Below are positions 1 through 64,000 of a stretch of 64,000 bases of DNA, piece by piece; within the stretch, counting starts at the first letter, position 1, and every line of letters starts with the position of its first letter. This stretch comes from Bosea sp. AS-1. GTDB taxonomy: Bacteria > Pseudomonadota > Alphaproteobacteria > Rhizobiales > Beijerinckiaceae. The stretch is taken from NCBI RefSeq assembly GCF_002220095.1, contig NZ_CP022372.1:3754501-3818500 (forward strand). The letters are read 5' to 3'. Under the pieces are notes generated by a model that did not search any database, was not told the origin of the DNA, and worked only from the letters and a program-made list of their open reading frames with translations. The position numbers and the translations under genes are program-made.

Positions 1-2
1 TT

Positions 3-974
3 ACAGGCAGCGCCGGACGCATCGGCTCCCGCGTCGTCGACCGCCTTCTCGCCGAAGGACAGGCTGTTAACGGCTTCGACCTGCGCAACACCGGTCGCTC
101 GGACCCCGGTTATCGCGAAATCGTCGGGGCATTCGATGATCGGGTGGCGGCGCGCGAGGCGGTGCAGGATGCCGAGGCGATCCTGCATCTCGGCGCCTTC
201 ATGTCCTGGCTTCCGGCCGATACCGACAAGCTTTTCCGCGCCAATGTCGACGGCACGCGCGTGCTGATGGAGGAAGCGGCCGGGGTGAAGCCCAGCCGCA
301 TCGTCTTCGCCAGCTCCGGCGAGGTCTATCCCGAGAACGTCCCGGATTACCTGCCCGTCGACGAGGACCACCCGCTCAAGCCGCGTTCGGCCTATGGCCT
401 CTCGAAGCAGCTTGGCGAGGAGATCGTCCGCTTCACCGAGCGCAGTACCGGTATCCCGGCGACGATCCTGCGCTTTTCGCACACACAGGATGCGAGCGAA
501 TTGCTCGACGAGAGCAGCTTCTTTTCCGGCCCGCGCTTCTTCCTGCAGCCGAAGATCCGCCAGCAGGAAGGCTTCGGCAACGCGGCCGCGGTCGCCGCGC
601 TGAAGGCGGTCGACGACGGCGCGCCCGCGCTCGTGCTCTCCCGCAACGAGAACGGCCGGCCCTTCCGCATGCACATCACCGACGCACGCGACATGGTCGA
701 CGGCATCCTGCTCGCCGTGCGCAGCGAGAAGGCCGCGGGCCGCACCTACAATCTCGGAGCCACCGCTCCCGTCGATTTCGCCCACGCCCTGCCGTTGATG
801 GCGCAGGTGACGGGGCTGCCATTGAAAACGGTCGACCTGCCCGGTTCCGGCGTGTTCTACGAAACCGCGAATGCCCGGATTCGGGCCGAACTGGGTTTCG
901 AGCCGCAATGGACGATCGAGCGCATGATCGAAGAGGCCGCCGCAGCGCGGGTGGCCCGCGCGAAGGCGGCCTGA
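3..974 (+). CDS. NAD(P)-dependent epimerase/dehydratase, 5' truncated by window edge
   Basis: This is an extended short-chain dehydrogenase, nucleotide-sugar epimerase type. The frame is open from the first bases of the window and reads TGSAGRIGSR, the glycine-rich NAD-binding turn, so only a few N-terminal residues are missing; an internal ATG at 144 is not the start. A Rossmann fold follows, with the ILHLGAFMSW strand, a catalytic serine in FASSGEVY and a YGLSK active-site motif (Tyr/Lys). The substrate cannot be read from sequence. It ends 2 bp before the IclR/SMP-30 fusion gene and is probably cotranscribed with it, which suggests a role in sugar or lactone catabolism rather than cell-wall synthesis. 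The family call is secure; the specific reaction is unknown. Confidence 0.85.
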   Translation, partial: TGSAGRIGSRVVDRLLAEGQAVNGFDLRNTGRSDPGYREIVGAFDDRVAAREAVQDAEAILHLGAFMSWLPADTDKLFRANVDGTRVLMEEAAGVKPSRIVFASSGEVYPENVPDYLPVDEDHPLKPRSAYGLSKQLGEEIVRFTERSTGIPATILRFSHTQDASELLDESSFFSGPRFFLQPKIRQQEGFGNAAAVAALKAVDDGAPALVLSRNENGRPFRMHITDARDMVDGILLAVRSEKAAGRTYNLGATAPVDFAHALPLMAQVTGLPLKTVDLPGSGVFYETANARIRAELGFEPQWTIERMIEEAAAARVARAKAA

Positions 975-976
975 GG

Positions 977-2686
977 ATGCAGGAGGAGCGCGTCCTGCCG
1001 CCGGAGGAGCGCGACGTCCCTGTCGGTGCCGCGGCGCTGGCCAAGGGGCTCTATCTGCTCGAAGTGATCGGCGAACATCCGACGCCGCCGCGCTTCAAGG
1101 ACCTCCAGGCGGCGACGAAACTCGCCAAAGGCACGCTGGCCCGGCTGCTCAACACACTGCTGCTGTTCCGCCTGATCCGGCATGAGGACAGCGACAACAC
1201 CTACCGGCTCGGTCACAGGCTGTTCGAGCTCGCCCATCGCGTCTGGGAGTCCTTCGACCTGCGCGGTGCGGCAGCGCCGATGCTGGAGCGGTTGGCCGAG
1301 GAGACGCGCGAGACGGTTGCGCTCTGCGCCATCGATGGCGGCGAGGTGCTCTATATCGACCAGCGCAGTCGCGGCGGCGCCTTCGGCTTTCGCATCGAGG
1401 CCGGCCGCCGCGCGCCGCTGCACTGCACGGCTGGTGGAAAGGCGCTACTGGCCTTCGCAGAGCCGCATGAGCGCCGCGCCCTGCTCGACCGGATCAAGCT
1501 CGAACGCTACGCCCCGGCTACCATCACCGACGAGGAGGCCCTGCTCGCCGACCTCGCGCTCGCCCGGGCGCGCGGCTATGCCGTCTCGCAGGAGGAGCAC
1601 GTTCCCGGCGTCTCATCGGCCGCGGCACCGATCTTCGACCATACCGGCCGGGCCATCGCCGCAATCGGCATCTTCGGCCCGACGGCGCGGCTTGCCAGCG
1701 ACCGGCTGCTCACCACCGGGCGCGATCTGATGGCCGCGGCGCGCCAGATCTCCGGCAATGTCGGCGCCATGCCGGTCAACATCGCGCCGCCCTCCCCGGC
1801 ACACCGCCAGAGCGACAGCGACGCCGAATGTGTCCTGCCCTGGGGCGCGCATCTGGCGGAAGGTCCGCTCTGGTCCGAGGCGGAGCAGCGCCTCTACTGG
1901 GTCGACATCCTCGCGCCGGCCGTCCACCGCTTCGATCCGGCGACGCGCACCAATCAGGAAGTCAAGCTCCCTCGCCTGGTCAGCGCGGTCGTCGAGCGTC
2001 GTCAGGGCGGACTTGCGGCGCTGACGCAGGAAGGGCTGGAGCGCTTCGATTTCGCCAGTGGCGGCCTGTCCCCGCTCGTCGACCCGGAAACCGATCTGCC
2101 GGACAATCGCTTCAATGACGGCAAATGCGACCGGCAGGGTCGGCTCTGGGCCGGATCGATGAGCCTCGATGCCGGCAAGCCCACCGGCTCCCTCTACCGG
2201 ATCGACGGCGATCTGAGCTGGCAACGCGCCGACAGCGGATTCCGCGTCGCCAACGGGCTCGACTGGAGCCCCGACGGCCGCACCTTCTACTTCACCGACA
2301 GCGCACCTGGCCGCATCTACGCCTATGATTTCGACATGGCCGCGGGCACCGTCTCCGGTCGGCGCATCTTCGCCGAAATCGACCCGGCCGAAGGGCGCCC
2401 GGACGGCCTCGCGGTGGATAGCGAAGGCTTCATCTGGTGCGCGCTCTGGGATGGCTGGTGCGTCCGCCGCTTCACTCCGGACGGCCGCCGCGAGCGCGAC
2501 ATCCGCCTGCCGGTGCCACGCCCGACGAGCCTGACCTTCGGCGGAAGCGATCTCTCGACCCTCTTCATCACCACGGCCCGTATCCGCCTGCCCTCGCGCG
2601 TGCTGGCGGAGGCGCCCTTCTCCGGCGGGCTTTTCGCAGCGCCGGCGCCGGTCCCGGGCCTGCCTTCCAACGGGTTTGCAGGATGA
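977..2686 (+). CDS. IclR-type regulator fused to SMP-30/gluconolactonase domain
   Basis: The 569-residue protein has two parts. Residues about 15-255 form an IclR regulator: a winged helix (ALAKGLYLLEVI, then GTLARLLNTL as the recognition helix) and an effector domain with the typical LHCTAGGKALLAF stretch. After a Pro/Ser-rich linker, residues about 285-565 form an SMP-30/gluconolactonase six-bladed propeller. All metal ligands are present: Glu in HLAEGPLW, Asn in VANGLDW, Asp in RPDGLAVD, plus the substrate-site FNDGKCD. I chose ATG 977 because it lies just after the upstream stop and starts at the usual IclR N-terminus; the open frame itself extends further upstream. Its stop overlaps the next start. 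A regulator that may hydrolyse or sense a sugar lactone is an inference from the fusion. No internal stop or frameshift separates the halves. Confidence 0.88.
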   Translation: MQEERVLPPEERDVPVGAAALAKGLYLLEVIGEHPTPPRFKDLQAATKLAKGTLARLLNTLLLFRLIRHEDSDNTYRLGHRLFELAHRVWESFDLRGAAAPMLERLAEETRETVALCAIDGGEVLYIDQRSRGGAFGFRIEAGRRAPLHCTAGGKALLAFAEPHERRALLDRIKLERYAPATITDEEALLADLALARARGYAVSQEEHVPGVSSAAAPIFDHTGRAIAAIGIFGPTARLASDRLLTTGRDLMAAARQISGNVGAMPVNIAPPSPAHRQSDSDAECVLPWGAHLAEGPLWSEAEQRLYWVDILAPAVHRFDPATRTNQEVKLPRLVSAVVERRQGGLAALTQEGLERFDFASGGLSPLVDPETDLPDNRFNDGKCDRQGRLWAGSMSLDAGKPTGSLYRIDGDLSWQRADSGFRVANGLDWSPDGRTFYFTDSAPGRIYAYDFDMAAGTVSGRRIFAEIDPAEGRPDGLAVDSEGFIWCALWDGWCVRRFTPDGRRERDIRLPVPRPTSLTFGGSDLSTLFITTARIRLPSRVLAEAPFSGGLFAAPAPVPGLPSNGFAG

Positions 2687-3447
2687 TGGCCGAACCCACC
2701 TATCCCGATCTGAAGGGGCGCACCGCCCTCGTCACCGGCGGGGCCGACGGGATCGGCCGTGCCACGGTCGCAGCACTCGCTCGGCAGGGCATGCGCGTCG
2801 GGTTCATCGACATCGCGGCCGATGCCGGCCGGACGCTCGAAGCGGAGCTGCGAGCGACAGGCGCCGACGTCGCCTTCGCCCATGCCGATCTGCGCGACCT
2901 CAAGACGACGCTCAGTGCCGTCGACAGCCTGCAGGCGCAGCTTGGTCCGGTCGCGATCCTGGTCAACAACGCCGGCCACGACGAACGGCACGCTTTCGCA
3001 AGCGTGACACCGGACTATTGGGACGATCGCCTTGCCGTGAACCTGCGGCCAATGATGTTCCTTGCGCAGAAACTCGCACCCGGCATGGCGGCGCTGGGCG
3101 GCGGAGCAATCATCAATCTGAGCTCCACCTCCTGGATGAAGCGTTCCGTCGATCTCATCGCGTACACCACGGCGAAGTCGGCGGTCATCGGCCTCACCCG
3201 TTCGCTGGCACGCGAACTGGGCGGGGATCGCATCCGCGTCAATTGCGTCACGCCCGGCTGGGTGATGACGCCACGCCAGCGCGCCGAGCGCCTGACGCCC
3301 GAACGCTGGGCCCAGGCGCAGGAGCAACAGGCCATCAAGGGCGCGATCGAGCCCGAGGATATCGCCGCGATGATTCTCTTCCTTGCCTCCGATGCTTCAC
3401 GCATGTGCACGGGCCAGAATTTCATCGTCGATGCCGGGACCGTTTGA
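2683..3447 (+). CDS. SDR family oxidoreductase (sugar dehydrogenase-like)
   Basis: This 254-residue classical short-chain dehydrogenase/reductase has TGGADGIG as the cofactor-binding glycine motif near residues 17-24, NNAG near residue 90, the catalytic Ser in NLSSTSW and the YTTAK active-site Tyr/Lys pair. The C-terminal CTGQNFIVDAGTV ending is typical of sugar and polyol dehydrogenases. The start ATG at 2683 overlaps the stop of the IclR/SMP-30 gene (ATGA; a second ATG follows at 2686), so translation is probably coupled. Next to two lactonase-type genes and an aldose 1-epimerase, oxidation of an aldose to its lactone is the likely job. The substrate is not determinable from sequence. Confidence 0.88.
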   Translation: MMAEPTYPDLKGRTALVTGGADGIGRATVAALARQGMRVGFIDIAADAGRTLEAELRATGADVAFAHADLRDLKTTLSAVDSLQAQLGPVAILVNNAGHDERHAFASVTPDYWDDRLAVNLRPMMFLAQKLAPGMAALGGGAIINLSSTSWMKRSVDLIAYTTAKSAVIGLTRSLARELGGDRIRVNCVTPGWVMTPRQRAERLTPERWAQAQEQQAIKGAIEPEDIAAMILFLASDASRMCTGQNFIVDAGTV

Positions 3448-3604
3448 TCGTGGCGCCCTGGACCATCGGTTCGTGACCACCGCCGGCATCAGAGGCGACG
3501 GCACAGAGTCAGGCGTCTCGGCGCCCGGCCGATCGTATCGCTTGCGAGGTTTTGAAGGCGCTGTTCTTATGGCCTTGAGCACCATGTGAGCAGGGTCTTC
3601 GACC

Positions 3605-4570
3605 ATGAGCATGCGCAATCGGGGCGATCTTTCGGAAACCCCGAGCGCGGTGGTGGCAACACCGTGTGCCAATGTCTTCGGCTGGAACCCGATCTGGAGC
3701 CCATACGAGCAGGCTCTCTACTGGGTCGACATGCACGCGCCCAGCCTGCACCGCCTGAAACCGAGAAGCAGGCAGCATGAATTCTGGCCGATGCCCGAGC
3801 CTTGTTGCGGCGTTGCGCTCGCCCCGACCGGCGTCATCGTCGCTCTCGGCGGATGGCTGATCCATTTCCAGCCCGCGACAGGAGAACTCACGCCGCTGAT
3901 CGAAGTCAGAGGCGCTTCGTCGGAGAGCAGGTTAAACGCGCTGAAATGCGATGCTCGCGGGCGGCTATGGGCCGCCACGACGCGGAATGCCGCCGTGGAA
4001 GGATCAGGCTCGCTCTATAGGATCGATGCGGATGCCCGATGCTCGCGCATCCTGTCCGATCTTCGCAACCCGAGCAGCCTCGGCTGGAGCCCGGATTTCC
4101 AGGCGATGTATGTTTCGGATGCCGCCGAACATCATGTCAGACGCTATGAATACGCCAATTCGGACGGCTCGCTGGGCGACATGACGTCTTTCCGGTTGGC
4201 GGGGGTAGAGGCCGACTGGCTGCATGGCTGTGCCGTGGATGCCGAAGGCTGCATTTGGAGCGCGAGGGCACAGCCCGGCAAAGTCACGAGGCTTTCTCCC
4301 GAAGGGGAACTTCTTTCGGCCCTCGCATTGCCGGTATCGCAGGTCACGGCCTGCGCTTTCGGTGGCTCCGGATTGCGGACGCTCTTTGTGACGACGGCCT
4401 CGCAAAACCTGTCCCAGGAAGAACGCGATGCCCAGCCCGAGGCGGGACATTTGTTCGGCATCGATGTCCTGACGCCCGGCCGGCCCGAAACCGCGGCGGC
4501 ATTCCTGCAACGTTTTCCGCCGTTCCTGAGTACGGGCGGCTGGCCCGATGCCGCGCTTCCGATCTACTGA
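3605..4570 (+). CDS. SMP-30/gluconolactonase-like protein lacking metal ligands (probable pseudoenzyme)
   Basis: This 321-residue protein has the SMP-30 propeller repeats (ALYWVDMHAPSLHR, KCDARGRLWAAT, LGWSPDFQAMYVSDA, AVDAEGCIW). The residues that bind the divalent metal in active family members are replaced. The usual GEGPxW is GWNPIW, PNGLxWSPD is PSSLGWSPD, and PDGLAVD is LHGCAVD, so the Glu, Asn and Asp ligands are all gone; the substrate-site ND is NA. Two other SMP-30 domains in this window (977-2686 and 14232-15107) keep them. A 157-bp gap precedes it, in which I see no other feature. A binding, sensing or decayed function is likelier than lactone hydrolysis; this is inference from motif loss. 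Confidence 0.85.
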   Translation: MSMRNRGDLSETPSAVVATPCANVFGWNPIWSPYEQALYWVDMHAPSLHRLKPRSRQHEFWPMPEPCCGVALAPTGVIVALGGWLIHFQPATGELTPLIEVRGASSESRLNALKCDARGRLWAATTRNAAVEGSGSLYRIDADARCSRILSDLRNPSSLGWSPDFQAMYVSDAAEHHVRRYEYANSDGSLGDMTSFRLAGVEADWLHGCAVDAEGCIWSARAQPGKVTRLSPEGELLSALALPVSQVTACAFGGSGLRTLFVTTASQNLSQEERDAQPEAGHLFGIDVLTPGRPETAAAFLQRFPPFLSTGGWPDAALPIY

Positions 4571-4577
4571 GCCTGCC

Positions 4578-5492
4578 ATGAGCCTTCCCGAACACCCTTT
4601 CGAGCATCGGCTCGTCACGCTGGCGTCGGACGCGCTGCATCTCGCCGTCGCGCCGGATATCGGCGGTTCGATCGTGCGCCTCAGATATGGCGCGGCGCAG
4701 GTGCTGCGCCCGATGAGCAAGGAAGCCCTCTCGGCTGGCCAGGTACGCGAGGCGGCCAGCTATCCGCTCGTGCCCTTCTCGAACCGCATCGCCCAAGCCC
4801 GGTTTTCCGTGGACGGCAAGCCCTATGTCTTGCGGCGGAATTTCGGAGACCATCCGCATGCCATCCATGGCTGCGGCTGGCAGTCGCCATGGCGCATCGT
4901 CGAGAGGGACCACGCCTCGCTCCGCCTCGCGCTCGATCATCGGCCGCTCGGCGCAGGCGATTGGCCTTTCCCCTTCGCGGCGGAGCAGCGTTTCGCACTT
5001 GCCGGGACTACACTGACGCTCGCGCTGTCGATCACCAACCGGGCCGATTGCCGTATGCCGACCGGCCTCGGATGGCACCCTTTCTTCCCAGCGGATCCGG
5101 GCACGACCTTGCGTGCCCGTGCCGGCCATGTCTGGTTGAACGGGCAGGACCATCTGCCGAGCGAGCGCGTTGCCGTCCCTGAGGCATGGGACTGCACCAA
5201 CCCACGTGCCGTCTCATCGATGGAGGTCGACAACTGCTTCGCTGACTGGGACGGGCAGGCCGAGATCACCTCCCCGACCGGTGGCTGGCGGGCCCGCATG
5301 CGGGGAGGCGCAGGCCTGACCCACCTCGTCGTCTATGTCCCCAAAGGCAAGGGGTTCTTCGCGGTCGAGCCGGTGTCTCACATGAACGATGCGATCAACC
5401 GCATGGACGGCACTGTCGCGCACGGCCTGAAGATGCTCGAGCCCGACGAGACGTTCCGCGTCGAAACGACCATCACCCTGGAGCCTCTGTAA
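4578..5492 (+). CDS. aldose 1-epimerase family protein
   Basis: This 304-residue protein belongs to the aldose 1-epimerase (mutarotase, GalM-like) beta-sandwich family. Visible signatures are LVPFSNRIAQARF, which carries the conserved Asn-Arg, the HAIHGCGWQSPW block with the catalytic-type His, LGWHPFF with the second conserved His, and a Glu in FAVEPVSHMNDAIN near the C-terminus. I chose ATG 4578, 7 bp after the preceding stop; an earlier in-frame start at 4548 would overlap that gene. It probably interconverts the anomers of the sugar handled by the adjacent dehydrogenase. It ends 30 bp before a convergent gene, with no clear terminator hairpin between. Confidence 0.85.
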   Translation: MSLPEHPFEHRLVTLASDALHLAVAPDIGGSIVRLRYGAAQVLRPMSKEALSAGQVREAASYPLVPFSNRIAQARFSVDGKPYVLRRNFGDHPHAIHGCGWQSPWRIVERDHASLRLALDHRPLGAGDWPFPFAAEQRFALAGTTLTLALSITNRADCRMPTGLGWHPFFPADPGTTLRARAGHVWLNGQDHLPSERVAVPEAWDCTNPRAVSSMEVDNCFADWDGQAEITSPTGGWRARMRGGAGLTHLVVYVPKGKGFFAVEPVSHMNDAINRMDGTVAHGLKMLEPDETFRVETTITLEPL

Positions 5493-5522
5493 GGAAGCTC
5501 CTCGGGGGGCATTCATCGGGCG

Positions 5523-6506
5523 TCAGGCGGCGGCCCGCACCACTTCATCAGGGATCACGAGCCCATCCTGCTTCGCCTTGCTCCGCAGGGCGACCCGGCG
5601 CGAACCGGGCAGACGCGCGCCCTCCTGCCCCAGGATCGCCCCGGCCAGTGCAGCGATGCTCGCCCCGAAGGAAGCATGGCCGAAGGCCGCGGGGTCGAAA
5701 GCGATGATGAGCTGACCGACCCCGGGAGGAGCGCCCTCGCCATCGAAGAAGCTCGTCGCATCGGTGGACAGGTTGGCGCCGACCAGGCAGGCCGACAGAA
5801 TCTCGACCATCAGCGCCAGCGCCGCTCCCTTGGCGTCGCCGAGCGGCACCATCGTTCCGGCCAGTGCCGCTTCGGCGTCGGTCGTCGCATTGCCGTCCGC
5901 ATCCAGCGCCCAGCCTTCCGGGATCGCCTGCTGCTTCTGCTTCGCCGCCAGGATGTTGCCGCGAGCGACCTTGGAGACCGATAGATCGACCACCACGGGA
6001 TCCGCCCCGTCCAGCGGAGCGGCGAAGGCGATCGGATTCGTGCCGTAGATGGCCTTTCGCCCGCCCCATGGCGCGATGGCGGCAGGTGCATTGGCGAACA
6101 TCATGGCGACCAGCCCGTCGCGCGCCAACGCCTCGACATGATGGCCGGCGGCGCCGCAATGGTTCGAGCGACGGATCGCCGCGACCGCCATGCCCTGACG
6201 CCGCGCCAGGGCCGGCAACTCGCGGACCGCCATGTCGATCGCGGGATAGGCGTAGCCGTCGCCGGCATCGATGCTCAACACCGAAGGCGCCGTGGCCTTG
6301 GCCTGCGGCACGGCCTTGCCGTCGACCTTGCCGGTCGCCAACATCGCCAGATAGGTCGGGATGCGCGAGAAGCCGTGCCCCTTCAGCCCGTCGGCCTCGG
6401 CCGCGACCAGAGCCTTCGCGACGGAGCGGGCATTGTCGCGCGAACACCCCTTCCGCTCGAATAGCTCAGCGACCCAATCCGTCGCCTGCGGCAGGGTGAG
6501 CTTCAT
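5523..6506 (-). CDS. comC: malate/lactate dehydrogenase-family oxidoreductase, probable (R)-sulfolactate dehydrogenase
   Basis: This 327-residue protein belongs to the Ldh2/MDH2 NAD(P)-dependent dehydrogenase family, not the Rossmann-type LDH family. It has an N-terminal helical region (AEADGLKGHGFSRIPTY), RRSNHCGAAGHHVE with the conserved His, and GTNPIAFAAP plus VVDLSVSKVARGNI typical of the fold. Its start overlaps the stop of the upstream 2-hydroxyacid dehydrogenase by 4 bp. In sulfolactate degraders such as Chromohalobacter, ComC of this family interconverts sulfopyruvate and (R)-sulfolactate and works with SlcC and SuyAB. The same four families are together here, so I favour ComC. Alternatives in the family include malate, ureidoglycolate and delta-1-piperideine reductases. 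Confidence 0.68.
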   Translation of the reverse strand: MKLTLPQATDWVAELFERKGCSRDNARSVAKALVAAEADGLKGHGFSRIPTYLAMLATGKVDGKAVPQAKATAPSVLSIDAGDGYAYPAIDMAVRELPALARRQGMAVAAIRRSNHCGAAGHHVEALARDGLVAMMFANAPAAIAPWGGRKAIYGTNPIAFAAPLDGADPVVVDLSVSKVARGNILAAKQKQQAIPEGWALDADGNATTDAEAALAGTMVPLGDAKGAALALMVEILSACLVGANLSTDATSFFDGEGAPPGVGQLIIAFDPAAFGHASFGASIAALAGAILGQEGARLPGSRRVALRSKAKQDGLVIPDEVVRAAA

Positions 6507-7432
6507 GACAGCACCTTCAGCACGTTCTCGATGGTCACTTTCGAAACGCGGACATTGGATTCTTCCGTCACGCCGGCAATGTGCGGTGTCAGGATGAGAT
6601 TGGGAACGTCGGCGAAACGCGCTGCCGCCGGCCCCTTCAGCGGCTCACTCTCGAAGACATCGAGAGCCGCGCCCGCGAGACGACCGGAGGTGAGGGCTTC
6701 GGCAAGGGCCGCCTCGTCGACCACCCCTCCGCGGGCCGCGTTGATCAGCACCGCCGACGGTTTCATGCCGGCGAGACGCTCCGCAGAGAAGAGATCGCGG
6801 GTCTGTTCGGTCAGCGGCACATGCAGGCTGACCACGTCGGACCGGCTGACGAGATCGTCGAGGCCGACCGGAGAAACGCCGAGCTGCGACCAGACGGCTG
6901 CCGTATCCGGGACGAAAGGATCATAGGCGATAACCTTCATGTCGAGCGCCAAGGCGCGCCGCGCGACGTGGCGGGCGATCGAACCGAATCCGACCAGCCC
7001 GAGCACCGCGTCGGCGACTTCGCAGCCGATCAGGTCATTGCGCGGCCATTGCCCGCGACTGACGCGCGCCGTGGCGGCATAGGCGCGACGGCGCAGCATC
7101 ATCGCGGTGCAGATGACATATTCCGCCACGGAGACGTCGTTGGCGCCCGTCGCAGGGCAGACGGCGATGTCGCGCGCCTTGCAGGCGGCGACATCGATGT
7201 TGTCGAGCCCTACGCCAAGGCGTCCCACGACCTCGAGCCTGCTCGCAACCGCCAGCAATTCGCCGCGAACCTGCGTACGGTTACGGACGATCAGCGCCCG
7301 CGCGCCGGCTGCTCGCTCAGCCAGCTCACCAGGCTTGTCGACAAGATCGGGGTCGTAATGGAGGCTCAGGCGGTTCGGCACCAGCTCCAGCGCCGCTTCG
7401 TCAAGGAACTCCGAGATAAGGATGTCGGCCAT
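6503..7432 (-). CDS. slcC: D-isomer-type 2-hydroxyacid dehydrogenase, probable (S)-sulfolactate dehydrogenase
   Basis: This 309-residue NAD-dependent enzyme of the D-2-hydroxyacid dehydrogenase superfamily has GLVGFGSIARHVA as the nucleotide-binding motif near residue 145, the catalytic Arg in INAARGGVVDE, Glu in DVFESEP and His in LTPHIAG. All three catalytic residues are intact. SlcC, the (S)-sulfolactate dehydrogenase described in Chromohalobacter, is from this superfamily, and here the gene sits directly between a ComC-like gene (4-bp overlap) and SuyA/SuyB-like genes. It would oxidise (S)-sulfolactate to 3-sulfopyruvate, which ComC reduces to the (R)-isomer used by the lyase. Phosphoglycerate or hydroxypyruvate activity cannot be excluded by sequence alone. 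Confidence 0.7.
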   Translation of the reverse strand: MADILISEFLDEAALELVPNRLSLHYDPDLVDKPGELAERAAGARALIVRNRTQVRGELLAVASRLEVVGRLGVGLDNIDVAACKARDIAVCPATGANDVSVAEYVICTAMMLRRRAYAATARVSRGQWPRNDLIGCEVADAVLGLVGFGSIARHVARRALALDMKVIAYDPFVPDTAAVWSQLGVSPVGLDDLVSRSDVVSLHVPLTEQTRDLFSAERLAGMKPSAVLINAARGGVVDEAALAEALTSGRLAGAALDVFESEPLKGPAAARFADVPNLILTPHIAGVTEESNVRVSKVTIENVLKVLS

Positions 7433-7548
7433 GACGGCTCCGAACGCTGTCGAATGAACGGGAGCGAGCCGCCGATGCGACGGCGAGGGTGACGAGACCC
7501 GGTCCCGTCACCCAGAGCAGAATGGTGCCGGCTCCAAAGCCTCGCGGC

Positions 7549-8829
7549 TCAGGCCGAGCGATAGAGCTTCGTCATCGAGAACTCGCGATGGCCGAGCGCC
7601 TCAGAAGCGGTCAGGCGGCCATTGGCGGTTCGGACGATCGACTGGATCAGCGCGTCGCCAGCCTGCGGGATCGTCATGTCACGGCGCAGGATGCCGGAAA
7701 CATCGAGGTCGATGTGCTCCGGCATGGTGCGGACGGTCTTGGGATTGCCGCTGATCTTGATGACCGGGATGATCGGGTTGCCGATGACATTGCCCTGCCC
7801 CGTCGGGAATGTGTGGACGACGAAGCCGCCCGCCGCCATCAGCGTCACGCACTCGGCCGCCGCCGAGGAGGTGTCCATGTAATAGAGCCCGGGACCCTTG
7901 GCCGGCGTCTGCGCCGGCTCGAGGATGTCGATGTATTTGCACTCGCGACCGATCTTCTCGAGGTTGCCGAGCGCCTTCTCCTCGATCGTGGTCAGACCGC
8001 CGGCGATGTTGCCTTTTGTCGGCTGCGAATCCGACAGGTCATCGGTCTTGTGGGCCTCGATGACGTCATCCTGATAGGCCTTCCACATCTTGTACCAGCG
8101 CTCGCCCAGCTCGGGCGTCGCGGCGCGGGCCTTGCAGAGATGCTCGGCGCCGGTGATCTCCGAAGTTTCGCCGAAGACGCCGTGAATGCCGCGCGGAATC
8201 CACTTGTCGTACATGTTGCCGACGGTCGGGCAGGACGACAGGCCGGTGGTGGTGTCCGACTCGCCGCATTTCGTCGAGACCCAGAGCTCCCCGATGCCGC
8301 ATTTCTCACGCTGGAGCTCGCTCGCCCATTGGACGAACTCCTTGGCGACGTAGGAGGCCTTGGCGATAGTGGCGATGTCGCCATGCGTCTCAATGCCGAA
8401 GCCGACCACCGGCTTGCCGGTGCTGGCGATGCCGTCAACGACGCGCTTGGTCCAGCCCTCCTCGATGCCGATGACGACCACGGCCGCGACGTTCGGGTTG
8501 GAGCCCGTGCCGATCAGCGTGCGGAAATGGATATCGAGATCCTCGCCGAACTGCAGGCGGCCATAGGCGTGCGGGATCGCGAGCGTGCCCTTGATGTTGT
8601 TGGCGACCGCCTCACAGGCGGCGTTGGACAGATCGTCCAGCGGCAGCAGCAGCACATGGTTGCGCACGCCGACGCGGCCGTTCTCGCGACGCCAGCCGAA
8701 GAAGGAATCGAGGTTGCGGCCGGTCGGACGCTTCACCATCGGGACCTTGAACTCGGGGGCGTCGATCTTGCGCCCCTTGATGCGGGCGAGCTTTCCCTTG
8801 GCGAGATCGAAATTGGCGACGATGGACAT
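7549..8829 (-). CDS. suyB: UxaA-family lyase large subunit, probable (R)-sulfolactate sulfo-lyase beta subunit
   Basis: This 426-residue protein belongs to the altronate/galactarate dehydratase C-terminal family. It opens with about 45 residues preceding the family block [19 protein letters not shown], followed by [42 protein letters not shown] and the ECGxSDTTTG-like stretch [18 protein letters not shown]. It lacks the N-terminal SAF domain of one-piece altronate dehydratase; that domain is a separate gene (8929-9216), the arrangement of SuyAB. SuyAB splits (R)-sulfolactate into pyruvate and sulfite. The two dehydrogenase genes downstream fit the same pathway. A 116-bp spacer separates it from the next gene downstream (6503-7432). 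A split altronate- or galactarate-type dehydratase is the main alternative. Confidence 0.72.
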
Positions 8830-8928
8830 GGCGTTCCCTACTCTCTGAATGGGCTCGACCTTGAGGGAGCCTCGGAATTTACGACGTTGCGCGAAACGGC
8901 CGGCGCGGTTTTCCCGGATCGCGAACCC

Positions 8929-9216
8929 TTACCAGCGCTTGGTCTTGGCGTTGTGCACGTGGAGGTGCTCGCCCTTCTTCACGTCGGCGATCGCCTTGCC
9001 GATATCCTGGCCGTACTTCCAGATGGTGTCGCCCTTCTTGATGTCCTTCAGCGCCACCTTGTGCCCGATCGGGATGTCCATCTTGGCGGTCAGGCGAAAA
9101 TCGGAATTGTCGTGCGTGACGACGCACAGCATATCGGTGCCGGCTTTCAGCCCCTCCACGACGACGACGCCCACCGTGTCCTTCGTCTCGTGCACCAGCA
9201 GATGCGGATTGCTCAT
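8929..9216 (-). CDS. suyA: SAF-domain UxaA N-terminal protein, probable sulfolactate sulfo-lyase alpha subunit
   Basis: This 95-residue stand-alone SAF/UxaA N-terminal domain begins MSNPHLLVHETKDTVGV and ends VHNAKTKRW, the His-Asn-x-Lys-Thr signature of this small subunit. DIPIGHKVALKDIKKGD in the middle is the conserved GHK block. A strong ribosome-binding site (GGGGAGG on the minus strand) precedes ATG 9216. It is the promoter-proximal gene of the minus-strand set and is followed after 99 bp by the large subunit, as expected for suyA-suyB. On its own it would be catalytically incomplete. The 18-bp palindrome at 9286-9303 lies about 70 bp upstream and probably controls it. Confidence 0.72.
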   Translation of the reverse strand: MSNPHLLVHETKDTVGVVVVEGLKAGTDMLCVVTHDNSDFRLTAKMDIPIGHKVALKDIKKGDTIWKYGQDIGKAIADVKKGEHLHVHNAKTKRW

Positions 9217-9279
9217 CCCAACGCCTCCCCTATCGAAGCTTGCGAAATTCTGCCGTCATACGGCGGCTCGACAGCCTTG

Positions 9280-9303
9280 TATAATATGTCTTATATAAGA
9301 CAT
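9280..9303. promoter_or_regulatory. perfect 18-bp palindromic operator next to a TATAAT box
   Basis: Positions 9286-9303 read ATGTCTTATATAAGACAT, a perfect 18-bp inverted repeat, immediately preceded by the perfect -10-like hexamer TATAAT at 9280-9285. It lies in the 105-bp divergent region between suyA (minus) and the GntR-type regulator (plus). GntR/HutC-type repressors typically bind AT-rich palindromes with GT(n)AC half-sites, which fits the GTC/GAC arms. Binding here would cover the promoter core of the regulator and probably the start region of the divergent operon, giving autoregulation plus substrate-induced derepression. No good -35 box is evident for the plus strand. Confidence 0.62.
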
Positions 9304-9321
9304 AAGAGAGAGACAAGCCCC

Positions 9322-10059
9322 TTGATCAGCGCAGATCCGCACGCTTCGCAACCCATCGGCTTCCGGCCGCTCTATCTACAGGTCAAGGCGACGCTGCTGC
9401 GCCGTCTGGTCGATGGAGTCTGGCTGCCGGGGACGGCGTTGCCGAGCGAGGGGCAACTCGCCGCCGAGATCGGCGTCAGCCAGGGAACGGTACGCAAGGC
9501 CCTGGACGAGCTCGCGGCCGAGAACATCGTGGTGCGCCGTCAGGGTCGTGGCACCTTCGTCGCAGAGCATGACGAGCGGCGCATCCTGTTCCAGTTCTTC
9601 AAGCTGGTGCCTGACGACGGCGAGCGCCGCTTTCCGGAAAGCGCGGTGCTCGATGTCGCTATTGGCGAGGCGGACGAGGCTGAATGCACCGCCCTCGGCA
9701 TCGACCGGACGGTGCGCGTGGTCCGCATCCGCCGCCTGCGTTCCTTCCAGGCGAAGCCGCTGGTTCTGGAGACCTTGAGCCTCCCGCAGCATCTCTTCCC
9801 CGGGCTGGAAACCGCGCCGGTTCCGAACAATCTCTACAGCCTCTATGCGCGCCGCTACGGAGTCACGATCGCACATGCGCGCGAAAAGCTGAAAGCGGTC
9901 GCCCTGTTGCCGGACGATGCCACGCTGCTTGGCGTCGCCCCCGGCTCTCCCGCGCTCAAGATCAACCGCGTCGCCCTGTCGCTCGACGGCTCGCCCGTCG
10001 AGCTTCGCGTCAGCCTGTGTCTGACGGAGGAGGTTCACTACCTGTCCGATCTGCGTTGA
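9322..10059 (+). CDS. GntR-family transcriptional regulator (HutC/UTRA subfamily)
   Basis: This 245-residue regulator has an N-terminal GntR winged helix at about residues 15-80 (PLYLQVKATLLRRL, GTALPSEGQLAAEIGVSQGTVRKAL, VVRRQGRGTFV) and a C-terminal UTRA ligand-binding domain at about 100-240 (VVRIRRLRSFQAKPLVLETL, REKLKAVALLPDDATLLGV). I chose TTG 9322 because it lies just after the palindromic operator and an AG-rich stretch (AGAGAGAGA). The ATG at 9286 is part of the operator itself, and the long upstream extension of the frame is antisense to the lyase genes. Its divergent placement from suyAB-slcC-comC suggests it is their repressor; sulfolactate as effector is inference. Confidence 0.85.
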   Translation: MISADPHASQPIGFRPLYLQVKATLLRRLVDGVWLPGTALPSEGQLAAEIGVSQGTVRKALDELAAENIVVRRQGRGTFVAEHDERRILFQFFKLVPDDGERRFPESAVLDVAIGEADEAECTALGIDRTVRVVRIRRLRSFQAKPLVLETLSLPQHLFPGLETAPVPNNLYSLYARRYGVTIAHAREKLKAVALLPDDATLLGVAPGSPALKINRVALSLDGSPVELRVSLCLTEEVHYLSDLR

Positions 10060-10132
10060 GCACTGCGCCGGCCGGCCGCCATCAGTTTCATCGAAGCCGC
10101 CGCAGAGCGGTCATCACAACCCGAGGGAACGC

Positions 10133-11122
10133 ATGATGCTGAAGACGACGAGACGCATTGTCATCGCAGGTGTTTTGGCCATGGGGCTGGGATCGCCAGC
10201 CATGGCCCAGGGCTTTCCGACCAAGCCGCTGATCATGATCGTGCCCTTCGCGGCCGGCGGCCCGAGCGATCTGATCGCCCGCCTGCTCGCCGAGAACATG
10301 GGTCGAACGCTCGGCCAGCAGATCGTGATCGAGAACGTCGCGGGCGCCGGCGGCACCGCGGGCGCCAAGCGGCTGCTCAACGCCGAGGCGGACGGTTACA
10401 CGCTCCTCATTCACCATCTTGCCCTGGCCGCGGCGCCAGCGCTTTACGACAATCTCGGCTATGACACGAAGACGGCGTTCGCGCCGATCGGCCTCGTCAA
10501 TACCGGTCCGATGGTGGTGACCGGCAAGAGTGCCCTCTCGGCAGCGGACGGCAAGGCGTTCTTCGCGTTTGCCAAAACCCAATCCGACAAGATGACGGTC
10601 GCTCACGCCGGCGTCGGCTCGAATTCGCATCTCTGCGCCGTGCTGATGTCGCAGGCGCTGGGCGTCAAGTTCACGCAAGTCGCCTATCGCGGAACCGGAC
10701 CCGCGATGAACGATCTCGTCAGCGGACAGGTCGACGTTCTGTGCGACCAGTCGACCACCGCCGTGCCGCAGATCGAGGGCGGCAAGATCAAGGCTTTCGC
10801 CGTCACCTCGCCGGACCGCCTCGATGTCCTCAAGGACACGCCGACCGCGCGCGAGATCGGCGTTTCTCTCGACATGACGATCTGGCACGGGCTCTACGCC
10901 CCCAAGGGCACTCCGGCGGCCGTGCTCGACAAGCTCAACGATGCGCTGAAGACGGCGTTGCGCGACAAGACGATCGGCGAGCGCTTCAAGGCTGTCGGCA
11001 CCAGCACCTTCCCGGAAGCCGACTGGACCCGGGAGGCGCATCAGAAGCGTTTGCTGGCCGAGATCGACAAATGGGCCGTAGCCATGAAGGCGGCCGGCCA
11101 GGCTCCGCAAGCGGCGAAATAA
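10133..11122 (+). CDS. TctC/Bug-type periplasmic substrate-binding protein
   Basis: This 329-residue binding protein of the tripartite tricarboxylate transporter (Bug) family starts with an Arg-containing, hydrophobic signal peptide ending PAMAQ. The ligand loop signature IMIVPFAAGGPSDLIARLL follows, then VIENVAGAGGTAGAKRLLNAEADGYTLL and VAYRGTGPAMNDLVSGQVD, the classic second signature. ATG 10133 (or 10136) is preceded by GAGGGA. No TctA or TctB membrane subunits are present in the window, so it is an orphan that must borrow a permease or act as a sensor. Its position after the GntR gene suggests the ligand is a small organic acid, possibly sulfolactate, but this is unproven. Confidence 0.88.
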   Translation: MMLKTTRRIVIAGVLAMGLGSPAMAQGFPTKPLIMIVPFAAGGPSDLIARLLAENMGRTLGQQIVIENVAGAGGTAGAKRLLNAEADGYTLLIHHLALAAAPALYDNLGYDTKTAFAPIGLVNTGPMVVTGKSALSAADGKAFFAFAKTQSDKMTVAHAGVGSNSHLCAVLMSQALGVKFTQVAYRGTGPAMNDLVSGQVDVLCDQSTTAVPQIEGGKIKAFAVTSPDRLDVLKDTPTAREIGVSLDMTIWHGLYAPKGTPAAVLDKLNDALKTALRDKTIGERFKAVGTSTFPEADWTREAHQKRLLAEIDKWAVAMKAAGQAPQAAK

Positions 11123-11124
11123 GC

Positions 11125-11141
11125 CCGCCGCTAATCGGCGG
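11125..11141 (+). terminator. hairpin just after the TctC gene
   Basis: A perfect 6-bp GC stem (CCGCCG, loop CTAAT, CGGCGG) starts 2 bp after the stop codon and is followed by a pyrimidine-rich but not pure T stretch (TTCCGTCTCTTTCC). It is a plausible weak intrinsic terminator separating the binding-protein gene from the gene set starting at 11301. The rest of this 178-bp gap shows nothing recognisable. Confidence 0.45.
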
Positions 11142-11300
11142 TTCCGTCTCTTTCCGCTTCGCAACCCGGGACGGGGACCAACCCCGTCTCGTCCGGATAT
11201 GGTGGGCACGACCTTCGGGTCTCCCTGAAATGCGTGTTGCACCACGCTCTGCAAGCGCTATCATCATCGCCACATCGAGGAATTCGGGGGTGCAACGCCG

Positions 11301-12356
11301 TTGAAAACCATCCGCGGCCCGGGTCTGTTCATCGCTCAGTATCTCGGAAAATCTCCGCTCTATTCCGATATTGACGGCGTTTCCGGCTTCGCGGCACAGA
11401 ACGGCTTCAAGGCCCTGCAGGTGCCCGTCCACGACAAGGCGATCATCGACACCGATCGACTCGAAGATAGCGGTTACATCGATAGCTGGCATAGCACCAT
11501 CAAGCGTCACGAGCTGGTGGTGAGCGAGATCGCCGCTCATCGTGCAGGCCAGCTTCTGGCGGTCCATCCAGCTTATGACCAGATCATGGATGCGTTCGCG
11601 CCTGCTCCGCTTCGCGGCGACCCGGAGACACGCCAGCGCTACGCCGATCAGGAACTGCGGCGCGCGATCACGCTCGCCGCACGGATCGGCGCCGGCAAGC
11701 TCGCGACCTTCTCCGGCGGGTTGCTCTGGCCGTTCTTCTACCCCTACCCACCGCCTCCGCCCGGCCTGATCGAACGCGGGTTCGCGGCGCTCGCAGCGCG
11801 TTGGCGCCCCTTGCTCGATCATGCCGACAAGCTTGGCGTCGACATCTGCTTCGAGCTACACCCCGGACAGGATCTGCATGACGGGGCGAGCTTCGCTGCC
11901 TTCCTCGCACGGGTCGACGACCATCCTCGCGCAAAACTCCTCTACGACCCCAGCCACCTGCGGCTGCAGCATCTCGACTACCTTGGCTTCATCGACCGCT
12001 GGTACGCGCGGATCGGGGCCTTCCACGTCAAGGACGCCGAGTTCCGCCCGAGCCCGGACCGCGGCGTCTATGGCGGCTACGGCGACTGGATCGACCGGCC
12101 CGGACGTTTCCGCAGCCCGGGCGACGGAGACATCGACTTCGCCGGAATATTCAGCAGCCTGACCCGCTACGGCTATGACGGCTGGGCGGTGCTCGAATGG
12201 GAGTGCTGCCTGAAGAACGCCTTCGATGGCGCACGCGAAGGCTCGCGTTTCATCGCCGATCACATCATCCGCACCACGGAGCGCGGTTTCGACGACGGCA
12301 TGCGCCGTTCCGCGCCATCGGGCGAACTCGACCGCATGCTGGGGCTGAGATCATGA
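11301..12356 (+). CDS. sugar phosphate isomerase/epimerase-like TIM-barrel protein
   Basis: This 351-residue protein belongs to the xylose isomerase-like/AP endonuclease 2 TIM-barrel superfamily. Metal-site features include Glu in DICFELHPGQDLHDG, Asp-His in LLYDPSHLRLQH, His in IGAFHVKDAEF and Glu in AVLEWECCLKN. The start is TTG 11301 (reading MKTIRGPGLFIAQYLG), which matches the usual N-terminus of this family; the next ATG would remove the first strands. Its stop overlaps the start of the following Gfo/Idh/MocA gene (ATGA), so the two probably act on the same sugar, as is common for inositol- and glucoside-type catabolic pairs. The substrate is unknown. Confidence 0.85.
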   Translation: MKTIRGPGLFIAQYLGKSPLYSDIDGVSGFAAQNGFKALQVPVHDKAIIDTDRLEDSGYIDSWHSTIKRHELVVSEIAAHRAGQLLAVHPAYDQIMDAFAPAPLRGDPETRQRYADQELRRAITLAARIGAGKLATFSGGLLWPFFYPYPPPPPGLIERGFAALAARWRPLLDHADKLGVDICFELHPGQDLHDGASFAAFLARVDDHPRAKLLYDPSHLRLQHLDYLGFIDRWYARIGAFHVKDAEFRPSPDRGVYGGYGDWIDRPGRFRSPGDGDIDFAGIFSSLTRYGYDGWAVLEWECCLKNAFDGAREGSRFIADHIIRTTERGFDDGMRRSAPSGELDRMLGLRS

Positions 12357-13543
12357 GTGAAGCCAACCCCGTTCTGGCCGCCCTGGGACGACCGATCCGT
12401 CTCGGCATCCTCGGCGGCGCGCCGCCCTCGATGATCGGGCCGGCACACCGCATGGCTGCGGCACTCGACGGCCGCTTCACCCTCGTCGCCGGCATGATGT
12501 CGTCCAGGCCCGAGCGCTCGCGCCGCGAGGGGCGCGCCATCGGCCTCGCCGAGGAACGCTGCTACGGCACACTCGACGAAATGCTGTCACAAGAGAAGGA
12601 GCGCGCGGACGGCATCGAGGCCCTCGCGATCATCACACCCAACGACAGCCACACCGGCTTCTGCAAGGCGGCCTTTGCGGCCGGCCTCGACGTCATGGTC
12701 GAGAAGCCGCTGTGCAATGACCTCGCGGAGGCGCGAGAACTTGCCGCGCTGGCGCGCGAAAGCGGCGTCGCGGTCGCGCTGACCCATACTTATTCCGGCT
12801 ATCCGATGCTGCGCGAGATGCGGGCGCGTATCCTGGCTGGCGAGATCGGAGCCGTGCGGCTCGTGCAGGTCGACTACCTCGCCGGGGGTAATGCCACGCT
12901 GGTCGAGGCGACGCCCGATGGCGCTGCACGCTGGCGCCTCAATCCAACGATCAGCGGCCCCTCGCTCGTCCTCGGCGATATCGGCACCCATGCCCACCAT
13001 CTCGTCGGCTTCGTGACCGGCGAGCCGATGGCGAGCGTCTCGGCCGAGGTCGGGACGCTGGTTCCCGGCCGCAAGGTTCATGACATTGCGCAGATCCGCT
13101 TCAGGCTCACCGGTGGGGCTCGCGGCCGTATCGATGTGAGCAATGCCGCCGCCGGGATGTCCAACGCCTTCACCATCCGCGTCTTCGGCGAGACCGGCCA
13201 TCTCGCCTGGAACCACGGCGCTCCGAACGAGCTGCAGCAAGGCAAGCTCAACGGCGACATCGTTCTGATCGGCGCCGGCCGTCCCGATCTCTCTGTTGCG
13301 GCGCGAGACGCGACGAGACTGTCGCGTCCGGGCCACCCGGAGGGCATGATCGAGGCGATCGCCAATCTCTACAGCGGTTTCGCGGATCTCATCCTGGCGC
13401 GGCGCGGCCTTGCTCCCGCAACCGAGATGGCGCGCCTGACGCCTTCCATCGAGGACGGCGTCGCCGGGCTCGCCTTCGTCATGGCGTGCCTCGACAGCTC
13501 CGCTGCCGGCGGGGTCTCCACTCCCCTCTCTTCCAGCCTCTAG
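12353..13543 (+). CDS. Gfo/Idh/MocA-family oxidoreductase
   Basis: This 396-residue NAD(P)-dependent oxidoreductase has an N-terminal Rossmann domain (LGILGGAPPSMIGPAHRMAA), the VMVEKPLCNDLAEA motif with the catalytic-type Lys of the EKP signature, and a C-terminal alpha/beta domain with GDIGTHAHHLVGFVTG carrying the conserved Asp/His. I start it at ATG 12353, overlapping the TIM-barrel gene stop by 4 bp, rather than at an earlier in-frame codon inside that gene. The IGTHAHHL block resembles inositol/glucoside dehydrogenase relatives. It probably oxidises a carbohydrate ring hydroxyl, with the neighbouring isomerase acting before or after. The exact reaction cannot be assigned. Confidence 0.87.
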   Translation: MSEANPVLAALGRPIRLGILGGAPPSMIGPAHRMAAALDGRFTLVAGMMSSRPERSRREGRAIGLAEERCYGTLDEMLSQEKERADGIEALAIITPNDSHTGFCKAAFAAGLDVMVEKPLCNDLAEARELAALARESGVAVALTHTYSGYPMLREMRARILAGEIGAVRLVQVDYLAGGNATLVEATPDGAARWRLNPTISGPSLVLGDIGTHAHHLVGFVTGEPMASVSAEVGTLVPGRKVHDIAQIRFRLTGGARGRIDVSNAAAGMSNAFTIRVFGETGHLAWNHGAPNELQQGKLNGDIVLIGAGRPDLSVAARDATRLSRPGHPEGMIEAIANLYSGFADLILARRGLAPATEMARLTPSIEDGVAGLAFVMACLDSSAAGGVSTPLSSSL

Positions 13544-13554
13544 CAGAGACCGCC

Positions 13555-14226
13555 ATGGCAACGATCGTGATCACCGGCTGCGACACGGGCCTCGGCGTCG
13601 AATTCGCCAGGCAATACGCCGCCGAGGGGAACAAGGTCTATGCGACCTGCCTCGACCCCGGGACCGCGCTGGAAACCCGCGCCATCCCCGGCGATGTCGA
13701 GGTTCTTAAGCTCGACATGACCGATCATGCCGACATTGCCGCGCTCAGCGCAACGCTGGCCGGGCGACCTGTCGACATCCTCCTGAACAATGCCGGCATC
13801 GGTCGGCCGCACCCGCCCTTCGGCGAGACCGACTATGCCAATTGGCGGCGCATTCTCGAAACCAACCTGATCGGCCCCATGAAGCTCGCGGAAACGCTGG
13901 TCGAGAATGTCGCTGCGAGCGAGTTGAAGATCATGGCCTTCGTCTCCAGCCGGATGGGGTCGATCGCGCTGAACCAGAGCGGCGGCTCCTACGCCTACCG
14001 ATCCAGCAAGGCGGGGCTCAACATGGTGGTGAAGGGCCTCGCGGTCGACCTGGCGCCCCGCCACATCAGCGTCATCGCGCTGCATCCGGGCTGGGCGGCG
14101 ACGGAGCCAGGGGGCCGCGTGCCGGTCGCGGAGAGCGTCGCCGGCATGCGCGGCGTGCTCCATCGCGCCGGGCGGCATCACACCGGCATCTTCCAGACCT
14201 ATCACGATCAGCCTCTGCCCTGGTGA
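13555..14226 (+). CDS. SDR family oxidoreductase, short
   Basis: This 223-residue short-chain dehydrogenase has TGCDTGLG as the cofactor loop at about residues 7-14, LLNNAGIG near 78, Ser in FVSSRMGS and the YRSSK catalytic pair, then LHPGWAATE. It is shorter than the family norm of about 250 and ends soon after the cofactor-side helices, resembling the C-factor/CsgA-like SDR branch. ATG 13555 follows the previous stop by 11 bp. It is followed within 5 bp by an SMP-30 lactonase gene, so a dehydrogenase-lactonase pair acting on an aldose is plausible. Confidence 0.85.
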   Translation: MATIVITGCDTGLGVEFARQYAAEGNKVYATCLDPGTALETRAIPGDVEVLKLDMTDHADIAALSATLAGRPVDILLNNAGIGRPHPPFGETDYANWRRILETNLIGPMKLAETLVENVAASELKIMAFVSSRMGSIALNQSGGSYAYRSSKAGLNMVVKGLAVDLAPRHISVIALHPGWAATEPGGRVPVAESVAGMRGVLHRAGRHHTGIFQTYHDQPLPW

Positions 14227-14231
14227 CGACG

Positions 14232-15107
14232 ATGAAGACCGAGATCGAGACTGTTCTGCCCGGCCCTTTCGCCCTGGGAGAAGGACCGTGCTGGCATGGC
14301 GGCGAAGGCGCTCTCTACTTCGTCGACGCGCTGGCACCGGCGATTCATCGCTGGTCTCCGGCTGGTGGGCTCGATACCTGGCCGATGCCCGAGATCGTCG
14401 GCTCCTTCGCGATCCGGCGCGGCGGCGGGCTGATCGCCTCGCTGCAGACCGGGTTTGCGACCGTCGACCTGACGAACGGGGGCGTGCAATCCCTCGTCGA
14501 TCCGGAACCGGAAAAGCCGGCCAATGTCCTCAACGATGGCAAATGCGACCGGAAAGGCCGCTTCTGGTGCGGCTCGCGCGACGGCGCCCTGAAGGATCCC
14601 AGCGGCGCGCTCTACAGGCTCGATCCCGACTTCAGCGTACAGCGCATGGACCAGGGTTTCATCGTCTCGAACGGCATCGCCTTTTCGCCGGACGACCGCA
14701 CGATGTATTTCGCGGATTCACGGGCTGAAACCGTCTTCGCCTATGATTTCGATATCGACACGGGCACGATTTCCAATCGCCGCGTCTTCTTCTCGACCCG
14801 CGACATCGAGGGCCGTTGCGACGGTGCGACCGTCGACGCGGAAGGCTTCTACTGGTGCGCGCTGGTGCATGGCGGCAAGATCGCCCGAGTCGATCCGAAG
14901 GGTCGCTTCGACCGGCTCATCGACATGCCGGTCAAGCACCCGACCATGTGCACCTTCGGCGGCGACGGGCTCGACGTGCTCTATGTCACGAGCGCCGCCT
15001 CGATGCTGAGCGAGGCCGAGCGCGCGAACAATCCCCAGGCGGGAAACCTATTCGCGATCCACGGCCTCGGCGTGAAGGGGCTGCCGGAACCGCTCTTCGC
15101 CGGTTGA
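14232..15107 (+). CDS. SMP-30/gluconolactonase/LRE family lactonase
   Basis: This 291-residue six-bladed propeller is of the SMP-30/gluconolactonase family with complete metal ligands: Glu in LGEGPCW, Asn in VSNGIAFSPD, Asp in RCDGATVD, and the substrate-site LNDGKCDRKGRFW. It should be an active sugar lactone hydrolase, unlike the paralogue at 3605-4570. ATG 14232 is taken as start; an in-frame GTG at 14223 overlapping the upstream stop is possible. It closes the plus-strand set that begins at 11301 and is followed by a convergent gene after 26 bp. Confidence 0.88.
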   Translation: MKTEIETVLPGPFALGEGPCWHGGEGALYFVDALAPAIHRWSPAGGLDTWPMPEIVGSFAIRRGGGLIASLQTGFATVDLTNGGVQSLVDPEPEKPANVLNDGKCDRKGRFWCGSRDGALKDPSGALYRLDPDFSVQRMDQGFIVSNGIAFSPDDRTMYFADSRAETVFAYDFDIDTGTISNRRVFFSTRDIEGRCDGATVDAEGFYWCALVHGGKIARVDPKGRFDRLIDMPVKHPTMCTFGGDGLDVLYVTSAASMLSEAERANNPQAGNLFAIHGLGVKGLPEPLFAG

Positions 15108-15133
15108 TGGAGTTGCGAGGGGCCAGGCTGTCG

Positions 15134-16180
15134 CTAATTCCGGCCCGATGAGCGTGGCTCCGCCCCTTCCCGCCCCGGCTTGCTGCGCATCTGCATCATC
15201 GTCTGAAGATTCGCACGCTGCAGCCGCACCGGCGGCAGGCCGCGCAGGATCAGGGCGAGATCATCGAGGATACGTTCGCCCATGTCGTGGAAAGCGGCCG
15301 GGATGCCGCCGGCTCGATGCGAGGATAGCAGCATCGACGAGCGCCGGACGGGGTCGTCGGCAGGAACAGGCTCCTCGGGAAAGACGTCGGTCGCGACCCG
15401 AAGTCGCCCGGCCTCGGCGAGCAGCGCGGGAAAGTCGACAATGGCGGCGCGACTCGCCAGCACCAGAATGGCGCCGTCGCGCATCCGCGCCAGCGCTCCC
15501 GCATCGATGAAGCCGGGATTATCCTTCGTCGCCCCCGCAAGGAGAAAGACGGCATCGCTGGCGCCGAGCAATTCATCGAGCCCACAAGCCCGGCATCCCT
15601 CCTCCGCGATCGCGGAAGCAGGCAACCAGGGATCATGGACCAGAATGTCCGACCGAAAGCCCTCGAGCAGGCGGCGCAGCGCCCGGCCGAGATTGCCGAA
15701 GCCGACAAGACCGATCGTCACTCGCGACAGGAGGACCGAGCCGGCACAGCCCAAGCGGCCATAGGCCTCCCGGCCTTCGCGCATCGCACGGTCGCCTGCG
15801 GTGATGCCGCGGGCCAGATCGAGCGCCAGGCCCAGCGCCATCTCGGCGACCGGCACGGCGAAGACCGGCGCGACGGAGAGGATTTCGATGCCGCGCGCGG
15901 AGCAGGCGGTGGCATCGACATTGGGCAGGAAATTGCCCTCGACATTGATGACCGCCTTCAGATGGGGCGCCTGCGCGATCCGCTCGGCCGGCAGGTCGGT
16001 CTGCCCCAGCACGGCGCTGACGCGCGGCAGCGCCGCATCGACCAGCGCAGCCGGCAATCGCCCGTCGATATGCTCCGTCACGATCTCGGCCATCGCCTGC
16101 AGCCGGCGCATCTGCTCCGGATCGAAGATCGAGCCGGCCCGTCGCGGATGCGGATCCAGCAGAACGATGGGGCGCGTCAT
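15134..16180 (-). CDS. 2-hydroxyacid dehydrogenase (D-isomer superfamily)
   Basis: This 348-residue NAD-dependent dehydrogenase has the nucleotide motif GLVGFGNLGRALRRLL near residue 157 and keeps the catalytic Arg (LASRAAIVD), Glu (DVFPEEP) and His (LSSHRAGG). The VINVEGNFLPNVD segment resembles the phosphoglycerate dehydrogenase-like branch. It is the last gene of a minus-strand set beginning with the ABC sugar-binding protein at 19614 and starts 2 bp after the preceding stop, so it is probably cotranscribed with a sugar importer. It may reduce or oxidise a sugar-derived 2-keto or 2-hydroxy acid. The C-terminal 25 residues are Arg-rich and low complexity. Confidence 0.85.
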   Translation of the reverse strand: MTRPIVLLDPHPRRAGSIFDPEQMRRLQAMAEIVTEHIDGRLPAALVDAALPRVSAVLGQTDLPAERIAQAPHLKAVINVEGNFLPNVDATACSARGIEILSVAPVFAVPVAEMALGLALDLARGITAGDRAMREGREAYGRLGCAGSVLLSRVTIGLVGFGNLGRALRRLLEGFRSDILVHDPWLPASAIAEEGCRACGLDELLGASDAVFLLAGATKDNPGFIDAGALARMRDGAILVLASRAAIVDFPALLAEAGRLRVATDVFPEEPVPADDPVRRSSMLLSSHRAGGIPAAFHDMGERILDDLALILRGLPPVRLQRANLQTMMQMRSKPGREGAEPRSSGRN

Positions 16181-16182
16181 GG

Positions 16183-16590
16183 TCAGGCACTGCCTGAGAG
16201 GACGAGCGGGGCGGAGAGCGTCGTATTCTGCGAGCGGAAATAGAGCCGGATCGGCACGCGCTGGGAGGTGCCGATCCCCGGCTTCACCGCGCTGACCTGG
16301 ATGTTGTGCGACGGGTTGCCGGTGATGCGGAAGGTGCCGTCGCTGCCGGTTTTGACGGTGCGGTTCTCGGCGAAGGTGGTGAAGCTGAAGACCCAGAGCG
16401 TGACCTCGGCCCCTTCGACCGGCTTGCCTTGGGCATCGATCACCTGTCCGAGCACGAGCCCGTCATCATGGGTCGAGGCATAGAGGTCCCAGGCGCCGGC
16501 GATCGCCAGGATGACGGCCGGAACGAGCACGAAGCGGTTGAGCAGCCATTTCCGCCAGCCCCGTGGCCGGCTGCTGGGATAAGCATCCAT
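16183..16590 (-). CDS. small membrane-anchored protein with carboxypeptidase regulatory-like domain
   Basis: The 135-residue protein has a basic cytoplasmic N-terminus, one membrane segment at about residues 19-36 (FVLVPAVILAIAGAWDLY), then a periplasmic beta-sandwich of the CarboxypepD_reg type (LGQVIDAQGKPVEGAEVTLW and TGSDGTFRITGNP are the diagnostic strands and turn). It has no catalytic motif. It lies 3 bp after the ABC permease gene and 2 bp before the hydroxyacid dehydrogenase, so it is embedded in the sugar-import operon. It may help the binding protein dock or bind carbohydrate at the membrane; that role is inferred only from position and fold. Confidence 0.75.
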   Translation of the reverse strand: MDAYPSSRPRGWRKWLLNRFVLVPAVILAIAGAWDLYASTHDDGLVLGQVIDAQGKPVEGAEVTLWVFSFTTFAENRTVKTGSDGTFRITGNPSHNIQVSAVKPGIGTSQRVPIRLYFRSQNTTLSAPLVLSGSA

Positions 16591-16593
16591 CCC

Positions 16594-17409
16594 CTAGCCT
16601 TTCGTCGCGCCGGAGGTGAGCCCCTGGATGAATTCCTTCTGCGCCAGCAGGAACAGGAGGATGCCGGGCGCCAGCACCATGATGCAGAACGCATAGAGCG
16701 CGCCGGTGGTATCCTCCTGGTAGGACAGGAAACGTGCCAGACCGAGCGGCAGCGTCTGCATTTCCGGCGTCCGCGTCATGATCAACGGCCAAAGGAAGTT
16801 GTTCCAAGACCAGATGAAGGAGAGGATCACATTCGTCGCCATGGCGGATTTCGCCAGCGGCAGCATGATCGTCCAGACGATGCGCCATTCCGGCAGGCCG
16901 TCGACTTTCGCCGCATCGATCAGCGAACCCGGGATCGCGTCGAAGCTCGCCTTGAACACGAAGATGCAGATGATCGTCGAGAACTGCGGCAGGGCGAGGC
17001 CGAGATAGGAGTTGAGCAGCCCAAGCTTGCCGGTGATCAGATAGGCCGGAATGATCGTCGCCTGGAACGGAACCATCATGCAGGACAGGAACAGGACGAG
17101 GATGAAGCCCTTGCCCCTGAACTGGCGCGTCAGCGCATAACCCGCCATCGCGTTGAAGACGATGTTGGCCGCTATCGTGATGACCGAGACGATGATGCTG
17201 TTGAGGAAGTAGCGGGCGAAGGGGATCGCGTACCAGACATCGACATAATAGAAGAGGTTCGGATTCCGCGGGATGATGTTGGGCGGATAGGTGAAGATGT
17301 TCTCGCCCGAGACGGATGTCTTCAGCACCCAGTAGAAGGGCACCAGCATCACGAAGCAGACGGCCATCAGGGCCAGATGGATCGGCCAGGTCGGAGAGCG
17401 GCGCATCAT
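16594..17409 (-). CDS. carbohydrate ABC transporter permease, MalG-type
   Basis: This 271-residue inner-membrane permease of the CUT1 family (binding-protein-dependent transport, six membrane segments) starts MMRRSPTWPIH, then LALMAVCFVMLVPFYWVL as the first segment. The cytoplasmic EAA loop reads IDAAKVDGLPEWRIVWTIML (EAA replaced by DAA but otherwise standard, G-x-x-x-x-x-x-x-x-x-P pattern). The start at 17409 overlaps the stop of the MalF-type permease by 4 bp; the longer open frame upstream is antisense overlap. It pairs with 17406-18344. Confidence 0.9.
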   Translation of the reverse strand: MMRRSPTWPIHLALMAVCFVMLVPFYWVLKTSVSGENIFTYPPNIIPRNPNLFYYVDVWYAIPFARYFLNSIIVSVITIAANIVFNAMAGYALTRQFRGKGFILVLFLSCMMVPFQATIIPAYLITGKLGLLNSYLGLALPQFSTIICIFVFKASFDAIPGSLIDAAKVDGLPEWRIVWTIMLPLAKSAMATNVILSFIWSWNNFLWPLIMTRTPEMQTLPLGLARFLSYQEDTTGALYAFCIMVLAPGILLFLLAQKEFIQGLTSGATKG

Positions 17410-18344
17410 TCCATGTCCCTGGCGCCGGCATTGCCGCCGGAGAGCCGGTTCGCCGCCCAGGCGACCGCGATCAGGAAGACGAAGAACACGACCGTGACAG
17501 CGGCGGCATAGTCGAACCGTGTCTGCACGAAGCCGAGCTTGTAGATGTAAGTGACGAGGATCTCGGTGGCGCGGCCGGGGCCGCCGCCGGTCATGACATA
17601 GACCAGATCGAAGCTGGTGACCGAATTCAGCATGCCGATGACGAAGCACAGGAAGATCGAGGGCCGCAGCAGCGGCAGCGTGATGCGCCAGAAACGGTCA
17701 CTCGCCGTAGCGCCGTCGATCTCAGCCGCTTCGAACAGCGAACTCGGGATGTTCTGCAGCCCGGTCAGCAGGATGATCATGTAGAAGCCGAGCATCTGCC
17801 AGATATTGGCGACCACGACCGATGGCAGCGCCCAGACGAAGGAGTTCAGAAACGGGATCGGCGTATCGGTGAGGTGCAGCAGCCGCGCCACATAGTTCAG
17901 CAGCCCGACGCGTTCGTCATACATCCAGCGCCAGATGATCGCGACCGCGACCGTCATCAGCGGATAGGAGAGGAAGATCAGCGTGCGATAGACGTTGCGC
18001 CCGCTGATATTGGAGTTGACGAGCAGCGCCAGCCCGAGCGCCAGCGCAATGCCGACCGGCGCGGACAGGATGATGAAGACCGTGTTCCAGAGCGACTGCC
18101 AGAAGACATCGTCCGTCAGCATCTCCTCGTAATTGTCGAGGCCGATGAAGACCGCCGGCCGCAGGGGCGACCAGGCCTGGAACGAAAGCACGACGTTCCA
18201 GGCCAGCGGCAGGATGCGATAGAGCAGGAAGATCAGCAGCGACGGCGCCAGGAAGCACCAGACCAGCATGGTCTGGCGCGTCTGGGTCCTGCGCAGGAAC
18301 GAAGTGGGCCGCCGGTCGGACGCGGCAGGCAGGGCCATCACCAT
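17406..18344 (-). CDS. sugar ABC transporter permease, MalF-type
   Basis: This 312-residue CUT1 family permease has six predicted membrane segments, starting with MLVWCFLAPSLLIFLLYRIL near residue 30. Its EAA loop is EAAEIDGATASDRFWRITLP, an exact family signature that contacts the ATPase. It lies 19 bp downstream of the substrate-binding protein gene and overlaps the second permease. No ATP-binding subunit gene is present anywhere in the window, so the importer must share an MsmK/UgpC-type ATPase encoded elsewhere. Confidence 0.9.
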   Translation of the reverse strand: MVMALPAASDRRPTSFLRRTQTRQTMLVWCFLAPSLLIFLLYRILPLAWNVVLSFQAWSPLRPAVFIGLDNYEEMLTDDVFWQSLWNTVFIILSAPVGIALALGLALLVNSNISGRNVYRTLIFLSYPLMTVAVAIIWRWMYDERVGLLNYVARLLHLTDTPIPFLNSFVWALPSVVVANIWQMLGFYMIILLTGLQNIPSSLFEAAEIDGATASDRFWRITLPLLRPSIFLCFVIGMLNSVTSFDLVYVMTGGGPGRATEILVTYIYKLGFVQTRFDYAAAVTVVFFVFLIAVAWAANRLSGGNAGARDME

Positions 18345-18363
18345 AGCAGGCGCCGCCCCTGCC

Positions 18364-19614
18364 TCAGGAACGACGCATGACGCGCGTCACGGCGCGCTCG
18401 GCGTCCGCCAGCGCCGTCTTGGCATCCTTCCGGCCCAGTACCGCATTCTGGACCTCGGGCCAGAAGGCATCCTTGACCTGCGCGTCGTTCGGCAGAGGCC
18501 AGTTGCCGCACATCTTGTCGGTATGCTCGAGCTGCGTCAGCAGCACGGCATGCGCCAGCGGGTCGTCAGCCTTGACCTTCTCCAGCCCTGTCTTGTCCGC
18601 AGCGATGTTGCCGGTGAGGATGCGGCGCCGGACGGAGAACTCGGTCGCCCATTTGTTGCCCGTCATATGCTTGACGAGCGCCCAGGCGAGATCCGGGTTC
18701 TTCGAGGATTTCGAGATGGCGAGGCCATGATTGGTCGGGGTCGACCAATTGCCCGGATTCTGTACCGCTCCGAGCGTATCCGCATTGACCCAGGGCGCCT
18801 GCCCCTTGACGAAGAAGTACGAGGCCGAGTGGGCCTGCAACATGCCGACATTGCCGGAGGCGAAGGCGCCGTTGGGCTCCACCCAGCGCCCGGTCCAGGC
18901 GATCTTGTTGATCCCGCCCGAGGCCGTCGCCTTGGCGAGCTTGTCGAGGACCTCGATCGTCTTCGGCGTGTTGAAGGCCGGCGTCTTCATATCGGCCTTC
19001 AGCAGCTCGATGCCGTTCATCTGCATCAGCGGCCAATAGAGCCAGTCGAAATTCAGCGTCAGGAAGCCCGTCTTTTCACCCTTCGCCATCGCCTGGCTGA
19101 AATTGACGACTTCGTCGAACGTCTTCGGCGGCGCCGAGAGGCCCGCCTCCTTGAACATCAGCTTGTTGTAGAAAAGCAGCGTCTTGGCGATATAAAAAGG
19201 AACGACGTAGTTCTTCTTGTCGTAGACGAAGCTTCCCAGGTAATCCTGATTGTAGAGCTTCGCGACATCCGGCTCCTTCTGCATGTAGGGCGTCAGATCG
19301 AGCAAGGCGCCGTTGGCCGCCCACTCGACCCAGATCATCCCCTGCAGATCGATGATGTCGGGAGCCGTGCCGGCGACGAGCTGGGTCTGGTAGAAGGCCG
19401 GCAGCTCCGGCCCCTTCTTGTCGAGCCATTCGATCTCGACGCCTGGATTCTGCGCCTTGAAGTCGGCGAACTCCTCTTTGAACAAGGCCTCCTGGTCAGC
19501 GATGTTCCAGGTCAGGATGCTCAATTTGCGGTTCGACTGCGCTCGTAGATAGGCCGGCATCGCGACCGTGCCCGCCGCGGCCAGGCCGCCCTTGATGATC
19601 GTTCTGCGGTCCAT
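18364..19614 (-). CDS. extracellular solute-binding protein of sugar ABC importer
   Basis: This 416-residue family-1 solute-binding protein begins MDRRTIIKGGLAAAGTVAMP, a twin-arginine-style signal with the predicted cleavage near LRAQS. The mature region starts KLSILTWNI and carries TAPDIIDLQGMIWVEWAANG and VEPNGAFASGNVGMLQAHSA, typical of CUT1 sugar-binding proteins. I prefer ATG 19614 over one 33 bp upstream because AGGGAGG sits just in front of it and the signal peptide begins there. It heads the minus-strand transport operon and faces a divergent dehydratase gene across a 157-bp regulatory gap. Ligand unknown. Confidence 0.9.
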   Translation of the reverse strand: MDRRTIIKGGLAAAGTVAMPAYLRAQSNRKLSILTWNIADQEALFKEEFADFKAQNPGVEIEWLDKKGPELPAFYQTQLVAGTAPDIIDLQGMIWVEWAANGALLDLTPYMQKEPDVAKLYNQDYLGSFVYDKKNYVVPFYIAKTLLFYNKLMFKEAGLSAPPKTFDEVVNFSQAMAKGEKTGFLTLNFDWLYWPLMQMNGIELLKADMKTPAFNTPKTIEVLDKLAKATASGGINKIAWTGRWVEPNGAFASGNVGMLQAHSASYFFVKGQAPWVNADTLGAVQNPGNWSTPTNHGLAISKSSKNPDLAWALVKHMTGNKWATEFSVRRRILTGNIAADKTGLEKVKADDPLAHAVLLTQLEHTDKMCGNWPLPNDAQVKDAFWPEVQNAVLGRKDAKTALADAERAVTRVMRRS

Positions 19615-19673
19615 GCCGCCCTCCCTGAAAAGACGTGGCATCTTCACCTCTACGGGTGATTTCGAGATCGATG

Positions 19674-19687
19674 ATAGCGGTTACATT
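19674..19687. promoter_or_regulatory. LacI-family-type operator in the divergent promoter region
   Basis: TGATAGCGGTTACA fits the LacI-family operator pattern TGWWANCGNTWWCA with its central CG. It lies in the 157-bp region between the divergent sugar importer (minus) and sugar-acid dehydratase (plus) genes. A LacI-type repressor is encoded directly after the dehydratase (21544-22605), so this is its most likely target, controlling both directions. The match is by eye against a degenerate consensus, so chance is possible. Confidence 0.5.
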
Positions 19688-19771
19688 CATATGGTCAAGC
19701 AGGCTTGAAACGACCGCGAGCATGCCAAATAATCCGGCATTCAAAGGCATTTTGCGTCGATTGACAGGCTC

Positions 19772-21544
19772 ATGAAAGCGATGTCATTTAACGCCAGCTT
19801 GACCCAGGAGTTCATGCCGTTGCCGTCCCGCCGTCCCGAAGAACTGCGCAGCGCTCGCTGGTACTCGGCAGAAGGCATGCGCGCCTTCGCCCACCGCCAG
19901 CGGATGCAGCAGATGGGCTTGCGCCGCGAAGAGTTCATGGGGCGGCCGGTGATCGCGATCCTCAACACCTGGAGCGACCTGTCGCCCTGCCACGCGCATC
20001 TGCGCGAGCGGGCCGAGGCGGTGAAGCGCGGGATCATTCGCGCCGGCGGGTACCCCGTCGAGTTGCCCGCCCTGTCGCTCGGCGAGGTCATGGTGAAGCC
20101 GACCACCATGCTCTACCGCAACTTCCTCGCCATGGAGGCGGAGGAACTGCTGCGCCAGCACCCGATCGACGGCGCCGTGCTTCTCGGCGGCTGCGACAAG
20201 ACCACGCCAGGCCTGCTGATGGGCGCGCTCAGCATGGACCTGCCGGCGATCTTCTGTCCCGCCGGCCCGATGCTGAACAGCAGCTGGCGCGGCACGCGCG
20301 TCGGCGCCGGCACGCATACGATGAAGTACTGGAACGACTATCGCGCCGGGGTGCTCAGCGACAGCGAATTGGTCGAGATCGAAGGCATTTCGACGCGTTC
20401 CCCCGGAACCTGCAACACGATGGGCACCGCCTCGACGATGACCTCGATCGTCGACGCCTTGGGGCTGACGCTGCCTTTCGCCTCGAGCATTCCCGCCATG
20501 GACTCCGCCCATACCCGCATGGCTTCCGCCTGCGGGGAGCGGATCGTCGAAATGGTCTGGGAGGACCTCAAGCCCTCGCGCCTCCTGACGCAGGGCTCGG
20601 TACGCAATGCCTTGCACGTGGACGTCGCCCTCTCGGGATCGACCAATGCGGCGATCCATCTCGTCGCCATCGCCCGGCGGGCCGGGCTCTCGATTTCGCT
20701 CGACGATTTCGATGCGATCGCCCGGCAGACACCGATCCTCGCCAACATTTTCCCGGCCGGCAACTATCTGATGGAGGATTTCTACTTCGCCGGCGGCCTC
20801 GGCGGGCTCATGTCGCGGCTCAATGACCGGCTCGATCTCGGCGCCCGCAATGTCCTCGGACAGACGCTGGAGGAGGCGCTGGGCCGGGCGCGGATCGTCG
20901 ATGAGGACGTCATCCGGCCGCTCTCGAATCCGGTGAGCGAGATGCCGGCTATCGCCGTCCTGCGTGGCAATCTCGCGCCTGACGGCGCCGTGATCAAACC
21001 GTCTGCCGCGAGCCCCGCACTGATGGTCCACCGCGGGCGGGCCGTGGTCTTCGACGGACCCGCCGCCCTCGCCCGAGGCGTCGAGGACCCCGACCTCGAC
21101 GTCGACGAGAACAGCGTGCTGATCCTGCGCGGGGCCGGCCCCGTCGGCGCACCGGGCATGCCGGAATGGGGCGCATTGGCTCTGCCCAAGAAGCTCCTTG
21201 CGAAAGGCGTCCGGGACATGGTGCGCATCTCGGATGCGCGCATGAGCGGCACCCATTACGGCACCTGCGTGCTGCATGTAGCGCCCGAAGCGCATGTCGG
21301 CGGCCCGCTGGCACTGGTCGAGACCGGCGACGAGATCGTTCTCGACGTGCCCAACCGCCGCCTCGACATGCTGGTCGACGATGCCGAGCTCGCGCGTCGC
21401 CGGGCGGTCTGGAAGCAACCGCCGCCGCATTACGGGCGCGGCTATGGCATGCTGTTCCAACGCGCGGTAACGCAGGCCGACAAGGGCTGCGATTTCGACT
21501 TCCTCGAACATGGCCCTCCAACAGCGGAGCCGGGCATTTTCTGA
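19772..21544 (+). CDS. IlvD/Edd-family sugar-acid dehydratase
   Basis: This is an iron-sulfur dehydratase of the IlvD/Edd family, branch of pentonate (arabinonate/xylonate) dehydratases. Cluster and metal motifs are visible: NTWSDLSPCHAHLRERA, LLGGCDKTTPGLLMGA and GTCNTMGTASTM supply the three conserved cysteines, and DARMSGTHYGTCVLHVAPEA near the C-terminus is the family signature. It would remove water from an aldonic acid to give a 2-keto-3-deoxy acid. Length is 590 residues from ATG 19772. ATG 19814, preceded by CAGGAG, gives 576 residues and starts closer to the conserved RRPEELRSARW block, so it may be the true start. The stop overlaps the LacI gene start. Confidence 0.88.
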   Translation: MKAMSFNASLTQEFMPLPSRRPEELRSARWYSAEGMRAFAHRQRMQQMGLRREEFMGRPVIAILNTWSDLSPCHAHLRERAEAVKRGIIRAGGYPVELPALSLGEVMVKPTTMLYRNFLAMEAEELLRQHPIDGAVLLGGCDKTTPGLLMGALSMDLPAIFCPAGPMLNSSWRGTRVGAGTHTMKYWNDYRAGVLSDSELVEIEGISTRSPGTCNTMGTASTMTSIVDALGLTLPFASSIPAMDSAHTRMASACGERIVEMVWEDLKPSRLLTQGSVRNALHVDVALSGSTNAAIHLVAIARRAGLSISLDDFDAIARQTPILANIFPAGNYLMEDFYFAGGLGGLMSRLNDRLDLGARNVLGQTLEEALGRARIVDEDVIRPLSNPVSEMPAIAVLRGNLAPDGAVIKPSAASPALMVHRGRAVVFDGPAALARGVEDPDLDVDENSVLILRGAGPVGAPGMPEWGALALPKKLLAKGVRDMVRISDARMSGTHYGTCVLHVAPEAHVGGPLALVETGDEIVLDVPNRRLDMLVDDAELARRRAVWKQPPPHYGRGYGMLFQRAVTQADKGCDFDFLEHGPPTAEPGIF

Positions 21545-22605
21545 TGAAGGGGGAGAAAAGCGCCAATCGGTCGAAGCCGGCTCCGGCCTTGCGGGAAAGG
21601 CCCGGCATGGCGCGCCCGCGGATGGCGGATGTCGCACGCATCGCCGGCGTTTCGACCGCAACCGTCTCGCGCGCCCTGCGGCAGCCCGAACTCGTCTCTC
21701 CGGAGGTTCGCGGCAAGATCGAGGCGGCGGTCGAGCACCTGTCCTATCGGCCGAATCTCATGGCCGGCGCGCTGGCGAGCGCCCGCAGCAACACGATCGG
21801 CGTGGTCATTCCCTCGATGATCAACGCCTTCTTCTCGATGACGCTTGAAGCGATCGAGGAGGGGCTTGCCGGGACCGGCTATCAGCTCCTGATCGGCAAC
21901 AGCCACTACGAGATGGAGAGCGAGGAGCGGCTGATCGCCTCCATGCTGGCCTGGTCACCCGCCGCGCTCGTCATCACCGGCTGTCGGCACAGCCGGGGTG
22001 CGATGCGCGCCCTGCTGGATACCGACGTGCCGATTGTCGAGATGTGGGAGCTGACCGACAACCCGATCGACACGGCCATCGGCTTCTCCCAGCGCGATAT
22101 CGGGGTCGCGGTCGCCCGACATTTCAAGGAGCGAGGTGCCCGGCGCCTGGGCTTCGTCGGCGCCATGCATCAGCGCGACTACCGGGCCGATGCCCGGCGT
22201 GCCGGCTTTTTCGAGACGGCGCAGAGCATCGGCTTCGCAGCGCCCGCTGAGGTGCAGTTGCCCGGACTTCCGACCTCCGTCGGCGGCGCCAAGGCCTTTG
22301 CCGAACTCATGGCGGCGCATCCCGACGTCGACGCTGTGCTATGCACGAACGATATCGTGGCGCTCGGCGCCCTGTTCGAAGCCCGGCGCGGAGGCTGGTC
22401 CGTGCCGGACCGGCTGAAGATCTGCGGTGTCGGCGATGTCGACTTCGCCGCGGCCTGCGAGCCAGGCCTGAGCACGGTCAGCCTGCCACGACGGGCCATC
22501 GGGTTGAAGATCGCCGAGGTCCTGCGCGAGCGCATCGCCGGCCAGCTGCCGACCGGGGGCGTCCACGACCTCGGCTTCGAGCTCGTCAGGCGAGGCAGTA
22601 CGTGA
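21544..22605 (+). CDS. LacI-family transcriptional regulator
   Basis: This 353-residue repressor-type regulator has a helix-turn-helix at about residues 25-45, PRMADVARIAGVSTATVSRALRQP, followed by the hinge helix YRPNLMAGALASARSNTIGVV. The periplasmic-binding-like effector domain includes VIPSMINAFFSMTLEAIEEGL and AVLCTNDIVALGALFEARR. It resembles the GntR/gluconate-operon repressor branch of LacI regulators. Start ATG 21544 overlaps the dehydratase stop by one base; a later ATG at 21607 (MARPRMADV) is possible. It probably controls the dehydratase and the divergent importer through the operator-like site at 19674-19687. Confidence 0.9.
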   Translation: MKGEKSANRSKPAPALRERPGMARPRMADVARIAGVSTATVSRALRQPELVSPEVRGKIEAAVEHLSYRPNLMAGALASARSNTIGVVIPSMINAFFSMTLEAIEEGLAGTGYQLLIGNSHYEMESEERLIASMLAWSPAALVITGCRHSRGAMRALLDTDVPIVEMWELTDNPIDTAIGFSQRDIGVAVARHFKERGARRLGFVGAMHQRDYRADARRAGFFETAQSIGFAAPAEVQLPGLPTSVGGAKAFAELMAAHPDVDAVLCTNDIVALGALFEARRGGWSVPDRLKICGVGDVDFAAACEPGLSTVSLPRRAIGLKIAEVLRERIAGQLPTGGVHDLGFELVRRGST

Positions 22606-22613
22606 GCAGCGCC

Positions 22614-23774
22614 TCACCTTGCCCGCGCGACGATGCCCTCCAGATCGTCCGCGATGCCGAGGCCAGGCCGCGGACTCAACGTCATCCGGCCTTCCGAAAG
22701 CGGCATGAGGCCTTGCACGAGATTCTCACGCAGCGGGTTCGGATTGGTGTCGATCTCCAGCATGCCCTCTCCACCTGCCGCAGCCAGCAGATGGGCCGAG
22801 GCGAGAAGACCGATCCCGCCACCAAGATAATGCGGGCAATAGACGAGGCCGGCAGCGCGAGCCGCTCTGGCCACCGCGAGGCAGCCGCTGATACCGCCCC
22901 ATTTCGCCGCGTCGGGCTGCAGGAAGCGGAAAATCCCGGAACCGATGGCGGCTTGGAACTCCGCGACCCCGTTCATATTCTCGCCGGCCGCGATGGCGAT
23001 CGGCATCGCCTTGCTCAGGGCGCGCCATTCGTCAGCGGGGCGGTCGGCACGCAGGGGTTCCTCGAGCCAGTCGATCCGGTACTCGGCGAAGCGATTCCCG
23101 TGCTCGATGGCCTGCTCGAGGGTCCAGCCCTGGTTCGCGTCGATCATCAGGCGACGATCGGCAATCGCGCCGCGGATCGCGTCGAGCGAGCGCATGTCGG
23201 TCTCGGCCCCGAAGCCGACCTTCAGCTTGAAGCTTTCATGGCCGCGCGCGAGCTCCCGCGCCGCGACCGCCGCCGGCGCTTCCGGGCCGATGCCGCTCGC
23301 ATAGGCCGCGACCGATCCCGCGGCCTGCCCGTCGAGATAAGTGCTGAGCGGCAGCCCCGCGCGCCGCGCCGCGAGATCGTGGCAGGCGATGTCGAGACCG
23401 GCGCAGACCTGGCGCAGCGGTCCCCATTCGCCGGATTGGATAGCGAGGACATGCAGCTTCGTCATCAGCCTCGCGAAAACAGCGCCGACCGGCAGCGGCG
23501 AGAGATCGCGCAGCAGCGGCCCCGCCGTTTCCAGCACGAGACGCGCCCGGTGCTCGGCACCGACCGAGGGGAAATTGCACCAGATCTCGCCGAGGCCGCG
23601 ATGGCCATGATCATCCTCGACCTCGACGAAGACGGCAGGCCGATCACGCATGATGCCGAACGAGGTCCGCACATGGGTCTCGATCGGCGCCCGCACCGCG
23701 ACCGCCCTGGCAGTGGCGATGACGACCTCATCCGTCGCGTAGGCCATGTCCTGGATGCTCCGGCTCCTCGTCAT
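22614..23774 (-). CDS. enolase-superfamily protein (mandelate racemase/muconate lactonizing enzyme family)
   Basis: This 386-residue member of the enolase superfamily has an N-terminal capping domain (GIMRDRPAVFVEVEDDHGHRGLGE), then a TIM barrel with the FKLKVGFG K-x-K pair, metal ligands Asp in LMIDANQGW, Glu in WLEEPL and Glu in AAGENMNG, and a later Lys in PDAAKWGG. The catalytic set looks intact. Genomic context (IlvD/Edd dehydratase, HpcH aldolase, sugar importer) suggests an acid-sugar dehydratase or epimerase, but muconate cycloisomerase-like or dipeptide epimerase activity is not excluded. It is transcribed toward the LacI gene; the 86-bp gap to the divergent aldolase gene must hold both promoters. 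Confidence 0.85.
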   Translation of the reverse strand: MTRSRSIQDMAYATDEVVIATARAVAVRAPIETHVRTSFGIMRDRPAVFVEVEDDHGHRGLGEIWCNFPSVGAEHRARLVLETAGPLLRDLSPLPVGAVFARLMTKLHVLAIQSGEWGPLRQVCAGLDIACHDLAARRAGLPLSTYLDGQAAGSVAAYASGIGPEAPAAVAARELARGHESFKLKVGFGAETDMRSLDAIRGAIADRRLMIDANQGWTLEQAIEHGNRFAEYRIDWLEEPLRADRPADEWRALSKAMPIAIAAGENMNGVAEFQAAIGSGIFRFLQPDAAKWGGISGCLAVARAARAAGLVYCPHYLGGGIGLLASAHLLAAAGGEGMLEIDTNPNPLRENLVQGLMPLSEGRMTLSPRPGLGIADDLEGIVARAR

Positions 23775-23860
23775 CCGGGCTTAGACCGCTCCACAGGCTC
23801 AGCGCCAGTTCTTTTCGCACGAGCGCGCGCCGCCGCTCGGCATCTTCGGGAGAGACGGAC

Positions 23861-24673
23861 ATGACCGCCAGCGATATCCATGCCACCCGGCCGAACCCGT
23901 TCCGCGAGGCGATGCGTCAAGGCCGGCCGCTGATCGGCATCTGGTCGATGCTGAACTCCGTCGACGCGACGGAGGCCCTCGGCTGGTCGGGCTATGACTG
24001 GCTCCTGGTCGACGGCGAGCACGCGCCGGTCTCGCTCCACGACGCGATGGCGCATTGCCGCGCTATCGCCGCGACGCCGACGATTCCGATCGTCCGCCTG
24101 CTGTGGAACGATCCGCTGCTCATCAAGCAGCACCTCGATGCCGGCATCGCGACGATGATGCTGCCCTTCGTGCAGACCCCGGACGAAGCCCGCCGCGCCG
24201 TCCAGTCGTTGCGCTATCCGCCGCACGGCATTCGCGGCATCGCGGCGATGCACCGCGCGAGCCGTTACACTCGCTTCAAGGACTATGCCGCGCGTGCCAG
24301 CGAATCCCTCTTCCTCATCGTGCAGATCGAGACCAAGGAGGCGCTCGCTCGCTGCGAGGAGATCGCTGCGGTGGATGGAGTCGATGCCGTCTTCTTCGGG
24401 CCCGGCGACCTTGCCGCCAGCATGGGCATGCCCGGCCAGGCCGCCCACCCCGACGTAACCGCCGCGATCGAGGACGGGTTGAGGCGCTGCCGGCCATCCG
24501 GCAAGGCGGTTGGCGCGCTCGCCCCCAATGACGAGATCTCCGAGCGCCATATCCGCTCCGGTTTCGACTTCGTCTCTGTCGCCAATGACTTTTCGCTGCT
24601 CCTGCGCAATGCCGATGCAGCCGCGACACGTTTCGCCGGCGTCGCAGCCGATGTCACGATCCGAAAGGAGTGA
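23861..24673 (+). CDS. HpcH/HpaI-family aldolase
   Basis: This 270-residue class II (metal-dependent) aldolase of the HpcH/HpaI family, the group that includes 2-keto-3-deoxy-L-rhamnonate aldolase, has the active-site block DWLLVDGEHAPVSLHDA, the metal-binding Glu in IVQIETKEAL and Asp in FFGPGDLAASMG. In this setting it would cleave the 2-keto-3-deoxy acid made by the dehydratase into pyruvate plus an aldehyde. ATG 23861 follows GGAGAGACGG. The next gene starts 5 bp after its stop. The exact keto-deoxy acid is unknown. Confidence 0.88.
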   Translation: MTASDIHATRPNPFREAMRQGRPLIGIWSMLNSVDATEALGWSGYDWLLVDGEHAPVSLHDAMAHCRAIAATPTIPIVRLLWNDPLLIKQHLDAGIATMMLPFVQTPDEARRAVQSLRYPPHGIRGIAAMHRASRYTRFKDYAARASESLFLIVQIETKEALARCEEIAAVDGVDAVFFGPGDLAASMGMPGQAAHPDVTAAIEDGLRRCRPSGKAVGALAPNDEISERHIRSGFDFVSVANDFSLLLRNADAAATRFAGVAADVTIRKE

Positions 24674-24678
24674 GCGCC

Positions 24679-25719
24679 ATGCGGATCGGCCTTGCCGGCT
24701 TCGGCGCCTGGGGACGCATGCACGCCCAAAGCTACGCGCGGGTGCAGAGGGCGGAGCTGGCGGCCATCTTCTGCCATAGCGATGCGTCGGCGCAGGCCGC
24801 CTTGTCGACCTATCCCGCGGCGAAGGTCGTCCGCAGCTTCGAGGAGCTGCTCGCCTTGCCCCTCGACGTCATCGCCATCACGGTGCCGAACCATCTGCAT
24901 GCACGCTACGCCGTCGCGGCGCTGGACGCCGGACGGCACGTCATCCTCGAAAAGCCGCTTGCGATCACGCTGGCCGAATGCGACGCCGTCCTCGCGGCAG
25001 CGCAGGCCAGCGGCCGCCAGGTTGCAGTCAATCATGAACTGCGGGTTTCGCAGCAATGGCGGCAGGTGCGGGAGATCATCACGGCCGGCGAGATCGGGCG
25101 GGTGACCCATCAGCATCTCTCGCTCTTCCGCCGGCCCTTCAAGCCCGGCTCCGGCGGCTGGCGGCAGGACCCCGCCCGCGTCGGCTCCTACGGCCTGGAG
25201 GAGCTGGTTCACTTCGTCGATCTCATCATGTGGTACGCGCGGGAGAACGGCCTGCCGCAGCGGGCCACCGTGCGGGCCAGCGACGGCTCGGCGATGCCGC
25301 AGACGCTCTCGGCCCTGCTCGACTGGCCGGATGGTTCGAGCGCGCTGGTGACGCAATGCCTCGCCGGCTTCCAGCACCATTCCCTGCTCGAGATCGCCGG
25401 TAGCAGCGGCGCCGTCCGCACGAACTGGAGTGGAGCTTTCGACCGGACCGAGCACCCCAGCTTCTCGCTCTGGGTTCAGGCAGCCGGCGAGGACGACGCC
25501 AGTGAGCGTGCCATCGCGTTCTCGGGAGAGCTGTTCGAACTTGAGCAGAACCTCGCCCTCGCGCTCGCCTCCTTCGCCGGCGAGGGCGAGCCGTCGCTCA
25601 GCCTCGCCGAAGCGCGCAATGCGGTGGCGCTCTGCCTCGCCATCCAGGAAGCCGGGCAAAAGCAGGAACCGGTCTCGCTGGCCGAATACTGGACCAAACC
25701 CGGCACCGCTGTCAGCTGA
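24679..25719 (+). CDS. Gfo/Idh/MocA-family oxidoreductase
   Basis: This 346-residue NAD(P)-dependent oxidoreductase has a Rossmann motif MRIGLAGFGAWGRMHAQSYA, an ITVPNHLHARYAVAALDAGRHVILEKPLAITLAE block including the conserved EKP lysine, and a second domain with YGLEELVHFVDLIMWYA where a His sits in place of the more usual GxHxxD. I use ATG 24679, placed 8 bp after AAAGGAG, in preference to the GTG at 24670. It is distinct from the other Gfo-type protein at 12353-13543. It ends the plus-strand catabolic set. Confidence 0.86.
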   Translation: MRIGLAGFGAWGRMHAQSYARVQRAELAAIFCHSDASAQAALSTYPAAKVVRSFEELLALPLDVIAITVPNHLHARYAVAALDAGRHVILEKPLAITLAECDAVLAAAQASGRQVAVNHELRVSQQWRQVREIITAGEIGRVTHQHLSLFRRPFKPGSGGWRQDPARVGSYGLEELVHFVDLIMWYARENGLPQRATVRASDGSAMPQTLSALLDWPDGSSALVTQCLAGFQHHSLLEIAGSSGAVRTNWSGAFDRTEHPSFSLWVQAAGEDDASERAIAFSGELFELEQNLALALASFAGEGEPSLSLAEARNAVALCLAIQEAGQKQEPVSLAEYWTKPGTAVS

Positions 25720-25736
25720 GGCCTGGGCGGCCTCAG
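25716..25736. terminator. 8-bp perfect hairpin overlapping a stop codon
   Basis: CTGAGGCC, a 5-base loop TGGGC, and GGCCTCAG form a perfect 8-bp stem that includes the TGA stop of the Gfo/Idh gene. It sits in a 43-bp gap between two convergent genes, where a bidirectional terminator is expected. There is no T-tract on either side, so rho-independent function is uncertain. Confidence 0.45.
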
Positions 25737-25762
25737 TCGGGAACCTGGCCGTTCGGTCTCCG

Positions 25763-28700
25763 TCACCGGCGCGTGGCTTCGACCTCGCGCAGGCAGACCT
25801 TCAACCGATCGAGGATCATCTCGACGTCGTCGGCGCCGATCGTCAGCGGCGGACGGATCTTGAGGATATTGTCGGCAGGGCCTTCGCGCCCGACCAGGAC
25901 GCGCATATCGCGCAACCGGTTCATGACATGCGCCGCCGCATCGGTCGCGGGTTCGCGCGTCTCGCGATCCGTGACCAGCTCCAGGCCCAGGAAGAGGCCG
26001 ATGCCGCGGACATCGCCGACGACGGAATAATCCTGCGCCAGGTCACGCATGCCGGCGAGCAGGCGTTCGCCCATCGCCTTCGCATTGGCCGAAAGCCCCT
26101 CCTCCTCGACGATGTCGAGCACCTCGGCCGCAATCAGGCAGGACAGGTTCGAGCCGCCGAAGGTCGAGAAATATTCCGGCCCCTCTGCGAAACGCTCGGC
26201 GATGGCGCGGGTGGTAATGACCGCGCCGATCGGGTGACCGTTGCCGAGCGGCTTGCCGAGCACGACGATATCCGGCTGCACCGCCTGCTGCTCGAAACCG
26301 AAATAATAGTCGCCGAGGCGGCCAAGCCCGGTCTGGACCTCGTCGGCGATGCAGACGCCGCCAGCGGCGCGGATGCGCTCATAGACCGCCGCGAGATAGC
26401 CCGGCGGCGGGATGATCTGGCCGCCGACGCTCGGAAAGGTCTCGGCGATGAAGCCCGCGACCTTGCCACCGCGTTCCGCGATCGCCTTCAGTGCACCGTC
26501 GACCTGCTGTGCATAGCGCAGCGCACGGTCGGGATCGTCGCGGCGGAAGCGGCCGCGATAGTCGTCGGCGACGTCGACGAGTTGCACCCAGGGCTTGCGC
26601 CCGCCCATGTTCGGCTTGTTGAACTTGTAGGCGGAGATATCGATCGCGCCGGTGGTGTTGCCGTGATAGCCGTGATCGGGCGTGACGATGTCGTAACCGC
26701 CGCTGGCGGCGCGAGCGAGGCGCAGCGCCAACTCGTTCGCCTCCGAGCCCGAATTCACGAAAAAGCAGACCTCCAGCTCCTTCGGCAGCTTAGCCGTGAG
26801 CCGCTCGGCCAGCGCCATAGGCGCCGGATGGAGGTAGCGCGTGTTCGAGTTCATCCGCGCGAGCTGGTCCATCGCCACCTTGCGGATGCGCGGATGAGCG
26901 TGCCCGACATGGGGGACGTTGTTGTAAGCGTCGAGATAGGGACGCCCCATCGCGTCGAAGAGATGGTGACGCCAGCCGCGCAGGAAAGTGACCGGGCGCT
27001 TGTAGCTGAGCTTCAGATTGGCGCTGAAGCGGGCCTTGCGCTCGGCCAGCAGCGCATCCTCGTCGACTGGCCGGTAGGCAACGCGATCATCCGGCAGGTT
27101 GAGCAGCGCGGCCGGGTTCGGGCAGATCGCCTGCCAGAGCTTCCAATCGTCCGGATCGGCGACGCCTGGCCAGTCATGGCCCATGCCGTCCAGCGTCAGC
27201 GCGAGCTGGAAATGCAGATGCGGCTCCCAGCCGCCATTCTCCTCGGCTGGGCCGAGTTTTGCGAAGGCCTCGCCCGCCGTAATCTCCTGACCGGGCTTCA
27301 GCTTCGCCGCGCCATCGGCGGCGAGATGACCATAGAGCGTGTGGAAGACGTCGCCCGCGGGCGTGCGGTGCTCGAGGATGACGACGCCGCCATAGTCGAG
27401 ATGGCCCTTGCGGTTCTCGGCCAGAGCGACCTTGCCGGCGAGAGGCGCGCGGACGGGCTCGCCGGCGGGAGCAAAGATATCGACCGCCATGTGGATGGTG
27501 CGGCGGTTGGAGGCAAGCCAGCGACCCTTGCGAAAAGCCTTGTCGGTATAGACCAGCCGCGGCTCACCATATTGGCCGAGCCACCACTCCGAGGTGATGC
27601 CGAGCCCGGTGCCGAGATGCCGAGCCTCGTCTGCACGCAGGTCGAAGGGATTCTGCGGGACCGTGGCCTCGGCTACAGCGAGCGAGCCGACTGGAAGATC
27701 GTCGAGCGGCCGACCGAGCACCGGCGCAAAGGCTCCGCGCTGTCCAGCGAGCCAATCGGCGATACGGCCCGCAGTGTCGGTGACGGGCAGACCGCAGGCA
27801 TTGCGCAGCCGCGCCTCGATCAAATCGCCGTCGATCGCCGGGTTCTCGAGGAGCCTCCAGGCAGGAGCCTGCGAGATGGTGACATAGGGATCGTCCGGCC
27901 GACCCTTGGCCTCGATCGTCGAGTTGACGACGCTGACGGCCAGCCGCATGCGAACCAGCGGCCAGATCAGCCCGATCTCCTCGGCGCTCAGCGGCGAAAC
28001 GGCATGATAGCCGGCGACGAAGGCGGCAAACGCCGCTTCCGGCGCCTCGTGGTCGAGGATGGCGTAGGCAGCGGCGATGGCGATCTCGCAGACGCGCGGC
28101 CCCATCGTCATGTCGCCGAAGTCGATCAGACCGCTGATCCTGGCGGGCTCGCCGAGGCGCGGCTGGATGAGAATGTTGAAGTCGTTGAGATCGTTGTGGA
28201 TCGTCTGCCGCGGCAGGCGATCGAGCACGGGCTGCAGGACCTCGTAGGCGGCAACGATCTGCGCGATGCGGTCGCGACGCGCGCCTTCCAGCACGCTCAG
28301 ATGCGGCTTGATCCAGCCGGCCTGGGTCAGGTCCCATTTCGCCGCATCGGGAGCGGCGGTGACCTTGAAGTCTCGCAGAGCGAGGTCGAGCCGGGCCGTC
28401 AGCGCACCGAGTTCGGAGAGAACGGCTGGCGGCTGCGGGCCTGCTTCGCCCATCGGGATGCCGTCGAAGGCGCGCTGGACCCAGACCATGCGCGCCTGAC
28501 CCGCGCCGTCCCGCACCTCGCGCCAGAACTTCGCGCCTTCGGCCGGCAGAAGCTGCGGCAGTGGCAGCGCGGGGTCGGCCGCGAGCGCATGGCTGATCGC
28601 AGCGCATTGCTGATCGACCAGAGCAGGCTCTCCCAGCGGCCGCATCGCCTTGACGATGACGTCGCCTTCCGCGGTCTTGCCGCGGAAATTGAGATCATAT

Positions 28701-28774
28701 TCGCCACCGAGCTGCCGCAACGCTCCCTGCACGCCGAACTGCTCGGCAACCCCACGCAACCAGCTATCCGTCAT
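25763..28774 (-). CDS. three-domain protein: APH-like kinase, M23 peptidase, class III PLP enzyme
   Basis: A single 1003-residue frame joins three enzymes. Residues about 1-340 are an aminoglycoside phosphotransferase-like kinase with the catalytic HNDLNDFN and metal-binding LIDFGDM motifs. Residues about 420-560 are an M23/LytM zinc-peptidase-like domain with HMAVDIFAPAG (HxxxD), LYGHLA and EPHLHFQL (HxH), so zinc ligands look intact. Residues about 590-1000 are a class III PLP enzyme with VNSGSEANELALRLARA and the PLP lysine in VLGKPLGNGHPIGAV, the form seen in the phosphoethanolamine/phosphohydroxylysine phospho-lyases. Those lyases work after an APH-like hydroxylysine kinase, so kinase plus phospho-lyase is a coherent pair; the peptidase between them is odd. 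Start at 28774 has GGGAGG upstream. The 207-bp gap before the next gene shows nothing further. Confidence 0.85.
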   Translation of the reverse strand: MTDSWLRGVAEQFGVQGALRQLGGEYDLNFRGKTAEGDVIVKAMRPLGEPALVDQQCAAISHALAADPALPLPQLLPAEGAKFWREVRDGAGQARMVWVQRAFDGIPMGEAGPQPPAVLSELGALTARLDLALRDFKVTAAPDAAKWDLTQAGWIKPHLSVLEGARRDRIAQIVAAYEVLQPVLDRLPRQTIHNDLNDFNILIQPRLGEPARISGLIDFGDMTMGPRVCEIAIAAAYAILDHEAPEAAFAAFVAGYHAVSPLSAEEIGLIWPLVRMRLAVSVVNSTIEAKGRPDDPYVTISQAPAWRLLENPAIDGDLIEARLRNACGLPVTDTAGRIADWLAGQRGAFAPVLGRPLDDLPVGSLAVAEATVPQNPFDLRADEARHLGTGLGITSEWWLGQYGEPRLVYTDKAFRKGRWLASNRRTIHMAVDIFAPAGEPVRAPLAGKVALAENRKGHLDYGGVVILEHRTPAGDVFHTLYGHLAADGAAKLKPGQEITAGEAFAKLGPAEENGGWEPHLHFQLALTLDGMGHDWPGVADPDDWKLWQAICPNPAALLNLPDDRVAYRPVDEDALLAERKARFSANLKLSYKRPVTFLRGWRHHLFDAMGRPYLDAYNNVPHVGHAHPRIRKVAMDQLARMNSNTRYLHPAPMALAERLTAKLPKELEVCFFVNSGSEANELALRLARAASGGYDIVTPDHGYHGNTTGAIDISAYKFNKPNMGGRKPWVQLVDVADDYRGRFRRDDPDRALRYAQQVDGALKAIAERGGKVAGFIAETFPSVGGQIIPPPGYLAAVYERIRAAGGVCIADEVQTGLGRLGDYYFGFEQQAVQPDIVVLGKPLGNGHPIGAVITTRAIAERFAEGPEYFSTFGGSNLSCLIAAEVLDIVEEEGLSANAKAMGERLLAGMRDLAQDYSVVGDVRGIGLFLGLELVTDRETREPATDAAAHVMNRLRDMRVLVGREGPADNILKIRPPLTIGADDVEMILDRLKVCLREVEATRR

Positions 28775-28981
28775 CCTCGGCCTCCCAGCCCGATACGCGA
28801 CGGCCCGCCCCGATATCCTGCCGCCAATCGGCGGCCACGAATCGCAATACGGACCTTTGTTGATTTCAGCAGAAGAACGTTCGGTGCCGCGATGCAAGCG
28901 CAGCGCACGACAATGCCCCATGCAATCGATCGGGGCAGAGCAAAATGGCGGCCCGCGCCCCCTGCCCCGTTTCGCTGGCCC

Positions 28982-30235
28982 TCAGCCTGCAGCAGCCCGC
29001 CGTTCCGCGGCCCGCTGCCGCGGCCATACGATCGCCCACGAACCGATCAGCACGATGACCTCCGAAAAGGCGGCGCCCAGCAAAGCCCATGACGGCGGAA
29101 CCGTCAGCAGCAGGACAAGTACCATCAGCATGCCGAGGACAGCCGCGATGGCCGAGAGGATCGCGATCGAGCGATAATCCTGGGCGATCTCGAGCCAGAC
29201 GCGCGGCATGACGTAGAGCACCGACAGCCCGCCGGCGACCCAGGCCATCAGCGAGACGTTGAAGAAGCTGGTGTCGCCGAGGCTGTCGGGGCGAATGAAG
29301 GGGAGCGCGATCATGACGGCCAGCCCGTAGAGGAGGTTGAGAACGACCAGCAACGGCGGCCAGTGGCGCAGGAGCCGCCCGACCTTGGCGAACTGGTTCT
29401 GCGCCATCAGCGCCGTCATCTCGGGATGCATCATATTGGCGAAGGCCGTCGCGACGATCCGCAGCGGCACGAAATTCAACAGTGCAGCGGCGATCGGGGC
29501 ATAGGCGGCTGGGCCGGCGATGGCAGCGACGAGCAGCGCCATGCCCTGCCCCTGCAAATTCGTAATGGTAACGCTCAGCAGAGACCATTTGAGGTCGCGC
29601 CAGAGCCGCTTGTAGCGGCGCCAGAGATGGGCGCCCGCCCCGAACCGGATGGGCCGGCGCCCCAGCACCAGCATCGCCGCGATGCCGAGCGCGTTCGCCA
29701 CCGTCATGACGAGGAAGGTGTGCTGCAGGATATGGGTATCGTCCCAGACGACCCAGGCCGTTCCGGCAGCGCCGCTCAGGGTGAAGAGCAGATCGCTGGC
29801 GCTGACCAGGATCTGGCGGTTACGGGCGAAGAAGACCATCCGGATATGGGCCCGCAGCGCCCAGAGCGCGACGAAGGTGCCGCCGCTCACCGCGCCTTCG
29901 TCGATCCAGCCGGAGAGCACGATCGCGACGACCAGGCCGAACAGTGCCGAGAGCATCGCCGCCGCCGTCCCGAACGAGACCTCATAGGCATTGGCCGCAG
30001 CGACCCTGTGGCTGCCGGCGATGCAGATGCTGGCCGGCAGGGCCGTGAAGGCCCGGATATAGGTCAGGCCGATGCCGCCAGCCACCATGGCCAGCGCGAA
30101 GATACCGTAGTCCCTGGCCGAGGCCGAATGGAGCAGCACAATGTTGAGCGCGAGGTGGAAGGCGCTCTGCATCGCCTCGCCACCGACCATGACGGTCAGG
30201 CGCAGGATCAGTCGGCGCAGGGCCTGAAAGCTCAT
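28982..30235 (-). CDS. polysaccharide flippase-like membrane protein (Wzx/MOP family)
   Basis: This 417-residue protein is almost entirely hydrophobic, with about 12 membrane segments (for example NIVLLHSASARDYGIFALAM, VAIVLSGWID, LLVVLNLLYGLAVMIALPFI and LGMLMVLVLLL). The pattern and length fit the oligosaccharide flippase branch of the MOP superfamily, though similarity motifs are weak. It overlaps the preceding glycosyltransferase gene by 4 bp, which supports a role in exporting a lipid-linked repeat unit. Confidence 0.75.
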   Translation of the reverse strand: MSFQALRRLILRLTVMVGGEAMQSAFHLALNIVLLHSASARDYGIFALAMVAGGIGLTYIRAFTALPASICIAGSHRVAAANAYEVSFGTAAAMLSALFGLVVAIVLSGWIDEGAVSGGTFVALWALRAHIRMVFFARNRQILVSASDLLFTLSGAAGTAWVVWDDTHILQHTFLVMTVANALGIAAMLVLGRRPIRFGAGAHLWRRYKRLWRDLKWSLLSVTITNLQGQGMALLVAAIAGPAAYAPIAAALLNFVPLRIVATAFANMMHPEMTALMAQNQFAKVGRLLRHWPPLLVVLNLLYGLAVMIALPFIRPDSLGDTSFFNVSLMAWVAGGLSVLYVMPRVWLEIAQDYRSIAILSAIAAVLGMLMVLVLLLTVPPSWALLGAAFSEVIVLIGSWAIVWPRQRAAERRAAAG

Positions 30236-31371
30236 CGGCGGACGGATCCGTTACGACCGAGCATGTCGCCAGCCACAGCCGCGATGGCGCGCGCCACCGC
30301 CTGATCGCTGAACAGCGCCGCGAAACGCTGCCGGCCGGCACGGGCCATTGCTGGCAGATCCTGCGGAGCGAGGATGGTTTGCGCCAGTGCCCGGGAGAGG
30401 GCCTCGGCATCGTTCGGTGGCAGGAGACGGCCGGTCACGCCATCCTCCACGACCTCCTGCAAGCCTCCGATCGCGGAAGCCAGCGGAGGCCGACCGAACG
30501 CCATCGCCTCGATCGCGACGCGCCCCAGCGATTCCGGCCGACGCGAGGGCACGACCACGATATCGGCCCAGCGATAGAGCGGCGACGGGTCGTCGACGAA
30601 GGGCTCGACCCGGACCCGACCGTCGAGCCCGGCCTCAACCACGGCATCGTGCAGGGCACGCTCGAGATCGGGATCCTCGAAGGCGCTGCCGACGATCCGC
30701 ACCTCGACCCGCTCGCGCAACTCCGGGCTGAGTGCGGCGACGGCGGCGAGCAAAATCTCCTGCCCCTTGATCCGGTTGATGCGGCCCAGCATCAGCACCC
30801 GCAGTGGGCGCGAACCGTCATAATCCGTCGGCGACCAGTCCGCCGGGCCTGTCACGCCGTTGTAGATCACGTCGGATTCATATCCGGGCGGCAGCGGGAA
30901 AGCCTGCCGCGTGGCCTGCGAATTGAAGATCAGGCGGCTCCGGCCCCACAGAATGAGGCGTCGCAGCAAGGTGCGGGTCGCCCCTTCCGGGATCTCATGG
31001 ATGTGATGTATGGCCTTGCCGGGAAAGAACCGCGCGGCGAGCGTGTGATCCACGATCACCGAGGTGTTGATGTAGACGAGGTCGCAGCGCCGCAGGCGCC
31101 GGGCGGCGCGCAGCACCGCGAGCGGCAGCGCGACGGGCGCGGCTGCCAGCAGTCTTGGCAGATTCCGGCGGCGCAGCACCCAGAGCGGCTCGATGACAAT
31201 GCGGCTGGCCGTACCGTTCAGCAGCGAGAGGATCGGGCCTTCCCGCGGCAGGACGACCTCGATCTCGGCGGCCGGATAGGCCTGCCGCAGTGCCGCGACG
31301 CTTTCAGCAAAACTGCGATCCGAGCCGTAGAGTTCGTATCCTTGGTGGATGCAGGCGATGCGAGGCGTCAC
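30232..31371 (-). CDS. glycosyltransferase family 4
   Basis: This 379-residue GT-B glycosyltransferase has an N-terminal acceptor domain (YELYGSDRSFAESVAALRQAYP) and a C-terminal donor domain with LRVLMLGRINRIKGQEILLAAVAAL and the EX7E-type region VVPSRRPESLGRVAIEAMAFGRP. It should add a sugar to the growing polysaccharide repeat at the cytoplasmic face. It is divergent from the next glycosyltransferase (31544) across an AT-richer promoter gap. Donor and acceptor cannot be deduced. Confidence 0.88.
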   Translation of the reverse strand: MTPRIACIHQGYELYGSDRSFAESVAALRQAYPAAEIEVVLPREGPILSLLNGTASRIVIEPLWVLRRRNLPRLLAAAPVALPLAVLRAARRLRRCDLVYINTSVIVDHTLAARFFPGKAIHHIHEIPEGATRTLLRRLILWGRSRLIFNSQATRQAFPLPPGYESDVIYNGVTGPADWSPTDYDGSRPLRVLMLGRINRIKGQEILLAAVAALSPELRERVEVRIVGSAFEDPDLERALHDAVVEAGLDGRVRVEPFVDDPSPLYRWADIVVVPSRRPESLGRVAIEAMAFGRPPLASAIGGLQEVVEDGVTGRLLPPNDAEALSRALAQTILAPQDLPAMARAGRQRFAALFSDQAVARAIAAVAGDMLGRNGSVRR

Positions 31372-31543
31372 GATCGGTTCCGTCTGGGGGCGCCGCCCTG
31401 CGGCTCGGCTCCCGAGTCTGCAGTGCTGGAAAGAACGCCCTAACCATTATCGATAAAAGAAGAATAAAAGGCTGAAATTCAAGGCAAGATTAAAGGCACT
31501 AGAGCTAGCTTAATATGCATTAGCGCCTCTGCCGGACAAGATC
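31372..31543. promoter_or_regulatory. AT-rich divergent promoter region between glycosyltransferase genes
   Basis: The 172-bp gap contains the most AT-rich stretch of this part of the window (about 31441-31530, with runs such as ATCGATAAAAGAAGAATAAAA and TTAATATGCATTAGC). The contrast with the high-GC surroundings and the divergent orientation of both flanking genes suggest promoters for the two halves of the polysaccharide cluster. No specific -10/-35 pair or operator is convincing. Confidence 0.45.
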
Positions 31544-32716
31544 ATGCCTCACACCTCCCCCTCGCTGCTGATCCTCGGAACACGAGGTATTCCGGCCGCG
31601 CATGGCGGTTTCGAGACCTTTGCAGAGAAACTTGCACTATTTCTGGCAGGGCGCGGCTGGCGGATCGGCGTGTATTGCCAAGAGGAAGTTCCCGTCGTCA
31701 CGGAGCGCTTCCGCAGCGAAACCTGGCGCGACATCGAGCTCATCCAGACCCAGGTCGCTTCGACAGGCCCGCGCGCGACGCTCGAATTCGACTGGCATTG
31801 CGCCCGGGACGCGGCCCGACGGCAAGCCGTCAGCCTCGTGCTTGGCTACAATGGTGCGGTCTTCCTGCCCTATCTGCGTCTTGCCGGGCGCAAGATCCTG
31901 ACCAACATGGACGGGATCGAATGGCGCAGGCCGAAATGGTCGCTGCCGGTCCGTGGCTGGTTCTGGGCCAATGAATGGATTGCCGCCTGGACCTCTCATC
32001 GCCTCGTCGCCGATCATCCCGTCATCGCCGATCACCTGGCGACGCGGCGCCCGCGCAGCGCAACGGCCATGATCCCCTATGGCGGCGTGCCGATCGAATC
32101 CGCCCCAACCGAACCGCTCGCCGCGTTGGGCCTGGAAAGTGGCCGTTACCTGATTTCGATCGCCCGGATCGAGCCCGACAATTCAATCCTGACGCTGGTC
32201 GAGGCCTTTTCGCGCAAGCCGCGCGGCATGAAGCTGGTCGTGCTGGGGACCTTCGTCGATGGGAATCCCTATCACCGACAAGTCAGGGAAGCAGCCGGCC
32301 CGGAGGTGATCATGCCCGGCGCCATCTACGAGGCGGATACGGTGCAGGCCCTGCGCTTCCACGCGCGCGGCTACATGCACGGCCACACCGTCGGCGGCAC
32401 CAACCCGTCCCTGGTCGAAGCGCTCTGGGCGAGCAACCCGGTCATCGCGCACGACAACCCCTATAACCGCTGGACGGCCGGCGAAGCCGGGCTGTTCTTC
32501 AGCGACGCAGCAAGCTGCGAAGCCGCGATCGAAAGCCTCCTCGGCGAGGATGAGCTCGCGGCGCGCCTGAAGGCCGCGGCGCAAGCCCGGGCGCGCGAGG
32601 CCTTCGATTGGCAAGCCGTGCTCGAAGCCTATGAGCGGGAAGCCCTCGCCCTGACAGATCGCGTGCCGCGACCGGCCCTGCAACCGACCGGAATGGTCAG
32701 CAACGAGCCGCGATGA
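31544..32716 (+). CDS. glycosyltransferase with DUF1972-type N-terminus
   Basis: This 390-residue GT4-like glycosyltransferase begins SLLILGTRGIPAAHGGFETFAEKL, the characteristic N-terminal signature of the DUF1972 rhamnosyl-/glycosyltransferase group. LTNMDGIEWRRPKW follows, then the donor domain ISIARIEPDNSILTLVEAFS and HGHTVGGTNPSLVEALWA, where the Glu of the donor-binding motif is kept. It probably transfers a deoxyhexose or hexose to the exopolysaccharide repeat. Its stop overlaps the start of the GH5 gene (ATGA), so the two are coupled. Confidence 0.87.
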   Translation: MPHTSPSLLILGTRGIPAAHGGFETFAEKLALFLAGRGWRIGVYCQEEVPVVTERFRSETWRDIELIQTQVASTGPRATLEFDWHCARDAARRQAVSLVLGYNGAVFLPYLRLAGRKILTNMDGIEWRRPKWSLPVRGWFWANEWIAAWTSHRLVADHPVIADHLATRRPRSATAMIPYGGVPIESAPTEPLAALGLESGRYLISIARIEPDNSILTLVEAFSRKPRGMKLVVLGTFVDGNPYHRQVREAAGPEVIMPGAIYEADTVQALRFHARGYMHGHTVGGTNPSLVEALWASNPVIAHDNPYNRWTAGEAGLFFSDAASCEAAIESLLGEDELAARLKAAAQARAREAFDWQAVLEAYEREALALTDRVPRPALQPTGMVSNEPR

Positions 32717-33951
32717 GGCTCAGCCGCCGCGCAGTCCTGGCGGGAGCCGGTGCCGTCGCTGTCGGCCGCCAGCCGGCGCAGGCGGCTCAGCCGCTCCTGC
32801 TGCGACGCGGCATCAACCTCTGGCCCTGGTTCTCCCTGACGCGCGAGCACCCAGCGCCGCGTACCGATTACGACTGGCCGCCCTTCCAGCTCGACCGACC
32901 TGTTCCCACGGAGCGCGACCTGTCGCTGCAGCGCCGGGCCGGCTTCGATTTCGTCCGGCTGCCGGTCGACCCCGGCCCGTTCCTGGCGGCCACCCCCACG
33001 GTCCGGGCTGCCCTGCTCGACCAGCTCATCACCGCGGTGGCGCTCGCGCGGGTGCAGGACCTCGCAGTGATCGTCAATCTCCATGCCAATGCCGCCACGC
33101 ATTACTGGACGCCCAATCGCCTGTTCAGCGGGCCGGGCGCGCCGGGATTTCCCGCCTATCGCGACCTCGTGGAGGAGATCGCCGGCCTGCTGGGCAGGCT
33201 GGGGCCGCGCCGACTTGCCTTCGAACCGGTCAACGAGCCGCCCCAGTCCTGCGGTGCGCTCGAGTGGGACGACATGCAGCGGCGGCTGCTGGCGGCTGCC
33301 CGCGGCGCGGCGCCGGGACTGACCCTGCTGGCGACGGGAGCCTGCGGCAGCATGATCGCCGGCCTCCCGGCATTGCGGGCGCGAACCCTGGCCGCCTTCG
33401 AGCCCCTGCTTTTCACCTTCCACTTCTACGAGCCCTATGTCTTCTCGCATCAGGGCGCGCGCTGGATGAGCGAGCCGTTCTACCCGGTTCTGAACGCAGT
33501 TCCCTGGCCAGCAGCGCAGGGCAATCTCGCGACGACTCTGGCCGCGGTACGCACGAGGATGGAAACGACCGGCCAACCGCCACTGGGCAGTGGTGCAGCG
33601 ACCTACAGGGAGGCCGAGCGTGTCCTGAAGCAGTATTTCGAGGCGCAACCCGCCCGCCCCTTCATCGACGGCTATCTACGGCAGGTCGCCGATTGGGCGA
33701 AACGAGAAGGCGTCGAGCCCGGGCGTGTCCTGATGGGCGAGTTCGGAGCCTTACGCTCCGGCGCCGGCATCGCGGCGGCCGGCGCGGACGACCGCGCGCG
33801 CTATGTCCGCGACGTGCGGCAGAGCGCAGAGGAGCTCGGCTTTCCCTGGGCCTTCTGGAACCTGTTCGACAGCATGGGGCTGATCGACGACGTCAGCCGG
33901 CGGCCCGACCCGACAATGATCGCGGCCCTGGGGCTGAGGATGCCTGATTGA
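32713..33951 (+). CDS. glycoside hydrolase family 5-type secreted glycosidase
   Basis: This 412-residue protein has a twin-arginine signal (LSRRAVLAGAGAVAVG, cleavage near AQAAQ) and a GH5 TIM barrel. The acid/base Glu is in FEPVNEPPQS and the nucleophile Glu in VLMGEFGALRSG; FHFYEPYVF carries the conserved His/Tyr. It is therefore expected to be active on a beta-glucan-like polymer in the periplasm or outside. Inside an exopolysaccharide cluster such enzymes usually trim or process the nascent polymer rather than feed on cellulose. Its last 59 bp overlap the 3' end of the convergent polymerase gene. Confidence 0.86.
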   Translation: MRLSRRAVLAGAGAVAVGRQPAQAAQPLLLRRGINLWPWFSLTREHPAPRTDYDWPPFQLDRPVPTERDLSLQRRAGFDFVRLPVDPGPFLAATPTVRAALLDQLITAVALARVQDLAVIVNLHANAATHYWTPNRLFSGPGAPGFPAYRDLVEEIAGLLGRLGPRRLAFEPVNEPPQSCGALEWDDMQRRLLAAARGAAPGLTLLATGACGSMIAGLPALRARTLAAFEPLLFTFHFYEPYVFSHQGARWMSEPFYPVLNAVPWPAAQGNLATTLAAVRTRMETTGQPPLGSGAATYREAERVLKQYFEAQPARPFIDGYLRQVADWAKREGVEPGRVLMGEFGALRSGAGIAAAGADDRARYVRDVRQSAEELGFPWAFWNLFDSMGLIDDVSRRPDPTMIAALGLRMPD

Positions 33952-35242
33952 ACCGGCTCGGCCCGACCGGGCGCTCCCGGGGATAGAGGCAGAGCACCAG
34001 GACGATGAACTTGGCCACGAGCGTGGTCTTCGTCGCGACGCTCTCCGAGCCGTTCAGCAGGATGATCCAGACGATCATGACCAGCCAGACGCCCCGGCGC
34101 CCGCGCCCGAGCTCATACATGAACAGCCCGAAGGCCAGCGTGACGAGCGCCATGATAATCGCGCCCTGATACAGGGTCATGCGGATGAACGGGTTCTCGA
34201 TGCCCCATTCGAGACCGTTGACGCGGCGCAGCGTGTCGACGAGCTGAGTGTCGGGGCCGATGATGAGGTCGCCAAGAGAGAACATCGCCAGCAGGTCGAA
34301 CATCTCCTTGCGCGCATTGGCACTGCCACCGTCCGAGACGAAGCGACCCAGCACGTCATTGAAGAAGCCAAGCTCCGCCAGCCCGCCGATCGCTACCGGC
34401 AGAACAGCGATCAGGGCACAGCCTATCGCAGCTCCGATCAGCGAGATCCGGTTCCGGCGCAGCAGCCCGAGCAGCGCCCCCGCGCCATAGATCAGGCCGA
34501 AGAACAACGAGGTCAGCAAGGCGGTACGGCCGCCGAAGACGACGAGCGCCGCGCTCTGCAGCGCGATGAGGACGCCCCGCGTCGTGGGCGACAGCGAGGG
34601 GGCGCCGCTGATCAGCGCCATCAGATAGCAGGCCGTGATCATCGCATTGACCAGCGGATGGCCGTGCAGAGCCGTGGAGCGCGTGTCGGTCTCGAAGGCT
34701 ATGCCGTCGAAGCGATAGGGGAAGACCCTGACCTGGGTCACGAACTCGAAGAGCGCCAGCAGGGCGTTCACCGTCATCATGACGTGCAGCATCGTCGTCA
34801 GCGTCGCCATGGTGTCGTCATCGGCATCGACGAGCAGCAGCATCAGCAGCCCTGCTGCGATGTAGGTGTCGACGAGGCCGCCGATGCCGGGACCGTCCCG
34901 CAGCACCGTGACGACGAATGTGCCCATGGCGACGACCAGCATCAGCAGCGTGGCAGGCCTGGCGCTGGCGAGATGGATGCTGCGGCTGACGGGATCGCCG
35001 CCAGCGACCAGGCTCCAGCCGAAGAGCAGGACGATCATATAGGTGGAAGGATGGATCTTCGTGGCGGCCGAGCCGGCAAGCCCGTCATAATTGTAGCCGA
35101 TCAGCCAGAGCATGCCGCCCGATACGCAGAACAGCACGATAACAGTGGCGAAGAGGCCGTAGCGCGTGACGGCATCGAGACGAGCCCAGACCGGCGCCCG
35201 GCGCAGCCTCAGGGCATCGTCGCCGAGGCCGGCGGCCTGCAT
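33893..35242 (-). CDS. polysaccharide polymerase-like membrane protein (VpsF/O-antigen ligase type)
   Basis: This 449-residue integral membrane protein has 10-12 hydrophobic segments and a large central hydrophilic loop, as in O-antigen polymerase/ligase and VpsF-type proteins. Recognisable stretches are IHPSTYMIVLLFGWSLVAGG and TALHGHPLVNAMITACYL, the latter carrying the Gly-His-Pro near the periplasmic loop typical of the group. It would polymerise the repeat units. The start overlaps the stop of the Wzc/GumC-like gene by one base and the C-terminus overlaps the convergent GH5 gene. A basic tail ends the protein. Confidence 0.77.
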   Translation of the reverse strand: MQAAGLGDDALRLRRAPVWARLDAVTRYGLFATVIVLFCVSGGMLWLIGYNYDGLAGSAATKIHPSTYMIVLLFGWSLVAGGDPVSRSIHLASARPATLLMLVVAMGTFVVTVLRDGPGIGGLVDTYIAAGLLMLLLVDADDDTMATLTTMLHVMMTVNALLALFEFVTQVRVFPYRFDGIAFETDTRSTALHGHPLVNAMITACYLMALISGAPSLSPTTRGVLIALQSAALVVFGGRTALLTSLFFGLIYGAGALLGLLRRNRISLIGAAIGCALIAVLPVAIGGLAELGFFNDVLGRFVSDGGSANARKEMFDLLAMFSLGDLIIGPDTQLVDTLRRVNGLEWGIENPFIRMTLYQGAIIMALVTLAFGLFMYELGRGRRGVWLVMIVWIILLNGSESVATKTTLVAKFIVLVLCLYPRERPVGPSRFNQASSAPGPRSLSGRAAG

Positions 35243-37398
35243 CAGCCCCGCCCGCTGGAATCGACGAGGATCGTCGCCGTCACCGTCCGCCCCATGATCC
35301 GCGCAGCCTCGACTGCCTTGGTGACGTCCTGCAGGCGCGTCTCATGGAGTCGGGCAACGAGGACGATCTCTTCGGCCATGCCGACCAGCGGCGCGATCGT
35401 GACGTTGGACGTGAGCGCCCCGGCATCGACGATCACCACATCGAAATGGCGGCTGGCATCGGCCAGCATGCGCATCGCGAAGGAGCGTCCAAGAGCCTTC
35501 TGGGGCGGGGCTTTCCGGCGACCACCCGACATCAGCGCGACGTCCTTGCCGCCCTCGAACTGGATGGCCTCCTCGAGGCTGCTTTCGCCGCGCAGGACAT
35601 CCATCAGGCCCTTGCCGGTATCCTGCTGCTGCTTTTCGACATTGGCGTCGACCAGCAGGACGCGCTCGCCTTGTCGCATGGCTGCGGCGGCGAGCAGATC
35701 AGTAACGCGCTCGCGCTCGCCCTCATCCGGCCGGGCCGAGGTCACCAGCAGGCTGCGCGCCGCCGTGGCGGAAGCCGGCGTGGTGTTGAAGAGCCGGAGC
35801 AGCGCGAGCCCGGCATCCGCCTCCGCGTTGCCGGCGGATGCCGCGGATTTGCCGAAACCCCAGCGCCGCTTTGCCGAGGCCGGCTTGCCGGACCGCAGGA
35901 CACCGATGACCGGCGCCCCGATCAACGCCTCCGCCTGTGCCGGCGACAGCAGGTGGGGCGCCGCATATTCGCGCAACAGCGCCAGGCCCATGCCCAGCCC
36001 CAGCCCGAGGACGGCCGCCGCCGCGGCAAGCGGCAAGGTGGGCGGCCAGCTCGGCTGCAGAGGTGGCTGGGCCAGGCTGATGATGCGGGCATTGGTCGTA
36101 TCGAGATTGGCCTGCTCGCGCGTTTCCTGGGCGCGCAAAAGGAAGTTTCCGTAGACCGCCTTCACGGCGTCGAGATCGCGCTGCAGTTCGCGCAGCCGCA
36201 CCGAGGCCTTGTCGGCCCCCTGCGTCTGGCGTGTCAGGGCGTCGAGCTTGCCGGCGAGCAACTTCTCGTTGCCCAGCGCGCGCTCGTAGTCGGTCCGCAC
36301 GGATTGCGCGACGCGCTCGATCTCGACCGAGATCATGCGGCGCAGATGAGCAAGCTGGTTCTGCACCGCACCGATTGCGGGATGGCGCGGGCCGAACTGG
36401 CTTTGCAGATCGGCCTCCCGCTGAATCAGCGTCGCCTCCTGCTCGCGCAACCGACCGATGACCTGGGATTGAACCGCCTCGGCCGACGTGCCCGAGAGGC
36501 CGCCGCGGGCACGCTGCTGCGCGATCTGTTCGACCTGGGATTTGAGGGCAGCGGTGCGCGCCTGCGCCGCCGAAAGCTGGTTGCTGATCTCGCTGAGCTG
36601 CTGGTCGCTGATCAGGCGGCCGGAGGCGGCGACGAGATTATTCTCCGCGCGATAGCGCTCGACGGCGTTCTCCGCCGCCTCGACACGCTTGCGCTGCTCG
36701 TCGAGGCGCGCGGTCAAGGCGTCTGAAGCCTCGGTCGCGGCACGGCTGCGGGAATCGGCCTGGTCGGCCAGATAGGCTTCGGCGATGGCGTTGGCGAGCT
36801 TCGCCGACTTGCCGGCTTCCTTGGTCGTTACGGCGACATCGACGACGAAGACCTTGTCCGCGCGCTTGACCGAAACCTTGCGCCGGAGATTGGTGAGGGT
36901 GCGCGCCTCGGTCGGCGTCAGGGACCCATCGGTCGTCGGCGGGTCGGCGGCCACCCTGCCAAGCAGGCGTGAGAGCAGCCCGGCACCGTTGAATTCGGGA
37001 TCCTCCGTCAGCTTGGTCGCGCGGATCGCGCGGACCAGGACGCCGCCGGACTGGATGACGCTCGTCTGGCTTTCGATCTGGGCCAGGCCGCCATCCGGCG
37101 AGAGGGTATTCGGATTGACGTCGTTATTGACGACGTTGCGGTCGCGAGGATCGATCAGAAGCTGGGTCGATGCGGTGTAGAGCGGCGAGGTCGTCAGCCC
37201 GTAGGCCAGGGCAAGGCCGGTCAGCAGGCCGGCGACGGCCAGGATCATGGCACGGCGGTACCAGAGGATGCGCCATAGCTCGGAGATCTCGACCGCGCCA
37301 TCGGGGCGGCGGCGATAAGTCTCCGGCGGAGGCGGCTGCACCGTTTCCTCCGGTCCTTGAGCGATTGCAGCCAGGCTCGCCATTCCCCTACTCGACAC
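35242..37398 (-). CDS. Wzc/GumC-like chain-length protein with degenerate kinase P-loop
   Basis: The 718-residue inner-membrane protein has a first membrane segment near residue 55 (AMILAVAGLLTGLALAYG), a Wzz domain (TASTQLLIDPRDRNVVN), long periplasmic coiled coils (about 190-420), a GNVR-type second segment (WPPTLPLAAAAAVLGLGLGM) and a C-terminal ATPase-like domain. In that domain the Walker A loop, PGEGKST in active tyrosine kinases, reads PDEGERE, losing the key Lys and Thr. Walker A' is VLLVDANVE, and the last Walker motif VVIVDAG remains. No C-terminal tyrosine cluster is present. It probably controls chain length and export without kinase activity. The 198-bp gap on its 5' side holds its promoter and that of the divergent 37597 gene. 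Confidence 0.85.
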   Translation of the reverse strand: MSSRGMASLAAIAQGPEETVQPPPPETYRRRPDGAVEISELWRILWYRRAMILAVAGLLTGLALAYGLTTSPLYTASTQLLIDPRDRNVVNNDVNPNTLSPDGGLAQIESQTSVIQSGGVLVRAIRATKLTEDPEFNGAGLLSRLLGRVAADPPTTDGSLTPTEARTLTNLRRKVSVKRADKVFVVDVAVTTKEAGKSAKLANAIAEAYLADQADSRSRAATEASDALTARLDEQRKRVEAAENAVERYRAENNLVAASGRLISDQQLSEISNQLSAAQARTAALKSQVEQIAQQRARGGLSGTSAEAVQSQVIGRLREQEATLIQREADLQSQFGPRHPAIGAVQNQLAHLRRMISVEIERVAQSVRTDYERALGNEKLLAGKLDALTRQTQGADKASVRLRELQRDLDAVKAVYGNFLLRAQETREQANLDTTNARIISLAQPPLQPSWPPTLPLAAAAAVLGLGLGMGLALLREYAAPHLLSPAQAEALIGAPVIGVLRSGKPASAKRRWGFGKSAASAGNAEADAGLALLRLFNTTPASATAARSLLVTSARPDEGERERVTDLLAAAAMRQGERVLLVDANVEKQQQDTGKGLMDVLRGESSLEEAIQFEGGKDVALMSGGRRKAPPQKALGRSFAMRMLADASRHFDVVIVDAGALTSNVTIAPLVGMAEEIVLVARLHETRLQDVTKAVEAARIMGRTVTATILVDSSGRG

Positions 37399-37596
37399 GA
37401 CGCAACTCAGGAACGGGGCTCACGGGCCTCCGCTCCGGGCGACACAATGCCATCGACTCCTTAACAAGTGCTCAGGCGGCAGCGATCTTTCCGCTGCGTC
37501 AGGATTCGCAATCAAGCTAACCAAATCGCAATGCGTGCATGCGACAGTGCAGACAGCTCCTGCGCGCGCCGCCGGAAGCGTGGCCAGGCTTCAGGA

Positions 37597-39078
37597 ATGA
37601 AATTGACGCTGAATATCGGTGCCTCTCCGCTGCGGCGATGGCATCTGGATCTGATCGATCGGCTTCGGGCCGTGCCGGAGCTGGAATTATCGATGAGAGC
37701 CCCTGCCGGACACGGCACAGGGCCGCAGTGCTTTGCAAATACCGCCTGCGCATCAAAGAACCCGCCCCAGAGCGAGCTCTTCGCCATAGCCCCTGCCGGA
37801 ACGGGCCTCCCGCCGCTCCGACCGGCCTCCGTTGCAGCCGATCTGGTGCTCGACCTCGACGGGGCCTCCGCGGCCGGGGATGCACGGAGTTGGCAGCTCC
37901 ATTTCGACGGGCAGACCGGGGAGAACGCGCTGGTTGCAGCCGTGCTTGCAGGCCGGATGCCGCTGGTCGAGATCATGGCGAATGGCACGCTCGTCGCGGC
38001 TGGGCGGCCGGGCAGCGAGAACAACCGCGCCCCGCAGATGATGCTCGACGACATCCTGAGCCGTCTGGTGACGCTCATCGTGGCAGCCGTCCGGGGACAA
38101 CACCTGCGCGTCCCGGCCCTGCCTGCCGCCGCCGAACCGCCACCCGCCCCAGCTCCGCGCAGCGGCTTCGTGCAGTCGACGCTGAAGACGGCCCTGTCCG
38201 CAGCCGCCGACAGGTTCTATCGCCGCTGGTTCCATGCCCCGCATTGGCGGACCGGCTGGCGCAAGCTCGATGGACCGGACCTGTTCGACCTTCAGCGCCA
38301 TCCCGCATCGGGCTGGCGCGTTCTTCCCGACGACGGCACCCGCTTCTACGCCGACCCCTTCCCGATCGAGCATCGCGGCCGGGTCACGCTCTTCGTAGAG
38401 GACTTCGTCCATGCCGTCGGCAAGGGCATCATCTCGGCCGTCGAGTTCGGGCCGGACGGCCCGCTGGGAACGCCCGTCCCGGTGATGGAACAGCCCGGCC
38501 ACCTCTCCTACCCCTTTGTCTTCGAACGCGACGGGGAGGTCTGGATGATCCCCGAGAGCTGTAGTGCCGGGCGCATCGACCTGTTCCGGGCGACCGCCTT
38601 CCCCGGCGGATGGGTGCGGGAGACGACACTGATCGACAACGTGGTCGCGAGCGATGCGACGCTGGTCGAGCATGGCGGCCTGTGGTGGCTGTTCGCAACG
38701 GTGCGGGACGGTGGCGGCTCCTATTCGGATGCGCTCCACCTCTGGTCGGCGCCGGATTTCCGTGGACCCTGGACGCCGCATCCCGGCAATCCGGTCCTGA
38801 TCGATATCGCATCGGCCCGGCCGGCGGGGCGGATGGTGCTGCGCGAGGGAGCCTTGCTCCGCCCGGTGCAGGATTGCCGCCTCGGCTATGGCAAGGCGCT
38901 TGGCATCGCCCGGGTCACCCGTCTCGACGGCGAAGGTTTCTCTCAGGAGATCGAGACTATCCTTCGGCCGGGGAAGCTCTGGCCGGGGCGCCGCCTGCAC
39001 AGCCTCAACAGCGCCGGCGGCCTTGAATTCATCGACGGCTCGGGACTGGCACGGAAGCCTCTGATCGCTCGGCGTTGA
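37597..39078 (+). CDS. GINT1-N-like propeller protein, putative polysaccharide glycosyltransferase or binding protein
   Basis: This 493-residue protein's residues about 1-190 resemble a formyltransferase/hydrolase-like cap with no motif I can name. Residues about 215-490 carry the five-bladed-propeller pattern of the glucosamine inositolphosphorylceramide transferase N-terminal-type domain: FYADPFPIEHRGRVTLFVED, YPFVFERDGEVWMIPES, SDATLVEHGGLWWLFATV and RRLHSLNSAGGLEF. The domain occurs in bacterial polysaccharide loci. ATG 37597 (after CAGGA) is chosen over upstream in-frame starts because the stretch before it looks non-coding. Its 3' end overlaps the convergent acetyltransferase gene by 50 bp. 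Function is uncertain. Confidence 0.68.
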   Translation: MKLTLNIGASPLRRWHLDLIDRLRAVPELELSMRAPAGHGTGPQCFANTACASKNPPQSELFAIAPAGTGLPPLRPASVAADLVLDLDGASAAGDARSWQLHFDGQTGENALVAAVLAGRMPLVEIMANGTLVAAGRPGSENNRAPQMMLDDILSRLVTLIVAAVRGQHLRVPALPAAAEPPPAPAPRSGFVQSTLKTALSAAADRFYRRWFHAPHWRTGWRKLDGPDLFDLQRHPASGWRVLPDDGTRFYADPFPIEHRGRVTLFVEDFVHAVGKGIISAVEFGPDGPLGTPVPVMEQPGHLSYPFVFERDGEVWMIPESCSAGRIDLFRATAFPGGWVRETTLIDNVVASDATLVEHGGLWWLFATVRDGGGSYSDALHLWSAPDFRGPWTPHPGNPVLIDIASARPAGRMVLREGALLRPVQDCRLGYGKALGIARVTRLDGEGFSQEIETILRPGKLWPGRRLHSLNSAGGLEFIDGSGLARKPLIARR

Positions 39079-40192
39079 CCGGCTGCGAAACGCGCCGGGA
39101 CCTGATTGCGTGGCCGGCCTGGTCGGCCATGATCGCCATCCGCCCGAGCAGCGTGCGTGCGCCCGTCATCGATTCGAGCGTCACCGCCTCGGTGGCAAAG
39201 CGCCGCTTGTACTCCTCGCCGCCGCACAGGAAATCGACCGTCGACAGGCCCTGATCGATCGACCACTGGATGTACTCGATGATCAGGAGCGTGCCGGGTG
39301 ACCAGCGCTCGAATTCCGGATCGTAGGTGGGGATGAACACCATCATCTGATCACGCTGGACGAAATTGATCGAGACGGCAGCGATCGTACCGGAGCATTC
39401 GAGCACGAAGATGCGCAGGATGCCGAGCTTCGCCATGACCTCGACCAGCGCCTGAAGAGCCGGCGCGCCTTCATCGAACAGATCCGAAGCGTAGCCATGC
39501 CGCTTGAGCCAGATGCGCTTGAGGGCGGCGACGCGCGCGAGCACCGCCTCCAGCGGCTCTTCAGGCCCCAGCAGGCGGAAGCGGTAGCCCCCGGCTTCCT
39601 CCATGAACTTCCGGCCGCGGCGATGGTGCTGCCGCAAGCTCTTCGATTGTGCGCCGAACCAATCCGCGCCGCGCTGCCATGGCCCGATCACGCGATAGCT
39701 GATCTCGCTGCGGTGATTGAGGCGCAGCCTGCGCGCGGCGACATCGGTGGCGAAGACACCCCTGATCGCAGCCTCCGGCAGAAGGCGATTGAGGTAGACC
39801 ATGTCGAAGCGGCCCGTCGCGGCGATCTCCCGCCACAGAGCGGCGACAGCGCCCTGGTTCCGGTCCGGCGCGAGGAGCGCATCGCCGTAGTCGCTGTGCT
39901 CCTTGGCAGCCCACTCCAGGATCGTGACGCCACGGCGCCGGATCGTGGCAAAGGGAAGCACCGCTTCCAGAACGTCCCCGTTCCAGACGAGCCCGATCAG
40001 CAGGCCGCGTTCGTCACGACGCGTAGCGGTTCGCCACCACGCTTCGATCCAGGCGTGACTCTGGAAGACGAGGCCATCGCAACGCCGCCACAAGGCATCC
40101 CAGGCCGCAGCGAGCGCCACGAGCCTTTCATGGGATGTGACGATTTCGAGCTCCCGCCCCGCGGCTGCGGCGAGCCGCCTCCGATCGCTCAT
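39029..40192 (-). CDS. FemAB/CelD-like GNAT-family acyltransferase
   Basis: This 387-residue protein has the double-GNAT architecture of the CelD/BcsL/FemAB-like acetyltransferases found in exopolysaccharide loci. Visible blocks are VFQSHAWIEAWWRTATRRDE, WAAKEHSDYGDAL, LRQHHRRGRKFMEEAGGYRF, FVLECSGTIAAVSINFVQ and WSPGTLLIIEYIQWSIDQ, followed by DFLCGGEEYKRRFA. It probably acetylates or otherwise acylates a sugar residue of the polymer. I place the start at 40192; a start at 40261 would add 23 low-complexity residues. Its 3' end overlaps the convergent gene 37597-39078. Confidence 0.8.
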   Translation of the reverse strand: MSDRRRLAAAAGRELEIVTSHERLVALAAAWDALWRRCDGLVFQSHAWIEAWWRTATRRDERGLLIGLVWNGDVLEAVLPFATIRRRGVTILEWAAKEHSDYGDALLAPDRNQGAVAALWREIAATGRFDMVYLNRLLPEAAIRGVFATDVAARRLRLNHRSEISYRVIGPWQRGADWFGAQSKSLRQHHRRGRKFMEEAGGYRFRLLGPEEPLEAVLARVAALKRIWLKRHGYASDLFDEGAPALQALVEVMAKLGILRIFVLECSGTIAAVSINFVQRDQMMVFIPTYDPEFERWSPGTLLIIEYIQWSIDQGLSTVDFLCGGEEYKRRFATEAVTLESMTGARTLLGRMAIMADQAGHAIRSRRVSQPVNAERSEASVPVPSRR

Positions 40193-40606
40193 GGATGCGC
40201 CGCCTCGATCGTCGGCATGACCTGCCGGTTCGGACGCAGGCGATTCTCGAGGCCAAAGCATGTCAGCCTCTCAGTTCGCTTGCCGACGGCCAGAAGCGGC
40301 ACCCCGGTCGTCAAAGGGCTCATCGCCGAACTCTCGTCGAGGATATTGCCAATGTATGCGATCATTCTCTCAGATCATCCGGAGCCCAAACCACGGATTG
40401 CCCGGTGCTTCGACAATGGAGCCGCGCACCGTTCTTTCCCAAAGCCACAGGTTCCCGAGAGGCGGATCTCCTCATCGGCTCGATGTTCCAAGGTTACACC
40501 CCAAGACTTTAAATATTCGACAGGGCGATGAAGGGCCTGTGCGTTATGGTTAAGCACGGCAGACACCGACAACGCCCCGCGCTGACGACCGCGAAAAAGC
40601 TCGCCC
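40193..40606. other. 414-bp intergenic region, no gene recognised
   Basis: This gap separates the acetyltransferase gene (its 5' side) from the 3' end of wspR. Base composition is less GC-rich between about 40340 and 40560. Short open frames exist on both strands but none has a ribosome-binding site, family motif or convincing codon pattern. It probably holds the promoter of the acetyltransferase gene; no clear terminator for the wsp operon is visible. Confidence 0.5.
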
Positions 40607-41647
40607 TCAGGCTGGGCCAACGGCACGGTCCTGTTCCGGCTTGCCGATCGCCACGGCCGCGGCGACGGCACGGTCGCGCCCCGCATTCTTGGCGTCGAAC
40701 AAGGCGAGATCGGCGGCGTTGAGCAGGAGGCCAGCCTCGCTTTTCGGCTGAGGGAAAGCGGTGGCGGCGCCGACGCTGATCGTCACCTTGCCGTCGCCAT
40801 GGGCGATGTTCAGCTCGCGCACGGCCTGCACCATGCGCTCGGCGACATGGGTCGCGCCCGCCTGCGACACATCCGTGAGGATGACGACGAATTCCTCGCC
40901 GCCGAAGCGGGCCGCGAGATCGGTCGAGCGCGCAGCGCCATCCTGGATCACGCCCGCGACCTGCTTGAGCACATCGTCGCCGGCGAGGTGGCCATAGGCG
41001 TCGTTATACTGCTTGAAGTGGTCGACATCGACCATCAGGACCGAGAGCGGCGTGCCGGTGCGCAGGCTGCGCCGCCACTCCGCCGCGAGATACTCGTCGA
41101 AATAGCGGCGATTGCCCAACCCGGTCAGCCCGTCGATGCGGGTCAGCCGCTCGAGCTCGAGATTGACGCGCATCAGCTCGCGTTGGCTCTCGCGGAGCGC
41201 CCGGTAGGCCTCGTCCCGCTGCAGGTGATCGAGATAGGCACGGGTGTGGTAGCGGATGCGCGCGATCAGCTCGACCTTGTCGGGGAGCTTCACCAGATAA
41301 TCGTTGGCGCCGTTCTGGAAGGCGTCGCTCTTGGTCGCCGGGTCCTCCTTGGTGGAGAGCACGATGACCGGCACCGAATGGAGCGCCGGATTCTGGCGAT
41401 AGGCCCGCACCAGATCGAGCCCGTCGACCCCGGGCATCACCAGATCCTGCAGGATCACGGTCGGCTTCACCCGCAGGGCGACCTCCATCGCCTCATGCGG
41501 ATCGGTGCAATAGTGGAAGTCCAGATCGGGATGATGCGCGAGTGCCCGGCGCACCGCCTCGCAGACCATCACCTGGTCGTCCACTAGCAGCACCATCGAG
41601 AGGTAGCTGTCCGCCGGGGCGGGAACGTCGGGGACGGGACGGGTCAT
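40607..41647 (-). CDS. wspR: response regulator diguanylate cyclase WspR
   Basis: The 346-residue protein is the output of the Wsp surface-sensing pathway and makes cyclic di-GMP when phosphorylated. Residues about 15-135 are a receiver domain (VLLVDDQVMV, phospho-acceptor Asp in VILQDLVMPGVDG, Lys in YLVKLPD). A coiled linker follows, then a GGDEF domain at about 170-335 with the active site RFGGEEF and an inhibitory RxxD site (RSTD) five residues before it, so the enzyme looks active and feedback-controlled. ATG 41647 has GGGAGG upstream. It is the last gene of the wspABCDEFR operon, same order as in Pseudomonas. Confidence 0.9.
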   Translation of the reverse strand: MTRPVPDVPAPADSYLSMVLLVDDQVMVCEAVRRALAHHPDLDFHYCTDPHEAMEVALRVKPTVILQDLVMPGVDGLDLVRAYRQNPALHSVPVIVLSTKEDPATKSDAFQNGANDYLVKLPDKVELIARIRYHTRAYLDHLQRDEAYRALRESQRELMRVNLELERLTRIDGLTGLGNRRYFDEYLAAEWRRSLRTGTPLSVLMVDVDHFKQYNDAYGHLAGDDVLKQVAGVIQDGAARSTDLAARFGGEEFVVILTDVSQAGATHVAERMVQAVRELNIAHGDGKVTISVGAATAFPQPKSEAGLLLNAADLALFDAKNAGRDRAVAAAVAIGKPEQDRAVGPA

Positions 41648-41669
41648 TTCGCCTCCCATGTGGCATACC

Positions 41670-42692
41670 TTATCGCAGCGGCCGGGCGCACGCACCGGCC
41701 AGGCGCGGCGCGATTGCAGTGAGCGGCATAATTTCGACAGCAGCGCCGATGGCAGCGGCCGCCTTCGGCATGCCGTAGACCGCGCTCGTCGCCTGATCCT
41801 GTGCTATGGTCAAATGGTGCCGCTCACGCAAGAGCTTCAGGCCGCGCGCGCCGTCACGCCCCATACCGGTCAGGAGGACACCGATCACCTCCCCACGCCA
41901 GTTCTGGGCGACACTCTCGAAGAAGACATCGACCGAAGGCCTGTAAGGGTAGTCGCGCGGCTCGACCTTGTAGCCAAGCTCGCCATTCGCTCCCAAGACG
42001 AGATGGTCTCCGCTCGCCGCGATCAGCACCACTCCCGCCGTGGGTCGCTCACCGACCTCGGCAGGGCGGACCGGTAAGCTGCATTGCTGGCCGAGCCAAT
42101 TGGCGAAGCCGGGTACGAATTGCGCATCGAGATGCTGGACCAGCACGATCGCTCCCGGGAAATCAGCCGGCAGTTCCCCAAGCAGCGTGGCCACGGCCGC
42201 CGGGCCGCCGGCCGAAGCACCGATCGCAACCAGGGGATATCCGGCCGACGCCCGCACCCGTGGCGGAGTCGACGAGCGCGGCGCCCGGGGCTCGTCGCGC
42301 GACAAGCGCGCAATCGCAGCCATGCGCGCCAGCAAGACCGCCCCCTGGGCCGAGGCTCCGCCGCTGTGTCCGACGGTGGGGATATCGACAGCGTCGAGCG
42401 CGCCATAGCCCATCGCGTCATAGACACCGGAGACATTGGCATCGACGCTCGCGGTCACCAGCAGGATCGGGCACGGCGTCTCGGCCATGATCAGGCGCGT
42501 GGCCTCGACGCCATCCATCTCCGGCATGGTGAGGTCCATGAGCACGACGTCCGGCCGGTCGCGCCGGCAGGCCTCCACCGCCTCGCGGCCGTTCATCGCG
42601 ATCCAGGCGACCTTGTGCTCGCCGGAGGAAGAGACGAGCCGCCTCAGCAATTCGACGGCCATCGGCAGATCATTGACGATCCCGACCCTCAT
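41670..42692 (-). CDS. wspF: CheB-type methylesterase WspF
   Basis: The 340-residue protein has a receiver domain (MRVGIVNDLPMAVELL, phospho-Asp in VVLMDLTMPEMDG) and a CheB methylesterase domain with the Ser-His-Asp set: Ser in AIGASAGGPAAVATLL, His in LVQHLDAQF and Asp in LLTGMGRDGARGL. It removes methyl groups from the WspA receptor and resets the signal. ATG 42692 is preferred to one 12 bp earlier. It lies between wspE and wspR with 27- and 22-bp spacers. In Pseudomonas, loss of WspF gives constitutive c-di-GMP production; no defect is visible here. Confidence 0.9.
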   Translation of the reverse strand: MRVGIVNDLPMAVELLRRLVSSSGEHKVAWIAMNGREAVEACRRDRPDVVLMDLTMPEMDGVEATRLIMAETPCPILLVTASVDANVSGVYDAMGYGALDAVDIPTVGHSGGASAQGAVLLARMAAIARLSRDEPRAPRSSTPPRVRASAGYPLVAIGASAGGPAAVATLLGELPADFPGAIVLVQHLDAQFVPGFANWLGQQCSLPVRPAEVGERPTAGVVLIAASGDHLVLGANGELGYKVEPRDYPYRPSVDVFFESVAQNWRGEVIGVLLTGMGRDGARGLKLLRERHHLTIAQDQATSAVYGMPKAAAAIGAAVEIMPLTAIAPRLAGACARPLR

Positions 42693-42719
42693 GACGCTCC
42701 CCAACCCCGGTCTCGAATC

Positions 42720-44996
42720 TCATGGTTCGCCGATGAGATCCTCGACGGCGTTGAGCAAAGTTTCGTCGTGGAAGCTGCTCTTGGTCAAATAGTAATCGGC
42801 GCCGGCATCGAGCCCGCGCCGCCTGTCTTCCTCGCGATCCTTGTAGGAGACGATCATCACCGGCAGGTTGCGCAGGTTGCCGTCCCTGCGGATCAGCGTG
42901 ACCAGTTCGATTCCGTCCATGCGCGGCATGTCGATATCCGTCACGACGAGGTCGAAACCGCCGGAGCGCACGGCGTTCCAGCCATCCATTCCGTCGACCG
43001 CGACCTCGACTTCGAAGCCGCGATGGGCAAGCAGCTTGCGCTCCAGCTCGCGGACCGTCAGAGAATCGTCGACCACCAGCACGCGCTTGCGCCGTGCCCG
43101 GCCCGCTTCCGCGACAACCGGCTCGAGCGAGCGGAGCTTGCCGGCGCCGACCAGCTTCTCCATCGAGCGGATCAGGTCTTCGACATCGAGGATCAGGGTG
43201 GGGCTGCCGTCCTCCAGCAAGGCGGCGGCGCTGACGTCCTTGACCTTGGAAAGTCGCTCGTCGAGCGGGCGCACGACGAGTTCGCGTTCGCCCAGGAAGC
43301 GGTCGACGACCAGCGCATAGGTTCCCGCCCCCGCACCGACCACCACAGCAGCCAGGTCGCCGGCATCGAAGACCGGCTGGCCCTGCCCCAGGATTTCATG
43401 CGCCGCGACAAGACCGACCTGCCGGTCCTCGAAGCGGAAATGCGGACGGCCTTCGAGAAAGGCGATCTCCTCCCGCGCCACGCGCAAGGTGCGCGCGATG
43501 GCTGCGAGCGGAATGGCGTAGGGCTCGCCGGCAATCTCGACGAGCAGGGCCCGGATTACGGAGAGCGTCAGCGGCAGCTGCAACTGGAAGCGCGTGCCGC
43601 GGCCCGGCTGCGAGACGACGCCGACCTGTCCGCGCACCTGCCGGACCATGGCCTGCACGGCATCGAGCCCGACGCCACGCCCGGAGATGTCGGTCACCGA
43701 AGCCTTCATCGAGAAGCCAGGCAGGAACAGGAATTCGAGCAGTTCCGCCTCGCTGAGGCTTCCCGCGTTCCCAGCGGCGACCAGACCGCGCGCCACTGTG
43801 CTCTGGCGCAGTGCCTCGATATCGATGCCACGGCCATCATCCGAGACGATGATCTGGAGCAGGCCGGCGCTGTGTCGCGCCTCGATTCGGATCGTCCCCT
43901 CTTCCGGCTTGCCGGCAGCGCGACGCTCATCGGGAGGCTCGATGCCGTGGTCGACCGCATTGCGCAGCAGATGGCCGAGCGCAGCGTCGAGCTGTTCGAG
44001 GATGTCGCGGTCGATGCTCGTCGAGCCGCCGACGATGTCGAGCCGCACCGGCTTGCCCAGGGCACGCCCGAGATCGCGCACCGTGCGCGAGAAATGCCGG
44101 ACTCCGTCCTCGAAGGGACGCATCCGGCTGGCCAGCGTCTCGTCATAGAGCCGGTTGGCGAGGTCACTCGCACCCCGGTCCACGATATCGAGCTCGTCCA
44201 GCCGCTCGGCCAGGATCGCCTGCCCCTCCTCCAGCCGGAGCTGAAGGGTGGAGAGGGCCTGCTGCGCCCGCTCGTCGGTCCCTGCCGGCAAGGCGGCGCG
44301 CAAGGCGTCGAGGTTTCGGGACAATTCGCCCTGCACGCGGTGCAGCCGCAGCAATCCGTCGTTGAAGGGCCGCAATCGCCGCGCCGCCATCAGCGATTCA
44401 CCGGCGAGCCCGAGCAGGCGGTTCAGGCTGTCGGCCGAGACCCGCACCATGCGCTCGCCAGACGCCTCGACAGGCGCCGCCACGGCGGAGGGCTCGGCAG
44501 ATTTCGCGGCCTCCGGCGGGGGCTCCGGGGCCGGAGGCTCGGTGACGGAAAAACTGTTTGCATCGCCTGGCCCGTCGGAGGTCTGCAGCGCAATTGACGA
44601 CTGCTGCTTCGGCTGACGCAGGGTCTCGACGAAGGCGTCGATCCGATGCTGCATCGTTTCGTCGCTGCCGCCCTCCTGCGCCGCGATCGCAGCCAGCAGA
44701 TCGACGCCCGCAAGCAGCGTGTCGATATGGATACGGGTCAGCGTCAGCCTGCCGTGCTGCGCGGCGACGAGACATTCCTCCATTTCGTGCGCGACCCGCA
44801 CGGCAGGCGTCAGCTCGATGATGCGCGCAGCCCCCTTCAGGGAATGGGCGGCGCGCATGCAGGCTTCGAGATGCATCGGTGCCGCGGGATCCCGTTCCAG
44901 CGCCAGGAGCCCCGCCGTCAGCGCATGCGATTGCGAGGCCAGCTCCGCCCGGAACAGCTCCAACATCGAGAGTTCGCTGAAATCATCGCCGCTCAT
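42720..44996 (-). CDS. wspE: CheA-type hybrid histidine kinase WspE
   Basis: The 758-residue hybrid kinase has, in order, an HPt domain with phospho-His in MRAAHSLKGAARI (about residue 49), a variable linker, dimerisation and HATPase domains (N-box HLLRNAVDHGIEPPDERR, G1 box VSDDGRGIDIEAL, G2 FSTKASVTDISGRGVGLDAV-like FSMKASVTDISGRGVG), a CheW-like domain, and a C-terminal receiver (VLVVDDSLTV, Asp in VTDIDMPRMDG). This architecture separates WspE from flagellar CheA, which usually lacks the receiver. It receives signals from WspA through WspB/WspD and phosphorylates WspR and WspF. Confidence 0.9.
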   Translation of the reverse strand: MSGDDFSELSMLELFRAELASQSHALTAGLLALERDPAAPMHLEACMRAAHSLKGAARIIELTPAVRVAHEMEECLVAAQHGRLTLTRIHIDTLLAGVDLLAAIAAQEGGSDETMQHRIDAFVETLRQPKQQSSIALQTSDGPGDANSFSVTEPPAPEPPPEAAKSAEPSAVAAPVEASGERMVRVSADSLNRLLGLAGESLMAARRLRPFNDGLLRLHRVQGELSRNLDALRAALPAGTDERAQQALSTLQLRLEEGQAILAERLDELDIVDRGASDLANRLYDETLASRMRPFEDGVRHFSRTVRDLGRALGKPVRLDIVGGSTSIDRDILEQLDAALGHLLRNAVDHGIEPPDERRAAGKPEEGTIRIEARHSAGLLQIIVSDDGRGIDIEALRQSTVARGLVAAGNAGSLSEAELLEFLFLPGFSMKASVTDISGRGVGLDAVQAMVRQVRGQVGVVSQPGRGTRFQLQLPLTLSVIRALLVEIAGEPYAIPLAAIARTLRVAREEIAFLEGRPHFRFEDRQVGLVAAHEILGQGQPVFDAGDLAAVVVGAGAGTYALVVDRFLGERELVVRPLDERLSKVKDVSAAALLEDGSPTLILDVEDLIRSMEKLVGAGKLRSLEPVVAEAGRARRKRVLVVDDSLTVRELERKLLAHRGFEVEVAVDGMDGWNAVRSGGFDLVVTDIDMPRMDGIELVTLIRRDGNLRNLPVMIVSYKDREEDRRRGLDAGADYYLTKSSFHDETLLNAVEDLIGEP

Positions 44997-45694
44997 GCGA
45001 TGCTCCGGTCGATCAGGTCGAGCAGGGTCGCCGCATCGAGGCAGCCCACGGCGCGCCCGTTCCAGGGCAGCATTGCCGAGACCGCCGTCGTCGCAGACCG
45101 GCCGACCGTGGCGGGAACCGGGCCAAGCTCGCCACGGTCATAACCGTGGAGACCGTGCACTTCGTCCACTTCGAAGGCAGTCCGCCCGCCGCGGCCACCG
45201 ATCACGACGAGGCGCTGGAAAGCCGCGAGCCGCCCCTCGCTGCGGGCGGCGCCGGCCGCACCGACGCCGAGCAACTCCGCCAGGGACAGACAGACGAGCA
45301 GCTCGCCACGGACATTGACGATGCCGCGCACCGCGGTACTGCGGCGATGCGGCAAGGAGCGGACCGGCCGCGGCTCCGCGATTTCCTGGCAGGTTGCGAC
45401 CGGAAGCGCGAGCCACTCCTCCCCGATACGGAAGATGAGGACAGTGTCGCGCTCGCCCTCACCCACCGTCTCCGTCGTCTCGCGAGCAAAGAAGCGGGTC
45501 CATTCGTCGCGATAGCCCGGAGGCAGCGGCCGGTCGAGCAGCTGCCGCGCGGTCCGCGCATAGGTTGGGCAGTTGCGGCAATGCAGATGTGCCGCCAGCT
45601 CCGGACAGGAGCGATCGCCCTGAACACCGATCCGCTGCCAGCAGTCGTCAATGCTATCCGCGGTCTGGATGATAATCGCTTCGGCCCCGGACAT
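44993..45694 (-). CDS. wspD: CheW-type coupling protein WspD
   Basis: The 233-residue scaffold protein has an N-terminal region of about 75 residues containing CWQRIGVQGDRSCPEL and a cysteine-rich stretch (CRNCPTYARTARQLLDR), followed by a CheW domain (VLIFRIGEEWLALPVATCQEI, VRGIVNVRGELLVCLSL, FEVDEVHGL). The extra N-terminal segment is the usual WspD feature. It overlaps wspC by one base and wspE by 4 bp, so expression is tightly coupled. It links receptor and kinase. Confidence 0.87.
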   Translation of the reverse strand: MSGAEAIIIQTADSIDDCWQRIGVQGDRSCPELAAHLHCRNCPTYARTARQLLDRPLPPGYRDEWTRFFARETTETVGEGERDTVLIFRIGEEWLALPVATCQEIAEPRPVRSLPHRRSTAVRGIVNVRGELLVCLSLAELLGVGAAGAARSEGRLAAFQRLVVIGGRGGRTAFEVDEVHGLHGYDRGELGPVPATVGRSATTAVSAMLPWNGRAVGCLDAATLLDLIDRSIA

Positions 45695-46959
45695 CAGGTG
45701 TCACCCTTTTCGCCGAGCCGACTGAGGCGGCGCGTCAGCGCCCTTGCACCCGCCTCGTCGCCCTGCCGCTGAAGCAGGAGCCGCAGATGGGCCAGGGCCT
45801 CGCGATGGTCCGGCGCGAGATAGAGCGCTTTCCGGTATTGCCCTGCGGCCTGCGCCTCTTCGTTCTCGGCGTCATAGGTCAGGCCGACCAGATAGAAGGC
45901 TTCGGCCGAGGGACCGTATTGGGCGGCATGTCGCTCGGCGGCCTTGCGCGCTTCCGCGAAGAGTCCGGCATCGGCCGCCGCCCGGGCGGCCGTGAGATCG
46001 TCACCCGTCACGTCTGGCACCGGCGGCACCGGTTCGACGGGGGCAGTCCGGCGGGCAAAGGGCTTGATTGGCATGGGCACGCGCCGACCTTGCATGGCAG
46101 GAGCGGACAGGGCGCGCGTCGTGCGCCTGGCGGCGGCCCTTTCAGGCTCCACCGAGACCGGCGACGCGGCCGCTGCCTTGACGAAGGCGAAAGCCCTCGG
46201 CCGTCTCGCCGAGACGTAGCCGTGCAGTGAGGGCAAACCGGATTCGCCCGGGCCGACGAGGAGCAGGCCGTGGGCCGCGAGCATGCCGTTGAGCCGCGCC
46301 AGGGCCTGACCCTGCGTCTCGCGATCGAAATAAATCAGCAGGTTGCGGCAGAAGACGACATCGAAGTGTTGGCGGTCGGTGAAAACGGCTGGGCCGAGCA
46401 GATTGCCAAGCGTGAAGCGAACCTGTTGCCTGACGCGATCATGCGGCCTGAAGCCGCCCTCGAAGGCCTCGAAATGGCGCTCGCGAAAGGCGAGATCGGC
46501 GCCGCGGAAGGAATTGCGGCCATAGACCGCCCGCTCCGCATAGGCGAGGTTGCGGGTGCTGACATCGACCGCATCGACGGTGAAGTCCGCCGCCGCGAAA
46601 CCGGCATCGAACAGCGCCATCGCGATCGAATAGGGCTCCTCCCCCGTCGAGCAGGGCAAGCTGAGCAGCCTGAACGGACGCTCCCTTCCCCGCAAATGCT
46701 CGGTCATCGCGCCGAAAGCCTCGGGATCGCGGAAGAACCAGGTCTCGGGCACGACGACGCAGTCGATCAGCTCCTGGCGCTCGTCCCGATGCTCCTTGAG
46801 ATAGGTCCAGTAGGCGTGGAGGTCCGGCAAAGCGCGGGCGGCCATCCGCCGGGCCAAGGCGTGGCGGATCACCGAGGCGCCGACACTGGCGCTGCTCAGG
46901 CCGATCATCTCCTGCAGCAATCCCTCGAAATGGCGCACGGTTCCGGTCTCGACCATCAT
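45694..46959 (-). CDS. wspC: CheR-type methyltransferase WspC with TPR tail
   Basis: The 421-residue protein has a CheR methyltransferase (residues about 1-265; FRLLSLPCSTGEEPYSIAMAL for S-adenosylmethionine binding, HFDVVFCRNLLIYFD as the conserved block), then a Pro/Ala-rich linker and tetratricopeptide-like repeats at the C-terminus (AFYLVGLTYDAENEEAQAAG, YRKALYLAPDHREALAHL). This CheR-TPR fusion is typical of WspC. It methylates WspA. The start at 46959 overlaps the wspB stop by 4 bp. Confidence 0.9.
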   Translation of the reverse strand: MMVETGTVRHFEGLLQEMIGLSSASVGASVIRHALARRMAARALPDLHAYWTYLKEHRDERQELIDCVVVPETWFFRDPEAFGAMTEHLRGRERPFRLLSLPCSTGEEPYSIAMALFDAGFAAADFTVDAVDVSTRNLAYAERAVYGRNSFRGADLAFRERHFEAFEGGFRPHDRVRQQVRFTLGNLLGPAVFTDRQHFDVVFCRNLLIYFDRETQGQALARLNGMLAAHGLLLVGPGESGLPSLHGYVSARRPRAFAFVKAAAASPVSVEPERAAARRTTRALSAPAMQGRRVPMPIKPFARRTAPVEPVPPVPDVTGDDLTAARAAADAGLFAEARKAAERHAAQYGPSAEAFYLVGLTYDAENEEAQAAGQYRKALYLAPDHREALAHLRLLLQRQGDEAGARALTRRLSRLGEKGDT

Positions 46960-47420
46960 GGCGCGGCTGCGAGTTGGGCGAAGAGGATATCGCGGATCGC
47001 GGGCGGCAGCAGCGCTTCGCCCCGGATCCACTGGATCAGGCCGTCCGCGTCGGGCGCGACCGGCCCGAGATAAGGTGGCATGCCGGCCTCCACGCCGGAG
47101 GCGACGAAATCGCCTGGATCGCGTTCGACGGCCTCGACGGCCTTTTCCGCCAGGAGACCAAGGAGGCGACGCTCCTCCGCCGCGACAGGATAGCGCAAGA
47201 GAATAATCCGCGTGCTGAGCAGCGGCTCGGCCGGCCGGCCGAGCGCAAGCAGGCTCAGGTCGATCAACGGCACGGGCCGGCCGCGATAGCCGATCGCCCC
47301 CGCAACGCCGGCAGGCGCGCCCGGCAGCTGCTTGATGGCGACCAGCGGGAGGATCGCCTCGATCTGCCCGGCGTCGAGCGCGTAGCGGTCTTGCCCCAGC
47401 CGGAACGTCAGGAACAACAT
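46956..47420 (-). CDS. wspB: CheW-type coupling protein WspB
   Basis: This 154-residue single CheW domain starts MLFLTFRLGQDRYALDAGQI, with AGAIGYRGRPVPLIDLSLL as the central signature. It bridges the receptor WspA and the kinase WspE. It lies 18 bp after wspA and overlaps wspC. It has no N-terminal extension, which distinguishes it from WspD. Confidence 0.87.
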   Translation of the reverse strand: MLFLTFRLGQDRYALDAGQIEAILPLVAIKQLPGAPAGVAGAIGYRGRPVPLIDLSLLALGRPAEPLLSTRIILLRYPVAAEERRLLGLLAEKAVEAVERDPGDFVASGVEAGMPPYLGPVAPDADGLIQWIRGEALLPPAIRDILFAQLAAAP

Positions 47421-47438
47421 CGCCGCCCGACCTTTCCG

Positions 47439-49073
47439 TCAGGCGCGCAGCTTGAAGCGCGCGATGCTGCTGCGCAGCCCGGTCGAAACCTGGTTGAGCT
47501 CGTCGATGGCGAGCGTCGACTGCTGCAGCGATTCCACGGTCTGCTGGGCGGCCTCGCCGAGCTGGACCAGCGCCTCGCTGATCTGGCCGGCACCGGCGGC
47601 CTGGGCCTGCATGCCCTCATTCGCGACCTCGAAGCGCGGCACCAGGCCCTGAACCTGCTCGATGATGTCCGAGAGCTGGCCGCCGACCTGCTGGACGTCC
47701 TGCATGCCGCGCCGGACCTCCTCGGAGAATTTGTCCATCCCCATCACGCCGGCGGCGACGGCCGACTGGATGTCCTTGACCATCTGCTCGATGTCATAGG
47801 TCGAGACGGCCGTCTGGTCGGCGAGGCGGCGGATCTCGGTGGCCACCACCGCGAAGCCACGACCATATTGCCCGGCTTTTTCGGCCTCGATCGCCGCGTT
47901 GAGCGAGAGCAGATTCGTCTGGTCGGCGACCTTGGTGATGGTGGTGACGACCTGATTGATGTTGCCGGCCTTCTCGCTGAGGATCGCGAGCTTGGCGTTG
48001 ATCGCGCCGGCCGCCTCCATGACCTGCTGCATGGTGCTTTCCATGCGGGAGAGCCCGGCCTGGCCGCCACCGGCGAGCTTGGCCGTCTGCTCCGCCACCT
48101 CGGAAACCTCGTCCATGGTGCGCACGAGCTCGTTCGAGGTTGCGGAAATTTCCTTGGCGGTTGCGCCGATCTCGGTGGTCGTCGCGGCGATCTCGCTTGC
48201 GGTCGCCTGCTGCTCCTTGGAGGTCGCGGCGACCTCGGTGATCGAGGTATTGACCTGGATGCCCGACTTCTGGATCTGGCCGATCAACCCCGCAAGGTCG
48301 TCCGCCATCGCGTTGATACCATCCGCCACAGTACTGAACTCGTCGCGACGAGCCAGCGAAAGTCGCTCGCTGAAGTCGCCCCGACGCATCACCTCGACGA
48401 TGCCGAGCAGCTTGCCGAGCGGCCCCGTCACGGCCTTGAACAGGAAGTAGCCGCACAGCATCGCCAGCAAGACAGCGAATGCGAAGCTGACGACCAGCCC
48501 GAGTTTGGCGGCGCGCACGATCGAAACGATGTTGCGCGTAGAATCGTCGGCCTCTGCCTTGTTGAAGGCGAGGATCGCACCGACGACCTCCTGAAGACGC
48601 GTCGCGATCGGCTCGAGTTCGGCCCGGACCCGCGCACCCATCTCGGATAGCTGGGCGTCAGGCGCAGGCTTGCCGATCGAAAGAATACCATCCTGGGTTT
48701 GTGTAAACTGGTCGAAGAGCTGTCCGGCACGGGCGTGGTTGGCACGGTCCTCCTGGGTCGTGATCGCGCTCTCGTAGGATTTCAGTACATCACGGACACG
48801 GCTGCGCCCCGTCGCGATTCTCTCCAGTGCCTGCTTCTTTTCGTCGGCCGTGTCGGAGAGCAGGAATTCACGCGTGAGGCCGCGGCTCTCGCTCCAGGCC
48901 GACATGAGTTGCGCGCTGTAGTAGAGGCCGGGGACGGTCTTGGTCTCGACACTCACCGCCTCCCGCTCCGCCTCGGCGAACCAGATATAGGACAGCGCCG
49001 CCATGGCGGACATCACCGCGAGCACCGCTGCGAAGCTGAGCAGAATGCGGCGGCGTATCGTCAGGCTGATCAT
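47439..49073 (-). CDS. wspA: methyl-accepting surface-sensing receptor WspA
   Basis: The 544-residue chemoreceptor has a first membrane segment near residues 10-30 ([20 protein letters not shown]), a periplasmic four-helix-bundle-type domain, a second membrane segment ([20 protein letters not shown]), a HAMP region and a long methyl-accepting coiled coil whose hairpin tip reads [30 protein letters not shown] ([18 protein letters not shown] visible). It is the sensor of the Wsp system. I start it at ATG 49073 (MISLTIRRR); in-frame ATGs at 49085 and 49118 are possible. The 229-bp gap upstream, shared with the divergent efflux operon, must contain its promoter; I see no clear motif there. Confidence 0.9.
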
Positions 49074-49302
49074 GACTCGGTCCATCCAGAAGCGTCCGCG
49101 GAACCACGGCGCAGCCATCCCCGGTTCTGCCGAGGTTCAGTTCTCCCCCGCCCGAATCGTTAGCGAGAAGTGGTTTCCCGACCGTTGCAGTTTCGGCTCG
49201 GAATGACGGCCAGCAACAACCACCCGCTTTCCGCCTTATTGACGCGATAGGCGCAATCGCGGATTGAACACTGCATTCGCCCGCCTGCAAAAAGGACACT
49301 CC

Positions 49303-50526
49303 ATGTCGGCCGTGCGCGCCCTATCATCGTCGCGACTTGCCCTACCGGGCCTTCTTCTCTGCGCGACTGCACTGGCCGGCTGCAATGGCGAGAAATCAGC
49401 AGCCCCCCCGGTGCAGCCGCAGGCGCAGGTCAGCATCGTCGTGCTCCATCCGCAGCCCGTCGCGATCACCGCCGAGCTGCCGGGACGCGTCTCCGCCAAT
49501 CTGGTCGCGGAAGTCCGGCCGCAGGTGAACGGCATCATCAAGTCGCGGCTCTACCAGGAGGGCGGCGACGTCAAGGCTGGCGAGGTGCTCTACGAGATCG
49601 ACCCCGCGCCCTATCAGGCCACGCTCGACAGCGCGATCGCGGCGCAGCGGAAGGCGGAAGCCGCCGTCACCAACGCCCAGGTCAGGGCCAGCCGCTATCA
49701 GGAGCTGTTCCAGCGCAACGCCGGCAGCCGGCAGGACATGGACGACGCCAACGCGACGCTCGCCCAGGCGCAAGCCGATGTCGCCGCCGCCAAGGCGAAT
49801 GTCGAGACGGCGCGAATCAACCTCGCCTATACCAAGGTCACGGCGCCGATCGACGGGCGCATCGACAAATCCGCGCTGACACCGGGCGCGCTCGTCACCG
49901 CGAACCAGGCGACCGCGCTGACGACGATCCGCAAGCTCGATCCGATCAATGTCGACGTCACGCAGTCCAGCACCAACCTGCTGCGCTTCCGCGACGACAT
50001 CGCCTCAGGCCGGCTGCGCTTCACTGGCCTCAACGTCGCGGTGAAGCTGAAGCTCGACACCGGACAGCAATATGATCAGTCGGGCAAACTCGAATTCGCC
50101 GAAGCCAATATCGACGAGACGACCGGGACCTTCCGTGTCCGCGCCGAATTCCCCAACCCGGAAAAACTGCTGCTGCCCGGCATGTTCGTGCGTGCGCTGA
50201 TCCAGGAAGGCATCGCCGAGAACAGCTTCCTGCTGCCGCAGCGCGGCGTCGGCCGCAACACCAAGGGCGAAGCGACGGCCAAGTTCGTCGGTCCCGACGG
50301 CAAGGTCGAAGAGCGGGTGCTGACCACGCGCCGCAGCATCGGCAACAACTGGCTGGTGGATGGCGGCGTCAAGGACGGCGAGCGCCTTATCGTCGAAGGC
50401 GGCCAGCTTGTCCGGCCGGGCCAGGTCGTGACGCCGACCGAGGTCAGCGTCGACGAAGCGACGGGCGAGCTCAAATCCGCCAACCGGCGGGCCGAGCTTG
50501 AACCCGGCAACCGCGCGAAGAACTGA
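49303..50526 (+). CDS. RND efflux periplasmic adaptor lipoprotein (AcrA/MexA type)
   Basis: The 407-residue membrane-fusion protein begins with a lipoprotein signal ending LAGC (lipobox Cys near residue 26). It has a barrel-sandwich/lipoyl domain (VRPQVNGIIKSRLYQEGGDV and YEIDPAPYQA), a helical hairpin, and IAYTKVTAPIDGRI-type sequence (LAYTKVTAPIDGRIDKS), all typical of AcrA/MexA adaptors. ATG 49303 with AAAGGAC upstream is preferred to TTG 49264, which would bury the lipobox. It is followed 3 bp later by the pump gene. No regulator or outer-membrane channel lies beside it. Confidence 0.92.
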   Translation: MSAVRALSSSRLALPGLLLCATALAGCNGEKSAAPPVQPQAQVSIVVLHPQPVAITAELPGRVSANLVAEVRPQVNGIIKSRLYQEGGDVKAGEVLYEIDPAPYQATLDSAIAAQRKAEAAVTNAQVRASRYQELFQRNAGSRQDMDDANATLAQAQADVAAAKANVETARINLAYTKVTAPIDGRIDKSALTPGALVTANQATALTTIRKLDPINVDVTQSSTNLLRFRDDIASGRLRFTGLNVAVKLKLDTGQQYDQSGKLEFAEANIDETTGTFRVRAEFPNPEKLLLPGMFVRALIQEGIAENSFLLPQRGVGRNTKGEATAKFVGPDGKVEERVLTTRRSIGNNWLVDGGVKDGERLIVEGGQLVRPGQVVTPTEVSVDEATGELKSANRRAELEPGNRAKN

Positions 50527-50529
50527 CCC

Positions 50530-53500
50530 ATGCTGTCGCGCTTCTTCATCGAGCGGCCCATCTTCGCCTGGGTCGTCGCCATCGTCATCATGCTGGCCGG
50601 ACTGCTGGCGCTGCGAACGCTGCCGATCGCACAATATCCGCAGATCGCGCCGACGACCGTGCAGATCAGCGCCAATTATCCGGGCGCCGACGCGCAGACC
50701 GTCGAGAATTCGGTGACCAAGGTCATCGAGCAGGGCATGACCGGCGTCGACAACCTGCAATACATGACGGCGACCTCGACGGCGACCGGCAACGCCCAGA
50801 TCACGCTCACCTTCAACAGCCAGGCCGATCCGGACGTGGCGCAGATGCAGGTGCAGAACAAGCTGCAGCTCGTCACGCGCCAGCTCCCGAGCGTGGTGCA
50901 AAGCACCGGCATCACGGTCGCCAAGGCGTCTACCGGCTTCCTGATGGTCGTCGCCTTCGTCTCGACCGATGGGCGGATGACGACGACCGACCTCGCCGAC
51001 TACGTCGATTCCACGCTCAACGATACGCTGAAGCGCGTCGAAGGCGTCGGCACGACCCAGCTCTTCGGCGCCGGCTACGCTATGCGGATCTGGCTGAACC
51101 CGGACGCCTTGCGCAAATACGCGCTGATGCCGAGCGACGTCATCAACGCGATCCAGGCGCAGAACACGCAGGTCTCGGCCGGCCAGCTCGGCGGCCTGCC
51201 GCAGGTCAAGGGCCAGCAGCTGAACGCCACGGTCACCGCGGCCTCCCGGCTGCAGACCCCTGCCCAGTTCGAAAACATCATCCTGAAGAGCGGTTCCTCG
51301 GGCTCGATCGTCCGGCTCAACGACGTCGCGCGCGTCGAACTCGGCGCGAAGAGCTACGACACCTCATCGCGCTACAACGGCAACCCGACCACCGGTCTCG
51401 CCATCAGCCTCGCCACGGGCGCCAACGCCATCAACACGGCCAAGGCGGTGCAGGCGACGATCGATCGCTTCAAGCAGACCCTGCCGGAAGGCGTGGAAGT
51501 CACCTACCCCTATGACACCACGCCCTTCGTCACCCTCTCGATCGAGAAGGTGGTGCACACGCTGTTCGAGGCCATCCTGCTCGTCTTCGTCGTGATGTTC
51601 GTCTTCCTGCAGAACATCCGCGCGACCTTCATCCCGATGCTGGCGGTGCCAGTGGTGCTGCTCGGTACCTTCGGCGTGTTGGCGCTCTTCGGCTATTCGA
51701 TCAACACGCTAACGATGTTCGCGATGGTGCTCGCCATCGGCCTGCTCGTCGACGACGCGATCGTCGTGGTCGAGAACGTCGAGCGCGTCATGCAGGAAGA
51801 GAAGCTCGGGCCGAAGGAAGCGACGATCAAGTCGATGGACGAGATCACCGGCGCCCTGGTCGGCATCGCGACCGTGCTCTCGGCGGTGTTCGTGCCGATG
51901 GCCTTCTTCGGCGGCTCGGTCGGCGTGATCTACCGCCAGTTCTCGGTGACGATCGTCACGGCGATGATCCTTTCGGTCGTCGTCGCGATGGTGCTGACGC
52001 CGGCGCTGTGCGCGACCATCCTGAAGCCGGTCGCCGAGCATGGCGAGCGCAAGGGCTTCTTCGGCTGGTTCAACCGCAATTTCGAGCGCACGACCAATGG
52101 CTATCGCTCCGGCGTCGCCGGCATGGTCGCGCGGCCGCTGCGCTTCCTGCTCGTCTTCCTCCTGATCGGTGGCGGCATGGCCTGGCTGTTCGCCCGGCTG
52201 CCCAGCTCCTTCCTGCCCGACGAGGACCAGGGCATCCTGCTGACCAGCGTGCAGATGCCCGTCGGCGCGACGCAGGACCGGACGCTGCGCGTGCTCGACC
52301 AGGTGCAGAAGCACTATCTGGAAAAGGAGAAGGACCTCGTCGAGGGTGTGCTGACCGTCGCCGGCTTCGGCTTCGGCGGCCAGGGGCAGAACGTCGGCCT
52401 CGCCTTCGTGCGCCTGAAGCCCTTCGCGGACCGCGTCGGCAAGCAGGCGACGGCACAGGCCATCGCCGCACGCGCAATGGGCGCCTTTCGCTCGATCAAG
52501 GATGGCACCGTCTATGCGCTGGCACCGCCGGCGATCCAGGGCTTCGGCAACACCGCCGGCTTCGATTTCTACCTGCAGGACATCACCGGCGCCGGGCATG
52601 AACGGCTGATGCAGGTCCGCAACCAGCTGCTGGGCCTCGCCGCCCAGAGCAAGGTGCTGGCCGGCACCCGGCCGAACGGCCAAGAGGACACGCCGCAATA
52701 CGCCGTCGAGATCGATCAGGAGAAGGCGAGCGCGCTGACGCTCTCGCTGGCCGACGTCAACACGACGCTCTCGACCGCCTGGGGCTCGGCCTATGTCAAC
52801 GATTTCATCGACCGCGGCCGCGTGAAATCGGTCTATGTCCAGGCGGATGCCGCATCCCGCATGCAGCCAGAGGATGTCGGGCGCTGGTTCGTCCGCAACC
52901 AGAGCGGTGCGATGGTGCCGTTCTCGGCCTTCTCCTCAGGCCGCTGGACCTATGGCTCGCCGCGTCTCGAACGCTACAATGGCGCTGCGGCGGTCGAGAT
53001 CCAGGGTGGCGCGGCACCGGGCGTCAGCTCCGGCGCGGCGATGGACGAGATCGACCACCTGATGGCGCAGCTTCCGGCAGGATTCAGCCATGAATGGACC
53101 GGACTCTCCTTCCAGGAGAAACTCTCGGGCAGCCAGGCGGTGGCCCTCTACGCCATCTCGATGCTGGTCGTGTTCCTCTGCCTGGCAGCCCTCTACGAGA
53201 GCTGGTCGATCCCCTTCGCGGTGATGCTGTGCGTGCCGATCGGCATCTTCGGCGCCCTGCTGGCGGCGACCCTGTTCGGCCAGACCAACGACGTCTACTT
53301 CAAGGTCGGCCTGCTGACGACGATCGGACTCGCGGCCAAGAACGCGATCCTGATCGTCGAGTTCGCGATCGAGCAGGAGGCGCAGGGCAAGGGGCTCGTC
53401 GAGGCGACGCTGGAAGCGGCGCGCCAGCGCCTGCGGCCGATCCTGATGACCTCGCTCGCCTTCGTGCTCGGTGTGCTGCCGCTGGCAGTCGCCACCGGCG

Positions 53501-53661
53501 CGGGCTCCGGCAGCCAGAACTCGATCGGCATCGGCGTCATGGGCGGCATGATCGCCGCCACCGCCGTCGGCGTCTTCTTCGTGCCGCTGCTCTATGTCGC
53601 CGTCGTGCGCCTCGTGCGGCGGCTGCGCGGGCAGAAGAAGGAAACCGAGGCCGCGGCCTGA
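50530..53661 (+). CDS. RND efflux transporter, AcrB/MexB (HAE1) type
   Basis: This 1043-residue inner-membrane proton-driven multidrug exporter starts [20 protein letters not shown], the family N-terminus, with 12 membrane segments and two large periplasmic porter loops. TM4 carries the proton-relay pair in [20 protein letters not shown], and TM10 the Lys in [33 protein letters not shown] is the conserved periplasmic block. The length is that of AcrB. It forms a tripartite pump with the upstream adaptor and a TolC-like channel encoded elsewhere. Confidence 0.93.
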
Positions 53662-53668
53662 AGCCTCC

Positions 53669-53708
53669 CGCGATGAAGGCCGAGATCCCGATCCCGGCCT
53701 TCATCGCG
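53669..53708 (+). terminator. 14-bp perfect hairpin after the RND pump gene
   Basis: CGCGATGAAGGCCG (53669-53682) and CGGCCTTCATCGCG (53695-53708) form a perfect 14-bp stem with a 12-base loop that itself contains ATC/GAT symmetry. It begins 8 bp after the pump stop codon and separates the efflux operon from the formate dehydrogenase operon. No T-tract follows, so it may act as an RNA stabiliser or a rho-assisted terminator. Confidence 0.55.
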
Positions 53709-53778
53709 AGTGCTCCGACACCCGCGGACCTACGACAAAAGTCTAAGCTTGCCGCGGAGTGCCGCTGGCAGCGCCAGC

Positions 53779-53835
53779 TTGACGCCCTCCCGGCAGAGTT
53801 TCACTATTCCAAATTGAACAATGCGTGATTGTTCA
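53779..53835 (+). promoter_or_regulatory. candidate formate dehydrogenase promoter with 8-bp inverted repeat
   Basis: A possible sigma70 pair is TTGACG (53779-53784) and CACTAT (53802-53807) with 17-bp spacing. Just downstream, TGAACAAT-GCGTG-ATTGTTCA (53815-53835) is a perfect 8-bp inverted repeat ending 5 bp before the GGGAGG ribosome-binding site of the formate dehydrogenase gene. It could be an operator at the transcription start or a 5' leader hairpin; no regulator gene is adjacent. The -10 match is weak. Confidence 0.42.
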
Positions 53836-53849
53836 TCTGGGAGGTTGAG

Positions 53850-56800
53850 ATGCTGCAAGAGCTCTCGCGCCGCCAGTTCATGAAAGCCGCAGGAGCGGGG
53901 CTGGCCGGATCTGCCGTAGCCGCGCTCGGGTTCGGCGGGGCAGAAGAAGCCCTTGCTCAAGCCGTGCGGCCCTTCAAGCTGACAGGCACGACGGAAACCA
54001 GAAACACCTGTCCGTACTGCTCCGTCGCCTGTGGCGTGATCATGTACAGCCTGGGCGACAAATCGAAGAACGCCCACCCGGCGGTCATCCATATCGAAGG
54101 CGACCCGGATCATCCGACCAATCGCGGCACGCTCTGCCCGAAAGGCTCCGCCCTCCTCGACTTCATCCACTCCGAAACGCGCACCAAGGTCCCGCAATAT
54201 CGCGGACCGGGCCAGCGCGAGTTCAAGCCGATCAGCTGGGGCGAGGCGCTCGACCGCATCGCGCGGCTGATGAAGGATGACCGCGACAAGAACTTCATCG
54301 CGAAGAACCAGGACGGCACGACGGTCAACCGCTGGCTGACCACAGGCTTCCTGGCCGCTTCGGCGACCACCAACGAAACGGCCTTCCTGACCTACAAGGT
54401 CGTGCGAAGCCTCGGAGTCTTGGCGTTCGACAACCAGGCGCGTGTTTGACACGGACCGACGGTGGCCAGTCTGGCCCCAACATTCGGTCGCGGTGCGATG
54501 ACCAACTCCTGGACGGACATCAAGAACACCGACCTCGTCATCGTCATGGGCGGCAACGCCGCCGAAGCGCATCCGTGCGGCTTCAAATGGGTCACCGAGG
54601 CGAAAGCCCAGCGTGGCGCCAAGCTGATCGTCGTCGATCCGCGCTTCACGCGCACAGCCTCTGTCGCGGATTTCTACGCGCCGATCCGGCAAGGCACCGA
54701 CATCGCCTTCCTTCTCGGAGTGATCAGGTACTGTATCGAGAACGACAAGATCCAGCACGACTATGTGCGCGCCTTCACCAACGCGCCCTATATCGTGAAG
54801 GAGGGCTTCAGCTATCAGGACGGCCTGTTCTCCGGCTATGACGAGGCCAAGCGCGACTACGACCGCACGAGCTGGGAGTACGAGCTCGGGCCGGACGGTT
54901 ATGTCCAGGTCGACGAGACGCTGCAGAATCCGCGCTGCGTCTACCAGCTGCTGAAGAAGCACGTCGCGGCTTATACGCCCGAGATGGTCGAGCGCATCTG
55001 CGGCACGCCCAAGGACAAGTACGCGGCGATCTGCAAGATGATCTCCGAGTGCTCGGCGCGCGACCGGACGATGACGTCGATGTACGCGCTCGGCTGGACG
55101 CAGCATTCCAAGGGCTCGCAGAACATCCGCACCATGGCGATGGTGCAGTTGCTGCTCGGCAACATCGGCGTGCGCGGCGGCGGCATGAATGCGCTGCGCG
55201 GGCACTCCAACATCCAGGGGCTCACCGATATCGGCCTGATGTCGGACCTGATCCCGGGCTATCTGGCGATCCCGAAGGACAAGGAGGTCGATTTCGCGAC
55301 CTACATGTCGACGCGCGGCTTCAAGCCGCTGCGTCCAAACCAGATGAGCTACTGGCAGAACTACAGGAAGTTCATGGTGAGCTTCCTGAAGTCGATGTGG
55401 GGTCAGGCGGCGACGGCGGAAAACGACTTCGCCTATCAGTGGCTGCCTAAGCTCGACCTCGCCAGCTACGATCTGCTGCGCATCATGGACCTGATGTATC
55501 AAGGCAAGGTCAACGGCTATTTCTGCCAGGGCTTCAACCCGCTGCTCTCCGCGCCCAACCGCGGCAAGATCACGGCATCGCTGTCGAAGCTGAAGTTCCT
55601 GGTGGTGATGGACCCGCTGCAGACGGAGACGGCGCGGTTCTGGAAGGACGAGGGCGTCCATAACGACGTCAAGCCCGAGTCGATCCAGACCGAGGTCTTC
55701 GAGCTGCCGACGACCTGCTTCGCCGAGGACGAGGGCTCGCTGGTCAATTCCGGCCGCTGGCTGCAATGGCACTGGCCGGGGCAGGAACCTCCAGGCGAGG
55801 CGAAGACCGACACCTGGATCATGGCGCAGCTTCATATGCGGCTGCGCGCGCTCTACCAGAAGGAGGGCGGGGCCTTTCCAGACCCGATCGTCAACCTGCA
55901 CTGGCCCTATCGCGACCCGATGGACCCGCAGGCCGACGAGATGGCGAAGGAACTCAACGGCTACGTCGTCTCCACCGTCACCGACCCGGCAGACCCGAAC
56001 AAGGTCCTGCTGGAGAAGGGCAAGCAGGTCGACGCTTTCGGCCAGTTGCGCGACGACGGCTCGACCGCCTGTGGCTGCTGGATCTACTCCGGTTGCTGGA
56101 CCGAGAAGGGCAACATGATGGCCCGTCGCGACACCAGCGATCCGGGCAATACCGGCGCCTATTCGAACTGGGCGTTCTCCTGGCCGGCCAACCGGCGCAT
56201 CCTCTACAACCGCGCCTCGGCCGATCTCGACGGCAAGGCCTGGGATCCCAGGCGCAAGCTGATCGAGTGGAACGGCACCGCCTGGACCGGCTACGACGTG
56301 CCGGACATCGCGGTGAACGCCAAACCCCGGGATGTCGGTCCTTTCATCATGAACCCCGAGGGATCGGCCCGGCTGTTCGCCCGCGGCCTGATGCGGGACG
56401 GGCCCTTCCCGGCGCATTACGAGCCGTTCGAAAGCCCCGTGGTCAACGTGATGGCGCCCAAGATCCGCGGCAACCCGGCCGCGCGCATCTTCAAGGATGA
56501 TCTCGCCGCGCTCGGCACTTCGGACAAATTCCCCTATGCGGCGACCTCCTACCGCCTGACCGAGCATTTCCACTTCTGGACGAAGCATGTCTGGGTGAAC
56601 TCGGTGCTGCAGCCGGAGTTCTTCGTCGAGCTCAGCGAGCAGCTGGCGAAGGAGAAGAACATCCAGAACGGCGGCTGGGTGAAGGTCTCCTCCAACCGTG
56701 GTTCGGTCTACGCCAAAGCGGTGGTGACCAAACGCATCAAGCCGCTGACCTGCGACGGCAAGACCGTGCACGTTGTCGGCATCCCGCTCCACTGGGGCTT

Positions 56801-56933
56801 CACCGGTGCGGCCAGGAAGGGTTTCGGCCCCAACAGCCTCACCCCGTTCGTCGGCGACGCCAACACCGATACGCCCGAGTTCAAGGCGTTCCTGGTGAAT
56901 GTCGAGCCGTCCAACGGGCCGGCGGTCAGCTAG
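53850..56933 (+). CDS. fdoG: formate dehydrogenase-N/O alpha subunit, selenoprotein with in-frame UGA (Sec200)
   Basis: The 1027-residue molybdopterin enzyme oxidises formate in the periplasm and passes electrons to the beta and gamma subunits. It starts [17 protein letters not shown] (twin-arginine signal) after GGGAGG. A [4Fe-4S] site is set by Cys54, Cys57, Cys61 and the Cys of GTLCPKGS. At 54447-54449 the frame meets TGA in [16 protein letters not shown], exactly where E. coli FdnG/FdoG have selenocysteine, and the protein continues in the same frame to 56933 with FdnG-like sequence ([20 protein letters not shown]). So this is one gene, not a frameshifted or split one. selA, selB and tRNA-Sec lie downstream. 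Length matches the family (about 1015). Confidence 0.95.
54447..54485 (+). promoter_or_regulatory. Sec UGA codon with bacterial SECIS-like hairpin
   Basis: Fourteen bases after the UGA codon (54447-54449), GGCC-AGTCT-GGCC (54464-54476) forms a small hairpin whose apical loop AGUCU resembles the SelB-binding loop of the E. coli fdnG SECIS. Codon-to-loop distance (18 nt) fits the bacterial rule. SelB binding here would direct Sec-tRNA to this UGA. Confidence 0.78.
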
Positions 56934-56943
56934 GGAGGGTCCG

Positions 56944-57861
56944 ATGGGATTGCAGAGCCAGGACTTCGCCCGCATCTCGGCGAGCAATTTTCGCCCGCCG
57001 GATGTTCGCCACGATCTCGAGGTGGCGAAGCTCATCGACGTCTCGAAATGCATCGGCTGCAAAGCCTGCCAGTCGGCCTGCCTCGAGTGGAACAATCTGC
57101 GCGAGGAGATCGGCTTCAACACCGGGTCCTACGAGAACCCGCACGACCTGACGCCGAACAGCTGGACGCTGATGCGGTTCAGCGAATGGGAGAATCCGCA
57201 GAGCGGCAACCTCGAATGGCTGATCCGCAAGGACGGCTGCATGCACTGCGCCGATCCGGGCTGCCTCAAGGCCTGCCCCGCTCCCGGCGCGATCGTGCAG
57301 TACAACAACGGCATCGTCGATTTCGTCTCGGAGAACTGCATCGGCTGCGGCTACTGCGTGAAGGGCTGCCCCTTCAACATCCCGCGCATCAGCCAGACGG
57401 ACCACAAGGCCTACAAGTGCACGCTCTGTTCCGATCGGGTCTCGGTCGGCCAAGCGCCAGCCTGCGCCAAGGCCTGCCCGACCGGCGCGATCACCTTCGG
57501 CACGAAGGAGGCGCAGCTGACTTTCGCGCAGACCCGCGTCGCGGATCTGAAGTCGCGCGGGTTCCAGAACGCCGGCATCTATGATCCGCCCGGCGTCGGC
57601 GGCACGCATGTGATGTATGTATTGCACCATGCCGACCAGCCGCAGCTCTACTCCGGCTTGCCGCAGAACCCGCAGATCAGCCAGGTCGTCGAACTCTGGA
57701 AGGGGCTGACCAAATATGCCGGCATGGCGGCCGTCGGCTTCGCAGCCGCCTTCGCCTTCGTCCACGGAATCGTGGCGCGGCGCAACGAGGTGACCCGTCG
57801 CGACGAACGCGAGGCAGACCATCTCATCGACGAGGAGGCAGCCCGTGGCCGTGAGGCGTGA
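56944..57861 (+). CDS. fdoH: formate dehydrogenase beta (iron-sulfur) subunit
   Basis: The 305-residue electron-transfer subunit has four ferredoxin-type clusters visible as Cys motifs: [44 protein letters not shown] and CTLCSDRV...CAKACP. A single membrane anchor lies near the C-terminus ([20 protein letters not shown]). It carries electrons from the alpha subunit to the cytochrome b gamma subunit. ATG 56944 is chosen after AGGGAGGG; the earlier in-frame start lies inside the alpha gene. It overlaps the gamma gene by 17 bp. Confidence 0.93.
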
Positions 57862-58540
57862 AGAAGACGGCACCGTCGTCGACCGTTATGGCGGCTTCCT
57901 GCGTGTCAACCACTGGGTCACCGCGATCTCGCTGATCCTGCTCGCGCTCAGCGGCGCGGCGCTGTTCCACCCGTCGCTGTTCTTTCTCTCCGGGTTGTTC
58001 GGCGGCGGCGCCAATACGCGCGCCCTGCATCCCTGGATCGGCATCGTGCTGCTCGCCAGCTTCTTCGTGCTGTTCGTGCAGATGGTCCGCTACAATTTCT
58101 GGAGCAAGGTCGACACGGTCTGGATGCGCCATATCGGCGAGGTGATGTCCGGGAACGAGGAGAACCTGCCGGAAATCGGCAAGTACAACGGCGCGCAGAA
58201 GATCGTCTTCTGGTTGATGACGCTGCTCATCCTCGTCCTGTTCGTGACAGGTATCATGATCTGGTACGAGTATTTCGGGGCGAGCTTCACCATCGAGCAG
58301 CAGCGGTTCGGCCATATCATCCATGCGCTGGCGGCAGTCGCCATGCTGCTGGTGGTCATCGTCCACATCTATGCCGGCTTCTACATCCGCGGAACGATTA
58401 GCGCGATGACCGAAGGCCAGGTGACGGGTGGCTGGGCGTTTCGCCATCATCGGCTCTGGCTGCGCCACGAGGCGCGCGAAGGCGTGATCGACGAGCGCCA
58501 GGCACCGCCGCGCCGCCCCAATATCGGCCCAGCCGAGTAG
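57845..58540 (+). CDS. fdoI: formate dehydrogenase gamma subunit, cytochrome b556
   Basis: The 231-residue membrane cytochrome b has four membrane segments and His residues in [55 protein letters not shown], matching FdnI/FdoI heme ligands. It passes electrons to quinone. GTG start at 57845 overlaps the beta gene; length (E. coli about 211-217) is normal. Confidence 0.92.
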
Positions 58541-58555
58541 CAGGATGCCTTGATG

Positions 58556-58577
58556 CGGGGCGACCTCCGCCGCCCCG
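58556..58577 (+). terminator. GC-rich hairpin between fdoI and fdhE
   Basis: CGGGGCG, an 8-base loop, and CGCCCCG form a perfect 7-bp stem in the 71-bp gap after the gamma subunit gene. With no T-tract it is more likely a processing or attenuation structure that lowers expression of the downstream assembly genes than a full terminator. Confidence 0.35.
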
Positions 58578-58611
58578 TCTCCCGTGACCCGTGCGGTTCG
58601 AGAGGATCGGA

Positions 58612-59532
58612 ATGAGTGACGTGCCGGGCTTTGCGCCCTTCGAGGATGTCGGCATCGCGGAACGCGACAAGCCGCCCTTTGTCCGCCTGCCCTTGCCGGG
58701 AACGCTGTTCGGCCTGCGCGCCATGCGCTTTGCAGCGCTGGCACCTGGCCACCAGCTCGAACCCTATCTGAATTTTCTCGCCGCGTTGTCACGGGCGCAG
58801 GACGAGATCGCGCGGGCATCGCCGCCCCCTGCCCTGCCCGCGCTGAACGACCTCAGGATGCGCGCGGCAAATGCCATGCCTGTGCTGCCGCGCGAAGAGC
58901 TGGCTGAAGACCCAGCCGCATCCGCAGCCCTCGACAGGCTGGCGGTTCTGCTCGACGGGGCGGCCATGCCCGACCTCGCCCGCAATGCCCTGGAGCGGAC
59001 CAAGGCAACGGATCGGGACGCCCGTCGTGCCATGTTCGATGCCGTGCTGGCGGACGCGATCCCGGTCGAGGCCGTGGCCGAGCACATCTTCGTCGCAGCG
59101 GCCCTGCAGGTCGTCGCAGCCCGGCGCGCTGCGGAGCTCGATCCCCTGCTGCCGCAACCGGTCGCGGGTGGTGTCTGCCCCTGCTGCGGCGGGCCGCCGG
59201 TGGCGAGCGCGATCGTGGCCGATCTGGAGGTCGAGGGCGTCCGCTATGTCCAGTGCTCGCTCTGTGCGACGCAGTGGAATCACGTCCGGGTGAAATGCGT
59301 CTCCTGCGGCTCGACCAAGGGCATCGCCTATCAGGCGATCGAGGGCATTGCCGACACGATCAAGGCCGAGACCTGCGACGAGTGCCGGACCTATGTGAAG
59401 ATCCTCAACCGCCGCAAGGATACGGAGCTGGAACCGGTCGCCGACGATGTCGCGAGCCTCGGCCTCGACCTGCTGGTGATCGAAGCCGGCTGGAAACGAG
59501 CGGGGGTGAATCCGTTTCTGCTGGGCTATTGA
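58612..59532 (+). CDS. fdhE: formate dehydrogenase accessory protein FdhE
   Basis: The 306-residue assembly factor for membrane formate dehydrogenases has an N-terminal helical half and a C-terminal rubredoxin-like half with paired cysteines: CPCCGGPP, YVQCSLCATQWNHVRVKCVSCGS and ETCDECRTYVKILN. These bind iron and are conserved in E. coli FdhE. ATG 58612 follows GAGGATCGG; an ATG 21 bp upstream is less likely. It sits between the structural genes and selA. Confidence 0.92.
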   Translation: MSDVPGFAPFEDVGIAERDKPPFVRLPLPGTLFGLRAMRFAALAPGHQLEPYLNFLAALSRAQDEIARASPPPALPALNDLRMRAANAMPVLPREELAEDPAASAALDRLAVLLDGAAMPDLARNALERTKATDRDARRAMFDAVLADAIPVEAVAEHIFVAAALQVVAARRAAELDPLLPQPVAGGVCPCCGGPPVASAIVADLEVEGVRYVQCSLCATQWNHVRVKCVSCGSTKGIAYQAIEGIADTIKAETCDECRTYVKILNRRKDTELEPVADDVASLGLDLLVIEAGWKRAGVNPFLLGY

Positions 59533-59560
59533 TGATCACGTGTCTCCCGGAGGGAGCCTG

Positions 59561-60967
59561 ATGAACAGACCCGAACGCTTCCGTCCCCCTTCGGTCGATG
59601 AGATCCTGCGCAGCGGCGAAGGTGCACTTGCCATCGCCCGCCATGGACGCGCCGAGACGACGCAGGCGGTGCGGCAGGTGCTCGAGCGGATGCGCCAGAG
59701 CGGGACGTCTCCCTCAGTCTCCGCCGATGCCGTTGCTCGTATGGCGCTCGATCTCTTGGAGGCGCGCGAGCGGCCGTCGCAACGCCCCGTCATCAACCTC
59801 ACGGGCACGGTGCTGCACACCAATCTCGGCCGCGCACTGCTGGCAGAAGAGGCGATTCAGGCGGTCGTTACCGCCATGCGCGCGCCAACCAACCTCGAAT
59901 ACGAGATCAAGGCCGGCCAGCGCGGCGAGCGCGATGCGCATGTACGCGACCTGATCCGCGAACTGACCGGCGCCGAAGATGCTGTCCTGGTCAACAACAA
60001 CGCCGCCGCGGTGCTGCTGGTCCTGAACACTTTCGCCAAGGACCGCGAGGCGATCGTCTCGCGCGGCGAACTGATCGAGATCGGCGGCGCCTTCCGCATG
60101 CCGGACATCATGGCGCGGGCCGGCGCGATCCTGCGCGAGGTCGGCACCACCAACCGCACGCATCTCAGGGATTATGCAGAAGCCATCGGCGCCGAAACCG
60201 GGCTCCTACTGAAGGTGCATACCTCCAACTATGTGGTGCAGGGCTTCACGGCGGAGGTCGAGCCGCCTGAGCTGGCGAAGCTCGCTCGCACGCATGGCGT
60301 GCCCTTCGTCGACGATCTCGGCTCCGGCACGCTGATCGACTTCGCCCGCTGGGGCCTGCGCCATGAAAAGACCGTGCAGGACGCCCTGAAGGGCGGCGCC
60401 GATCTCGTCACCTTCTCGGGCGACAAGCTGCTCGGAGGTCCCCAGGCCGGCATCGTCGCCGGTCGCAAGGATCTGATCGCCAAACTGGCGAAGAACCCGC
60501 TCAAGCGGGCGCTGCGGCTCGACAAGCTCCGCCTCGCGGCCCTGGAGGCAACGCTCAGGCTCTATCGCGATCCCGACCGGCTGGCCGAGCGCCTGCCGAC
60601 GCTGCGGCTCTTCACCCGCAAGGCAGCGGAACTCCACGCGCTGGCCGAAAAACTCCGACCCGCCCTCGCTGCGACGCTCGGCGCGGGCTGGAGCGTCGAG
60701 ACCGTCGACTGTGCCAGCCAGATCGGCTCCGGCGCGCTGCCGTTGGAGACGCTGCCCAGCACCGGGCTGGCGATCAAGCCGGTAGGCAAGGCCTCCGGCG
60801 GCGCGGTCGAGGCGCTGGCTGCCGCGTTTCGGACCGTGCCGGTGCCGGTGATCGGACGGATCGCCCAAGGGACGCTGATCTTCGACCTGCGCTGCCTCGA
60901 AGACGAAGCCTTGTTCGCTGCGCAGCTTGCGACCCTGAAGCCCGGAGGTGGCGATGGGTTGGCTTGA
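59561..60967 (+). CDS. selA: L-seryl-tRNA(Sec) selenium transferase
   Basis: This 468-residue PLP enzyme converts seryl-tRNA(Sec) to selenocysteyl-tRNA(Sec) with selenophosphate. Signatures are NLTGTVLHTNLGRALLAEEA, NNNAAAVLLVLNTFA, GDDLGSGTLIDF-like FVDDLGSGTLID and the PLP lysine in TFSGDKLLGGPQAGI. Length matches E. coli SelA (463). ATG 59561 has a strong GGAGGGAG site; the in-frame codon at 59540 lies before it. The 3' end overlaps the next gene by 14 bp. selD (selenophosphate synthetase) is not in the window. Confidence 0.94.
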   Translation: MNRPERFRPPSVDEILRSGEGALAIARHGRAETTQAVRQVLERMRQSGTSPSVSADAVARMALDLLEARERPSQRPVINLTGTVLHTNLGRALLAEEAIQAVVTAMRAPTNLEYEIKAGQRGERDAHVRDLIRELTGAEDAVLVNNNAAAVLLVLNTFAKDREAIVSRGELIEIGGAFRMPDIMARAGAILREVGTTNRTHLRDYAEAIGAETGLLLKVHTSNYVVQGFTAEVEPPELAKLARTHGVPFVDDLGSGTLIDFARWGLRHEKTVQDALKGGADLVTFSGDKLLGGPQAGIVAGRKDLIAKLAKNPLKRALRLDKLRLAALEATLRLYRDPDRLAERLPTLRLFTRKAAELHALAEKLRPALAATLGAGWSVETVDCASQIGSGALPLETLPSTGLAIKPVGKASGGAVEALAAAFRTVPVPVIGRIAQGTLIFDLRCLEDEALFAAQLATLKPGGGDGLA

Positions 60968-61694
60968 CCGGCTGCGCGGCAAGGAGCGCTCCGAGGCCGA
61001 GGACGTCTCCGCCGCGATGGGGCGGGCCGCCGAGGCTGTCGCGCAGGGCGACCATCGGGCGGCGCTGGCGATCTGGGGGCCTCTCGCCCATGCCGGCGTC
61101 GCACGCGCGCAGAACAATATCGGCGCCTGCTTCGCCGAGGGGCTCGGGGTCGATCGTGATCTCGCCCTTGCGCTGCGCTGGCTGACACTCGCAGCCCAGA
61201 GCGGCGACCCGGTGGGACAGCGCAATCTCGCGGCGCTCTATTTCAGAGGCGACGGTGTTGCCCAGAGCGACGAGGAGGCGATGCGCCTCTACCGGCTTTC
61301 CGCCGAGCAAGGCGATGCCCCGGCCCAGGACATGCTGTCCTGGATGCTGCTCGAGGGTGGCCGGTCCGAGGACCATCCCGAGGCCTTGCGCTGGGCCCAA
61401 GCCGCAGCCGAGGCCGGCGTCGAGACCAGCATGACCCGGCTCGGCATGATGTTCCATGACGCGCTCGGCGTGGAGCGCGACGCTGCCGCGGCCGCCGCCT
61501 GGTGGCAGCGCGGAATGGATGCAGGCGACCCCGATTCGGAAGCGATGCTCGGTGCGGCCACCCTGCTCGGCCAGGGTGTGGCAGCCGATGCGGAGCGCGC
61601 CCTTGCTCTCCTGCTTGCAGCCGAGAGCAAGGGCAGCCGGCTCGCTGCACCCTTCATCAAGGCCGCGCGCGCCGCCTCACCGGCGGAGGCCTGA
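60954..61694 (+). CDS. Sel1-like repeat protein
   Basis: The 246-residue alpha-helical repeat protein contains about five Sel1-like (TPR-related) units, for example [54 protein letters not shown] and [20 protein letters not shown]. It has no signal peptide ([17 protein letters not shown]), so it is cytoplasmic. ATG 60954 is placed 6 bp after CGGAGG and overlaps selA; GTG 60948 is an alternative. It lies between selA and selB, 3 bp from selB, so it is translated with them. A scaffolding role in selenoprotein synthesis or formate dehydrogenase assembly is inferred only from position. Confidence 0.82.
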
Positions 61695-61697
61695 GCC

Positions 61698-63725
61698 ATG
61701 ATCATCGGCACGGCCGGCCATATCGACCACGGCAAGACCGCGCTGGTGAAGCGGTTGACCGGCGTCGACACCGACCGGCTGAAGGAGGAGAAGGCCCGCG
61801 GCATCTCGATCGCGCTCGGCTTCGCCTATTGGTCACAGCCCGATGGTTCCGTGATCGGCTTCATCGACGTGCCGGGCCATGAGAAGCTGGTCCATACGAT
61901 GCTGGCCGGCGCCTCGGGCATCGACCTGCTGCTGCTGGTGGTCGCGGCGGACGACGGGGTGATGCCGCAGACGCGCGAACATGTCGCCATCGCGCGCCTG
62001 CTCGGCATCGACCGGGCCGTGGTCGCACTGAGCAAGACCGATCTCGCCGACGCGGATCGGATCGCGGCGGTACGCCGCGAGATCGAAGCCCTGCTCGCGG
62101 ACACGCCCTTCGCCGATGCGCCGATGCTGCCGGTCTCTGCCGTGAGCGGCGATGGCCTCGCGGAACTGGGCGGCCTGCTCGCGACAAAGGCGCGCCAGGC
62201 GCAGGACCGGCAGGGCGATGGGGCCTTCCGCCTTGCCGTCGACCGCTGCTTCACATTGCAGGGCACCGGCACCGTCGTGACCGGCACGGTGCTTTCAGGT
62301 GCGGTCTCGGTCGGCGACCATGTCGTCGTCTCCCCGTCCGGCTTGCCGGCACGCATCCGCTCGATCCACGCTCAGAACCGCCCGGCCGAGACCGGCCATG
62401 CCGGCGACCGCTGCGCGCTCAATCTCGCCGGCCCCGGCATCTCCAAGGATGCGATCCGGCATGGCGACATGGTGCTGGCGCCCGTCCTGCACGCGCCGGC
62501 GAGCCGGATCGACGCCGAGATCACGCTGCTCGCCTCGGAGTCGCGGCCGCTCGCCATGTGGCAACCCGTGCGGTTGCATCACGCAGCAGCCGAGGTCGGC
62601 GCACGCGTCGTGCTGCTGGGCGACGAGCTCGCTCCAGGCACAACAGGACCGATCCAGCTCGTGCTCGACAGCCCGCTCGCGGCCGCGGCGCTCGACCGTT
62701 TCGTGCTGCGCGACGTCTCGGCGTCACGCACCATCGGAGGCGGCCGCTTCCTCGATCTGCGCGCACCGGAGCGGCGGCGGCGCAGCCCCGAGCGACTGGC
62801 GCAGCTTTCGGCACGCGGCCTTGCCGATCCCGCTGCGGCCCTCAACACCCTGCTCGCGGTGCCGCCGCACCATGTCGAGATCGACAGCTTCGCCCGCGAC
62901 CGTGCCCTCGGCCTCGAGGCGGCCGATGAACTGACGCAGCGCCTCGGCCTCGTCAGGATCGGCGCCCTCGCGATGCCGTCCACGCACTGGCAGGCGCTGG
63001 CGCGGGCCGTCGGCACTACGCTCGATGCCTACCATGTCGAGCATCCCGACCTTCCCGGCATGGGGCTGGAGCGGCTGAGGCTTGCCGTCGCGCCGCGTCA
63101 ACCGGCCCCTTTGTTCCGCCAGGCTCTGGCGCGGCTGGTGGAGGACGGCACCGTAGCGACCGCCGGCTCCTGGATCAGGAGGCCGGGGCATGAGGTCAGG
63201 CTCTCTCCGGACGACGAGGCGCTCTGGACACGGATCGCGCCATTGATCGGCGGCGAGGAACGCTTCCGCCCGCCGCGCGTGCGTGACATCGGCCAGGCGC
63301 TGGACCGGCGCGAGGAGGATATCCGCCGGCTGCTCCGGCTTGTGGGCCGGCGCGGCGATGTGCTTGAGGTCGCGCTCGATCACTTCTTCCTGCGCGGGAC
63401 GTTGACCGAGATGGTCGGCATTGCAAGCGCGCTCGCCGGGCTCGCCCCGGCCGGCTTCAACGCCGCCCAGTTCCGCGACAGGCTCGACAACGGCCGAAAG
63501 GTCGCTATCCAGATTCTCGAGTTCTTCGATCGTCATGGCGTCACCATCCGCCGCGGCGATCTGAGGCGCATCAACCGGCAGCGGCTCGACCTGTTCGGGC
63601 CGCTGCCGATGATGCCCGATGGAGGAGAAGCGTCCCCGGTGGGGCGTCCGGACTTCAAATCCGGGAGGGGCCGTCAGACGGTCTCTGGTGGGTTCGACTC
63701 CCATTCTCTTCCGCCACTTCCCTGA
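61698..63725 (+). CDS. selB: selenocysteine-specific elongation factor SelB, C-terminus encoded by tRNA-Sec gene
   Basis: The 675-residue protein delivers Sec-tRNA to UGA codons at a SECIS. The GTPase domain has [17 protein letters not shown] (G1), [10 protein letters not shown] (G3) and LSKTDLAD (G4); an EF-Tu-like domain follows, then winged-helix domains at the C-terminus that bind SECIS (ending [21 protein letters not shown], where related SelB proteins usually stop). Here the frame continues through the entire tRNA-Sec gene (from codon 642) and stops with TGA 7 bp after the tRNA CCA end, adding [21 protein letters not shown] sequence. It is the same frame with no earlier stop codon. Confidence 0.94.
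63621..63716 (+). tRNA. selC: tRNA-Sec (anticodon TCA)
   Basis: The 96-nt selenocysteine tRNA has an 8-bp acceptor stem (GGAGGAGA with TCTCTTCC, one G-U), discriminator G and encoded CCA (63714-63716). The 6-bp D stem is CGTCCC/GGGGCG, the anticodon stem CCGGA/TCCGG with loop CTTCAAA (anticodon TCA at 63655-63657), a long variable arm GGGGCCGT/ACGGTCTC, and the T arm has GGTTCGACTC. These are the bacterial tRNA-Sec hallmarks (8-bp acceptor, 6-bp D stem). It lies wholly inside the selB frame. Confidence 0.96.
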
Positions 63726-63747
63726 GGAGCCATGATCGAGAGGCCGC

Positions 63748-64000
63748 GTGTCGACATCTAGAGGCAAGGCACGCGGACTCGGTACCGATTTCGACCGCTG
63801 GCTCGGCAAGCTCTTCCGCAAGGGGCCGTTCACGGCGCTGATCGTGCTGGTGAAGATCGCCGAACCGAAGGTGGAGCCGTTGCGCTCGACCTTCGTTCAT
63901 GTCATCGGCGACGAGATCGACTGGGGCGACATCGTGCTGATGCTGCGCGGCGCAGGCGTCAACTGGGACGGCGCGGCCTTCTTCCCCACCCGCGAGGGTG
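63748..64000 (+). CDS. unrecognised protein, 3' truncated by window edge
   Basis: An open frame from GTG 63748 runs to the window end (84 residues visible, beginning MSTSRGKARGLGTDFDRWLG, later IVLVKIAEPKVEPLRSTFVH). The N-terminus is basic. I do not recognise the family. It follows tRNA-Sec by 31 bp and is probably cotranscribed with the selenium genes. A short ATG frame at 63732 ends after 9 codons. Whether it relates to selenium metabolism is unknown. Confidence 0.6.
   Translation, partial: MSTSRGKARGLGTDFDRWLGKLFRKGPFTALIVLVKIAEPKVEPLRSTFVHVIGDEIDWGDIVLMLRGAGVNWDGAAFFPTREG

Follow-up and report, generated by a model that had tools for sequence, protein, structure and literature searches.

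Can one RNA serve both as the message for the elongation factor SelB and as the source of its tRNA? The question is raised by the 3′ end of selB in the window (i.e. the whole 64,000-nt stretch of DNA analyzed), where the gene for tRNA-Sec (selC) lies inside the coding region. Both the nested arrangement and the idea that each RNA yields one product or the other are already known, having been in print since 2021 (PMC8124441). Nesting of tRNA-Sec in selB was described across Alphaproteobacteria, namely in Rhizobiales and in some members of Rhodobacterales, Rhodospirillales, and Caulobacterales (Mukai 2021, Int J Mol Sci 22:4605; PMC8124441). The same study recorded frame conservation as well as stop/start overlaps involving the downstream genes ORF1 and ORF2, and hypothesized that the products of processing include a nonstop SelB mRNA and, downstream, a leaderless mRNA for ORF1/2 (PMC8124441). 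Two reviews repeat this arrangement (PMC13188914, PMC9312934) and one further paper makes an unrelated use of the study (PMC12685816). The 2021 text comes without frame counts against chance, linker analysis, or ORF1 remnants of the kind found in the window (PMC8124441). Added here are frame and linker counts, an assessment of tail disorder and linker constraint, and counts relating the selB stop to ORF1. In the literature searched, which excluded subscription papers and preprints, we found no experimental test of a nested selB-selC locus, no mapping of its RNA ends or of the SelB tail, and no paper on nested tRNAs combined with nonstop RNA.

A tRNA-Sec gene in frame at the 3′ end of selB

The selB gene (61698..63725, plus strand), identified as an open reading frame with domain matches, starts with ATG, comprises 675 codons, and ends with a TGA at 63723-63725. 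The complete tRNA-Sec gene (63621..63716, plus strand; 96 nt with encoded CCA, anticodon TCA) lies entirely within this frame and on the same strand. ARAGORN called a single tRNA in the window, tRNA-SeC with a TCA anticodon, at 63620-63716, and the Rfam family RF01852 matched at 63621-63712 (79.3 bits, gathering 47; E = 2 × 10−15). We took the mature span as the RF01852 match plus GCCA. Folded alone, the tRNA forms a cloverleaf with an 8-bp acceptor stem, a 5-bp T-stem, and a long variable arm (z = -2.35). Together with the score and the anticodon, these features place it in RF01852. Folded with its flanks it shows the same cloverleaf, at a stability that is not unusual (z = 0.86).

The first base of the tRNA opens codon 642 of selB, as (63621-61698)/3 = 641. 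Nested tRNAs as described in 2021 have a length divisible by three (96 nt including CCA, or 93); the one in the window has 96 nt, and the frame continues through it as residues 642-673. Two further codons and the stop follow (63717..63725, plus strand; CCCTGAGGAG), overlapping the likely Shine-Dalgarno stretch of the next start codon, and the TGA starts 7 bases past the last CCA base. The first-pass annotation had described a complete tRNA-Sec starting exactly at codon 642, a selB frame running on to a TGA 7 bp past the CCA, and residues 642-675 encoded by the tRNA gene and its trailer. The coordinates, ARAGORN, RF01852, and the reading of 63621-63725 confirm this nesting to the base. It had also stated that cutting out the tRNA would take the selB stop codon away, and the geometry bears this out. 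Since cleavage at the tRNA 5′ end leaves the upstream RNA without any selB stop codon, one RNA cannot give both a mature tRNA-Sec and a stop-bearing SelB mRNA; the levels of the two partners might be linked in this way, as the annotation had suggested.

No second copy of either partner was found in the genome. A search for SelB gave one full-length match, the next-best matches covering at most 370 residues at no more than 35% identity, except for one of 161 residues at 37%. A search with the tRNA-Sec family gave eight matches, and ARAGORN calls tRNA-Sec only for the one nested in selB; the second match above the cut-off (51.9 bits) is a tRNA-Ser according to ARAGORN, and the six weaker ones are other tRNAs. 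A tmRNA is present. A user of the selenocysteine system is found in the window itself, where a formate dehydrogenase gene contains a SECIS_3 element (54444-54502) and an in-frame TGA for Sec (54447-54449).

Upstream of selB lie selA (59540..60967, plus strand), encoding L-seryl-tRNA-Sec selenium transferase and named from sequence reading and place rather than from a family search, and a gene for a Sel1-repeat protein (60948..61694, plus strand). The latter overlaps the end of selA (60967), and 3 nt separate its stop from the selB ATG. A simple scan of 59400-64000 for the sigma-70 consensus alone gave no promoter-like site (0.3 expected), which is weak evidence in this group. Beyond the window, a gene read from its sequence as selD-like lies on the minus strand, convergent to ORF2 (L150:3151-4272).

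The protein belongs to the SelB family (TIGR00475, 426 bits against a cut-off of 242; E = 2.5 × 10−127; residues 1-625) and matches the Pfam domains GTP_EFTU, Beta-barrel_SelB, SelB-wing_2, and SelB-wing_3. All models stop short of the tRNA, SelB-wing_3 at residue 624 and TIGR00475 at 625. The solved SelB structure 5lzb, which we take to be that of the E. coli protein, aligns up to residue 622. In an AlphaFold2 model built from 41 aligned relatives, the last helix spans residues 627-633, placing the end of the core fold at about 633 (63596), and pLDDT stays below 50 across 638-675. These three lines of evidence indicate that the fold ends before the tRNA, as had been proposed at first reading, and that the last 34 residues derive from the tRNA and its trailer; this tail is predicted to be disordered. 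The annotation had left it as either tolerated or functional, and the low pLDDT together with the nearly unconstrained linker lean toward tolerated.

The linker (63597..63620, plus strand) joins the conserved LF end of SelB to the tRNA by eight codons, GPLPMMPD. Its length of 24 nt is shared by 22 nested loci, 21 of them on the Bosea branch of the window. Across these 22 loci, mean entropy at the three codon positions is 0.69, 0.90, and 0.95 in the linker, against 0.17, 0.06, and 0.65 in the 30 codons before it, so the linker appears to be under little constraint and to carry little codon-position bias. The tail peptide is probably not what selection keeps. Nor do peptide properties explain frame 0: hydropathy is equal in frames 0 and 1, and frame 0 has the lower net charge. 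In other genera, many tails have a conserved end, RSAR or similar, which is a Shine-Dalgarno stretch with a start codon translated in the frame of selB.

Distribution of nesting and the frame through the tRNA

The first-pass annotation had proposed comparing selB-selC junctions in relatives for an open frame. Junctions were read in 167 distinct SelB loci from 184 rows (the window and 183 locus rows), with two records of the same locus (L163 and L082) counted once and the halves of one broken selB (L172 and L173) counted once as stopping before the tRNA. As one set of relatives was the best 80 of 521, the totals are weighted to the kin of the window. The open frame proved to be conserved: selB runs through the tRNA in 78 loci, stops before it in 58, and stops inside it in four, and 27 loci had no downstream tRNA-Sec in the fetched stretch.

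In even samples, each of which included the genome of the window, SelB was found in 24 of 61 genomes of the genus (23 of the 24 nested), 26 of 397 of the order (seven nested), 49 of 385 of the class (30 read, three nested; 19 left unread), and 51 of 398 of the phylum (30 read, three nested; 21 left unread). Judged from these junctions, nesting is present in many alphaproteobacteria and is beyond chance. It was gained or lost nine times on the SelB tree and is therefore dispensable.

The nested loci published in 2021 resemble that of the window in having a whole tRNA-Sec of 96 nt that is oriented like selB, lies within it, and keeps its frame, a tail that starts with Gly (GGA) and whose tRNA part ends with Pro (CCA), and an association with fdoGHI-selABC, a Sel1-like protein, and ORF1/ORF2 (PMC8124441). 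Other overlaps are of a different kind. In Shewanella and Ferrimonas, selB and selC overlap as here, but selB ends in an antisense selC on the opposite strand (PMC8124441). In Dyella and Luteibacter, selB stops inside selC, so that the overlap is only partial (PMC8124441); this type was also found in L077, L078, and L117. A tRNA-Lys in cox1 of the Armadillidium vulgare mitochondrion is likewise a whole tRNA in direct orientation within a coding region, for which alternative processing was proposed (cited in PMC8124441); this case differs in its compact mitochondrial genome and in two products that are not partners.

Three loci stood out in other ways. In L076 (Microvirga calopogonii), the SelB tail follows the beginning of tRNA-Sec before diverging, and as no tRNA-Sec was found in the locus, this appears to be left over from nesting. 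On the SelB tree, L039 ("Mycobacterium sp. KBS0706") pairs with Inquilinus limosus, and L077, on a contig labeled "Candidatus Eremiobacteraeota", groups with Dyella. These two records are probably mislabeled, or the genes may have been transferred.

In all 78 distinct nested loci, selB enters the tRNA in frame 0, 77 by ARAGORN coordinates and L084 after correction of a start called one base early. The tRNA-Sec of L084 falls about two bases short of 96 nt, so that the exit frame of selB differs and its stop lies 21 nt beyond the tRNA. L078 was kept as ARAGORN gives it (frame 1), and its translated tail shows entry in frame 0 there too. Frame 0 is not forced by stop codons, as among 48 distinct nested tRNAs of 96 nt, 42 have an open frame 1 and 46 an open frame 2. 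In the 58 loci where selB stops before the tRNA, the latter lies in frames 0, 1, and 2 relative to selB in 17, 22, and 19 cases.

Among 73 nested loci, linkers have 18 different lengths between 24 and 93 nt, all multiples of three. At least 31 changes of linker length occurred on the SelB tree, every one by a multiple of three; this is the parsimony minimum on one quick maximum-likelihood tree and is to be read as an order of magnitude. If the frame were indifferent, about one third of such changes should preserve it. Setting the at least 31 frame-keeping length changes against at most nine changes of nesting gave binomial p ≈ 1 × 10−8 with one third expected and 3 × 10−4 with one half expected. 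The counts strengthen the case that selection has acted on the frame, the tail peptide apparently not being the reason.

ORF1 and ORF2 downstream of selB

The first open frame after selB in the window is a remnant of ORF1 (63732..63761, plus strand), nine codons reading MIERPRVDI with a TAG at 63759-63761. It retains the start region and the end of a gene of about 155 codons that is kept in relatives: intact copies in L010, L011, L093, and others have 154-156 codons and end with PRVDF where the window has PRVDI. ORF2 (63748..64000, plus strand) starts with a GTG that overlaps the remnant and leaves the window, being 129 codons long in all (L150:2749-3138). No Pfam match was found for ORF1 (range scanned offset by one codon) or ORF2, nor an NCBIfam match for ORF2.

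Unlike the overlaps recorded in 2021, the selB stop of the window does not overlap the next start; it lies in the likely Shine-Dalgarno stretch, 9 nt ahead of the remnant ATG and 25 nt ahead of the ORF2 GTG. In most loci listed for the genus, the stop is at +7 and an ATG follows 8-10 nt on. Of the 40 nested loci that have ORF1, 29 show the selB stop overlapping the ORF1 start and eight have it 8-10 nt ahead of an ATG; the other three fit neither pattern. This tight relation had not been noticed in the earlier annotation. ORF1 was called here as an open frame starting after the tRNA, in agreement with tblastn; an iterated profile search was discarded because it drifted, its frames taking in the tRNA-encoded peptide and giving false ORF1 claims.

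The ORF2 GTG lies 11 nt before the remnant stop, as it does before the end of the intact ORF1 in L009, L019, and L104; at the remaining loci with an intact ORF1, ORF2 was called as the longest frame, and its start falls further upstream. Remnants of 24 codons occur in eight other loci (L012, L013, L015, L016, L017, L099, L100, and L103), ORF2 being called with the same 11-nt overlap in seven of them, and in L018 the start of ORF1 is fused to ORF2. On the SelB tree, the window, the L015/L016/L018 group, and the L012 group sit on separate branches whose neighbors keep ORF1, which implies repeated loss of this gene. No codon-position bias is seen in the remnants (little or none in those of 24 codons), and for each of them a random sequence of like composition would be open 64% of the time.

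ORF1 or ORF2 was found downstream in 51 of 73 nested but only two of 22 non-nested loci (at least 55% identity; Fisher p = 6 × 10−7). With eight independent pairs the association has a median p of 0.625, and shared descent can thus explain it. Neither gene is present in 22 of the 73 nested loci, among which frame 0 was kept through at least 11 changes of linker length. Downstream coupling cannot, therefore, account for the frame everywhere.

Possible fates of the selB-selC transcript

The explanation that we consider best, and hold with about even confidence, is that one transcript has alternative fates, tRNA-Sec or SelB, and is in addition coupled to the downstream genes. Genes from selA through the Sel1-repeat gene, selB, and selC to ORF1/ORF2 would be transcribed as a single unit, with tRNA-Sec forming part of the selB message. 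RNase P and 3′ processing enzymes would excise the tRNA and leave an upstream piece without a stop codon, on which ribosomes would have to be rescued, possibly by the tmRNA; ORF1/ORF2 would then lose the ribosomes coming from selB. If left uncut, the RNA would be translated into SelB with a disordered tail of 34 residues, and ribosomes would reach the next start codon. Each RNA would thus give either tRNA-Sec, or SelB and the downstream proteins, and both the frame through the tRNA and the stop placed at the next start would serve the latter outcome. This reading draws on the geometry, the single tRNA-Sec and SelB, the tmRNA, frame 0 in 78 of 78 loci, linker changes in threes, the mixed frames where selB stops early, the stop/start relation in 37 of 40 loci with ORF1, and, as weak evidence, the empty sigma-70 scan. 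Against it stand the nine losses or gains of nesting, the 22 of 73 loci without ORF1/ORF2, the failure of the ORF1/ORF2 link in the shared-descent test, and the scant codon bias of the linker and the 24-codon remnants.

A sequencing error concealing a stop before the tRNA is already refuted, and as good as inconceivable, as the open junction recurs in 78 distinct loci from independent genomes, including 23 of 24 SelB genomes of the genus. A job for the tRNA-encoded peptide within SelB, such as touching the tRNA or the ribosome, is very improbable. A near-identical peptide is present in 41 of 41 rows of alignment A1, although these were found with a query containing it; its conservation is accounted for by the tRNA, it is predicted to be disordered, linker length and sequence vary freely, and relatives without it exist. 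Rather unlikely is a passive overlap, in which an ancestor lost the stop before selC, a harmless disordered tail was tolerated and inherited, and the tRNA comes from its own promoter or from ordinary processing. The low pLDDT of the tail, the hardly constrained linker, repeated loss of nesting, and the rarity of stops in GC-rich linkers all agree with such a history, but it does not predict the excess of frame-keeping linker changes over changes of nesting, nor that frames 1 and 2, though usually open, are used by no nested locus.

Rather unlikely, too, is a translational relay alone. Here the frame would be maintained so that ribosomes coming off selB can initiate at ORF1 and next at ORF2, the tRNA being merely en route and its cutting non-regulatory. 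It would explain why the selB stop overlaps or adjoins the ORF1 start in 37 of 40 loci, why the remnants keep a start after selB (one fused to ORF2), and why the 11-nt overlap with the ORF2 start, as called, persists in the window and in seven of eight remnant loci. It leaves aside the nested loci that lack both genes and yet keep frame 0; the remnants, moreover, lack codon-position bias and are often open by chance, so the relay idea is only suggested, and the pair test was not significant. The alternative fates that we favor might also be joined to such a relay, with the nested tRNA as its switch: excision would strand the SelB message without a stop and deprive ORF1/ORF2 of ribosomes, and where ORF1 was lost, a frame of nine or 24 codons would have been retained solely to hand ribosomes on from selB to ORF2. 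We regard this version as speculative and rather improbable.

A frame that is held while the peptide is otherwise unconstrained means that translation past the tRNA, or the lack of a stop before it, has mattered. If each RNA indeed gives either tRNA-Sec or SelB, the ratio of the elongation factor to its only tRNA would be set by the processing of one transcript, and the tRNA would be a regulatory element within a coding region, a model directly testable in a cultivable relative.
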